From: Tetrahymena thermophila SB210
Lineage: Eukaryota; Ciliophora; Oligohymenophorea; Hymenostomatida; Tetrahymenidae
NCBI RefSeq assembly: GCF_000189635.1
Contig: NW_002476246.1
Location: 1-64,000 of the forward strand
DNA: 64,000 bases
Direction of reading: 5' to 3'
Below, piece by piece: positions 1-64,000 of this stretch. A program made the position numbers and the translations under genes. How positions within the stretch are numbered: position 1 is the stretch's first letter; each line of letters begins with the position of its first letter. Under the pieces are notes generated by a model. That model made no database searches. It saw only the letters and a list, made by a program, of their open reading frames with translations, and was not told the DNA's origin.

Positions 1-188
1 CCAACCCCAACCCCAACCCCAACCCCAACCCCAACCCCAACCCCAACCCCAACCCCAACCCCAACCCCAACCCCAACCCCAACCCCAACCCCAACCCCAA
101 CCCCAACCCCAACCCCAACCCCAACCCCAACCCCAACCCCAACCCCAACCCCAACCCCAACCCCAACCCCAACCCCAACCCCAACCCC
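1..188. repeat. Macronuclear telomere, (CCCCAA)n
   Basis: About 31 uninterrupted copies of CCCCAA run from the first base to position 188, followed at once by AT-rich DNA. This is the C-rich strand of the Tetrahymena-type telomere, read 5' to 3' into the chromosome, so the window begins at a left chromosome end. No degenerate subtelomeric copies follow. Confidence 0.98.
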
Positions 189-1420
189 TATAAAAATATA
201 TAAATTATTCCTATCAATATTTACCAGTAAATATGCTTCTGTAAAATTTTTCAATTATAAAAAATTTAGAAAATTAATTGATTAACTAAAAATAAAAATA
301 ATCAAACTTTTAAATCTTTGAAGGGTTTATATTATTATATTATGTTCTATTGATGAAAAATATTCATTGATTCTTCCTCCTAGAAAATTCATTTAAATAT
401 TTTCAATTCGTTGTATATTTTTTTACTTTTTAATTTCAATCAAGTTCATAATAACATAATTAATTAATTAATTAACTAACTAATTTTTAATGTTTACTAT
501 TTAATAAATTTATTTTTGTAAAATAATTCTATTAAAATTTGATTTTTTTTGGCAGCCACATATATATTTTTTTTTAATAGCTAGTATTTTCATTAGTAAA
601 TATAAACTTAAAGATTAATCGATTATATTTTCACTCCAAAAAATTTCATAAAATAAACATCTCTTGTTTTCTTGATTAAAAAAGTAAATTTTACTATTAA
701 ATCAAAATTAATTTAAGGATCTATCTAGAAAGAGGTAGTTTAAAAATGAGTAAATTGCAAAATTTTTTAAATCAATTTTATATTTTGCTCTATGTAAATA
801 AGAGTCATTTAGAAAATAAAAAATGTTTTAAGTATAATTAAAATGGTATTAACTATAAAGTTTATCAAATTAAAGCCTAACTGATTAATAATCTAAATCC
901 AAAAATACAAAATACAAAGAAAATGAAAAGTATATTTCATCCATCATTCATAATTTGCTGAATAAATTAATTAAATAGAAATTCTCATTTTTTTAAATGT
1001 ACTTTTTTAGTTGAAATTAAGTTAGTTAGATAGATAGATAGATAGATAGATAGATGGATAAAAAAAGAAGGATATATAAATGAATTTTGTTTATTATCTA
1101 AACATAATTATATAAAGTTTAACAATCAATTTAATGATTTTGTTCATTTAAAAATTTTGAGAAGAAAAGGAGGGTTTTGTTTAAATATATTTTTTATTAA
1201 TTAATATAAAATAAAATAAACATTCAAATATTTTCATAAAAAATATTCATTTCATTAACAAAATTAGAACATTAAAAATCGTAACCTTTAAAAGCATTCA
1301 TATTTTATTATTTATCAACTTTATGATTATTTATTTTTAAATTTAAATGTTAATTAGACTAATCTTTTAAATTATAAAAAAAATATCTATCATTATTTAT
1401 TGAATGCCCTAAGTATAATT
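189..1420. other. Subtelomeric AT-rich intergenic DNA
   Basis: No open frame with coding character is seen on either strand. It contains a GATA microsatellite near 1025-1057. Similarity to the 24.5-28 kb gene copy begins only at about 1405, so the 5' edge of the duplicated segment lies just before 1420. Confidence 0.6.
1025..1057. repeat. (GATA)n microsatellite
   Basis: Six to seven consecutive GATA units, one ending in GATG. Similar GATA runs occur at 44038-44070 and 53368-53380. Confidence 0.9.
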
Positions 1421-4203
1421 ATGGAGAACATAATTTTCATTGGTGATAATCAGTATCAGCTTAGTTTTCAAGCAGATTTCTCTTCAATTCAATTGATAGA
1501 TGTAAAATACTTATAAAATTATTCATTCTTAAATTTTTTTAAAATATAAAAGGAAAAGTACAGTATTTATCTAATCAAATAAAATATGTGTAAAGTTTAG
1601 TTATCAGATGGTAAATTTAGTATAATTAGCACTATTCAAAATGTTTATGAAAACATTTCTGACGTTATTGAATTTTATGAGGTTAATTTATTTTTTAAAA
1701 TTATTATGAAATTTAATTTATTTTCATCCATCAATAACTTATTTATTTTCATCCATCAATAACTTATTTATTTTCATCCATCAATAACTTATTTATTTAT
1801 TTTTTAATTAAATTGAAAAGTTGAATATTTATTTATTAAAACATAGATATCAGTTATATTTGTCTAAGTTATTAATTCAGATTAATTTCAATTTTATAAT
1901 GCTTAGAATTTTAATTAGATTTAAATTGTTGGTGATTCGTTTGCATCCTTAACAAAAAATCATACATATTTCTAATATCTAGTAAATTTTTTAAATGCGG
2001 CTTATTAAATATATTTATTTTAAAATCTAAAATAAGAATTTTCTTTGGGTTTACAACTCCTATTACGAACTAAAATATAATCCTCAATAATGCAAAATAT
2101 AAGTCAAAGCTACCATAGGAAGTATAGTTGATATCAACTTCAAATTCTTCAATGATTTTAGGTTTTATAAAGTAATTTAGTTTCTTTTTTTAAGCAAAAA
2201 CTAAGATTGTATATAAATATTAATGCAAAGGTATTTACCTATTTTGTTAGAGACATATCATCAAGCTTAACGTATTTAAATTCTGTTTAAATAATGTATA
2301 ACATGATTCCAGGTTGCTCTCAGTCTGGTTAGCTATTAAGCTGCTCTTCTTGTTAACCTTATTACTATTTAAAAAATGGGTAATGTGTACCTTCTTCTTC
2401 AGACCATTATTTTGTACAGTAATAAAAAAAACAATTTAATTTTTTAATAAAACTAATTATAGATTGAGCTTGGAGTATTTCAAATTTTTCTTTTTTTAAA
2501 AAACTTTACCTTTTCATTCAAAAATGAATAAATTATGTATTTCATTAAAGTTAAAAATTAAAAGACCAATTCAATTTATTTTTATTTTTGTAAAAGAGGA
2601 TAAAACTGTTAAAAATGCGATTAAACATGCTTGACTTGTAAGGATGCATCTCCCTCTAGTTGTTTAACATGTATTCCTGGTAGATATTTACTGCAGCAAG
2701 ATAACACATGTATCACTTGTGATTAAAATAGTGGATTTTTAATAAATGGTAGAAATTGCACTTGTTAAGATGGATATAGTTATCAAAATTCTAGTTGCTA
2801 AAAATTATACTTGGTCTATAAATCAGGATTCTCTACGGCTTTAATACAATAAATTTAATAATAAGTTAATATTTCAAGTAGGTCTTTATAAGCTACAACT
2901 ACATTTTTAAGCTTTCTTTAAAATATCCTGTCTTAATCTAGCTTTGGGATAGCTATAAACGGTTTAACTTGTATGAAACTGAGCTATTTGATTCTATTAA
3001 ATACTATTCTTCCAAATTAAATTTATGCTCCTTTGAATGAAATAAAAAGTAATCAAACAAAATTTTTAAATTTCATTAAATTAATTTTATTTATTTAAAA
3101 ACTAATTTTTTTATGGTAAAATTTAAATAGACTAATGTCCTCTAAAATAGTACAAATTTTTAAATGTGTTTGAGCCAGCAATTAATTAAAATTAAACTTA
3201 GTTTTAGAATTAGAGATATTCTCAATAAGATATCTCCTTCAACATAATCTATACTTCGGGATAAGCTATTACTTTATCGTTTATTTGCCTTTTTACTTTA
3301 GCATTATTTTATTTTTTAATAGAAAAATGCTAAATTTAAAAGGTTTAATCTGCTTCTAAAATAATTTATGATAAATTAATATCAAGCTTTGCTTTTCAAT
3401 TTTTGTAATTGGGTGGTTTATTTTTGGTTATAGGAATAAATTAATAAATAAAATAATTTTTCTTATAATTTGACAGCAATAGCATTGGGTTGCAAGTCAC
3501 TTACGTAATTCTTTTTGTTAGCTTTGTCTTCTTAGTGTTTTAATAATAATATATATGCATTAATCGAGAAAAATTTCATTAGAATCTGATAAATTTTAAT
3601 GAAATAACTAGAAAAAAAATCTAAAATGACACTATATCTGAATCAAGGCCCTGTAGAAATTTTATGATAATATACTTGATTTACGAATCTGTTTTTGTGC
3701 CTGCCTGTTTTATAACTTTCAGCGAATCTTGGATATCTGCAAGTATAGTTTCAATAATAATTTAATCAGCTTATTTTTGTATATTTATTTACTTGAAGCC
3801 CTTTCATTCTAAGTTGACTAATTTTTATTTTATTATTGATTCACTGTTATGGCTTTCTTTATTTGTTTAATATCTGATACTAAACATTGTAATTTCTAAT
3901 TTTGATATCAATGAAAAAGCTTAATTTTTAGATAACCTAAGTTATTCATTTATAATCACATTTTAATTAATACTTTTTGAGCTTACTATTTACATGATTT
4001 TAAATCTAATTTCAGAGTTTTACTAATTCATAATTAAAAAGAAAAATAAAAACTAAGATTAACTTATGAGCGAAGATAAGTTACTAGGTAAAATCAGTAA
4101 AATAGAAATATCAGAATAAGTATTAGATTAAAATTTGTCCAAAATTTAATAATTAAGTTTGCAAAATTTTAATTACATAGGAATAACAAACTCTAAAAAA
4201 TGA
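1421..4203 (+). CDS. Furin-like Cys-rich multi-span membrane protein, 5'-truncated copy
   Basis: Seven exons: 1421-1501, 1559-1681, 1847-1981, 2037-2171, 2231-2418, 2597-3048, 3131-4203 (TGA). They sum to 2187 nt, 728 residues, with matching phases. Exons 5-6 carry furin/growth-factor-receptor-like cysteine repeats (GCSQSGQLLSCSSCQ, then GQNCQKCDQTCLTCKD and a CITC...CTC stretch). The last exon has about seven hydrophobic segments, e.g. ITLSFICLFTLALFYFLI and YVILFVSFVFLVF, so the C-terminal half is polytopic. It is a paralog of 24508-28023, with identical lengths for four internal exons, but it lacks that gene's first two exons and most of its third, including the hydrophobic N-terminus. The ATG at 1421 is internal relative to the full copy. 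The reading frame is intact, but the missing 5' end makes it a likely partial, possibly dead duplicate. Function unknown; a surface receptor role is only inference. Confidence 0.72.
1716..1790. repeat. Three exact 25-bp tandem repeats
   Basis: Unit atttattttcatccatcaat plus aactt, repeated at 1716, 1741 and 1766 without change, inside an intron of the 1421-4203 gene. The paralog at 25472-25582 has a single copy at the same place, so the expansion followed the gene duplication. Confidence 0.9.
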
Positions 4204-4647
4204 AATTAATAAAGTTCAGAATAATAAACTTTTGTATGAATGAATATTTATCTGTTTTATAAATAAATTTAAATTAAATATTTCTTTCTTGATATATAAT
4301 TAAAATAAATATATAAATATAAGATAATAGATATTTTAAAAAATTTAAAATCATTTTTACTAAATATAAATATGAAATTAAGCAGACTGAATTTTTTTTT
4401 ATAATAAAATATTTTATAAATTTTTAAATTAAAGTTAATGTAATTAATTACAATATTTTTTTCAATATTTACCCATCCCTACATAATTCCAATAAAATTT
4501 AAATAGAAATATTAAGATTTAATAATTAATTTTGCACTATTTTTATCCAAATAAATTTCTAAGAAAAGTAAATTTACTTTTTAAATTTTACAATTTATTA
4601 AACTTTCATAGATTTTTAATCAATATTTCTAAAGAAAAATAAAATAA
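4204..4647. other. Intergenic DNA holding the upstream region of the first LRR gene
   Basis: AT-rich, no ORF. The first ~80 bases still match the 3' flank of the paralogous furin-like gene (28024-28075). The stretch around 4495-4540 is a block conserved upstream of other LRR genes. Confidence 0.6.
4475..4545 (+). promoter_or_regulatory. Conserved upstream block of LRR genes (copy 1)
   Basis: Contains CCTACATAATTCC followed by taaatagaaatattaagatt and taataattaat, about 105-170 nt before the ATG at 4648. The same order of words recurs before five other LRR genes. It may hold the promoter or simply be hitch-hiking duplicated flank. Confidence 0.45.
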
Positions 4648-7600
4648 ATGAATTAAGAAAAAAAATATTTCCACAATTTAGAAGAAGTAATTTTTTATTT
4701 TTGTATGAGCATTATTTAAATTTATTTTTATTAACAAAAAAGTTTTTAAACTCTTCACTTTAATCTCATTAGGCTCTCTTTATAACTCTGTTCTATATTT
4801 ATTCAATTTATTAATGTTTTTTTATATTTAATTTTCAAGTTATTTAGAATATATTTTTCTCAAAGAAATTCTCATTAATAATCAAAAATTAATTTTGATT
4901 TATTGAAATATTTTTTAATTATTTTCAGTTCGACCCATAATCTTTATTATTAATTATATATTTATTTAATATAATTTGATCATTTTTCTTCACTTTTTCC
5001 TTTTAACTAACTCATTAATTGAATATATTTTTTAAAATATTTTAAATGTAGAAAATAATTTAGTGATGAAAATGCATCAGGCTTAGGTTCTGGTTTATCA
5101 AATTGCACTAATCTATCTAATTTGACACTTGATCTAAGGTAAAAGCAGTTTATTTATTTGTTTTGTTTGGATTGTTATATTTTTAATTTAAAAAATTAAT
5201 TTAAAACAATTTGTACTTTTTTAAAAAAATTTATTTATTTATTAATAATTAATTTAATTTATTTTTATCTTTCTATTTAATTGTTTTTGTGTTTTTTTTC
5301 TTTCTCTGCTAATTTAACCCATTTTTACATTTTTAACTTTGAATTTAACTATTTCATATTTTTTCTTCAACATTTAAAAAGTTAGAATAAAATTAATGTT
5401 ATTGGCGCATCAGGCTTAGGCTTTGCTTTAGCAAATTGCACTAATCTCCAAAATTTAACACTTAATCTTCAGTAAAAATAGTTTATTTGTTTTAGATTGT
5501 GATAAAAAAAAATGAATTTAAAACAAACAATATTGCTTTTTTAATTAATTTATTAGCTTTTTATTTTATTGATTTTTTTTTTTTCGATATTTGGAAAGTG
5601 GCAATTAAATTGGTGCAATTGGTACATTAGGTTTATGTTCTGCTTTAGCAAATTCCACTAATCTATCAAATTTGACACTCGATCTTAGGTAAAAACAGTT
5701 TATTTGTTTTGGATTTTAATATTTTTTAATGTAAATATAAATTTAAGACAAAAATTTTTTTAATTTATTTATTTATTAGCTTTTTATTTTTATTCTAATT
5801 ATGTTTTTTCTTCTTCTTTCTTTGTAAATTTATATCATTAAAAAAAAATTTTTTTTGATTATTAATTAATTTGTTTCTTATTTATTATTTCATATTTTTC
5901 TTAATTTTTTCTTACTAACTAACTTTTGAATTATTTTTTTTTCTTCAATATTTAAAAAGTTAGAATAAAATTGCCGATGAAGGAGCATCGGGCTTAGGAT
6001 GTACTTTAGTAAATTGCATTAATCTCTCAAATTTGACACTTTTACTCTCGTAAAAAGAGCTTATTTATTTTGGATTGTTGTGATGTTTTTGAGTATGAAA
6101 AAGAATTTAAAACAACTACCTCTTTTATTTATTTTTTTATATACTAGCTATTATTTGGTTTATTTTTATTTTTTTTTATGTTTATATTTTTTTACTTTCT
6201 TTGTTTATTTAACTCATATTTAATTCATCTTTTTTTATTTCATATTTTACTTCATTTTATCCTTCTAACTAACTAAATTACTAATTAATTAATTTTAACT
6301 TTTTCATCAATATTTAAAAAGGTGGAATGAAATTAGTGCAATTGGTGCATCAAGTTTAGGTTCTGCTTTAGCAAATTCCACTAATATCTCAAATTTGACA
6401 CTTGAACTTCAGTAAAAATAGCTTATTTGTTCTTTGATTTTGATATTTTTTAATATAGAAATTAATTTAAAACAACATAGCTAACTCTTTTTATTTATTT
6501 ATTTATTAGCTTTTTTACTTGATTTATTTTAATTTTTAATTCTGGTGTTTATTTCTTCTATCTTTGTTAATTTAACACCATTTTTCATTTAAAATATTTC
6601 TTTTATTATCAATTTATTATATTATTATTTCAGATTTTTTTCATTCTTACTAATTTTTTATTTTTTCTAATATCTAAAAAGGAACAATATAATAGGTCCA
6701 ATTGGTGCTTCAGGCTTAGGTTCTAGTTTAGCAAATTACACTAATTTAACAAATTTGGCACTTGATCTTTAGTAAAAACAGTTTATTTGTTTTAAATAGT
6801 GCTATTTTTAAAATAAAAATGAATTTAAAACAATACAGCTGACTTTTTTAATTTATTTTTTTTATTTATTTAGATTTTATTTTTGATTCTTTGTTAATAT
6901 AACTTATTTTTTCATTTGAAACTTTTATATTATTATTAATGAATTTGTTTCTTATTGTTTGATATTTTTTCATTACTTTATCCTTCCTTCTAACTATTTA
7001 GTTTATAATACTTCTTTTTTAATTATTTAAAAAGTAGAAATTAAATTGGTGACGAAGGTGCATCAGGTTTAGGTTCTGGTTTAGCAAATTGCACTAATCT
7101 CTCAAATTTGACACTTAAACTTGAGTAAAAACAATTTTATATTTGTATTGATAAAGATTTTTAAAAAAATAAATTTAAAACAAAATAACTCTTTTAATTA
7201 ATTTACTAATATTTTATTTAATCTATTTTTCTTTTTGATTTTTATCCTGCTTCTGTTTTTTTTTTTGTTAATTTAACTCATACTTACATTTTCAACTTTT
7301 GCTTTTTAAATTATTTTCTTATTTTTGCTTCATTTTTTTCCTTCTAACAAATCAATTTAATATTTTTTCTTTTATATTTAAAAAGGTGGAATGATATTAG
7401 TGCTACTGGTGCATCTGGCTTAGGTTTTGCTTTATCAAATTGCACTAATCTCTTAAATTTAACACTTGATCTTCAGTAAAAACAGCAATTTAAAAAAAAA
7501 TAAATTTAAAACAATATGGCAACTCTTTTAAAATATTTATTTGCTTTTATTTGATTTAATTTTATTTTCAATATTATTATGATTGTTTTTTTTCTTATTT

Positions 7601-8381
7601 ATTAATTTAATTGATTTTTTTTACATTTTCAACTTATGCTTTGAATAATAATTAGTACATTCCTTATTATTTCATTTTTTTTTATTTTATTTTTCTTTTA
7701 GCTAGCTAACTAATTAAGTAATTATATATTTATTCTTCATTATTTAAAAAGGGAAAATGAAATTGGCGATGAAGGTATATTAGGCTTAAGTTCTGCCTTA
7801 GGAAATTGCAAATATCTCTCAAATTTGACACTTGATCTTAGGTAAAAACAGTTTATTTGTTTGGATTATTATATATTCGAAAATAAAAATGAATAGTATA
7901 ACCAATAACTCATTTTTTAATTTTCAACTTTTTTTGATTATTAATGAATTCGCTTCTTATTATTTCATTTTTTTTCTTAATAATAAATTAATATTTTTCT
8001 TCAATATTAACAAAGATGGAATAAAATTAGTGCAATTGGTACATCAAGCTTAGAATTTGGTTTAGCAAATTGCAGTAATCTCTAAAATTTGACACTTGAT
8101 CTTCGGTAAAAACAGTTTATTTGTTTTGAATTATGATACTTTTTAACATAAAAATGAATTTAAAGCAATATAATTTTCTAATTTTTTTATTTTATTTATC
8201 AAATTTTTACTTTTATAATTTTATTTTTATTTATTAATTTAAATATTTTATACTATTTAATTTTTTATACATCCTAAATTATATTAAAAGTGCAAATGAA
8301 ATCGATAAATCATTATTACTGAAAGTTAAAAGATAATATCTTAAATAAAAAAGATTAGTTGTCTTTGAATTTTTCTAATGA
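4648..8381 (+). CDS. LRR cassette protein 1 (10 LRR exons)
   Basis: Thirteen exons: 4648-4686, 4743-4789, 5052-5138, 5382-5471, 5599-5688, 5960-6049, 6322-6411, 6682-6771, 7035-7124, 7386-7475, 7752-7841, 8016-8105, 8291-8381 (TGA). They total 1074 nt, 357 residues. Exon 1 gives MNQEKKYFHNLEE; exon 2 gives FLNSSLQSHQ plus a short hydrophobic end. Each 87-90 nt exon codes one 29-30 residue LRR of the RNI-like kind, near NQIGDEGASGLGSGLANC followed by TNLSNLTLxL. The tail exon (ANEIDKSLLL..., KRLVVFEFFQ) is shared by the family. The exon 2 donor has moved: relatives read CTGAGGTATA where this gene has CTCTGTTCTATA, so GTTCTA is probably used, which keeps phase 2. No signal peptide or membrane span; presumably a cytosolic scaffold or recognition protein. 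Function unknown. Confidence 0.85.
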
Positions 8382-8754
8382 TGAAAAACAAGAAGTGAAA
8401 TGATAATTAAATATAAATATATATATTTGAATAATAAAATTAAATATATTTTATTATATAATATTTTGTAATAGGAAAATTTAACTTAAAATATCGATCG
8501 ATATATTTATTATTTTTATATTTCGTTTTGTTTAGGTGTGAATTGATATGAAATAGATTGATTATGATTGATGTTTATTGACGAGATCATTGATGATTAA
8601 AAACGATATTATTTTATATGTAATTAATTTTATAATATGTTTTTAAAAATGATATTAATTTTAAAAATTATTTTTTAGATATGGATAATTATGATAAAAA
8701 ATTATTTTTTTACTTTTTTTCCTACCCCAGAAGTACACACATTTACAACTGAAT
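8382..8754. other. 3' flank of LRR gene 1
   Basis: AT-rich. The portion around 8440-8520 (tataatattttgtaataggaaa, cgatcgatatatttattatt) resembles the 3' flanks after 43944, 49012 and 52319, so flanks were copied with the genes. No ORF. Confidence 0.55.
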
Positions 8755-8967
8755 TCATACACTTTTCTGTAGCCTCAAGTACCTTATAACAAAATGATAG
8801 AAATCCCTGTCTGCTTAGCTTTCTTCTATTTGTTCATGAAAATTATCAGGAATACCTCTTAGTATGAGTTTACGCTCATCTTTGCATTCTTCTTCCATTC
8901 TTTAGCACTTTTTTCCCTTACTTAATCTCTGAAGTTACTAAAAAAAGCTTTAAATTATTTGTACCAT
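8755..8967 (-). pseudogene. Coding-like 70-residue fragment
   Basis: Read on the minus strand from an ATG at 8967 to TGA at 8755. It is richer in charged residues and GC than the surroundings: KKCQRMEEECKDERK, then LILRGIPDNFHEQIEESQ, then ADRDFYHFVIRYLRL. The word L-I-L-R-G-I-P followed by acidic residues recalls the RNA-binding segment of LINE ORF1 proteins, but the fragment is short and the match is only by eye. It lies tail-to-tail between two LRR genes. It could be a relic of a retroelement or an exon of an unrecognised gene. Confidence 0.35.
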
Positions 8968-9755
8968 AACCTCGTTAACTCGCAACCCGCAAATACAAAA
9001 AATTTTTCGAGTTATTGAGGTGTAAATTTTTGGTAAGAATTAATTAACAAGTAAAAAGTTGATATGGATCTGTTCTCTTACAATCTAATATATAATTAAT
9101 TATATGGTAATTATTCAATTTACTATTTATTATCATCTAAAATTAAAAAATATTTTTTCTTATAATATTCATAAGAAATTTTTTCAATCAAAATTTTATT
9201 AATTTTTATTATAAAGCCTTAATGAACAGTTTTATTTTTATTATTATTACACAAAAAAATACTATGAGCTTTCTAATAAACTGAAATGTTCCTAAATATT
9301 TAAAATGTTTTAAATATTTTATATTTATTGTAATTTTTATTTACCCTTTGCTTGTGTTTAAAAAATTTTGGTTTCCTATTATTAATAAATCTAATTTATA
9401 AATTTGATATTAAGCAAGCTTCATATTTAGGATACATTTATGTAATTTAATAAGATATAAAAAAATAATAGTGATTGATTATTAAAAGTGTTAATAGTTT
9501 TAGGTAAATACTGAAGACTGATTATAGAGAAATTAATTTATTTAAGTAAATTTAGTTTTTAAATTTTATTTTATTTAAAAAACTATTTATTAATATGAAG
9601 AGTTAATATTTATAATATAAAAATAATAATAAATCAATCTATATTTTAGATTAAATTCTCCTATTACAAAGTATTATAAAATAATACATATTATTTTCTA
9701 TTATTCAAATTTTTTATATTTAATCATCATTTTTTCACCTCTTTCTTGTTTTTCA
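8968..9755. other. Intergenic region between convergent LRR genes
   Basis: Starts with an imperfect inverted repeat (8970-8982, cctcgttaactcg, against 9008-9020, cgagttattgagg, 25-base loop) and then plain AT-rich DNA with no coding signal. Confidence 0.55.
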
Positions 9756-12700
9756 TCATGAGAAAATTTTAAAAACAACTAATTTTTGTTGTTTAAGGCA
9801 TTATTTTTATACTTCCAACAATAATGGTTTATTGTCTCCATTTGCACTTTAAATATTAATTAGAAAAAAAAAATTTAATATAAAAATTATATTTTAAATC
9901 TAAAGAAAAAAATTTAAAAAAAGTAAATCAAATAAATAAGTTAAAAGAGTTAGTTAGTTATTAAGTTTTAAATTCATTTTTATATTAAAAAATATCACAA
10001 TCCAAAACAAATAAAGTGTTTTGTTTTTACCGGAGATCAAGTGTCAAATTAGAGAGATTAGAGCAGTTTGCTAAAGCAGAGCTTAATCCTGATGTACCAA
10101 TTTCATCAATGTTATTCCACCTTTTACATATTTAAGAAAATATTAATTAATAAGTTAATCATAAGAAAAAATTGAAGAAAAAAATGAAATAATAAGAAAC
10201 AAATTAATTAATAATCAAAACAAAAGTTGACAACAAAATGATGAGTTAAATTTACAAAGAAAGAAAAAAGATAAGCAGAATAAAAAAGAAATAAAATATC
10301 CAAAATAAACAAACTGTTTTTTACCTAAGATCAAGTTTCAAATTTGAAAGCTATGTGCAATTTTCTAAGGCAGAACCTAAGTAAGATGCACCTTCGCCGC
10401 CAATTCCATTTTATCTTTTTAAATATTGAAGAAAAAATATATAATTAATAACTTAGTTAGATGAAAAAGTGAAGAAAAAATATGAAATAATAAGAAATAA
10501 ATGTATTAGTTAATTATAAAAGGAAAAGTTGAAAATGTAAAAATGAGTTAAATTAAAAAATAAAAAAAAAGCATAAGCAGAACAATAAAGAAAAATAAAA
10601 AATCTAATAAATAAAAAAAAAGATTTAGTTGTTTATATTGTTTTTTAAATTCATTTTTATATTAAAAAATCGCTATATTTACTGAAGATCAAGACTTAAA
10701 CTTGAGAGATTATTGCAATTTACTAAAGCAGAACCTAAGCCTGATACTCCAGTTGCACCAATTTCATTCCACCTTTTTAAATATTAAAGAAAAAATATAG
10801 AGTTAATATGTTTGTTTGAAAGAAAAAAATGAAGCAAAGTTATGAGATAATAAGAAATGAGTTAACTAATTATTAAAAAAAGTAAAAATTGAAAATAAAA
10901 ATATCAGTTAAATTAACATAGAAAGGAAAAAAAGCAGAATCAAAATTAAAAATAAAAAATTATAAATTCAAATAAAAAATTAGTAAATAATTAAAAGAGT
11001 TGTAATGATTAAAAATTGTTTTTTAAATATCTTTATTAATACAAATAAAGTATTTTTACTGAAGATTAAGTGCCAAATTTGAGAGATTAGTGCAGTTTGC
11101 TAAAGCAGAACCTAAGCCTGATATACCAACAGCACCAATTTTATTGTAACTTTTTAAATATTGAAGAAAAAATAAAGATTTTATTGTTAGTTAGAATGAA
11201 AAAAATGAAAGAAAAAAATATGAAATAATAAGAGATTATTTAATAAATAAATAATAAAAGCAAAAATTGAAAATAAAAAAGTGAATTAAATTATTAAACA
11301 AGAAAAATAAACATAAGCTGAGTAAAAATTTAAAAGAAGAGTAAATAAAAAGCTAATAAATAAATAAAAGAGATATCACAATCCAAAACAAATAAACTGT
11401 TTTTACTCAAGTTTAAGTGTCAAATTTGATAGATTAGCGCATTTTGCTAAAGCAGAACCTAAGCCTGATGCACCTTCATCACCAATTTAACTTCTACTTT
11501 TTAAATATTTAAAAAAATAAATATTATTAGCTAGTTAATTATCTAGAAGGAAAAAATTAAAAAAAAAATATCAAATAATAAGAAATGAATTTATTAGTAA
11601 TAAAAGAAAAGTTAATAATAAAAAATATATTATATTAACAAATAAATAAAAAAACTCCATTATAAAAATAAAAATAAATCAAATAAATAAATAAATAAGC
11701 TAAAAGATTGAGTTTAATTGTTTTGAATTTATTATTATTTTAAAAAATAAATTTCACTATCAAAACCAAATAAACTGTTATTACTAAAGATCAAGTGTCA
11801 AATTTGATAATTTAGTGGAATTTGCTAAAGCAATTCCTAAACCTTATGCACCAATTGCACCTATCACATTGTTCCTTTTTAGATATTAATGAAAAAATAT
11901 ATAAAATTAATTAATTATTTAGAAGGAAAAAATAAAGAAAAAATATGAAATAATAAGAAATAAATTAATAAAAATAGCAAAAATTAGAAATTAAAAAATG
12001 AGATAAATTAACAAAGAAGAAAAAAAAACAAACTGGATAAAAAGAAAAATAAATCAATTAAAAAGCTAATAAATAAATAAATAAATTAAAAAAGTTAGTT
12101 TGCTATATTGCTTTAAATTCATTTTTATATAAAAAAATATAACAATCCAAAACAAAACAAATAAACTGTTTTTACTGAAGATCAAGTGTCAAGTTTGAGA
12201 GATTAATGCAATTTGATAAAGTAGAACCTAAACCAGATACCCCAATTGCTCCAATTTCATTCCACCTTTTTAAATATTAATGAAAAAAGATATCATTTAT
12301 TAGTGTAAAAAAATTATTTTTTTCTAAAAATTTAATTTAATAATAGAATGACAGACAGACGGTATATGTTTTAAATTCATTTTAATATTAAAAAATCTCA
12401 AAATCCAAGCAAAAAAAATGTTTTTACTAGAGTGAAAGTGCCAAATTTGAGAGATTAATGCAATTTGCTAAAGCAGAACCTAAGTTTGGAGCACCTTCAT
12501 CGCCAATTTTATTCTCACTTTTTAAATATAAAAGAAAAAAATAAATTATTTGTTTGTTTGTTACTTAGAAGGAAAAAATGAAGAAAAAATATGAAATAAT
12601 AAGAAATTAATTAATTTATAATAAAATCAATTGTTAAAAATGAAAAAAATGAATTTAAATAACAAGAAAACAAAAAAAATAGTAGAATATAGAATAAAAA

Positions 12701-14069
12701 TAAATTAAATAAAAGTTAATAAATAAATCAAAGAGTTAGTTATTATTTTTAAAATTCATTTATATATAAAAAAGTATTAAAATTGAAAACAAATAAACTG
12801 CTTATACCTAAGATCAAGTGTCAAATTTGATAGATTAGTGGAATTTGCTAAAGCAGAACCTAAACCTGATACACCTATTGCGCCAAGTTCATTGCTACTT
12901 TTTAAATATTGAAGAAAAAAAATATAATTATTATTTATTTAGAAAGAAAAATTGAAGAAAAAATGAAATTAATTAATTATAAACAATTAAAGCAAAAGTA
13001 AGTTGAAAAAGAAAAAATGACTAAATTTAAAAAAAAAAAAAATTGGATAAAAATAAAAACTATTAAAAAGATTAAAATAATTATATTGATTTAAATTAAT
13101 TATTATATTAAAAAATATTAAAATTCAAAACAAATAAACTCTTTTTACCTAAGATCAAGTTTCAAATTTGATAGTTTAGTAGATTTTGCTAAAGCAGAGC
13201 ATAAGTGTTATGCACCGTTTGCACCAATTTAATTGCCACTATTTAAATACGAAAAAAAATAAAATAAAATAAGAAGTTAATAAATAATTGAGTTATATTG
13301 TTTTAAATTCACTTTTTTTAAATATCATAATTAAAAGCAAATGAACTGATTTTACTGAAGATTAAGCCTCAAATGTGAGAGATTAGAGCAATTTGCTAAA
13401 GCAGAACCTAAGCTTGATGCCCCAACAGCACTAATTTTGTTTTAACTATATAAATATTGAAGAAAAAATATAGTTAATTTGAAGGAAAAAATGAAGATTA
13501 GATCCAAAGTTGGAAATATAAAAGTGAGTTAAATTAACAAAGAAAGAAAGAAAAGGATAAAGAGAATAAAATAGAAATAAAAATAAATTAATTTAAAGAG
13601 GATTTAAATTAATTTTAAAATTAAAAAATATCAAAATTAAAAACAAATAAAATATTTTTACTGAAGATCAAGTGTCAAATTTGAGAGATTAGTGCAATTT
13701 ACTAAACCAGAACATAAGATTAATATATCTTCATCACCCATTTAAATTCTACTTTAAAATATTTAAAAAATTATAATAATTAATTATTTAGTTAGTTAGT
13801 TAGAAGGAAAAAATGAAGAAAAAATTAAAATAATTATTAATCAAAATTAATGGTGGAACTTGAAAAATAAATATAAAGAAACATAAAAAATAATAACTAA
13901 CATAAATAAATTAAATAAAAATACCACAGAGTAATAAAGAGAGCCTAATGAGATTAAAGCGATGAGTTTAAAAACTTTTTTTTTAATAAAAATAAATTTA
14001 AAGAATGTTCATAAAAAAATAAATAATTACTTGTTCTAAATTGTGAAAATATTTTATCTCTTAATTCAT
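9756..14069 (-). CDS. LRR cassette protein 2 (12 LRR exons)
   Basis: Fifteen exons, 5' to 3': 14031-14069, 13925-13974, then twelve of exactly 90 nt with upper ends 13751, 13445, 13238, 12897, 12517, 12265, 11874, 11496, 11149, 10772, 10414, 10120, and the tail 9756-9846. Total 1260 nt, 419 residues, no internal TGA found. Exon 1 is MNQEIKYFHNLEQ and exon 2 FLNSSLQSHQALFITLW. The LRRs follow NxIGxxGASGLGSALANC then TNLSNLTLDL. The tail reads ANGDNKPLLLEVQKQCLKQQ then KLVVFKIFS. This is one of the longest intact members here. Every LRR exon starts and ends in phase 2, so repeats can be gained or lost without changing frame. It is convergent with LRR gene 1 and most like it in exons 1-2. Likely cytosolic; partner unknown. 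Confidence 0.87.
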
Positions 14070-14695
14070 TTATTTTTTTCAAAAATATTCAATAGTAATT
14101 TATGGAAATTTAATTAGTTGTAAATATAGTAAAAAGTTAATTTACTTTTACTTGAAATTTATTTGGATAAAAGAAGAAACAAATTATTATTATTATCAAA
14201 TATGAATTTATAAATTTTTTTTTAGGAAGAGATATCAGAAAAAACTTAGTCCAACATTAATTATTAAATCTTAATATTTCTATTTAAAGCGTATACTTAA
14301 AAATATAGTAGGAATTAGGGATGGGTAGTCAGTCATATGTTAAAATAATTACAAAAATTAATTACATGAATTTTAAATATAAAATTAGAATAAAATATTA
14401 AGCTTAATTTTATTAACACTAATGTGTATAATAAATAAATCAAGGTTTTAAGTATATATAGAGAGTACTTATTCATAATAGATAAAATTGGAAAATGTTA
14501 AATAATTTTATAAGTTGCAAAGTCAAATCACAAACAAACAAACAACGACAATCGAAATAGAAAATTAATTTACCTTTTTGTTTATTTTTAAGATGGCAAT
14601 ATGAATAACAGCTTAACATAAGTTGGTTTTAGTAATCTTTGAAGACCAACCAACTTCTGACTTTTAGTTTAGATATATTTCGAAAAATACAAATC
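14070..14695. other. Upstream region of LRR gene 2
   Basis: AT-rich. 14245-14335 holds the conserved LRR-gene upstream block on the minus strand. Around 14610-14650 there is a short inverted pair agttggt / accaact. No confident ORF. Confidence 0.5.
14245..14335 (-). promoter_or_regulatory. Conserved upstream block of LRR genes (copy 2)
   Basis: Read on the minus strand: CCCATCCCTAATTCCTACTA, then tatttttaagtata, tttaaatagaaatattaaga, tttaataattaatgtt. About 180-265 nt upstream of the ATG at 14069. Confidence 0.45.
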
Positions 14696-15517
14696 ATGCT
14701 AGATTTGATAGCAAAAGAACTTTTAGTAATTTAATTTTCAAATAAAAAAAATCCTTCTGAAAAAACAGTTTTATACAATTAATATTATCTCTAAAGCATT
14801 CATCTCTATATACTATAGAAAATAAAAATATCACTTCTTGTTAAAGATTATGTTTGTGGTTCAATTTTAAACCTATTCCTAAGATTCAATAACCTACATA
14901 AATTCTGTTTAACTCAATTAAAGCTGTTTAATTAGCAAATTTAATTTGAACTAATGTATCTTACTGATTAAATGATTGAAGCATTTACTTCTACTTTTAA
15001 TTAAGAATATAAACCTATCAAAAATAAAATACAACAACAAAATTTATAAGACATACTCAAATTGGAAATCTAGTAGGATAATCACACAATCATCATGCGC
15101 AAAAATTACAGCACCTGTACTTAAGAAGTATTTTTATTTTATATAAACATTCTATTGTACCTTAATTGTAATTATGGATTAGTTAAGTTATGCTCAACTA
15201 TTTAAAATATCAAAGTAAGTTTAAATAAAAAATAATGTTAAATTAGTTTTTAACAATCTATAATGATAAATTAGTTTTATGAAAATAAATTTTATTATTT
15301 ACTTTATTTTCGTTCTTGTTATAATAAGGGAAAAATAAAAAATTCAATAAAGGAAAGATTTTTTTTTTTTCACACATTCTATCGAGATATTTTATATAAA
15401 TATCATATAATAAAATTGTATATCAAACCCTAGTATAGAATTTTTATAAAAAGGGCAAATATAATATTTGTATAAAAAGGTATGTTGCCCAGTTGTTTTA
15501 AACTTACCAAAATGTGA
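14696..15517 (+). CDS. Possible 273-codon ORF, unrecognised
   Basis: From ATG 14696 the frame stays free of TGA to 15515-15517. The first ~165 codons look protein-like: VLYNQYYLQSIHLYILQ, LLVKDYVCGSILNLFLRF, QFELMYLTDQMIEAFTSTFN, EVFLFYINILLYL. Beyond ~15230 the sequence becomes low-complexity and is more doubtful, so the real exon may end near there. TGA alone as stop makes long open frames easier by chance in such DNA. No family recognised. A competing frame starting at the ATG at 14601 with a short intron is also partly open, so the model is uncertain. Confidence 0.3.
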
Positions 15518-16250
15518 TGATTTGAATAAGTCAAACAGCTGATAATTCATTGTGTAATTAAAATTAATATCAATATTAGAAGAAATATTAAAATATTATT
15601 GATGGAAATACTAATCATAAAGAGAATTAAAAAAAAAATATTATGAAGCTTAGCAATTCTAATTAATTATATATAAATAAAATGTTTTTAATTAAATAAT
15701 ATTTCAAAGGAAATTATTATAGATAATTTATTTAAATTTAAAAAATATCTTTTGCATTTAATATAACTAAATAAATTTTATATCTTTGCTTATATTTCTT
15801 TAATAAATGATCTACATATTTACAGGTCTGTCTGGTTTTTCTTCTAAGTTAAAAATAAAACTCAAAAATTAGTAATGTTTTTAAAAAATAAATACGTTTG
15901 TTTGCTTTATAAATGTTTTAAAACGGTATATTTATCTTGTAAATTCTTAATTTTAAGTAATTTTAATAAAAATATGAAATATAATTATAATTAAATAGAA
16001 CTATTTAGAAAAAGTAAATTAAAAATTAAATAAATATTCATTAGAAAAGATTAGTTTTAATGTAAAAAATATTCATAAGCTTTTAATATCTAACAATTTT
16101 TAAAATTTATAAATTAAATAAATAAAGTAATTTATTTCAAATAAATGTTAGAATTTATATTTAATAATAAAACAGTTTTTTCAAACAAAAATAAGTAAAT
16201 TTTTTTAATTAGAATAAATTAATATCTAAAAAATCCAATAAATATTATTC
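15518..16250. other. Intergenic, no feature seen
   Basis: AT-rich, no coding-like frame, no repeat of note. It separates the doubtful ORF from the tail of LRR gene 3. Confidence 0.5.
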
Positions 16251-18011
16251 TCAAATAAATATTTGCAGATTAACAAGTCTATTAATTATAAGGAGTTTAC
16301 TTCTGAATTTTTATTTATATACTTCACTTATTTTATTCCACCTTTAATTAAAACATTAAATAATATTTTTATTTATTTTTAAATATAAAAAATTTATTAC
16401 TCAAGATACATAGTTAAAAATTATAGCTTTTTGTACTTAGTTAAGGCAGAGCTTAAGTTAGTTATTCCTTAATCTCTTATAAAATTAGATCTTTTTTTAA
16501 TATATAAAATTTTATATATACTTAAAACCATTTACTTAAATAAAGAAAAAAAATTACGAAAAAAGAATAAACTGTAAATTAAAGCGCTTACAAATAAATA
16601 AAACTTTCAAAAACTAGAAATATTTTATTTCTTTAAATTATTTTGAGTTAACTCATTTAAAAAATAATAAATAACTAAAAAAATAAAAAAATTGTTTTTA
16701 CTCAAGATAGAGAGTAAGGATTATTAGATTTTTGCAATTTTATAATGTAAAACCTAGATCTGACACCCCTTTATCTCCTATTTGATTACTTCTTTAATAT
16801 TAAAGGAATAAATTATAAACTAAAAATAAAAATTAATAAGGTTTTGATTGAATTGAATTTAAAATAAACAAATACTATATTTATTTCCTCGTTTTCACGC
16901 ATTCTTAAAATCAAATTTTTATTTTTTATATACTATCTAGAAATGAAACTTATTTAAAAAATTAAAAATATATTCATCAAAAAGTAAAAATGCATAATAA
17001 ATATAATTTAATAAATAAATTGTTAATACTTGAGATATAATTCCAAGATTGAAAGATTATAGCAGTTTGATAAAGCTGAACCTATGTTTTAAGTACCCTC
17101 ATCAGTAATTAAATTGTAGCTTTTAAATAATAGATTATTTTTTTAATTACATATTTAAAGGAAGAATCAAAATCTTTTTTATTTGTTAGTTTGTAGCATC
17201 AAAAAAAGGATATTTTTTATTTTATTGAAATTTGAGATTTGAGATTTAGAAATTGAATAATAATACTCCAAAAAATTTTTTGAATATATTTAATTATTTT
17301 TACTCAAGATGTAGCTTTAAAGTTGATAGATTCTTGCAATTTACTAAAGAAAAACATAAATTCGAAGCTCCTTAGTCACTAATTGAATTATCGCTTTTAA
17401 AGTATGGGATAAATAGACAAAAATATTTGAGTTTATATTAAAATTCAAATTCAAAAATATGTAAAATAAGCAAACCAGTTAACAAGATAAATATTCCTAA
17501 ATAGTTTTTTATTAAGCATTAAATCAAATATTTAGGTTGATAATCAATGAAAATTCAATTAAACTATTGTTACTAAAGATTGAGTGTCAAATTTGAAAGA
17601 TTTTTGCAAGTTATTAAAATAGAACATAAACTTGATACTCCAGCATCTCCAATAAAATTGTTTCTTTGTAAAAAGTTTAAAATTATTTTCTGTAGAATGT
17701 TAAATAAAATAAAAATAAATCTTAAAAAATATAATTTTTTGAGAAGATATTTAATTGTTTTATTCAAAAATTTACAATTTTATTACTGAAATATTTATGA
17801 TAAGTATTTATTTGAATATAATAAATTAAAAGAAAATTAATACTCAAATAATAATTATTATTTACATAAGATCAATATCAAGTTCAGATACTAATATTTT
17901 AGAAGAGTTTAAAAGCTTTTTTATAGGCAAGAAAATTATCTAATTTTAATGAGAAGATAATATATCATTTACATCTTCCAAAGTGTCAAAATGATTTTCT
18001 TCTTAGATCAT
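16251..18011 (-). CDS. LRR cassette protein 3 (5 LRR exons, diverged)
   Basis: Eight exons, 5' to 3': 17973-18011, 17866-17915, 17574-17663, 17304-17393, 17030-17119, 16702-16791, 16401-16490, 16251-16341. Sum 630 nt, 209 residues, all phases agreeing. Exon 1 is MIQEENHFDTLED; exon 2 LLNSSKILVSELDIDL. The LRRs are the most diverged of the family but keep the frame and 30-residue period, e.g. NNFIGDAGVSSLCSIL, SNQIGDKGVSDLGFTL, SNFIRDQGITNLSSAL. The tail ends RLVNLQIFI, lacking the usual K before R-L-V. Introns share little with those of neighbours, so this is probably an old lineage rather than a recent copy. An exact-length cassette surviving in diverged sequence argues that it is functional. 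Confidence 0.8.
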
Positions 18012-18678
18012 TTATTTTTAAATTGTATAATTTAAATTCAAATTTAAAACTTATTCTTTATAAATTTAAAGTAAACAAATTAATGAATGAATGAATGAAT
18101 GACTTGGATTTATTTAAAAAATAAAAGTATAATTATAAAAATTATATTTACTCTCATACTTAAATTAATCTGGCTGGATTCTAAAACTCAATTATTTAAA
18201 ACCTCGACTTTTATTATTTGGTTTAATTAATTATATAAATATAGCAAGATGCCTTACAAAAATTTAGTAATTTACATGCCACTTATTATGAAATAGATTT
18301 TTTATTTATTTATTAAAAATAAATCTGAATTTTATATTTTATAATAGAACAATAATTAATTAATAATTTAGTTTATTATAATTTCAATAATAAATAATAT
18401 TTTTACATCTACATTTTTTAATTTAGCTAAATTTTTTGAAGTAAGTGGGGTAGGGTAGCAATAGTGATTAAGAATTTCTAAATTTTTTATTCATTCTAAT
18501 AATATATTTACATCCAAAAATATGAACTATATTTATAAATATAAAATCAATAATAAAAACTATCTTTCTATTTATATTTTAGGTTAAATAAACTTTTTAA
18601 ATTTATTACATAATAAAATATATAATATTATTCAAACATTTAATATGTATTCATCCTTTTTTTGCCACTATTTTATCA
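18012..18678. other. Intergenic between LRR genes 3 and 4
   Basis: AT-rich. Contains an ATGA microsatellite at about 18082-18102. The usual LRR upstream block is not recognisable before LRR gene 3. Confidence 0.5.
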
Positions 18679-21600
18679 TCAAAATACTTTTTTAAAGATA
18701 ACTAATCTTTTTGATTTAAGACACTTACTTATTACTTCGAATTTTTATGATTCATTCATTGAGCTAAAAATTGAATAACAAATTAGTGTAAATTTTAAAT
18801 AAATATCAAAATAAAATAAACTTTTTAATTAAAAATTATTTCTTAAATTAATAAATAAAATATATATGTGGAATAAAAAGATAAAAAAATAAATCAAATA
18901 AAAGCTATCAAATAAATTCAAAGAGCTTTTTTTTATATTCATTTTTATAGTTTAAAATATCAAAATCCAAAACAAATAAACTGTTTTTACCTAAGATTAA
19001 GTGTCAAATTTGAGAGATTAATGCAATTTGCTAAAGCAGAACCTAAGCCTGATGCACCCATTACACCAATTTAAGAAGGGCTAAGCGACTCGAGTGGGCG
19101 AGTCGGAGGGTCTTAGCAGTGATATCGGGGGTTCGAATCCTATACCGCCCCCTTTATTTCGAAAAATTCCATGTAAAAAATGTGAATGTTACCAGCGGTC
19201 TCCTTGGTAGGAGGGAAGGGCCAAATCTGATAGGTGGTAAAGAGGAGGCCCCATTCTGAACAGAAGATCTGGAATACAAATGGGAAGCGAGCATAATGCG
19301 TAGTCAAATCATGGAAGATTAGTAGAAATGCCATTAGGGTGTAGGTGACCCTTCCCTTCTAGTATATTACCCACAATTATATATAAATAAATTGGTATAC
19401 GTATAATAATAATGTATAAGTAATTATATATAGGGCCCTATCCCGAGTGCATGTAACCATGTGCGAGTATGTATGTATGTATGTACACCAATTTAATTGT
19501 TACTTTTTAAATATTGAAGAAATAATATATCATTAAATAGTTAATTAGAAGGAAAAAATGAAGAAAAAATATCAAATAGTAAGATTAATTAATTAAAAAT
19601 AAAAGCAAAAGTTGAAAATAAAATGATGAGTTAAATTAACAAAGAAAGAACAAAAAAAAGAAAGCACAATAAAAAGAAAAAGAAAAACGAGCTTTATTAT
19701 TTTAATTAGTTTTATAATTAAAAATATCACAATCCAAAACAAATAAACTGTTTTTACCTAAGATTAAGTGTCAAATTTAAGATTTAAATGCAATTTGCTA
19801 AAGCAGAACCTAAGCCTGATGCACCTTCATCACCAATTTAATTGTTACTTTTTAAATTTTTAAATATTGAAGAAAAAATATATAATTAATTAGTTAATTA
19901 GAAGGAAAAAATGAAGATAAAATATGAAATAATAAGATAAATTAATTAAAAATAAAAGCAAAAGTTGAAAATAAAATGATGAGTTAAATAAACAAAGAAA
20001 GAACAAAAAAGAAAAATTAAAAAGAGCTTTATTTTTTTAATTAGTTTTTATAATTAAAAATATCATAAACCAAAACAAAAAAACTGTTTTTACCTAAGGT
20101 TAAGTGTCAAATTTTAGAGTTTAATGCAATTTGCTAACGCAGAACCTAAGCCTGATGCGCCCATTACACCAATTTAATTGTTACTTTTTAAATATTGAAG
20201 AAATAATATATCATTAAATAGTTTATTAGAAGGAAGAAATGAAGATAAAATATGAAATAATAAGATAAATTAATTAAAAATAAAAGCGAAAGTTGAAAAT
20301 AAAATGATGAGTTAAATTAACAAAGAAAGAACAATAAAAAGAAAAAGAAAAAAGAGCTTTATTGTTTTTAATTAATTTTTATAATTAAAAATATCACAAT
20401 CTAAAACAAATAAACTGTTTTTACCTAAGATTAAGTGTCAAATTTGAGAGATTAATGCAATTTGCTAAAGCAGAACATAAGCCTGATGCACCCATTACAC
20501 CAATTTAATTGTAACTTTTTAAATATTGAAGAAAAAATATGAAATAATAAGATAAATTATTTAAAAATAAAAGCGAAAGTTGAAAATAAAATGATGAGTT
20601 AAATTAACAAAGAAAGAAAAATAAAAAGAAAATAGAGCTTTATTGTTTTTAATTAGTTTTATAATTAAAAATATATCACAATCCAAAACAAATAAACTGT
20701 TTTTACCCAAGGATAAGTTTCAAATTTGAGAGATTAATGCAATTTGCTAAAGCAGAACATAAGCCTGATGAACCCATTACACCAATTTAATTGTAACTTT
20801 TTAAATATTAAAAAAAAAAAAATCATTAAATAGTTAATTAGAAGTTAAAAATGAAGAAAAAATATGAAATAATAAGATAAATTAATTAAAAATAAAAGCG
20901 AAAGTTGAAAATAAAATGATGAGTTAAATTAACAAAGACAAAACAAAAAAAAGAAAGCACAATAAAAAGAAAAAGAAAAAAGAGCTTTATTGTTTTAATT
21001 AGTTTTATAATTAAAAATATCACAATCCAAAACAAATAAACTGTTTTTACTTAAGCTGAAGTTTCAAATTTGAGAGATTAATGCAATTTGCTAAAGCAGA
21101 GCCTAAGCCTGATGCACCTTCATCACCAATTTAATTTTTACTTTTTAAATATTGAAGAAATAATATATCATTAAATAGTTAATTAGAAGGAAAAAATGAA
21201 GATAAAATATGAAATAATAAGATAAATTAATTAAAAATAAAAGCAAAAGTTAAAAATAAAATGATGAGTTAAATTAACAAACAAAGAACAATAAAAAGAA
21301 AATATAGCTTTATTGTTTTTAATTATTTTTTATTATTAAAAATATCACAATCCATAACAATAAAATTGTTTTTACATAAGGTAAAGTGTCAAATTTGAGA
21401 GATTAATGCAATTTGCTAAAGCAGAACCTAAGCCTGATGCACCCATTACACCAATTTAATTGTTACTTTTTAAATATTAAAGTAAAAATATATCATTAAA
21501 TAATTAATTAGAAGGAAGAAATGAAGAAAAAATATGAAATAATAAGATAAATTAATTAAAAATAAAAGCGAAAGTTGAAAATAAAATGATGAGTTAAATT

Positions 21601-23388
21601 AACAAACAAAGAACAATAAAAAGAAAAAGAAAAAAGGTTATTGTTTTTAATTAATTTTTATAATTAAAAATATCACAATCCAAAACAAATAAACTTTTTT
21701 TACATAAGGCAAAGTGCCAAATTTGATAGATTAATGCAATTTGCTAAAGCAGAACCTAAGCCTGATGCACCCATTACACCAATTTAATTGTTACTTTTTA
21801 AATATTAAAGTAAAAATATATCATTAAATAATTAATTAGAAGGAAAAAATGAAGAAAAAATATCAAATAAAAAGATAAATTAATTAAAAATAAATACAAA
21901 AGTTGAAAATAAAATGATGAGTTAAATTAACAATGAAATAACAATAAAAAGAAAAAGAAAAAAGAGGTTTATTGTTTTTAATTAGTTTTTATAATTAAAA
22001 ATATCACAATCCAAAATAAATAAACTGTTTTTACCTCAGGTAAAGTGTCAAATTTGAGAGATTAATACAATTTGTTAAAGCAGAACCTAAGCCTGAGGCA
22101 CCTTCATTACCAATTTTATTGTAACTTTTTAAATATTGAAGACAAAATATACCATTAAATAGTTAATTAGAAGGAAAAAATGAAGATAAATGAAAATAAA
22201 ATGATGAGTTAAATTAACAAAGTAAGAACAAAAAAAAGAAAAACTAATAAGAGCTTTATTTTTTTAATTAATTTTTATAATTAAAAATATCACAAACCAA
22301 AACAAAAAAACTGTTTTTACCTAAGGTCAAGTGTCAAATTTGAGAGCTTAATGCAATTTGCTAAAGCAGAACCTAAGCCTGATGCACCTTCATCACCAAT
22401 TTAATTTTCACTTTTTAAATATTGAAGACAAAATATATCATTAAATAGTTAATTTGAAGGAAAAAATGAAGAGAAAATATGAAATAATAAGATAAATTAA
22501 TTAAAAATAAAAGCAAAAGTTGAAAATAAAATGATGAGTTAAATAAACAAATAAAGAATAAAAAAAGCAAGTACAATTAAAACAAAAACTAAATATATAT
22601 TTATTGTTTTTAATTAGTTTTTATAATTAAAAATATCACAACCCAAAATAAAAAACTTTTTACTAAAGTATAAGTGTCAAGTTTGAGAGATTAATACAAT
22701 TTGCTAAAGCAGAATATAAGTCTGATGCACGTTCATCGCCAAGTTAATTTTAACTTTTTAAATTTTGAAGAAAAAATTATTTCATTTTAATAGTTAATTA
22801 GGAAGGAAAAATGAAGAAAATTGAAGAAATAATAAGATTAATTAATAATTAGCAAAATTAACAAAAATGAAAAAAAGAAGAAATCACAATAAAAAGAAAA
22901 AGGAAAATAAATCAAATAAATTAAAAGAGCTTTAATGTTTTAAATTAACTTTTTTTATTAAAATATTACAATCTGAAACAAATAAACTGCTTTTATTAGG
23001 TGTAAGTTTTAACACAAAAAAATAAAGAATAAATATCAAATAATAAAAAATGAATAATAAATAATTAAAAATTAAATTGAAAATGAAGTTAACATACCTA
23101 AATTATTTTTTTTTTAATAAAAATCAATAAGTAATCATGATAATTTCTATAATAAAAATTATTTATTTAAATAAATTGAAAGTTAAATAAAAAAAATATT
23201 AATAAATAATAAAAATAATAAATATTAATTAATAAAATATACCTCAAATTAATTTGGAGAACCTAATGAGATAAAAGTGAAGAGTTTATAAACTTTTTTT
23301 ATTAATAAATATAAATTTAAATGATATTAATAAAAAAATTAATAATTACTTCTTCTAATCTGTTGTAATATTTAATCTATTATATCAT
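18679..23388 (-). CDS. LRR cassette protein 4, one LRR exon split by a SINE-like insertion
   Basis: Exons 5' to 3': 23350-23388 (MIQQIKYYNRLEE), 23243-23292 (FINSSLLSHQVLQINLR), ten 90-nt LRR exons with upper ends 22753, 22410, 22124, 21793, 21465, 21140, 20796, 20514, 20183, 19847, an eleventh at 18991-19502 interrupted by an insertion (19075-19496), and the tail 18679-18763 (ending KSKRLVIFKKVF). Reading through the insertion meets an in-frame TGA. Without the insertion the gene would be 387 residues; with that exon skipped, 357 residues and still in frame. Repeats here are very alike (many read GVMGASGLGSALANC), suggesting recent expansion. A dead LRR exon lies at about 22983-23015, next to the 5' end. 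Coding status depends on splicing. Confidence 0.75.
19062..19074. repeat. Target-site duplication, left copy
   Basis: tacaccaatttaa, identical to 19484-19496. It is normal LRR-exon sequence, duplicated by the insertion. Confidence 0.88.
19075..19483 (+). mobile_element. SINE-like, tRNA-derived retroelement insertion
   Basis: About 409 bp, clearly less AT-rich than everything around it. The 5' end is tRNA-like: an A-box-like gactcgagtgg at 19087-19097 and a B box ggttcgaatcc at 19130-19140, spaced as in tRNA genes, but the acceptor and T stems do not pair properly, so it is not a working tRNA. A unique body follows, then an AT-rich stretch, a 3' end (cgagtgcat...catgtgcgagtat) and a (TATG)n tail at 19469-19483. 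Flanking 13-bp direct repeats mark target-primed insertion. It is opposite in orientation to the LRR gene it hits. No ORF of note inside. The internal promoter, microsatellite tail and target duplication are the standard marks of a SINE; the family is not one I can name. Confidence 0.82.
19130..19140 (+). promoter_or_regulatory. RNA polymerase III B box in the SINE-like element
   Basis: ggttcgaatcc matches the tRNA T-loop promoter consensus exactly. With the A-box-like sequence about 40 nt upstream it forms a plausible internal type 2 pol III promoter. Confidence 0.75.
19484..19496. repeat. Target-site duplication, right copy
   Basis: tacaccaatttaa, following the (TATG)n tail; the LRR exon resumes directly after it (ttgtta to 19502). 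Confidence 0.88.
22983..23015 (-). pseudogene. Fossil LRR exon end
   Basis: On the minus strand, CTTACACCTAATAAAAGCAG followed by TTTATTTG is the end of an LRR exon plus intron start, but the donor reads ATAAAA instead of GTAAAA and the upstream exon body is gone. It sits in the position of the first LRR of gene 4. Confidence 0.6.
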
Positions 23389-23544
23389 TTTTTTTTTCAA
23401 AAATATTTAATAGAAATTTATGGATTTTAATTAATTATAAATGGATGGATAAAAAGAATAAATAAAATATAATAATTAATTAATTTTCTAATATTAACTT
23501 ATAAATTTGGTTTTATGAAGATATATCACATAAAAATTAATTTA

Positions 23545-23620
23545 ATATTCATTATTTAATCTTAATATTTATATTTAAAGCATATACTTAAAATTATATA
23601 TAGTAGGAATTAGAGATGAA
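23545..23620 (-). promoter_or_regulatory. Conserved upstream block of LRR genes (copy 4)
   Basis: Minus strand: attcctactatatataattt, then taagtatatgctttaaat and aaatattaagattaaataat. About 155-230 nt upstream of the ATG at 23388. Confidence 0.45.
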
Positions 23621-23921
23621 CTGTTAGTCATATTTGATAAAATTCTAGTAATTAAATAATGTTTTTAATTTTTAGTAAACACTTTAAAAATTGTTTTATC
23701 AATAATATGAAGTAGCATTTTAAAAATACCATAAATAATAGCAATTTATTTAAGATAATGAATAAATAGAAATATATAAAATAATATATAGAAATATTAG
23801 TTAATACAGATATCGATTTTCAAAATAAATAAATAATATTATTATGATAAAGGCTTAGTGAATAAGTAAAAAAAATATTGTTCATGCATGAAAATTATTA
23901 AATAGTATAATATAAAATAAA

Positions 23922-24474
23922 CTTTTTTTGATATGAAATTAAAATAACTAATATTGTTTTTAGATTTTTTTAAGTAAATCAATAATTGAATTTATTTTTA
24001 CCAAATTTTAATTTGAAAGCGAAATTTATTAATTGATCAAATTATATAGTTAGTTATCTAATTAATAATCCAAAAGATACTCTAATTAATATTAATAGGT
24101 TCTGGATATATTAATAGAAATATTAATTCTTATTTGATTAATTATTATAAGTTCATTCATTTTTGAGCTAAAAAATATGTAGAAGTTCTTTGTGAAATTA
24201 ATAAATTTTTTTTGATATGAACTAATATTGTTTTTAAATTTTTTTAAGTAAATCAATAATTGAATTAAGTTTTACCAAATTTTAATTTGAATGAGAAATT
24301 TATTAATTGATCAAATCATATTGTTAGTTATCTAATTAATAATCCAAAAGATACTCCAATTAATATTAATAAATTCTGGGTATATTAATAGAAATATTAA
24401 TTCTTATTTGATTAATCATAATAAGTTCATTAATTTTTGAACTAAAAAATATGTAGAAGTTCTTTGTGAAATTA
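23922..24474. repeat. Direct tandem duplication, ~275-285 bp unit
   Basis: Copy 1 spans about 23922-24200 and copy 2 about 24205-24474. Both run from ttttttttgatatgaa through accaaattttaatttgaa and ccaaaagatactc to gtagaagttctttgtgaaat. They differ by small indels and scattered substitutions. The array lies just upstream of the furin-like gene. Confidence 0.85.
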
Positions 24475-24507
24475 TTTATAGCGCTTGGCATAATTAAAAC
24501 AATTTTC

Positions 24508-27500
24508 ATGTAGAATCTAGTATAAATTGGGATCTCATATCTAATAATTTATATCAAAGTATTTTATTTTCTCTAATCGCTCCTATTAATTTATTTTTTC
24601 TATATCAAGGAAACAAATTCAATCATTTATAATTCTTCTGATACTAATTTAATTATGTACAGCACCTTGTCTCCTCAAGGTTACATTATAGCATCGTATG
24701 AATTAAAAATAAATATAAAACTTAATAACCCATCAAGATACGCTTTTAAGAATGTAAATTCTAATTTAAGAATGCTTTTTTTCAATCAAATATTTTAATA
24801 TTTTAGAACATGATCTATTTAACGAAACCAGATAATAGCTTAACTTATTTTGTAATTAACATAAATGAAATGATTTAAGGTGGATAAAACTACGCTTAAG
24901 AGCTACCAAGACCTGCTTTATATTACCCCTGTACAAGTTATGTGATAATAAATATGGTATGTTAAAAATTATAATCTTAGTTCAATATATTGTAGGTGAA
25001 TTTTGTTTTTACAAACGTTTATCAAATAATATTAGGAGGAAAATCTTTATTTAACTTGCTTTGATAATGGGAAGATTTTTGTAATAAAATCTTCTACCTT
25101 CGAAGGACTATTTTAGCAAATAGGTAATGTTGTTTACAAACCAAATCCATCTAGCTCTCTTTTAAGAGTGTATGGTTAATATTTCATAATTATGGAAAAT
25201 ATAATTTTCATTGATGATAATCAGTATCAGTATAGTTTTCAAGCAGATATCTCTTCTTTTCAATTGATAAATGTAAAATACTAAAAAATGAATGAATTCA
25301 TTCTTATATTTTTTTAAATAAAAAATTATTAAAACATAAAAGGAAAAGTATAATATTTATCTGATAAATAAAAATATGTGCAAAGTTTAGTTATCAGAAG
25401 GCTAATTTAGTATAATTAGCTCTATTCAAAATGTTTATGAAAACTTTTCTGACGTTATTGAATTTTATGAGGTTAATTTATTTTAAATATTATTATAAAT
25501 GAATGATAATTTATTTTACATCAATAACTTATTTATTTTTTCATTAAATTGTAAAGTTAAATTATTATTTTTTAAAACATAGATACCAGCTATTATCATC
25601 TAAATAATTAATTCAGATTAATTTCAAATTTATAATGTTTAGAATTTCAGTTAAATTCCAATTGTTGGCAATTCCTTTCCATCCTTAGATAAAAATCAAA
25701 CATATTTTTAATATTTAGTAAATTTTTATAAGGTAGCTGATTAATAATTAATATTTTAAATATGAAATAAGAATTTTATTTATGTTAAGAACTCCTATTT
25801 TGAACTAAAGTATAATGCTCTATAATAAAATATATAAATAGAAGCTACCTTAGGGAGTTAAACATATATCAGCTTCTAATCCTACAATGATTTTAGATTT
25901 TATAATGTAATTTAGCTTCTTTTTTAAACAAAAGCTAAGATTCTTTACAAATAAATATTTATATAAAGGGATTTAGCTATTTAGTTATAGACTTATCAAC
26001 TAATACTATTAATAAAAGGTTTCTATATCCTATTTAAAAAATATACAACAAGATACCAGGTTGCTCTCAGTCAGGTTAATTGTTAAGCTGCCCTTCTTGT
26101 TAGTCTTATTACTATTTATAAAACGGGTAGTGTGTACCTTCTTGTTCAGATCATTATTTTGTTCAGTAATAAAAAATAAAATAAAATTTTTTAATACAAT
26201 CAATTCTAGATTGAGTTTGGAGTATTTCAAATTTTTCTTCAAATTTTCCATTCAAAATTAATAAACTATATATTTAATTTAAAGCTAAAATAAAAAAATT
26301 ATAAAGGTGAATTAACATTTTTATATTTATTTTTAAAAGAGGTTAAAACTGTTAAAAATGCGATTAAACTTGCCTAACTTGTAAGGATGCATCTCCATCT
26401 AGTTGTTTAACATGTATTCATGGTAGATATTTATTGCAGTAAGATAACACATGTATCACTTGTGATTAAAATAGTGGATATTTAATAAATGGTAGAAATT
26501 GCACTTGCTAAGATGGATATAGTTATTATAATTCTAATTGCTAAAAATTATACTTGGTCTATAAATCAGGATTCACTACTGCTTTGATACAATAAATTTA
26601 ATAATAAGTTAGTATTTCAAGTAAATCTTTATAAGCTACAACTACATTTTTAAGCTTTCTTTAAAATATCATGTCTTAATCTAGCTTTGGGATAGCTATA
26701 AACGGCTTAACTTGTATGAAACTGAGCTATTTGATTTTATTAAATACTATTCTGCCAAATTAAATTTATACTCCTTTGAATGAAATAAAAAGTAATCAAA
26801 CAAAATTTTACTCTTTTTATTTTAATGAAAAAAAAATTAATTTTAAAATTTCTTTAATCAAGTTTTATTTATTTAAAACTTATTAATAATTTTTTAAAAT
26901 TTAAAAAGACTAATGTCCTCTAAAATAGTATAGACTTTTAAATGTGTTTGAGCTTGTAATTAATTAAAATTAAACTCAGTTTTAAAATTAAAGATACTCT
27001 CAATAAGATATCTCCTTCAACATAATCTATACTTCAGGATAAGCTATTACTTTATCATTTATTTGCCTTTTTACTTTAGCATTATTTTATTTTTTAATAG
27101 AAAAATGCTAAATTTAAAAGGTTTAATCTGCTTCTAAAATAATTTATGATAAATTAATTTCAAGTTTTGCTATTCAATTTTTGTAATTGGGTGGCTTAAT
27201 TTTGGTGATAGGAATAAATTAATAAATAAAGTAATTTTTCTTATAATTTGACAGTGATAGCATTGGGTTGCAAATCACTTACGTAATTCTTTTTATTAGC
27301 TTAGTCTTCTTAGTGTTTTAATAATAATATATATGCATTAATCGAAAAAATTGCCATTAGAATCTGAGCAATTTCAACGAAATAACTAGAAAAAAAATAT
27401 AAAATGAGACTATCTCTGAATCAAGGCCCTGTAAAAATTTTATGATAATATACTTAATCTATGAATCCTTTTTTGTGCCTGTCTGCTTTATAACTTTCAG

Positions 27501-28023
27501 CGAATCTTGGATGTCTGCAAGTATAGTTTCGATAATAATTTAGTCAGCTTATTTATGTATATTTATTTACTTGAAGCCCTTTCATTCTAAGTTGACTAAT
27601 TTTTATTTTATTATTGATTCACTATTGTGGCTTTCTTTATTCGTGTAGTATCTGATACTAAATATTGTAATTTCTAATTGTGATATCAATGAGAAAGCTT
27701 AATTTTTAGATAACCTAAGTTATTCCTTTATAATAACATTTTAATTAATACTCTTTGAGCTTACAATTTACATGATATTAAATCTAATTTCAGAGTTTTA
27801 CTAATTCATTATTAGAAAGAAAAATAAAGACTAAGATTAACTTATGAACTAAGATAAGCTACTAGGTAGAATCAGTAAAATAGAAATATCAGAATATGTA
27901 TTAGATTAGAATTTGAACAAAATTTAATAACTAAGTTTGCAAGATTTAAATTACATAAGAAAATAACAAATTGTAAAAAAATAAAAAAATAAAGTTCATC
28001 ATAATAAACATTAGTATGAATGA
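24508..28023 (+). CDS. Furin-like Cys-rich, ~7-span membrane protein (full-length copy)
   Basis: Nine exons: 24508-24753, 24807-24956, 25036-25272, 25349-25471, 25583-25717, 25772-25906, 25969-26165, 26340-26791, 26909-28023 (TGA). Total 2790 nt, 929 residues, all phases consistent. The N-terminus is hydrophobic (IGISYLIIYIKVFYFLQSLL), a likely signal or anchor. Residues ~130-340 form an unrecognised extracellular part. Residues ~373-470 are furin/growth-factor-receptor-like cysteine repeats (GCSQSGQLLSCPSCQ, CDQTCLTCKDASPSSCLTC). The last exon has about seven hydrophobic helices between ~600 and 870, ending in a polar Q-rich tail. Such Cys-rich plus polytopic proteins form a large ciliate group; a sensory or adhesion role at the cell surface is inference. 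Exon 1 start is the least certain part: another frame upstream is also open. Paralog of 1421-4203. Confidence 0.8.
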
Positions 28024-28835
28024 ATATTTATCTGTTTTATAAATAAATCTAAATTAAATATTTTATTTCTAGATATATTTTATTTAAAATTTAATAAAAT
28101 AATAATATTTTTAAATAAATATTCTTAAAACATTTAATTAATTTTTTATAATTTGTTTTCCTCATAAGAAAAATAAAATGATTATTAAAAATAATTACAG
28201 TAGTTCTCATTAATTCTCACCAATATCCCCATAATATTTTTAAGCATAAAATGGTGTTAATTATTTATATAGATTATAAAAATAGAGAAGGTATTTCATG
28301 AATTAAAGAGCTTTTAAAGTATATTTAAATTAGTAAATCAAACAAAAGTGTCTATCTATTATTATGTTATCTAGTTTCAATTATGTTATCTAATTTCTTT
28401 TAATTAAATAATATTTTACATATATTGTGTCATAAATCTAAAATACTTATGTAATAATAATATACGTATATATGGAACAAGCTTACATAAATGAAAGTTA
28501 TGAATCTTTATAATTTAATTTTTAATCTTAAGCTTTTTGAATAAAAGAAATTATTTTAATAATACAAAATAAATATTTTATGTTTGAAATTTAAAAGGGA
28601 GTGTATGAGCGAATTTATTTAAAATTTTATTAAGATCATAGATTTTTTATTTTTTATGATTAATTTTGAGATAAAAGGGTTTTATTGAGATAAAAGGGTT
28701 TTATAGATTTTTTCTCTTTGCGATTAATATCTTTCTTTAAATCAATTAAATTCTGAATTATTTTCAAATTGATTTATAAATTAATTAATTATTTAATTAT
28801 AAATACATAAAGCAAAAAATAAATAAATAAAAAAA
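28024..28835. other. Intergenic, AT-rich
   Basis: Only the first ~50 bases resemble the 3' flank of the paralogous gene at 4203. A short direct repeat (gagataaaagggttttat twice) is at 28668-28703. No coding signal. Confidence 0.5.
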
Positions 28836-29855
28836 ATGAACAGAGATCTTTGCTGCAATATCCATAAAAATTACCCAATATTTCATATAAATATATTAGA
28901 AAATGAAAAAACAAAATTATAATGTGTCAAATGTATATCATATAAAAAAATTGAAGCTGAATTTTTACTTTTGCAAGATATCATAGAATTTGATAGCAAT
29001 TGGTTTTTCGAAAATTGGCCTCCACTTTCTAATTAATAGTTAAGGAATGATATAATCGACTTAAAAAATAATGAAACAGACTTCAATTAATAAATCGAAG
29101 AATTTTACGAATCTCTTACTCAAGAAGTAATTTAGATTATTTCTTAGAAAAAGAAACAATAACTAATTTAAGCCTAAAAGGTTTACGAATTAAAGTCTGA
29201 TATAATTGAATAATATCAATAACTGGCATAAATTGATAAAATGAAAGAATGTCTTGTTTAAGAAAATCAATAAATTGAGAAAATTGAAGAAGATTTAAAA
29301 GAGCAAATAAATTCACAATTAAAAAAAAAAGAAGAATATACCTCTCTGCTTTCTTGTATGATGAAATAGTATGAATTAATTAGTAAATTGGATGATATAA
29401 GGACTGCTCAGCTGAAAGAAAATATTTTAGAAATTTTAAAAGTTGTTAATCTTTTACCTTAAAATAATTTTAATTCTAGCACTGAAAAAGAAGAATTTAG
29501 ATTTGAAAATATCGAATCTTACAAGAAAAAGTTAGAAGAAGAACTTTAAATTAACAAATAAGACCAAATTAAAGTTTAAACTTTAATAAATTAGCTTAAT
29601 CTTTGTAAAATAGAATTAATTTAGAAAATGAATCAAAAAGATTGGTTTTTAGATAATTTCTTAGAAGGATAATAATTTTTGTTTTAAAATACTGAGCTCG
29701 AATAATTAATATTTATCAAAGATAGTTACATGAATCTAAATGAAAAGAAAAAATAAAAAGAGAATATTAATTTTAAAGATTTCAGAAGCGAAAATATAGG
29801 AGATATGTTTGAAATAATAAAATATGAAGAATTAAATGAGTTACCTAATAATTGA
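28836..29855 (+). CDS. Single-exon zinc-binding (B-box-like) coiled-coil protein
   Basis: One uninterrupted frame from ATG 28836 to TGA 29853-29855, 339 residues. The N-terminus has paired metal ligands: CCNIH at residues 6-10, H17, and LQCVKC with C30 and C33, arranged like a B-box or related small zinc finger. From about residue 70 to 260 it is rich in E, K, Q, L and I with heptad-like spacing (IDKMKECLVQENQQIEKIEE), so a coiled coil is likely. The C-terminus is charged, without a recognised domain. Such zinc-finger plus coiled-coil proteins form a multi-copy group in Tetrahymena; function unknown. It has no intron, unlike most genes in this window, and sits alone between the furin-like gene and the convergent LRR gene 5. 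Confidence 0.85.
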
Positions 29856-30079
29856 TCGCTATATGATAATAAATAATATACTTTATCAAACATATTATAA
29901 ATAAATAATAATTAGTGGTGAGATGAATTACATAGAATTCGAATTTTCTATTGAATATATTTTTTATTTTTAAGATAATATGTTGTCATTTTACAAAACA
30001 TTATAAAATAAAACACATTATATTAAATTATTCAAATATATTTATGTTTATTTATTTATTTTGTTTTCACTACTTTTTA

Positions 30080-33000
30080 TCACCACAAGAAATATTTTGT
30101 AAGGACTACTAATCTTTTTGATTTCAGACACTTGCTATCCATTTTCAATTTTAATGAATAACTCATTTTATTTGAACTTTTTATATGAATTAGAGTAAAT
30201 TATTTTAAAAAAATTAAATTTAATAAAATTTTTAAATTAATAAATTAAAAAAACATCAACAAAATAAAATCAAATAAAAAATTAAAATAAATTAATAGAG
30301 TTATGTTATTTTAAATTCTTTTTGTATTAAAAAAATATCCTATCAAAAAAAAATAAACTAGCCATTTTTACACAAGATTAAGTTTTAAATAATAGAGATT
30401 ATTAGCATTTGCTAAAGCAGAGCTTAAGCCATATGCACCTTCATCGCCAATTTGATTTTTACTTTTAAATATTGAAGATAAAAAATATAATAAAAAATTA
30501 ATTAGTTAGTTAATTTGAAGGAAAAAATTAAAAAATTTTCAAATAATAAGAAATTAATATATATATAATAACAAAGAAAATAGAAAAGCAAGCAAAAATA
30601 AAATTTTATCAAGTAAAAAGATAATAAATAAATAAATTAAAATGCTAAAAAAGTTATAAATTCGTTTTTATATTCAAAAATATTGCAATCTAAAACAAAT
30701 AAACTATTTTTACCAAAGATAAAGTGTCAAGTTAGAGAGATTATTGCAAAGTATTAAACTGGAAATTAAACTTAATACACCTTCATCACCAATTTAATTT
30801 TCACTTTTTAAATATTGAAGAAAAAATAAATGTTTAATTTTTAGAAGGAAAAAATGAAGTAAAAATATGAAATTATAAGAAATATTTAATTATTAATAAA
30901 ATTAAAAGTTAAAAATTAAAAAATAGGTTAAATTAACAAATAAAAAAAAATAACAAACACAACACAACAGAATAAAAAAAAAATAAATCCAACAAATTAT
31001 AATAAATCGATCAAAAGATTTATACTATTTTAAAATAATATTACTATTAAAAAATATGACAATCTCAGATAAATAAACTGTTTTTACTCAAGATAAAGTG
31101 TCAAATTAGAGAGATTAGTGCAATTTGCTAAAGAACAACCTAAGCCTTTTACACCTTCATCACCAATTTAATTAATTCTTTAATATTGTAGATAAATATA
31201 AAATTGATTAGTTAATTACTTAGAAGGAAATTATGAAGAAGAAATATGAAATTAATTAATAATAAAAGTAAAAGTCGAAAATAAAAAAATTTGTTAAATT
31301 AACAAGCAAACAAAGGAAAAAATAAATAAATCAAATAAATTAAAAGAGTTAGTTAGTTATTAGTTAGTTATATTATTTTAAATTAATTTTTATATTTAAA
31401 TAAACTATTTTTACTTTAGAGAAAGTGTCAAATTTGAAAGATTAGTGCACTTTTCTAAACTAGAACCTAAGTCCATTGCACCAATTGCGCCAATTTAATT
31501 GTCCCTTTTAAATATTGGAGAAAAGTATATATTCAATTTGATATTTATAAGGAAAAACAAAATAGTAAGATATGATTAATTATTAATAAAAAGAGTAGAA
31601 ATTAATTGTAAAAATAAGTTTAATTAGAAAATAAAATAAAAAACACAATAGAATAAAAAATAAAAATAAATCAAATAAAAGCTAATAAATAAATAAATTA
31701 AAAAAGTTAGTTAGTTTGTTATATTGCTTTAAATTCATTTTTATATTTAATAATATAACAATCTAAAACAAATAAGCTGTTTTTACTAAAGATCAAGTAA
31801 CAAATTTGAAAGATTAGTGCAATTTGCTAAAGCAGAAGCTAAGCTTGATACACCTATTGAGCCAATTTCATTCAACCTTTTTATATATTATAATAAAAAT
31901 ATATAATTAATAATTTAATTTATAATATAGGCAAAATTTCTAAATGTAAAAACGAGTAAAATTAATAAAAAAAGTAAAAAATAACACAAATATAATAAAC
32001 AATAGAAATAAATCAAATAAAAAGCTAGTAAATAAATTAAAAAAGATGGATTATTTTAAATTTTTTTATATTAAAAAATATCATAATTCAAAACTAATAA
32101 ATTGTTTTTACCAAAGATCAAGCTTCAAATTTGAGAGATTAATACAATTTTCAAAAGCTGAACATAGGCCTGAAGCACCATTTGCACCAATTTAATTATC
32201 CCTTTTTAAATATAAAATATATATGATTAATTAGTTAGTTACAATGAAAAAATGAAGAAAAATATGAAAAAATAAGAAAAGAATTAATAAATAATAAAAG
32301 TAAAAGTTGGTTGCAAATAAAAAATATGTTTAATTAAAATTTAAAAAATTACATAATAAAAAAGAAAAAAAATAAATCAAATAATAAGCTAATAAATAAA
32401 AATTAAAAATTTATTTAGACAAATTTTTTAATTTTTTTGACAGAGTCTTTTTAAAAATATATTGTCTATTAAAAAAAAAAAAGAAAATGAATGTGTTTAA
32501 ACACAAATATAAATAAATGAATAAATAAAAATAAAAAACAATAAAAAACAAAAAAAAATATTAATATAAATAATTTAAAATATTATAATTAAGATGTATT
32601 CTGAGTGCATATTTATATGTGCGAGTATTTCTATTCTATTCTATTCTGCTCCAATTTAATTTTTACTTTTAAAAAATTGAAAAAAAAATGTATTAATTTT
32701 AGCAAAAAGGAAAAAATAAATGAAGCAAAAATATAAAATAGTAAGAAATAAATGAATTGATAATAAAAAAAATTGGAAATGTGAATTAAATATAAAAAAG
32801 AAGAAAAAAAACATAATAAGTTTTATTATTTAAAGTTCATTTTATATCTAAAAAATATCATAATCCAAACTAAATATACTATTTTTACTTAAGACCAAGT
32901 GTCAAATTTGAGAGATTAGTACAATTTGCTAAAGCAGAACCTAAGCCTGATGCACCTGTTGTACCAATTTAATTGCTACTTTTTAAATATTGTAGAAATT

Positions 33001-35075
33001 ACATAGTTAATTATTTAATTATAATTAAAAAATTAAGAAATTAATTAAAAATTAAATAATAGCTAAAAATTAAAAAACAAAGAAGAAAAAAAAAAATAGA
33101 AGTAAAATAATCAAGAAAAATTAATCAAATAAAAAGCTAATAAATAAATTAAAAGAGTTAATTAGTTATTTTATTTTAAAAATATCACAATAAAAAACAA
33201 ATAAACTGTTTTTACGAAAGATCAAGCGTCAAATTTGAGAGGATAGTGTAATTTGCTAAAGCAATACCTAAGCCTGATGCACATTTCTCACTAATTTAAT
33301 TCATTCTTTTTAAAAATTAAAGAATAGTTAATTAGTTAGTTAAAACGAAAAAATAAAGAGAAATTAATCATGAAATAGTAAGAAAATAATTAATTAAAAA
33401 TAAGAGCAAAAGTTATAAATGTAAAAATGAGTTAAATTAATAACGAAAGAAAAATTAACACCAAAAGAATAAAAAATAAAAATAAATCAAATAAAAAGCA
33501 AATTAAAAAATCTAGTTTTTTTTTTAATTTCATTTTTATATTTTAAAAATTTCATAAACTAAAAATAAAACAAATAAACTGTTTTCTACGAGAGTATAAG
33601 CTCCAAATTTGAGAGATTAGTGCAATTTGCTAAAGCAGAAACTAAGCTTAATGCACCTTCATCATCAATTTAATTGTCACTTATTAAATATTGAAAAAAT
33701 TATATAAAATTAGTTCATTAGTTATAAGAAAAAATATGAAATAATCAGAAATTAATTAGTAATTAATTATAAAAATAAAAGTTGAAAATATTATAATGCG
33801 TTAAATTAAAATTGGAGACACAAAAATAAAATCATAATAAATTAAATGAATTATATAGTTTTAAATTCATTTTTAGATTAAAAAATATCGCAATCCAAAT
33901 AAATAAAAAGTTTTTACCTAAGATAAAGCTTCAAATTTGAGAGACTAGTGCACTTTCCTAAACTAGAACCTAAGCCTGATGCACCTTTTGCACGAATTAT
34001 ATTACCACTTTTTAAATATTGAAAAAAAATAATAATAAATTAATTAGTTAGTTAGAAGAAAAAAATGAAGAAAAAATATGAAATAATTAGAAATTAATTA
34101 AATAAATAATAAAAATAATCATATAAAAATAAATCTAATCAATCAATTAAATGAATTATTATTTTTTAAATTCATTTTTATATAAAAAAACATTGCAATC
34201 TAAACAAATAAACTGTTTTTACAAAAGATCAAGTGTCAAATTAGAGAGGTTAATGCAATTTACTAAAGCAGAAAATAAATCTGTTGCACCAATTGAACCA
34301 ATATTATTGTTCCTTTTTAAATGTTGAAGAAAAATTAATAATTAAATCATTAGTAGGAAGGAAAAAAAGAAGTAATAAGAAATGTATTAATTGTTAATAA
34401 AATCAAAAGTTAGAAATAAAAAAATGAGTTAAATTAAAATAGAAATAAAAAAATATATCAAATAAAAAGCTAATAAATAAACAATTCAAAAGAGTCAGTT
34501 AGTTATATTTTTTTTATTCATTTTTATATTGTAAAATATCACAATTCAAAACAAAAATAATATTTTTACTTAAGATTAAGTGTCAAATCTTTGAGATTAG
34601 TGCAATTTGCTAAAGCAGAACCTAAGCATGATGCACCTTCATCTTCAATTTAATCAAAACTTTTTAAATATTAAAGAAAAAATTTATAAGCAATTAGTTA
34701 ATTGGAAGGAAAAAATAAATTAAAAAAAAATATCAAATAATAAAAAATGAATTTTTAGCAATCATAATAAAAATTGAAAGTTGAAATTAAGTAAAAAGAA
34801 TTAACAAAATATTTGTGTTAAATTTTTATGAATGAATATAGATGACAATTTCTATTAGAAAAATAATATTGTAAATAACTTGAAAATTAAATGTAAAAAA
34901 CATTAATACTATTAATAAATTACATATTACTCAGATGAACATGAAGAACCTAATGAGATTAAAGTGAAGAGCTTAAAAACTTTTTTTATTAATAAAAATA
35001 AATTTAAAGAATATTAATAAAAAAATAAATATTTACTTTTTTTAGATCCTTGAAATAATTATTCTATTATATCAT
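30080..35075 (-). CDS. LRR cassette protein 5 (12 intact LRR exons plus one destroyed)
   Basis: Exons 5' to 3': 35037-35075 (MIQQNNYFKDLKK), 34924-34979 (FLSSSLQSHQVLHVHLSN), 90-nt LRR exons with upper ends 34659, 34312, 34007, 33679, 33305, 32978, then after a broken exon 32201, 31876, 31504, 31177, 30803, 30461, and the tail 30080-30176 (KSKRLVVLTKYFLW). Total 1272 nt, 423 residues with the broken exon left out. The exon starting at 32665 keeps its splice acceptor and first ~20 nt but then runs into a retroelement remnant and has no donor. In exon 2 the usual donor position would give the wrong phase, and a donor 7 nt later (GTAATTTA) restores phase 2. LRRs are more varied than in gene 4. 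The usual upstream block is not recognised. Confidence 0.82.
32430..32655 (+). mobile_element. Decayed SINE-like copy, 3' end preserved
   Basis: The 3' part, gtattctgagtgcat...tatgtgcgagtattt at about 32594-32628, matches the 3' end of the 19075-19483 element (tatcccgagtgcat...catgtgcgagtatgt). It is followed by a (CTATT)n tail to ~32648 instead of (TATG)n. It then abuts an LRR exon start (gctccaatttaattttta). The 5' limit is vague, as the rest is AT-rich and decayed. No tRNA-like head is seen, so it is 5' truncated or eroded. About 150 bp of the LRR exon and intron are missing to its left. Confidence 0.6.
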
Positions 35076-36379
35076 TTATGTTTATTTTATTTTCAAAAAT
35101 ATTAAATAACACTAGATAGATCGAAATTTAATTAATTATAAGTATATTAATAAAGTAAGTTACTCATTTTTTAACTTCTTATTTTTAAAAATAAGCCATT
35201 CATACATATCTATTAATTTAAGATAAATTTAACTATTTAATATAGCTAGTTAGTTACTCTCAGTATCTTTTTGTATTTTAAAATATAAATTAATTTAAAT
35301 TACTAAATAATTTATTTATTTATTTATTTTTTAATATTAAAATTTTTTTTTATTATTTTTAATATTTTTTATTTTTAAAGTTGAATTATGTTTGTTAGTT
35401 TTTATTTAAATCAGTAAATAAAATTTAAATTTATTATGTATGTATGTCTTATTAATTAATTATCAATGTAAATTTTCATTGCAGAGAAAAATTTTTTATT
35501 TTTTTATCCCAAATTATATTTAATAATCAATATAAATATCATTAAATAGCCAAAGGCTTATTATTATTTAAAGTTTTATTTTTTTTAATGAATTAAATTC
35601 TTAATTTGCCATACCAACAGGAATTTAATAGCTGGAAGTATTATTATTTGATTAATATATATAAAAAATCATTAGAAATTTTATACATAATAAACACCTG
35701 ATATAAATAGAATAGAGTTTAATTAACTTTGAGAAATAGAAATAGAAATTTTGTTATATATATTTATGATAAATACTTGATAAAAATTTGATAAAGATTA
35801 ATTAATTTTGAGAAATTAGTAGAAAATTTATTTTTTTATTTATTTATCGTTTGATAAAAAAATTAAATAAAGATTAATTAATTTTGAGAAATAGAAATTT
35901 CATTTTATTTATTTTTTATAAATAGCTGATATAATCTGTTTGTCTGACCTATGCTTATGAGAAATCATAAATTTTATTTTGCTATTTAATAAATGATATT
36001 GAATAAAGTTTAATTAATTTTGAGAAATAGAAATTTTATTATATATCTATCTATGTATGTATTTATGTGTTAGTTAATATATACCAGATATAATTTAATT
36101 AAAGCTTTGAGAAATCAATCATTATAAATTATTTTAAATTTATTTATGATATTTGGTAAGTGCTTGCTTGATACAAATTTAGTAAAGCTTAATTAATTTT
36201 GAGAAATTAATTAATAGATATTTTATTTTATATCTTTTGGATTAGATAAATAGCAGATAAAAATTTAATTTGATTAATAAATAGAAAATTAATTTATCTT
36301 AAAGAAACTCCATAATATTTTAATAAACGCTTTGTTTATAATTTCACTATTAAAAAAGATTAAAAAAAGAATTTTTAAA
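35076..36379. other. Intergenic with degenerate tandem repeats
   Basis: Long AT-rich spacer between divergent genes. 35715-36215 consists of about seven degraded copies of a ~60-95 bp unit centred on taattaattttgagaaat. Microsatellite tatgtatgtatg at about 35437-35448. No ORF. Confidence 0.55.
35715..36215. repeat. Degenerate tandem repeat, ~60-95 bp period
   Basis: The core (t)taattaa(tt)ttgagaaat recurs near 35719, 35798, 35878, 36013 and 36191, with weaker copies near 35956 and 36096. Each is preceded by gata-aag-type words (ttgataaagattaattaa) and followed by an attttatt stretch. Copies are too diverged to be recent. Confidence 0.6.
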
Positions 36380-38935
36380 ATGAATTTTAATTCGAAAAAT
36401 AAATATTCTGAATGGCTTCGAAGTAAAGAATTTGAACTAAAAAATAATTCTAATATAGCAAATGAAAGTTATCTAATTAATTAACAAAATATTTTAGTTC
36501 ATACAGCTCCTTTAAAAAATTTTGTTTCAGGTCTTTAATCAAATAAATCATTTGATGACTTTTCAAGGGTATTATTTTTACCAAGTCATCTCTATGAAAA
36601 TAAGTCTTATAATATAAAAGTCTAAGACAAAACAATTGACTTGCTATAATGTATGTATGTCATCACGCATTAAAAAGGATTTAATAAATTGGTTTTCATA
36701 TAACTCTAGAATTTTATTGACTATAATTAAGATTTACCTATTTAAAAGTTTGATACAATTTAAAATTCTGATGATTTAGAAATTTAAGCTGGAATACTTG
36801 GGGAAAAGTATATTATATTAGCTATTTAATCAAGCTAATAAATTGACATAAAGATACTAAATTTAGACCTAACCTTGCTTTTTGAATATCAAAAAGAGCA
36901 TATTATGGATTAATTTGTGATTAATTTTGTTAATAGAAGTTTCCATTATTTTGATAGTTAAATAGATTATTATGAACCAGGTATTATTTACTTCCTAGGA
37001 ACTTAATTGGTAGTGAGAATTGACTTAAATTAGAAATCAGCAATTACAAAGGTTTTTGGAGATTGTTCAAAAATATTACTGAGATTGATGCCTGTTACAT
37101 AAAGTGAGTTTAAATACTACTTCAAAAGTTGTAAAAGTGAAAAATTAGTAGGCTATTATAATAACAGCTTAGAATTTTTAATCTTATTTGTAATTATGGA
37201 TAATATAATTTATCAATTAAATATGAATAATTTAGAAATAATTAGATAAACTAGAATTTAGAATTTAAAAGCAAGCGATTTTAAATAGCAGATCATTTAA
37301 GCTTTTGCTCTACCTATTTAAATCAAGGATCGTCACAGAAAAAAATTTTCAAAATGGACTTTTTTAATTCAATAGAAAAATTCAAATTCTGAAACACTTC
37401 ATTGGAAATATAGTTTCTGTGATTGGAGAGAATAATCTCTGTTTATAAGAGAAAAGCAGTAAAAATTTAAACTCGATTTCTTTACTCCTAATTTAATTAC
37501 TTAAAGAATATTTATCCATAAGAATAGTATATTTCAATTATTTCAAGAATAATATATAAGTACTACTACTTATTAAAGGGAAGACTCTTTAGCTTGGTTA
37601 AAGATCTAGATAGAAAAGAAAAAGGGTGAGAAAAATTATTCTTAGAATATTCTTCTTAACAACTAAAAAGAAATCATCTACCCTTCTTAAAACTATTTCA
37701 TTTAGCATTTCCTTCACCCAATACTTTACAAAAATGAGTTAACATATCCTTGCTATATGATAAAACAGCCTCAGTAAGATATTCATTATCCTGGTAACAT
37801 TATTGGTTTTCACTCTTTCAAAGATCAAGCTTAGAAGCAAGTTTAATACTAAGTTAAATAGTTGAATAGTTCTGATTATCAAGCACTATAAGATAAAGGT
37901 ATAAAATTCCTCACCTTCTAAGGTGATTAAAAAATTATACTTTGTAAATTCGATTAAAATCAGATTACAACATAATATTTTGATCTTCCTTTGCAAGATG
38001 ACTAAAAAATCAAAGATTATTTCTTTAATCAAAGTAGCTTTGAATAAATTTTTTTAACAGAATAAAATGAAACTATATAATTGAATTCATATTCATTATA
38101 AGTAGAAGGATATTAGTTTTCTTAATTTGTTCAATTAAAAAAAGAAATTAAATGTTATTCGGAGTTTACATTAGATAGACAAACCAACGATTTATATTTA
38201 CCAATGATTTATCGTAATGGATAAAATAAATACTTTGGAATTTTTGACATAAATAAAAAGTAGATAATTTCAAATACCATTCAAAGAGCAAAATATACAA
38301 AAGGCTTACTTTCTCATTATGATGAAAATAAAAAACTATTTACATTACTTTTTTTCAAAAGTGTACTTGAAAAGACTTATCTATTTTTTTATTAACTAAA
38401 TATGAAAAACTTTAATTTTAAGCTTGTAAATATGCACTTATTTTAAAATAGATTCTATATAGACTAAACTTATTTGTGCCTTAATGTTAAGAATAATACC
38501 TTTAATGTGTTAATAAAATACCATTACCATAACGATGGTATCTTCAAATTTAATGAAAGGAAGAAATTTGAGTTCAAAAAACTGATAAAAAGCCATTTGA
38601 ATATTGAAAATTATAATTACTAAGATTGGTATGTAAGATCAGACGCATTTTAATGCAATTTCCTAAAAAACCAATAAGGATCCTAAAAAATACTCTGTTT
38701 AGATCTTTTTCGATCACTTAATTATGCATTCCGAACAAATCTTTGTGTCTATGATGTGAAATGTAGTTCAGTTTAGCTTATAAATTTAGATTTCATAACA
38801 CAAGAAGATTATTAATAATAACAAGGATTAGATGGTCCTAATATTTTACACATACGCATCAATTAGTTAAAAACAGGAGAAGTTTTTATACATTATGGAA
38901 CCAACCAAATTAAAATTCTAAAACAATTATTTTGA
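36380..38935 (+). CDS. Single-exon 851-residue protein, family not recognised
   Basis: One open frame from ATG 36380 to TGA 38933-38935, 851 residues, with composition and codon use clearly different from the flanking spacer. It starts MNFNSKNKYSEWLRSKEFEL. No signal peptide or convincing membrane helix is seen. Much of it alternates short hydrophobic strands with polar turns, e.g. KYIILAIQSSQQIDIKILNL, GIIYFLGTQLVVRIDL, NDLYLPMIYRNGQNKYFGIF and, at the end, TGEVFIHYGTNQIKILKQLF. That pattern would suit a beta-rich fold such as a propeller, but I cannot name repeats or a family. No intron. It is divergently placed relative to LRR gene 5 and in the same direction as LRR gene 6. Confidence 0.85.
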
Positions 38936-39820
38936 TTTCATTAAAGTATAACCTTAAATTGATATTAATGTTTGATAAAAATACATTAAATTTTTAAGTT
39001 TTTTAGATAGATAAATGGTTGATTGGTTGATTACTTTTTTAATAAAGAAACAAACAAACAAAAAATACAATTTTATAATTTTTTTATATTTATATTTTAT
39101 ATGTCATATGAATGCATAACTTTAAAAAATAATCTTTCTAAATTTTCATCCATCAATAATACTTTCAAAAATATTTAAAACTCAAAATCTCTTAGGCCTT
39201 AAAATACATAGATTTAGAGTAATAAATCATGCCTTTTTCGAAATTAAATTTAACAACATTTGATTTTAATCAATTATTTTTATTTTGAAATTCCATTTTT
39301 TTTAAATTTTCTTATTGCTATTCTCTGATAAATTTAAAAGTTCTAAATATTATAAATATCAAGCTTAATAAATTATTCATTCAATAAATAAATTGAACAC
39401 GCATAATTAATAGTTAAACAAAATAGATATTGTAAATAAATAATTTGATAAATAAATTTAATTTTTAATATAAGTATTATATATAGTAGAGTTCAACTTT
39501 GTTTTTCTAAATAAAAATTAAAATAAAATAAAAAAAATAAATATGTATAAATACGTCAAAAATTTCTTTTATTCTAATGAGTTCATATTTTCATTACCGT
39601 TTATGTACAATCCCTAGTTAATACTTTATTTTTAAGTAGACATTTAAAATAGAATTATTAAGATAAGATAATGAATGTCACACTAACTTTTTTGTGATTT
39701 CTCAAACTAAAGACAAATTTATAAATTAATATAATTTACTTGTTATTATTCACTTATAATTAATTAAATTTCCATAAATTTCTATTCAATATTTTAATAT
39801 TTATTTTTGAAAAAAAAGAA
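38936..39820. other. Intergenic and LRR gene 6 upstream region
   Basis: AT-rich, no ORF. The last ~200 bases are the conserved LRR upstream flank, nearly collinear with 44380-44580. Confidence 0.55.
39620..39800 (+). promoter_or_regulatory. Conserved upstream block of LRR genes (copy 6)
   Basis: atttttaagtagacatttaa, tagaattattaagataagat, aatgaatgtcacactaac and ttttttgtgatttctc, then ttaaatttccataa. About 20-200 nt before the ATG at 39821. Copies 6 and 7 are alike over the whole stretch. Confidence 0.5.
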
Positions 39821-42800
39821 ATGATATAATAGATTAAATATTTCAAATTAGAAGAAGTAATTATTTATTTATTTTTTTATCAATATACTTTAAATTTATT
39901 TTTATTTAAAAAAAGTTTATTAACTCTTCACTTTAATCTCATTAAGTTCTTCATATTGATCTGAGGTATATTTATTTTATAAAAATTATAAATATTAATA
40001 TTTTCAATATATTTAACTTTCAGTTTATTTAAATTATTTTTATAAAAGAAATTATCACCTATATTCATTCATTTTATTTATACAAATGCTTTTTAGTTAT
40101 TTTAACTTAATTTTTAATTTAAAATTGATTACCCATTTTTTACTATTTTATATTTTTTATATATTTTTTTCCTTATAAAACCTGTGCTTAATAAAAACAG
40201 TTTATAAATTTTTGCTTGAGATATTTTTTGTTATAAAAATGAATTTAAAACAATATTACCATTCTAATTTGTTTATTAGCTGTTTATTTGATTTATTTTT
40301 TTTGTGCTTGTGTTTTTTTTCTTTATTTATTATTCTTAATTTAACTCATTTATTTATTTTCAACATTTACTTTTATTATTTATTTATTAATTAATTCATT
40401 TCTTATTATTTCATATTTTTTCTTCATTTATTTGTAAATAACTAATTAATTATTTATTTTTTCTTCAATATTTAAAAAGTTATCAAGAAATTGGTGAATA
40501 AGGTGCATCAGTCTTAGGTTCTGCTTTAGCAAATTGTATTGACATCTCAGATTTGGCACTTTCTCTTAGGTAAAAATAGTTTATTTATTTTGGATTGAGA
40601 TATTTTTCCTTATTAAAATGAATTTAAAACAAAAAAACTCTTTTAATTTGTTTTTTAGCTTTTTTTTTGAATTACTTTTCTTTTTTTTTCTTTATTTTAC
40701 TTTTCATTTCACATTATTTCTTCATTTTTTCCTTCTTAATAACTAATTAATTTTATATTTTTTCTTCAATATTTAAAAAGTTGCAATTAAATAGGTGATT
40801 AAAGTGCATTAGGTTTAGCTTCTGCTTTAGAAAATTGCACTAATATCTAAAATTTGAAACTTGATCTTGGGTAAAAACAGTTTATATATTTTGGATTGTG
40901 ATATTTTTCTTTATAATAATGAATTTAAAATAATATATCTCATTCATTAAATTTGTTTTTAGCCGTTTATTTAATTTACTTTTCTTTTAATTTTATTATT
41001 GTACTTCTGTTTTTTCTTCGTTATCTTTCTTAATTTAACTATTTTGCTTATTTTTAACATTTATTATATTATTTATTAATTCAGTTCTTATTATTTGATA
41101 TTTTTTCTTCATTTTTTCCTTTTAAATAACTAATTAATTATAAATTTTTTCTTCAATATTTCAAAAGTAGGAATTAAATTGGTGCAATAGGTGCATCAGG
41201 CTTAGGTTCTGCTTTAGCAAATTGTACTAATATCTCAAATTTGACACTTGATCTTAGGTAAAAACAGTTTATTAGTTTCGGATTGTGATATTTTTCCTTT
41301 AAAAATGAATTTAAAATTATTCTTTATTTTACTTTTCAATTCTTATTATTTCATATATTTTCTTCATTTTTTCCTTTTCTAAACAACTAATTAATTATAT
41401 ATTTTTTATTATATATTTAAAAAGCTACAATTAAATTGGTGCAACAGGTGCATCAGGCTTAGGTTCTGCTTTAACAAATTACACTAATCTCTCAAGTTTA
41501 ATACTTGATCTTTCGTAAAAACAGTTTATTTGTTTTGGATTGTGATATTTTCCTTATAAAAATGAATTTAAAATAATATAACTCTTTGAATTGGTTTATT
41601 AGCTCTTTATTTGATTTACTTTTCTTTTTCTTTTTTTTGTAGTTCTGTTTTTTCTTCTTCTATCTTTCTTAATTTAAGTCATTTTTTTATTTTTAATATT
41701 TGCTTTTATTACTTATTAATTCATTTTGTAATATTTCATATTTTTCTTCATTTTCTGTGTAAATAACTAATTAATGATATATTTTTTCTTCAATATTTAA
41801 AAAGTGAGAATTAAATTGGTGCAACAGGTGCATCAGGATTAGGTTCTGGTTTAGGAAATTGTATTAATCTCTCAAATTTGACAGTTGCTCTTAGGTAAAA
41901 ATAGTTTATTTGTTTTGGATTGAGATATTTTTCCTTATTAAAATGAATTTAAAACAATTTACTCTCTTAATTTGTTTATAAGCTATTTATTAGAATTAAT
42001 TTTCTTTATTTCTTTATTTTACTTTTCATTTCTTATTATTTCATATTTTTTATTCATTTTTTCCTTCTGAATAACTCATTAATTATATATTTTTTTTTGA
42101 ATATTTAAAAAGTTACAATTAAATTGGTGATTAAGGTTCATCAGGCTTAGTTTATGCTTTAGCAAATAATATTAATCTCTAAAATTTGGCACTTCTTCTT
42201 AGGTAAAAACAGTTTATTTGTTTTGGATTGTAATATTTATCCTTATAAAAATGAATATAATACAATATAAGTATTTTAATTTACTTATTAGCTGTTTACT
42301 TGATTTACTTTTCTTTTTCTTTTTATTGTACTTGTGTTTTTTCCTCATCTGCCTTTATTTATTTTAAATATTTGCTTTTGTTACTTATTTATTCATTTCT
42401 TATTATTCCATTTTTTTTAATAATTTTTTCCTTCTAATTAACTAATTAATTAAATATTTTTCTTCAATATTTAAAAAGCAATAATTAAATTGGTGACTAA
42501 GGTGCATCAAGCTTAGGTTCTGCTTTAGCAAATTGCACTAATATCTCAAATTTGACACTTGATCTTGGGTAAAAATAGTTTATTTGTTTTGGATTGTGAT
42601 ATTTTTCCTTTAAAAATGAATTTAAAATAATATAGCTCTTTTAATTTGTTTATTAGCTATTTATTTATTTGATTTATTTTTCTGTTTATTTTTTATTTTA
42701 CTTGTGTTTTTTCTTTTTTTTCCTTCTTAATTTAACTCTTTTGTTTATTTTTAATATTTATATTAATTATTTATTAATTCTTTTCTTATTATTTCATATA

Positions 42801-43944
42801 TTTTCTTCATTTTTTCCTTTTCTAATTAACTAATTAATTATAATTTTTTATACAATATTTAAAAAGCTACAATTAAATTGGTGATTAAGGTGCATTAGGC
42901 TTAGGCTCAGCTTTAAAAAATTGCACTTATCTCTCAAATTTGACACTTGACCTTGGGTAAAAGCAGTTTATTTGTTTTGGATTGTGATATTTTTCCTTAT
43001 AAGGAATTTTTAATAATAGAGCTCTTTTAATTTGTTTATTAGTTGTTTATTTGATTTACTTTTCTTTTTCTTTTTTATAGTACTTATGTTTTTTTTTTCA
43101 TCTATCTTTCTTAATTTAACTCACTTTTTTATTTTTAATAATTGCTTTTATTATTAATTCATTTCATATTTTTTCCTTCTAAATAACTAATTAATTTTTT
43201 TTATTCTTCAAAATATAAAAAGTGGAAATAAAATGGGTGATTAAGGTGCATCAGACTTAGGTTTTGCTTTAGCAAATTGCATTAATCTTTAAAATTTGGC
43301 ACTTCTTTTAAAGTAAAAATAGTTTATTCGTTTTGGATTGTGATATTTTTCTTTATAGAAATAAATTTAAAACTATTTAACTCTTTTAATTTGTTTTAAT
43401 CTGTTTTTTTGAAATACTTTTCTTTTTTTTTTATTGTACTTTTTTTTCTGTCTAAATTTAACTTATTTGTTTATTTTCAACATTTCATTTTATTATTTAT
43501 TAATTCATTTCTTATTATTTCATATTTTTTAATAATTTTTTCCTTCAAAATAACTAATTTATTTTTTATTTTTTCTTCAATATTAAAAAAGTTACAACAA
43601 AATTTGTGTAATAGGTGCATCGCGCTTAGGTTCTGCTTTAGCAAATTGCATTAATCTCTCAAATTTGACACTTTTTCTTAAGTAAAAATAGTTTATTTGT
43701 TTTGGATTGTGATATTTTTCCTTATAAAAATGAATTTAAAATAATATTTCTCTTTTTTATTTGTTAATTTGCTTTTTATTTGATTTATTTTTCATTTTCT
43801 TTTTTATTATGCTAATTTTTTTTCTTTTTTTTAATATAATATAAAAGTGAAAACTAAATCGATGAATCATAATAATTGACAGTAAAAAGCACGTGTCTTA
43901 AATCAAAAAGGTTAGTTGTCTTTGAAATATATTTAGATTTATGA
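39821..43944 (+). CDS. LRR cassette protein 6 (10 LRR exons)
   Basis: Exons: 39821-39856 (MIQQIKYFKLEE), 39916-39965 (FINSSLQSHQVLHIDLR), 90-nt LRR exons starting at 40480, 40781, 41168, 41425, 41805, 42113, 42479, 42867, 43223 and 43592, and the tail 43848-43944 (ENQIDESQQLTVKST then CLKSKRLVVFEIYLDL, TGA). Total 1083 nt, 360 residues,  intact. Repeats read near NQIGATGASGLGSALANC then TNLSNLTLDL. Introns are almost as alike as exons, starting GTAAAAACAGTTTATTTG and ending TTCTTCAATATTTAAAAAG, showing that the copied unit is exon plus intron. A fossil exon lies in the long second intron near 40180. Closest relative is gene 7, directly downstream in the same orientation. Confidence 0.88.
40181..40215 (+). 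pseudogene. Fossil LRR exon end
   Basis: cttaataaaaacagtttata keeps the intron start of the family but with donor AT instead of GT, and no exon body precedes it. It is in the position of the first LRR of gene 6, matching the fossil at 44897-44930 in gene 7. Confidence 0.6.
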
Positions 43945-44581
43945 GTGGTCAAATAGGATGAACAAATATAAAATATTTGAATAATAGAAAATAATATGTT
44001 TAATTATATTATATTTTGTAGTAAGATAATATACCCAAAAATATAGATAGATAGATAGATAGATAGATTAATTTATTGTTATTTTTATATTTATGAATAT
44101 CATGTATATTTTGGTAAGTTAATAAATAGCATATTAAATAAATGAAAATTTACAAAAAAAATTTACTTAAACAAATGAATTTTCTAACCTGAGTGAAATT
44201 TTCTAAAAATTTAATTCTGATGGCTCTAAAACACCGTTCTACTTTATACAATATTTAAATTAAAGATCTTATTTGTATAAATAAGAAAATAAATTATTTT
44301 ACAATTTAAATTATTTAAAAGAGCATTAAATTCTGCTTTAAAAACTAAAAGAGTTTGCATTGCAATTATAATCTTTAGTTCCTACAATATTTTTAAGTAC
44401 ACATTTGAAATAGAAATATTAAGATTAAATAATAAATGTTACACTAACTTTTTTGTGATTTATCGAACATAGGCAAATTTATAAATTAATAAAATTTATT
44501 TGTTCTTTTGATTCACTTATAAATAATTAAATTTCCATAAGTTTCTATTCAATATTTTAATCTTTACTTTTGAAAAATAAA
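43945..44581. other. Spacer between LRR genes 6 and 7
   Basis: Begins with 3' flank shared with genes 1, 7 and 8 (aataatatgtttaattatat, ttttgtagtaagata), includes a GATA microsatellite at 44038-44070, and ends in the conserved upstream block. No ORF. Confidence 0.6.
44379..44570 (+). promoter_or_regulatory. Conserved upstream block of LRR genes (copy 7)
   Basis: cctacaatatttttaagtac, atttgaaatagaaatattaa, gattaaataataaatgttac, actaacttttttgtgattt. About 15-200 nt before the ATG at 44582; collinear with copy 6. Confidence 0.5.
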
Positions 44582-47500
44582 ATGATATAATTGATTAAAA
44601 AATACAATAAATTAGAAGAAGTAAATATTTTATTTTTTATCAAAACACTTTAAATTTATTTTTATTAAATAAAAAGTTTATAAACTCTTCACTTTAATCT
44701 CATTAGGTTCTCCATATTGATCTGAGGTATATTTATTTTATAAATATTATTACTATCTATTAATATATAATTTCACTATATTTAACTTTCAGTTTATTTA
44801 AAAATTATTTTTCTAAAAGAAATTACCACCTAAGTTTTAAATTGATTGATTACCCATTTCTTATTATTTTATATTTTTTATTCATTTTTTTACTTATAAA
44901 ACCTTTACTTGATAAAAACAGTTTATAAGCTTTGGGTTGAGATATTTTTAGTTATAAAAATGAAATTAAAACAATAAAGCTCTTTTAATTTGCTTATTAG
45001 TTTTTTATTTGATTTATTTTTTTCTCTTTTTTATTGTGCTCATGTGTTTTTTCTTTATCTATCTTTCTTAATTTAACTCTTTTATTTATTTTCAACTTTT
45101 TTTTTTATTATTTATTAATTCATTTCTTATTATTTCATATTTTTCCTTCTAAATAACAAATTAATTATATATTTTTTCTTCAATATTTAAAAAGTTACAA
45201 TTAAATTGATGCAACAGGTGCATCAAGCTTAGGTACTGCTTTAGCAAATTGCACTAATCTCTCAAATTTGACACTTTATCTTCAGTAAAAATAGCTTATT
45301 AGTTGGATTGTGTGTGATATTTTTCCTTAATAAAAATGAATTTAAAACAATATAAGTCTTTATTTTATTTTATTACTTTTCTATTTCTTTTTTATTTGTG
45401 TTATTTGTTCTTTATCTTTCTTAATTTAAATCATTTGTTTATTTTCTACAATTGTTTTTATTATTCATTAATTTATTTCTTATTATTTCATATTTTTTCA
45501 ATTTAAATAACTAAACAAAAATCTAAATAAAAAGTAAATGAAATCGAAGCAGTAATTGTATATTTTTTCTTCAATATTTAAAAAGTGAGAATTAAATTGG
45601 TGCAACAGGTGCATAAGGCTTATGTTCTGCTTTAGTAAACTGCAGTAATCTCTCAAATTTGACTCTTTCTCTTGGGTAAAAATAGTTTATTTGTTTTGGA
45701 TTGATATTTTATTTTTCCTTATTAAAATGAATTTAAAACAAAATATCTCTTTTAATTTGTTTATTTGCTGTTTTTTGATTTAATTTTTTATTTTACTTCT
45801 ATTTTCTCTTTATCTATCATTTTTAATTTAACCAATTTTAAAATTTTCAACATTTACTTTAATTATTTATTAATTAATCATATTATTTCTTCATTTTTTC
45901 CTTCTAAATAACCAATTAATTGTAAATTTTTTCTTCAAAATTTAAAAAGTAAGAATTAAATTGGTGATTAAGGTTCATCAGGCTTATGTTCTGATTTAGC
46001 AAATTGCAATAATCTCTCAAATTTGACACTTTATCTTACGTAAAAATAATTTATTTGTTTTAAATTGTGATATTTTTCCTTATAAAAATGAATTTAAAAC
46101 AATGTAACTCTTTTAATTAGTTAATAATCTGTTTCTTTGATTTATTTTTCTTTTTCTTTTTGTTGTCCTTGTGTTTTTTTCATCTATCTTTCTTAATCAT
46201 ACTCATTTGTTTATTTTGAACCAATATTTGCTTTTATTATTTATTAATTAATTCATTTCTTATTATTTCATATTTTTTCTGCATTTTTTCCTTTTAAAAA
46301 AGTAACTAATTAATTATATATTTGTTCTTGAATATTTAAAAAGTGAGAATTAAATTAGTGCAACAGGTGCATTAGGTTTAGGTACCGCTTTAGCAAATTG
46401 CACTAATATATCTAATTTGAAACTTAATCTTGGGTAAAAATAAATTATTTGTTTTGGATTGTGATATTTTTCCTTATTAAAATGAATTTAAAACAAAATA
46501 ACTCTTTTAATTTGTTAATTAGTTTTTTATTTGATTTACTTTTCTTTTTTATTTTACTTATGTTTTTTCTTCATTAATCTTTCTTAATTTAACTCTTTTG
46601 TTTATTTTCAATATTTGCTTTTATTATTTATTTATTTATTTATTCACTCATTCATTTCTTATTATTTCATATTTTTTCTTAATTTTTTCCTTTTAAATAA
46701 CTAATTAATAATATATTTTTTCTTCAATATTTAAAAAGTGGGAATTAAATTGGTGCAAAAGGTGCATCAGGCTTAATTTCTGCTTTAGCAAATTGCATTA
46801 ATCTCTCAAATTTGACACTTGATCTTGTGTAAAATCACTTTATTTGTTTTGAATTGTGATATTTTTCTTTATTAAAATGAATTTAAAACAATATAACTCT
46901 TTAAATTTGTTTATGTTTATTTTATTTACTTTTGTTTTTTTTTATTGTACTCGCGCGCGTTTTTTCTTCATTTATCTTTCTTAATTTAACTCTTTTGATT
47001 ATTTTCAACATTTATTTTTACTATTTATTAATTTATTTCTTATTTTTTAATATTTTTTAATATTTTTTCTTCATCTTTTCCTTAAAAATAACCAATTAAT
47101 TATAAATTTTTTCTTCAATATTTAAAAAGTTACAATTAAATTGGTGCAACAGGTGCATCTGGCTTAGGTTCTGCTTTAGAAAATTGCACTAATCTCTCAA
47201 ATTTGACACTTAATCTTGGGTAAAAATAGTTAATTAGTTTTGGATTGTGATATTTTTCCTTTTTAAAATGAATTTAAAACAATAGAAGTCTTTTAATTAG
47301 TTTATTAGCTATTTATTTGATTTACTTTTCTATTTGTTTTTTATTGTACTTCTGTTTTCCCTTATTTATCTTTCTTAATTTAACTCATTTGCTTATTTTT
47401 AACATTTGCTTTTATTATTTGTTAATTAACTTCTTATTATTTCATATATTTTCTTCATTCTTCCATCTAAAAAACTAATTAGTAATATATATTTTCTTCA

Positions 47501-49012
47501 ATATTTAAAAAGTTACAATTAAATTGGTGTAACTGATGCATTAAGTTTAGGTTCTGCTTTAGCAAATTACACTAATCTCTCAAATTGACACTTAATCTTG
47601 GGTAAAAATTTTTTTTTGATTGTGATATTTTTCGTTATTAAAATGAATTAAATTAAAAGAGCTCTTTTAATTTATTTATAAGCTGTTTATTTGAATTACT
47701 TTTCTTTTTCTTTTTTATTGAATTTATGTTTTTTCTTCATTTATCTTTCTTAATATAACTCATTTAATTATTTTCAACATTTGCTTTTATTATTTTTTAA
47801 TTCATTTCATATTTTTTCTTCATTTTTTCCTTCTAAATAACTATTTAAATATATTTTTTCTTCAATATTTAAAAAGTGGGAATTAAATTGGTGATTAAGG
47901 TTCATCAGGTTTAGTTTTTGCTTTAGAAAATTGCATTAATCTCTCCAACTTGACACTTGATCTTAGGTAAAAACAGTTTATTTGTTATGGATTGTGATAT
48001 TTTTCTTTTTTAAAATGAATTTAAAAGAATATAAATACTCTTTTAATTTTTTGATTAGCTGAATTTAATTGATTTGCTTTTTATTTTATTTTTCTTCATC
48101 TATCTTTCTTAATTATACTCATTTGTTTATTTTCAACCAACTTTTGCTTTTATTATTTATTTATTAATTATTATCTTATTATTTCATATTTTTTCTTCAT
48201 TTTTTCCTTCTAAATATCTAATTAATTATTTATTTTTTCTTCAATATTTAAAAAGTGGGAATTAAATTGGTTCAACAGGTGCATCAGGCTTAGGTTTTGC
48301 TTTAGCAAATTGCACTAACCTCTCAAATTTGACACTTAATTTTGGGTAAAAACAGTTTATTTGTATTTGAATTGTTAAATTGTTCCTTATAAAAATGAAT
48401 TTAAAATATTATAACTCTTTTAATTTGTATACTATCTGTTTATTTGATTTACTTTTTTTTTATTGTACTTCTGTTTTTTCTTCTTTATCTTTCTTTATTT
48501 AACTCATTTTTTTTATTTTCCATAATTGATTTTATTATTTTTTATTTCATTTCTTATTATTTCATATTTTATCTACATTTTTTCTTTCTAACTGATTATA
48601 TAATTAATATTATATTTTTTCTTGAATATTTAAAAAGTTACAATAAAATTGGCGATGAAGGTGGATCAGGTTTAGGTTCTGGTTTAGCAAATTGTAATAA
48701 TCTCTCAAATTTGACACTTTATCTTCAGTAAAAACAGTTGTTTGTTTGAGATATATTTCCTTATAAAATGAATTTAAAATAATATAACTCTTTTAATTTT
48801 TTAATATGCTATTATTTGATTTATTTTTCTTTTTCTTTTTTATTCTGCTAATGCTTTTTCTATATTCTAATTTAAATAATAAATAATTTTAATTATATTT
48901 AATTTAATATAAAAGTGACAACTAAATCAATGAATCATAATAATTGACAATAAAAAGCAAGTGTCTTAAATCAAAAAGATTAGTTGTCTTTGAAATATAT
49001 CTCGATTTATGA
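44582..49012 (+). CDS. LRR cassette protein 7 (10 LRR exons, one frameshifted)
   Basis: Exons: 44582-44620 (MIQLIKKYNKLEE), 44677-44726 (FINSSLQSHQVLHIDLR), LRR exons starting at 45195, 45586, 45950, 46344, 46739, 47130, 47513, 47877, 48256 and 48638, and the tail 48916-49012 (CLKSKRLVVFEIYLDL, TGA). All LRR exons are 90 nt except 47513-47601, which is 89: a T is missing from AATTTGACA (here AATTGACA), giving an in-frame TGA at 47586-47588. Either the gene is truncated at that repeat, or the exon is skipped (331 residues, in frame), or it is a sequence error. All else is intact. Repeats and introns are nearly the same as in gene 6. A fossil exon is at about 44897-44930. Confidence 0.8.
44897..44930 (+). 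pseudogene. Fossil LRR exon end
   Basis: cttgataaaaacagtttata corresponds to an LRR exon end CTTGG|GTAAAAACAG with the donor G lost. Homologous to 40181-40215. Confidence 0.6.
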
Positions 49013-49574
49013 TAGAAAAGTGGTGAAAAAAGATGAACGAACAAATATAAAATATTTAATTAATAGAAAATAATATGTTTTATTATATAATATTTTGTAG
49101 TAAGATATAATGTACCCTAAAGTATACAAAGATAGACAGATTGATTTATTATCATTTTTATATTTATGAATAACGAAAAAATGGGGGTTTACACTTTTTT
49201 TTTTAATTTTGGGGTGAATTAATGAGAACTTATAGTATATTAAAATTAATAGAATTTTATCAACATGTGAATATCAATCTTTGATTATTACTATTTATTT
49301 TTATAAGTAAAAATTATTAATAGAAATATTTAGATTTAATAATCAGTGTTACATTAACTTTTAACTTTTTGGGGATTACATTAACTTTTAACTTTTTGGG
49401 GATTTCATTATCTAATAGCAAATTTAAAATTGTTTATTTGATAATTATTTAAATTTATTGGTTCTTTTATGTCTAAATTAATTAGATAAGAGAGATAATT
49501 AATTTATTAATATACTTTTAATTAATTAAATCTTCCTAAATTGTTATTCAATATTTTATAAAAGAGAAAAAAAA
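49013..49574. other. Spacer between LRR genes 7 and 8
   Basis: 3' flank of gene 7 (shared with genes 1, 6 and 8), then the upstream block of gene 8 with an internal 27-bp duplication. No ORF. Confidence 0.6.
49318..49404 (+). promoter_or_regulatory. Conserved upstream block of LRR genes (copy 8) with 27-bp tandem duplication
   Basis: tagaaatatttagatttaat and aatcagtgtt, then acattaacttttaactttttggggatt at 49351-49377 repeated exactly at 49378-49404. The duplicated part covers the conserved acactaactt/acattaactt word. About 170-255 nt before the ATG at 49575. Confidence 0.5.
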
Positions 49575-52319
49575 ATGATATAATAGAAAGGATATTTTAC
49601 CGATCTAGAAAAAGTAAATATTTTATTTTTATTATTTTTGAATCAATTTATTTTTATTTATTTCAAAAGGTTTTAAATTCTTCGCCTTAATCATTTTAGG
49701 TTCTGCATATTGATCTGAAATAAAATTTTTTGTATATTTAATTTATTAATATTATTATTATCATAATTAATTTTTTATTATTTTAATTTTGATATAATTT
49801 AGTAAATTTAAATTATTATCAATATTCATAAATTTTTATTTAAACAAATATTTTTTAATTATTTTAATTTAACTATCATTCAATTTTTATTATGATTATT
49901 AATTTTTTATGTTTTTATATTATATATTTTTTCTTCATTTTTTCCTTCTAACTAACAAATTAACTATAAATTTTTTCTTCAATATTTAAAAAGTTCGAAA
50001 TAAATTGGTGATGAAGGTGCATCAAGCTTAGGTTCTGCTTTAGGAAAGTGTGCTAATCTTTAAAATTTGACTCTTTATCTAAGGTAAAAACAGTTTATTT
50101 GTTTTGGATTGTATATTTTTGAATATGAAAACGAATTTGAAATAATAAAACTAACTAAATCTTCTAATTTATTTATTTAAGAGTTTTTCATATTTGATTA
50201 ATTTTTCTTTTTTTATTCTAATTGTGTTTTATTTATTTTTTTAGTTCATTTTTTTAATTTCAACTTTTTTTTTTATTAACTCATCTAGCTGGGGTTCTCA
50301 CTATTGAGATATATTAATTTTTTAGATAATATGAATTTATAAATTTTTTTTTCTTTATAGAAAATTTTATCAATTCTAAAATATGCCCTGCTTAAGTGTT
50401 AATTTTTTTCTTATTATTTCATATTTTTTCTTCATTTTTTCTTTCTAACAAACAAATTAACTTCAATTTTTAAAAAGAGAAAATTAAATTGGTGATGAAG
50501 GGGCATCGATTTTAGGTTCTGGATTAGCAAAGTGCACTAATCTCTAAAAATTGACACTTGGTATTTAGTAATTAAACTCAGTTTATTTGTTTTGGATTGT
50601 GATGTTTGAATATAAAAATAAATTAACTAACTCTTTTTAATTCATTTTTTCATTTTCAACTTTTGATTTTATTATTAATTAATTTCTTATTATTTCATAT
50701 TTTTTCTTGATTTTTTCCTTATAATTATCAAATTAACTCTTTGTTTTTTCTTCTATATTTAAAAAGGACAAATAAAATTGGTGATAAAGGTGCATCAAAC
50801 ATTGGTTCTGGTTTAGAAAAGTGCACTAATCTCTCAAATTTGACACTTTATCTATGGTAAAAACAGTTTATTTGTTTAGGGATGAATTTAAAAGAAAAAA
50901 CTATTTAATTAAATTTTTTCTTCATTTTTTGCTCCTAATGACAAGTTAAATATATATTTTTTCTTCAATATTTAAAAAGGGAAAATAACATTAGTGATCA
51001 AGGTGCATCTGGCTTAGGTTTTGGTTTAGGAAAGATGACTAATCTCTCAAATTTGACACTTTATCTATGGTAAATTATGATATTTTTGAAAAAAAATAAA
51101 TTTAAAACAATCTAACTAACTCTTTAAATTAATTTATTTATGAGTATTTTCATTTGAATTATTTTACTTTTTTTTATCTTGCTTGTGTTTTATATATATT
51201 TTTATTTCTTTCTTTATTAATTTAACTTATTTTTTCAATTTCAACTTTTGCTTTTATTATTAATTAATATTTTTTTCTTCAATATTTAAAAAGGAAAAAT
51301 TAAATTGGCAAAGAAGGAGCTTCAGGCTTAGGTTCTGGTTTAGCAAAGTGCACTAATCTCTCAAATTTAGCACTTGAACTTTAGTAAAAATAGTTTTTTT
51401 GTTTTGGATTGCAATATTTTTGAATATAAAAAAGAATTAAAAGAATATAACTAACTCTTTTAATTCATTTATTTATGAGCTTTTCATTTAACTTATTTTT
51501 CTTTTAGTATTTACTTTACTAACGTTTTTAATATTTATTTCTTTGTTTTTTTTTCCCTTCTAACTAACGAATTAACTTTATAATTTCTCTTCAATATTTA
51601 AAAAGGCAAAATTAAATTGGTAATGAAGGTTCATCAAGCTTAGGTTCTGGTTTAGGAAAGTGCAATAAACTCTCAATTTTGACACTCGGTATTTAGTAAA
51701 ATCAGTTTTTATGTTTTGGATTATGATATTTTTGAATTCATAAATGAATTTAAAAGAAAAAAACTATTTTTTTATATTTATTTTGAGCTTTTTATTTGAT
51801 TTTTTTTTTTTTTTTTTTCTTTTTTTTATTTTGCTTATGCTTTTTATTTGTTTATTTGTTTGTAAGTTATTCATTTAATTTTCAACTATTGATTTTATTA
51901 TTAATTGATTTCTTATTATTTGATATTTTTCTTCGTTTTTTCCTTCTAAATATTTTTTCTTCAATATTGAAAAAGAAATAATCAAATTAATGATCGTATA
52001 GGTGGATCAGGTTTATGTTCTGGTTTAGCAAAGTGCGCTAAACTCTCAAATTTGGTAATTGATATTAGGTAAAAACAGTTTTTTTTAGGATTGTGATATT
52101 TTGAAAATAAAATTTTTATTTTGCCAACATTTAAACATACATTTATATTATTTATTGATTTAAAATATAATATTTTTTTTTTCAATTTTTTTATTTTTTT
52201 AGTAATTTACATTAATTTCTATTAAAAGTGATAACAATTTGTACACATTTTACTCGAAAGTAAAGTGCTTTAAAGCAAAAAGATTAGTTGACTTAAAAAT
52301 AAGATTTAAATGGTATTGA
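49575..52319 (+). CDS. LRR cassette protein 8 (7 LRR exons)
   Basis: Exons: 49575-49613 (MIQQKGYFTDLEK), 49670-49731, LRR exons 49994-50083, 50478-50567, 50767-50856, 50980-51069, 51294-51383, 51606-51695, 51976-52068, tail 52229-52319 (ending KAKRLVDLKIRFKWY). Total 825 nt, 274 residues, intact. Exon 2 has lost the usual donor (CTGAGGTATA became CTGAAATAAA) and appears to run 12 nt further to GTATATTT, keeping phase 2. A subtype mark is AKC instead of ANC in the repeat (SGLAKCTNLSNLTL). The last LRR exon is 93 nt, one codon longer (INDRIGGSGL). The intron after 50083 contains a less AT-rich insertion at about 50280-50400. Confidence 0.85.
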
Positions 52320-53383
52320 AATAAAAAGAATCAAGATAAATATATTAGAATACTTCTTTAATATTATATGTTTTATATTTTAATTTCTGTTATCATATAA
52401 ATTAACCTAAAATATAGATAAATAGATTTATTATTATTTTTATAAATATCATATTTTGTTAAGTTAATAAATAGCTTTTCAAACAATACAAAATTTAAGA
52501 ATTAAATTTACTGAAATAAAGTAATTCCTCTAACCAATAGATTTTACCAAAAATTATCAAAGCTTATATAAATTGCTAGTGTAATACTATTTCTTATTAA
52601 ATTATATATATTTAAAGCTTTTATGACACAAACATAAATAAAATGAATTAATAAAGGAAATTAATATTATTTAAAACGTTACTAAAGATTAAATAAAAAT
52701 GATATTTTATAAAATATTTAAAAAATAATTAATATTTAGATATACCTTAATTCCTCGTTAATTCTCTCCAACCCCCTCCCCCCACCCCACCCACCACAAT
52801 CTTTTTAATTTATTATTAGGGAAATTAACTTCAATTTATATTATTAGACAAATAATCACCAAATTAAAATAAATTATAATTTAAAATATTCCAATTAAGT
52901 TTTTATTGGAATCTAAACCAATAAATTTTTCAATTGGCATATTGCAAAAATAGAATAAATATAAATTAAATTTATGTATAAATTTATAAATTAAAAATAA
53001 TTATTTTTACTATGAAATAAAGATGAAACAAATCCTTAAAATTTAATTGCTTCATTTTACAAAAAAATTAAAAATGATAACTTTTATATTTGAGCTCATA
53101 TAAAATTTGTCTCTGCTCACAAGTGTTCTTTTTTTAACAAGTAAAAATTTAAGCATTACTTAAAATATATATTGGAAGCTGCTGACATTTAATTATGATA
53201 TAGGAGAGTGTTTACTAAATCTCTAAATAAAATTTTAATATTCTACTATTAAATATATCAATTTGTTATAGCAAACAAACAAGCTATTTAAATATTTTTC
53301 AAATAAATTAATTATTAAAATTCTGAAAGTAGAAATAAATAGTAAATTAATTAATAATTAAATAAATAGATAGATAGATAACG
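52320..53383. other. Intergenic with C-rich tract
   Basis: AT-rich spacer, no ORF. A 29-base C-rich tract lies at 52769-52797. A GATA run (53368-53380) precedes the next gene. Confidence 0.55.
52769..52797. repeat. C-rich tract
   Basis: Reads CCAACCCCCTCCCCCC then ACCCCACCCACC: almost pure C and A in DNA that is otherwise about 80% A+T. Resembles degenerate telomeric C-strand and could form a quadruplex on the other strand. Confidence 0.8.
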
Positions 53384-55548
53384 ATGAAAATATTATAGCT
53401 TGACTTATTTTCTTCAGAGTTTTATTTTAATTTATAAGGATAGTAATTTAGGAGGGGTACATTTGTTGGATTATTATTGTCTGTATCATCTGTATGCTGC
53501 GTTCTATTTTACTTCATTTATTTGCTTAATTTATATATAAATAACTAAATTGACCCAAAATTTAGATCTCAAAGTTTCATTATGGATAAAAGGATAGAAA
53601 TACCTTTAAACTAAGACCTTGTAGGATTTTAATACTTCTTTAACAGTTCTTTAAATGTAGATTAATATCAAAAACAGTAAAATTAAACTTATTTAGTTTA
53701 TGTAGCTTAGTTTTATTATGAAGACCCAAATAATAATTTGTATTAAACAATTTATCTTGATGTAATTGATTGCACGAGTCCTAATCTTGTTGGCTTCTAT
53801 TGTTTAGATTTCTCTAAAATTAATAACTACACTCTTGCTCTGGACAATTCTAAAAATATATATTCTTCAATATTTATTAATGTTTATGGCTGCAGAGATT
53901 TAGACGGAGTAAAAACAACTATTCCAAATAATTGTGCCTCTTAGTGATATAGATCAGTTTATTAATGGGATAGATGGCTATTTCAATCTAAAAATGTACG
54001 TAGAGTAATATAACACAACCTCAAAGCAAATTTAATCTAATTTTAGAAATATCTACGTATATGTATAATCAAGTTAATGCATTGTTAGCAATTTAAAAAC
54101 TTAAAAGCAACAGACCCAAGTAGCAAAAGGACTTATTTTTTAAACTTCAGAAACTTACTAATCTCCTATTTAATATACTTAATCTAACTAAAATTTTGAT
54201 AGGTAATAATCTTTATAATAAGGTATAGGTCCATATGCACAAGCTTCAATTGAATTAGATGAAATTGAATAATAATTTGTAATTTAATTTCCTACAATAA
54301 CTGAAATTTTGGCTCTTGTTAATAGCATTACTTCTATTATTATAATTTCAAGAATTTTAGGAAGATTTTACTCATTTAGAATAATGAGATAAGATTTTTT
54401 TATGTTGATTTTCAGAAATATTTTTTAAGATCAAAATGAATAAATACTTCGCCATAATAACATATTAGTAAAACAGTAAGAGACATAGTTATTAACTAAT
54501 ATCAAGAAAGAAGAAGATATTTAAGAAATTTAAAAGAAAGATAAAAAAAACATTGTTCCTAATTTCAAAACTAAGTTTAAATAATATGTTGACCAAGAAA
54601 AAATGAATGAAAATTAAAATAACTTCTTGAGTTTCTAAAATTAAATTCTTAGCGAAAGTGAAGAATAAAAAGATGATATTTTTAGTAGCTAAGGAGATAA
54701 CTTTAATTCTAATAATTAAATTAATTAGTTATAAAATTTTTCAAATAAAATTAATATTTTAAGAAGCTAATCAATTTTTAAAAAGGGAGAACACAACTCG
54801 TAAGAAGCTTAATTATAGTAAGGTTAATTGAAGAAAAAATTGAAGACAACAAGAATAGAAATGAATCAAAATAAAGATTTTAAAAAGAATTTTACAGGAC
54901 AATACTTTCTAACAAAAATAGATAGTTAAAGATTTACAAATAACGTAATTTCAGATAAATTGAAGACAATAAATGATAATTAAATTAAATAATCTGTATA
55001 AAATTTCATATTTAAATTTAAGTAAAATTAATTTGCTTTGAACACATAAAAATTAATTCTTTTTTTAGGCTTTTTAAAGCAAAAGAGTACTTATTTTCTA
55101 AAGGTATCAACGAAGAATCTTTAAGCAAAATAAAAAAAGAAGTAGAAAAGAGTTTAAATATCTATGAATTATTTAAAGATGTTATATTTTTGAAAAAAGC
55201 AATAATGATGCTATTAAGTGAGGATCAGTTAGCCGCTATCTAGCTTGTAAGTCTGACAGATAATTATCTGAACTTGAATTTATCTAGCGAAAACATACGA
55301 AATGATTACGAAAGTAAATTTTTTATTAAAATTATTTTATTGCTGAAGTTATGGAAAAAAATATATTTATTTTTTAATTAGAATTATCAATGAAATTAAA
55401 TCACTATGAAAAGCAGTATTTGGCATACAAGTCTGAATAATTATAGATAGATTTTATAGAATAATTTTTTTCAAAATGTTAGGAAATTGATACTTAGAAT
55501 GAAATAGATTAAAGAATAATATCTTCTATTAATTTAAATAATCTATGA
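53384..55548 (+). pseudogene. Two-span membrane protein, frameshifted copy
   Basis: Paralog of 56123-58269. Exons as in the intact copy: 53384-55021, 55069-55313, 55382-55548 (TGA). From ATG 53384 the frame is closed after 187 codons by TGA at 53945-53947. Here the intact copy reads CCTTAAAGTGAT and this one TCTTAGTGAT, a 2-nt deletion. Downstream, the other frame is open to the end for some 490 codons with all splice phases still matching, so the damage is a single event. Visible features: a hydrophobic span (FVGLLLSVSSVCCVLFYFIY), an ectodomain with spaced cysteines (VGFYCLDF, NVYGCRDL), a second span (ILALVNSITSIIIISRIL), and a Q- and K-rich tail. A very recent pseudogene, or a sequencing or assembly error. 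Confidence 0.7.
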
Positions 55549-56122
55549 TAAAACATTTATTTTTTTATTTAAATTTATGGGGTAAATAAATAAATTCCTT
55601 TTAATAAAAATTTTTATTACTTCTTGCATGACTAGAAAATCAATTAAGTCAATTCTAAAATTTTTATTTGATTTCAACACCATAAAATCAAATTAAATAA
55701 TATAATAAATATTAATATTTATATAACTATTTTTTAAAATAAATAATGTAATTTAAAATTATTAATTTTACTTAAAATAATTAAAAAAGGATTAAATGTC
55801 TAAATTTAATAAATTTATATTTATTTATTAAATTAATAGCTAATTCATCAAAATGTTTGCTATATTTACTCATCAGAATATGTATTTATGCTGAAAAAAT
55901 TTTGCTTATTTATTTTTAGTAATGTTTTAATGATTGTAATATTAGTAAATTTTATTATGAAATATAATAAATTAACTTAAAAAGAAAAAATTACATTTTT
56001 AATTGATATTTGTCCTTTTTATTGATTGTTGGTTGTGAAAAGATTGTTTTGCTTTTTAATCATTATTTAATCAATTTAATAAATAATCTTAATTAACTTA
56101 AAATCAAAGTAGAAATCTAAAA
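55549..56122. other. Spacer between tandem paralogs
   Basis: AT-rich, no ORF or repeat recognised; separates the 3' end of the damaged copy from the start of the intact copy. Confidence 0.5.
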
Positions 56123-58269
56123 ATGTTTCTCTCAAAAATTATGTAGTTTGATCTATTTTCATCAGAGTTCTACTTTAATCTAGAAGGATAGCAAGTAAGA
56201 AAAGGAACACTTATTGGCTTAATATTATCTATGTTTGCTGTCTCCTGCATACTTTATTACTTTTTTTATTTGCTTAATTTATATATAAATAACTAAATTG
56301 ATCCAAAATTTAGATCTCAAAGCTTTGTCATGGACCAAAGGATAGACATACAAATGAACTAAGATCTCGTAGGGTTTTAATTCTTTTAAAATGCTACTTT
56401 TAATCTAGACTAATATCAAAGAGAGTAAAACCAAACTTATCTGGTATACATTGCTTAGTTTTACTATCAAGATCCTAATAGTAATATTCTTCAAACTCTA
56501 TATCTTGATGTGATTTAATGCTCTAACCCTTAATTAGCTGGCTTTTATTGTTTGGATTTTTCTAAAATTGATAACTATACTCTAGCTCTCGACAATTCTA
56601 ACAATGTTTTTTCATAGATATTTATTAATGTTTACGGTTGTAGAGATATAGATGGTATAAAAACAACAATTCCAAACAACTGCGCTCCTTAAAGTGATAT
56701 AGATTAATTTGTTAATGGAATAGATGCTTATTTCAATTTGAAGATGTAAGTTTAGTAATATAACACTACTTCCAAAAAAATTTAAACAAATTACAGAAAT
56801 TTTTTTATATTTGTATAATCAAGTTAGTGTATAATAAACATTTTAAAGACCTAAAAACAATAAACTTAAGTGAGTAAAGGGTTAGTTTTTTAAAGCTAAG
56901 AAACTTACTAATCCCCTATTTAATATACTTAATCTTCCTAAAATTTTGATAGATAAGATTCTTTAATTTAAGGACTTGGACCATATACATAAGCTTCTAT
57001 TGAATTAGATGAAATTGAGCAGTAATTTATAATTGAATATCCTTCCATCACTGAAATTCTGGCTCTTGTTAATGGTGTTTCATCTATCATTGTAGTTTCA
57101 AGAATTTTAGGAAGATTTTACTCACTTAAACTTCTAAAACAAGAGTTTTTTATGCTAATTTTTAGAAATATGTTTCAAGAAAAAAATGAATAAATACTTC
57201 ACCATAATAAAATTTTAGAATAGAAATACGATACACAATTCTTAAACACTTGTAAGAAGGATGAAGAGGTAATTAAAGACAGCTAAGAGAAAGTGAAAAA
57301 AAAAGATATTGTTATCCCTAATATAAAAACAAAATTTAAAGCTTTTGTAGAGCAGAACTAAATCAATATTGAGAACAAAAGTATTTAGCTTAATTTGCAA
57401 AAATAAAATGATTAGGAAAACGATAATTAAAAAGATGATATTTTCTTCATAGGTAGCTAAACAGAGAGTTTTGTTTTAAAAGATTAATATAACAGATAAA
57501 ATAGCTCACCAAATACATTTAATAATAGAAATGAGCAATTCTAAATTACCTAATAGCTTAATAATAAGGACTCTTAATAAAAATTTAGAAATTCTAACTT
57601 TAAAAGCAATATTCAATCTTTAAAAAATGAATCTAAATTTAATTCTTAAAATACAATTACTTTATCTAAAACTGAAAATTTTGGAGCTCTAAACGATCAT
57701 ATTTAGTAAAAGCTGAAGGCATTAAACAACAACTCTATGAAAAGCTATATATAAAGCTTTATATTTAGATTTAAGTAAGTTTATTTAATTTACAATAAGT
57801 TAAAAATAATTTATTTTATTTATATTTGTAGATTATTTAAAACAAAAGAATTCCTACTATCTAAGGGTATTGATTAAATGTAATTAAAAAAGATAAGTAA
57901 AGAAGTTTAAAAGAGTTTAAATATTTATGAGATGTTTAAAGACATTATCTTTTTGAAAAAAGCAATTATGATGCTGTTAAGCGAGGATTAGTTAGCTGCA
58001 ATTTAGCTTGTAAGTCTAACTGATGATTATTTGAACTCAAATAATTTAGAAAGTAAATTTACTTATTAAATTTTAAAATAATTTATAAAAAGTGAATGTA
58101 AAAATTAGAATCGATGAAATTAAATCACTTTGAAAGACAGTATTCGATATACTAATCTTAAGTATTATAAAAGAAATACATTGATACATTCTTTTAAAAA
58201 TATAATGATTCCAAAGAAAGCAATTAAATTGATTAACGAATAATCTCTTCAATTATCAAATAATAATGA
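56123..58269 (+). CDS. Two-span membrane protein with Cys-containing ectodomain (intact copy)
   Basis: Three exons: 56123-57774, 57832-58052, 58109-58269 (TGA at 58267). Sum 2034 nt, 677 residues. Start MFLSKIMQFDLFSSEFYFNL; a second in-frame ATG lies six codons on and matches the paralog better. Residues ~25-48 form a membrane span (GTLIGLILSMFAVSCILYYF). Residues ~50-300 form a domain with spaced cysteines and conserved patches (FRSQSFVMDQRID, VQCS-like, GFYCLDFSKIDNYTL, NVYGCRDIDGIKTT). Residues ~308-330 form a second span (ILALVNGVSSIIVVSRIL). The rest is a long Q/N/K-rich, probably cytoplasmic tail ending in a conserved helical region split over exons 2-3 (FKDIIFLKKAIMMLLSEDQL). It belongs to a ciliate group of unknown function. 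Tandem with the frameshifted copy. Confidence 0.85.
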
Positions 58270-59052
58270 AAATTATTTTAAAACAAAAATTAATTAAATA
58301 AAATAATAATATTGATTAACATTGTTATCTATATATTTTTATATATTGTTAATCTTTATGAAATTTTATAATTATTCTGAAATATATATTGTTAAAGTAT
58401 TGATCAGATCTAAATTTCTGTTCTAATGGTAATTTTTGATCAATCTTAGTGATAATCCTTCTCATTATTGATTCTGATATAGGAATAGTCCTATTTAGCA
58501 GTCTAATAATGCTTTTGATTAAATTATTGCCACACTTATAAAGAGTTTTGACTCTTATTTCTTTAATTCATTTTTATTATCATATTACTTCAATATTTTT
58601 CATCAAAAATTAAAATAATTAATTTATTTATTATTTTTTTTTATTTTGTTGATTTTTTCAACAGACAAACGTAACTTTGAGCAATTAACTATTTTTCTAA
58701 TGAGCATGAGAAGTAGTATTGAAATAAAAATAAGGAATAGAAATCAATTACAATAAAAGTTATAAATAATATAAATATTTTTTGCAAACAACGCGATACC
58801 CCCTGTAAATAAACTAAATATTTTATTTACTTCCTTTGAAACTTAAATAAAATAATGGGGGAGGGGGGTGTCTAAATACAGGAAAAATGAAAAAAATGAA
58901 TAAAATCGAGGAAGAAATATTATGAGATTATTTAAAAAATAAAAGCTTACATTAAACAATAAATTACAATTTTTATTTATTATTTATTAATCAATCAATT
59001 ATTTTTAATCTTATGTTAGTTAATAAATAAAAAATGATCCATTTTAGTAAAT
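58270..59052. other. Intergenic with a G-rich tract
   Basis: Mostly AT-rich. Around 58395-58567 the minus strand has a coding-looking stretch of about 60 codons without a start. A G-rich run GGGGGAGGGGGGTG is at 58857-58870. Confidence 0.5.
58857..58870. repeat. G-rich tract
   Basis: ggggggaggggggtg-like run in AT-rich DNA. With the C-rich tract at 52769-52797 in opposite strand sense it brackets the block with the two-span gene pair. Confidence 0.7.
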
Positions 59053-62000
59053 TCAGTCTATATTAAATTTTACTAATCTTTTTATTTTTTAAGCTAATCT
59101 TTTGATTTCCGTTTTTCTTTATTCAGGTAATTCACTTTTTTAGATAAATAAAAATATTATTTAAATTAATTAATTTTAAACAAAAAAAAGTAATTACTTT
59201 ATAGATAGATTCAATAACTTTATATTTTTACAGTTGATAATTTCTCTGGATTTTAGAAAATTCTCATTATTACTTATAAAATAAAGGCATTTTAAATAAC
59301 ATTTTAAAAACTTTAATATTTTTTTTTCTAAAGTTAAAATAAATGAAATTTACTCTGAGCTAAAAATTAAATTTGTAAGTTAAGTGCAGTTGTTCAAACC
59401 TAATCCAATATTTTATGCTCCTTTATCACTGATTTTATTACCCCTTTTCAAACAATATAAATTAATTTATTAACTATTTCAATTTAAATCAAAATAAAAA
59501 AGATAATTCAAACTTTTTTTAATTATCAATAAATAAATATAAAATTATTTTACTTTATGTATAATTTGAGATTAGTTAGGAATTTGCAATTACTAAGTGC
59601 TGTAATAATAGTAGAAGCTCCATCATCTCCAATTTAATTTTAGCTTTTATAAATGCAAATAATGCTTAATTAAAAATATAAGACATTTTATAAATTTAAT
59701 TTTTTTTAATTCAGTTTGAATAAAAAGTTTTGAAATAATTTTTTAAAAAGTTATAAATAATATAAATTTACTTTATTTCAAATTCTAAATTTGTAAGTCC
59801 AGTGCAGTTACTCAAGCCTAATCCAATATTTTATGCTCCTTTATCACCAATTTTATTTTGACTTTTCAAAAATTTGTTTTGAAATTTTAATAAAAAAATA
59901 TAAAATAATTCAAATAGTTATTAATTAATAAATATAAAATTATTTTACCAAATGTAAAATTTGAGGTTAGTTAGGAATTTATAGCTACCAAACGTTGTTC
60001 CAATAGTAGAAGCTCCATCATCCCCAATTTAATTTTAGCTTTTGTATAAGTAAATCACATTTTATTAAAAATTTAAAACATTTTATAAATTTAATGTTTT
60101 TAATTCAGTTTGAATAAAACACTTTGAAATAATATTTTTTAAAAGTTATAAATAATTTAAATTTACCCTATTGCAAATTCTAAATTTGTAAGTTGAGTGC
60201 AGTTACTCAAGACTAATCCAATATTTTATGCTCCTTTATCACCTATTTTATTGCCCCTTTTCAAAAAAGTAAATTAAATTATTAAATATTTAAATTTGTT
60301 TTGAAATTTAAATCAAAAATATATAAAATAATTAAAACTTTTTTTTAGTTATCAATGAATAAATAAATAATTATTTTACCAAATGTAAAATTTGAGACTA
60401 GTTAGGAATTTACAATTACCAAGTGCTGTACCAATAGTAGAAGCTCCATCATCCCCAATTTAATTTTAGCTTTTATATATGCAAATCACATTTTATTAAA
60501 AATTTAAGACACTTTATAAATTTAATTTTTTTTAATTCAGTTTGAATAAAACTCTTTGAAATAATATTTTTTTAAAGTTATAAATACTATAAATTTACTT
60601 TATTGCAAATTCTAAATTTGTTAGTTTGGTGCAGTTACTCAAGCCTAATCCAATATTTTATGCTCCTTTATCACCTATTTTATTGCCCCTTATCAAAAAA
60701 AGTAAATTAATTTATTAACTATTAAATTTTGAAATTTAAATCAAAAATAAAAAAAATAATTAAAACTTTTTTTTAGTTATCAATGAATAAATAAATAATT
60801 ATTTTACCCAATGTAAAATGAGAGACTAGTTAAGAATTTGCAATTACCAAGTGCTGTACCAATAGTAGAAGCTCCATCATCCCCAATTTAATTTGAGCTT
60901 TTGTATATGTAAATCACGTTTTACTAAAAATTTAAGACATTTTATAAATTTAATGTTTTTTAATTCAGTTTGAATAAAAAGCTTTGATTTTTTTATTAAT
61001 CATAAATGAAATAAATTTACTTTATCTAAAATTCTAAATATTTAAGTTGAGTGCAGTTACTCAAGCCTAATCCTATATTTTATGCTCCTTTATCACCTAT
61101 TTTATTGCCCCTTTTCAAATAAAAGTAAATTAATTTATTAATTATTTAAATTTGCTTTGAAATTTAAATCAATGATATATAAAATAATTAAAACTTTTAT
61201 TAGTTATCAATTAATAAGTAAATAATTATTTTACCAAATGAAAAATTAGAGACTAGTTAGTAATTTGCAATTACCAAGTGCTTTACCAATAGTAGAAGCC
61301 CCATCATCCCCAATTTAATTTTAGCTTTTGTATATTTAAATCATGTTTTACTAAAAATTTAAGACATTTTATAAATTTAATGTTTTTCAATTCAGTTTGA
61401 ACAAAAAGTTTTGAAATAATATTTTTTAAAAGTTATAAATAATTTAAATTTACCCAATTGCTAATTCTAAATTTGAAAGTTGATTGCAGTTACTCAAACC
61501 TAATCCAATATTTTATGCTCCTTTATCACCAATTTTATTTTCCCTTTTCAAACAAAATAAATTAATTTATTAACTATTTAAATTTGTTTTGAAATTTAAA
61601 TCAAAATAGATAAAAAAATTCATATAGTTATCAATAAATATATATATATAATTATTTTACCAAATGCTAAATTTGAGATTAGTTAAGAATTTGCAATTAC
61701 CAAGTGCTTTACCAATAGTAGAAACTCCATCATCCCCAATTTAATTTTAGCTATTATATATGCAAATCATGTTATATTAAAAATTTAAGACATTTTTTAA
61801 ATTTAATGTTTTTTAATTCAGTTTGAATAAAACGCTTTGAAATAATATTTTTTAAAAGTTATAAATAATTTAAATTTACCTTATTACAAATTCTAAATTT
61901 GTAAGTTGAGAGCAGTTACTCAAGCCTAATCCAATATTTTATGCTCCTTAATCACCAATTTTATTTTGACTTTTCAAAAATTTGTTTTGAAATATAAATC

Positions 62001-64000
62001 AAAATATATAAAATAGTTCAAATAGTTATTAATTAATAAATAAATAATTATCTTACCAAATGTAAAATTTGAGATTAGTTAGGAATTTATAGTTACCAAA
62101 CGCTGTACCAAAAGTAGAAGCTCCATCATCCCCAATTTAATTTTAGCTTTTATATATGTAAATCACATTTTATTAAAAATTTAAGACATTTTATAAATTT
62201 AATTTTTTTTAATTCAGCTTGAATAAAACGCTTAGAAATAATATTTTTTTAAAGTTATAAATAATTTAAATTTACCTTATTACAAATTCTAAATTTGTAA
62301 GTTGAGTGCAGTTACTCAAGCCTAATCCAATATTTTATGCTCCTTTATCACCTATTTTATTGCCCCTTTTCAAAAAAAGTAAATTAATTTATTAACAATT
62401 TAAATTTATTTTGAAATTTAAATCAAAACTAAAAAAAATAATTAAAACTTTTTTTAAGTTATCAATGAATAAATAAATAATTATTTTACCAAATGTAAAA
62501 TTTGAGACTATTTAGGAATTTGCAATTACCAATTGCTGTACCAATAGTAGAAGCTCCATCATCCCCAATTTAATTTTAGCTTTAATATATGAAAATCACG
62601 TTTTATTAAAAATTAAAGACATTTTTTTAAATTAAAGTATTTTTAATTCAGTTTAAATAAAAAACTTTTCAAAAATAATAAATAAAATATACCCTATGTT
62701 AAATATTAAATTAGTAAGTTGAATACAGTTACTCAAACCTAATCCAATATTTTATGCTCCTTTATCACCTATTTTATTGCCCCTTTTTAAGAAAGTAAAT
62801 TAATTAATTATCTATGAAATTTAAATTAAAATATATATAATAATTCAAATTTTTTTTAGTTATCAATAAACTAATATAAAATTATTTTACCAAATTGAAA
62901 AGTTGAGATTTGTAAGGAATTTACAGTCACAAAGTGCTTTGCCAATAGTATAAGTCCCATCATCCCAAATTTAATTTTAGCTTTTATGCAAATCAAGTTT
63001 AATTAAAAATTTAAGACATTTTTTTAAATTAAAGTATTTTGAATTTAGTTTAAATAAAAAAATAATAAATAAAATTTACCTTAAATCAAATATTAAATTT
63101 GTAATTTGAGTACATTTTTTTAAGCCTAATCCAATATTTTAGGCTCCGTCATCTCCAATTTTATTTCCACTTTTCAAATAAAATAAATAGTTAAATTAAT
63201 TATTTAATTTTCATTTATAATTTAATAAAAACATAAACTTAATCTTACTAAATCCAAACTTAGAGATTTACAAGGAATTTACAGCTACCAATAGCACTAC
63301 CAATAGCAGAAGCTCCATTATTTCCAATTTAATTCAATCTTTTATTAATAAAATAATAAATAAATAAATATATCCATCCATACATACACAAATAAAAAAA
63401 CTAATAAATTAAAATTTTTAAAATTTAAGTTGAATAAAAATGAATAATTTAAATTTAAAAAAAATATTTACTCCATTTGAATATCTAAATTCTTAAGTTG
63501 ATTACATTTACTCAAACCTAATCCAATATTTGATGCTCCCTAATCAGAGATTTTATTTTGCCTTTTCAAATAAAATAAATTAAATTATTAACAAACTTAT
63601 TATTTTAAACTAATCTTAAAAATAAAAACTTCATTAAGTTTTTTTTAGGCTATCAAAATTGTAAAATTAAAATTACCTAAGACAAAATTTTAAACTAATA
63701 AGTAACTGTAAGTTACTTAATGCTATTCCAAAACAATAAGCTCCTCCATCCCCAATTTAATTATTACTTTTATAATAAAAAATAATATGCTATTAAATAA
63801 ATTTATTATGCTTTATTTGATTAATTTAAAAAATATTAAAAATAAAAAAATGAAAAATAAATCAAAATTAATTACCATAGTGCAATTTTTAAATTCTTAA
63901 GTAATTAACAGCTACCTAGTTCTTAACAGATAGCTGATGTTCCTTCTTCTCCAATTTAATTGTTACTAATAAAACATAAGATAATATATAAATAAAAATT
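59053..64000 (-). CDS. LRR cassette protein 9, two alternating LRR types (23 LRR exons, 5' end outside window)
   Basis: Tail exon 59053-59134 (ELPEQRKTEIKRLAQKIKRL, then VKFNID, TGA) and at least 23 exons of exactly 90 nt. Type A lower ends: 59354, 59772, 60167, 60599, 61021, 61454, 61880, 62276, 62693, 63080, 63472. Type B: 59554, 59949, 60380, 60808, 61235, 61661, 62057, 62490, 62891, 63249, 63677. One more LRR is at 63876-63965. Type A reads GNKIGDKGAQNIGLGLSNC then TQLTNL; type B QNQIGDDGASTIGTALGNC then KFLTSL. They alternate strictly, giving a ~390-430 bp higher-order unit. Introns are short (~110-190 nt). Phase is 2 throughout, as in the other LRR genes, and the tail keeps K-R-L-V, so it shares ancestry. 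At least 700 residues. No TGA was seen within the exons. The 5' end runs past 64000. Confidence 0.85.

Follow-up and report, generated by a model that had tools for sequence, protein, structure and literature searches.

The stretch of DNA analysed here (the window) comprises the first 64,000 nucleotides of contig NW_002476246.1 of Tetrahymena thermophila SB210 and opens with 31 C4A2 telomere repeats. In a telomerase (TERT) exon from this genome, 135 of 137 aligned residues agree with the T. thermophila TERT of PDB entry 6d6v, and the two mismatches are the first two residues, at the margin of the alignment. We take the genome to be the somatic (MAC) genome of this organism. Within the window, an exon of an LRR gene is interrupted by a SINE-like retroposon (Table 1). 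A sequence-only reading had placed this element at 19075-19483 with a perfect 13-bp duplication, and these coordinates are exact. As it also claimed, removal of 19075-19496 (422 bp) from the interrupted exon (512 bp) leaves an LRR exon of exactly 90 nt. The B box that it noted is exact at 19130-19140, the body is indeed not AT-rich (42% GC in the element vs 19.5% in the window), and the (TATG)n tail reads (TATG)4 at 19468-19483. In the LRR exon's own frame a TGA is met inside the insert, and thus the LRR gene is broken at this copy unless the insert is spliced out.

Table 1. Features of the interrupted exon, of a second insertion in the window, and of related loci
Feature	Position or locus	Strand	Remarks
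Interrupted 90-nt LRR exon	18991..19502	- (coding strand)	adjacent LRR exons found with nhmmer
LRR exon target sequence			...CACCAATTT
5' target-site duplication TACACCAATTTAA	19062..19074	+	13 bp, exact match to 19484-19496
SINE-like retroposon	19075..19483	+	409 bp, antisense to LRR gene; one of 40 listed copies
B box GGTTCGAATCC	19130..19140	+	exact match to GGTTCGANTCC; putative internal pol III promoter
3' terminal motif GAGTGCAT-GTAACC-ATGTGCGAG	19445..19467	+	potential stem-loop; common to LINE-type 3' ends
(TATG)4 tail	19468..19483	+
3' target-site duplication TACACCAATTTAA	19484..19496	+	identical to 19062-19074
LINE-type 3' end	motif 32603..32625, end 32603-32650	+	loop ATTTAT, TATTC-type tail, same LRR exon site
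Further copies with SINE 3' end	C110/L052; C41/L075
Head-only loci	L048, L049, L050, L051		L050 is a chimera
Tail-only locus	C181:13111

When the element was shuffled base by base, a B box arose in 6 of 20,000 sequences. The sequence-only reading had added an A-box-like sequence, but the strict A-box pattern is without a match in the first 80 bases, and the B box alone remains. Its description of the element as tRNA-derived is unsupported: ARAGORN predicts no tRNA gene in the element and Rfam gives no tRNA match at E values up to 10, and a tRNA origin of the head was therefore dropped. As RNA, the whole element folds no better than its shuffles (z -0.89). The element contains no TTTT, which taken alone is weak evidence because 4,076 of 20,000 shuffles lack it too. 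A T-run lies within 25 bp 3' of the duplication in 37 of 38 copies. Together, the missing TTTT and the T-run beyond the duplication lead to the hypothesis that a pol III transcript would end in target sequence. Close to one head-only copy, in L051, there is a tRNA-Asn gene at positions 920-994 of the locus.

A whole-genome search with 19075-19496 found 40 copies, including that of the window, at 97-100% identity (36 full-length, four partial or gapped); given that 40 of 53 first-look candidates were scored, all copy counts are lower bounds. The 36 full-length bodies (390-393 nt) differ by a mean of 0.71% and a maximum of 1.8%, and no clearly older copies were present among the genome-search matches. 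The element has the general traits of a SINE, being shorter than 1 kb (409 bp), non-coding, multi-copy and spread over many contigs, and, unlike the autonomous REP discussed below, it does not encode a reverse transcriptase. The sequence-only reading had made its case depend on further copies; these exist in the MAC, where the SINE 3' end is present in at least 42 copies, and its SINE-like insertion in a somatic coding exon is confirmed as a young multi-copy retroposon. It had considered that the element escaped elimination, landed recently or inserted directly in the MAC. The 0.71% divergence supports a recent burst, escape from elimination fits best of the three with at least 42 copies in the MAC assembly, and direct insertion into the MAC at so many loci seems unlikely.

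Informative sites in the 36 bodies are reticulate and occur in many combinations, a pattern in the alignment that suggests that copies have exchanged sequence through recombination, gene conversion or template switching. Several partial copies (L048, L049, L051, L052 and L075) run into unrelated sequence, and their breakpoints possibly represent a DNA-elimination boundary cutting through the copy.

Many copies matched the search query up to its last base, although the query extended 13 bases beyond the element; the flanks show that these copies occupy the same place in the LRR exon. All 38 copies that are readable at both ends lie at the same LRR exon position, each with a 12-14-bp duplication; the two others of the 40 are interrupted by an N gap (L038) or a contig end (L040). 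L009 and L009b are a tandem duplicate pair with a common flank (at least 97% over 300 bp), which leaves 37 independent insertions. The duplication starts 2 nt before a CACC core in 34 of these and 3 nt before it in three. In the coding direction, the target covers exon nucleotides 7-19 within the codons for NQIG, which we take to be the conserved start of the LRR repeat here. Empty targets are abundant, with 6,179 matches in the genome at up to 3 mismatches vs 4 for the reversed control. Relative to a baseline of 386 empty targets in the loci examined, the element favours TT as the first pair among the five bases preceding the core (33/37 vs 230/386, p 0.0003) and avoids TG as the last pair (2/37 vs 107/386, p 0.0015), the p values being uncorrected for four tests.

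The same site is also occupied by LINE-type 3' ends. The motif GAGTGCAT-N(2-10)-ATGTGCGAG has 166 exact matches in the MAC (79 + 87) and none in the reversed control. By their loop, 27 among 100 matches listed, of the 166, are of SINE type; about 42 of the 166 are SINEs and roughly 124 are not. We read 35 distinct non-SINE ends of these roughly 124, drawn from the best matches, from 20 sampled places (one of which was a SINE) and from other loci. Their tails consist mostly of TATTC, CATTC or AATTC units, and by a strict test 34 of the 35 are followed by the LRR target, as are 39 of 40 distinct SINE ends; the one LINE-type end that fails (L074, 4 mismatches) nevertheless resembles the LRR exon. 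When the loci examined were searched for variants of the terminal stem under relaxed conditions, re-offset versions of known exact matches and a few chance or LRR matches were returned. The window itself holds a second, independent insertion of this type at 32603..32625, within another LRR array. In L037, a LINE-type end on the reverse strand (~1706-1930) is nested at the 3' duplication of a SINE, which indicates that insertion regenerates its own target.

In the 450 bp upstream, eight of the 35 ends show a 5' junction at this same position of the exon, seven have only an intact LRR exon, and 19 have no LRR exon half; a ninth junction, in L037, belongs to the SINE itself. Matching 12-13-bp duplications flank five of the eight elements (the first element of L056, L059, L062, L065 and L078), those of L065 and L078 being unusual variants. 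The flanks do not match in the other three (L050, L055 and the second element of L056), all of which belong to one short family, and these may reflect later recombination. This second short family (L054, L055 and L056; ~225-240 bp in L055 and L056) carries a LINE-type 3' end and occupies the same LRR site. In L050, also at that site, the SINE head is joined to the body of the second short family and its LINE-type end; this chimeric structure suggests RNA template switching or recombination.

Tt.REP, a non-LTR retrotransposon of Tetrahymena reportedly described by Fillingham in 2004, is our candidate for the source of these ends. According to the parts of Xiong 2019 (PMC6564038) drawn on here, REP is a MIC-limited LINE, 76% of REPs are neighbours of LRR units, and the MAC keeps the 54-bp 3' tail of REP 169 times. 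In position, number and LRR association, the LINE-type ends look like such retained REP 3' tails. The ends that we read join the LRR exon, whereas the same parts of PMC6564038 name introns, not exons, as REP targets. The SINE 3' end is common to the LINE-type ends at the same target, and REP is thus the putative partner of the SINE.

The target specificity could also be real while the machinery comes from another MIC LINE with the common 3' motif, an alternative that we think rather unlikely. A LINE with another tail does exist in this genome: L043 (C134:178500-187500, reverse strand 3606-7983) carries an open ORF1 (526 aa, with a weak CCCH finger below Pfam's cut-off) and an open ORF2 (844 aa, containing the sole RVT_1 match that was reported for this genome). 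It lies in the MAC, while REP and other TEs are called MIC-restricted in the portion of PMC6564038 used here. L043 was set aside as the partner LINE, given its different (TATC)n tail and that no LRR exon site was seen there. Against a machinery other than REP, it is REP that the cited account reports beside LRR units, and its 169 retained tails are comparable in number with the 166 motif matches, about 42 of which are SINEs (PMC6564038, as far as drawn on).

A different question is whether the common site was chosen at each insertion or inherited from a single ancestral LRR-exon insertion multiplied by exon shuffling, unequal crossing-over or gene conversion. Shuffling does multiply LRR exons, as described in the consulted sections of PMC6564038, one tandem duplicate pair (L009/L009b) is present, and the reticulate sites are as expected from gene conversion. 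However, the 37 insertions have 24 distinct duplications, and in 25 of the 37 the duplication is unlike the commonest one, in some by length only. The two flanks of a copy match over 12-14 bases (mean 12.9), whereas flanks swapped between copies match over a mean of 9.1; conservation of the target explains why 16% of 1,406 swaps still reach 12 bases. With the comparison restricted to the 20 copies whose target is unusual, the mean for swaps is 8.0, and 12 bases are reached in 20 of 740. The private duplications and the swap control point to separate insertions. Where flanks align over at least 300 bp, they are ~79% identical on average, against 99.3% for the bodies, and the element is also present in a divergent LRR subfamily (L035). 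Tails, which range from 12 to 84 nt among the copies read, and the extra bases at 5' junctions (0-4) vary as well. We consider an inherited site very improbable, and exon shuffling as its source is largely refuted by the private duplications.

LINE-type target-primed reverse transcription typically leaves variable tails, target duplications, 5' truncation and additional bases at the 5' junction. The SINE copies have such traits, with duplications in 38 of 38, tails of varying length and two 5'-truncated copies (L037 and L039) that retain duplications. That all readable insertions (38/38, 37 of them independent) are found at one site is what characterizes a target-specific non-LTR element. The SINE-like element integrates target-specifically, at one position of the LRR exon, a point that goes beyond the sequence-only reading.

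Alternatively, the SINE might insert at random and be seen only in LRR exons, other copies being lethal or eliminated. LRR genes are redundant, and copies elsewhere may be lost as internal eliminated sequences; yet selection would not confine the duplications of all 38 readable copies to identical nucleotides and keep introns and other parts of the exon free of insertions, and 34 of 37 duplications begin 2 nt before the core; we judge this reading very unlikely indeed. An assembly artefact or germline contamination deserves almost no credence: one assembly was examined, some copies are on short contigs and the L038 copy holds an N gap, but the 40 copies are at many loci, including contigs of 0.9-1.9 Mb, and the contig of the window starts with telomere repeats.

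From the observed family with its fixed site, private duplications, variable tails, truncated copies and common 3' motif, we think it quite probable that a young non-autonomous SINE-like retroposon and a REP-type LINE home to one LRR exon position, and that the SINE is kept in the soma. In this scenario, the SINE would be inserted via target-primed reverse transcription by an enzyme that a REP-type germline-limited LINE provides. This enzyme would nick the coding strand two bases past GGTG, and the 3' stem-loop and tail of the element RNA would be used for priming. In known LINE/SINE pairs, the enzyme recognises the 3' end of the RNA; by analogy, the common terminal motif suggests such recognition here. 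During MAC development, LINE bodies would be removed and their 3' ends left behind, while the short element would be retained. The LRR exon family, with its thousands of near-consensus sites, may serve as a tolerated safe haven, as rDNA does for R1/R2.

A more elaborate version, which we offer tentatively as a possible though doubtful extension, is a self-perpetuating homing cycle split between two nuclei, in which the MAC SINE is transcribed into an RNA that ends in target and the LINE gives only the enzyme. The SINE kept in the somatic nucleus would there be the source of a pol III RNA, and transcription would stop in the T-run of the target exon just 3' of the insertion. The target-sequence end of this RNA could then pair with the next nicked LRR exon. 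If true, LRR exon arrays would be a niche for retroelements, and their expansion and breakage would shape a fast-evolving gene family.

From the perspective of DNA elimination, the two kinds of element offer a contrast within one genome: their target site is identical and their 3' ends are similar, but one kind is apparently eliminated whereas the other persists. Among the titles and abstract openings searched, a scope that leaves Repbase and most subscription papers outside, we found no description of a Tetrahymena SINE, and a word search of Hamilton 2016 (PMC5182062) does not find 'SINE' (singular). The putative SINEs of the Paramecium germline are likewise short non-autonomous ciliate retroelements, but they are annotated as non-coding repeats inside other elements, and no target specificity is described for them in the sections of PMC5405496 concerned.

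Fixed-site targeting is better known for elements living in ribosomal RNA genes, and R1-type elements make a short target duplication. R1/R2, Utopia and NeSL resemble the elements studied here in using a strict site in multicopy sequence. The targets listed for target-specific non-LTR elements in the parts of PMC5035012 and PMC4640811 consulted are rRNA, tRNA and snRNA genes, spliced-leader exons, microsatellites, telomeric repeats and transposons; protein-coding exons are not among these listed targets. Tt.REP is closer in its association with 90-bp LRR exon/intron units and in the 54-bp 3' tail kept in the MAC, but it is autonomous, MIC-limited and placed in LRR introns, and a SINE partner and an exact exon site are absent from its description, as far as PMC6564038 was drawn on. 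With the present data, the association of REP with LRR units becomes a nucleotide-exact target in a protein-coding exon, together with a SINE-like partner that is new to the literature covered.

The closest precedent, by analogy, is ingi/RIME in the RHS genes of Trypanosoma, a LINE and its short partner at an RHS hot spot (PMC7563717, in the part used). The likeness, as that part describes it, lies in the pairing of a LINE with a short non-autonomous partner, a hot spot in the coding region of a large multigene family, and interrupted genes. The two systems differ in host group, gene family and target, which in Tetrahymena is a short exon repeated thousands of times; in Tetrahymena, moreover, the soma seems to lose the LINE bodies, and the short element combines a B-box head of its own with a body unmatched elsewhere. 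Alongside ingi/RIME, the Tetrahymena elements would be a second example of retroelements that home to a family of protein-coding genes, here in a host that is genetically tractable.
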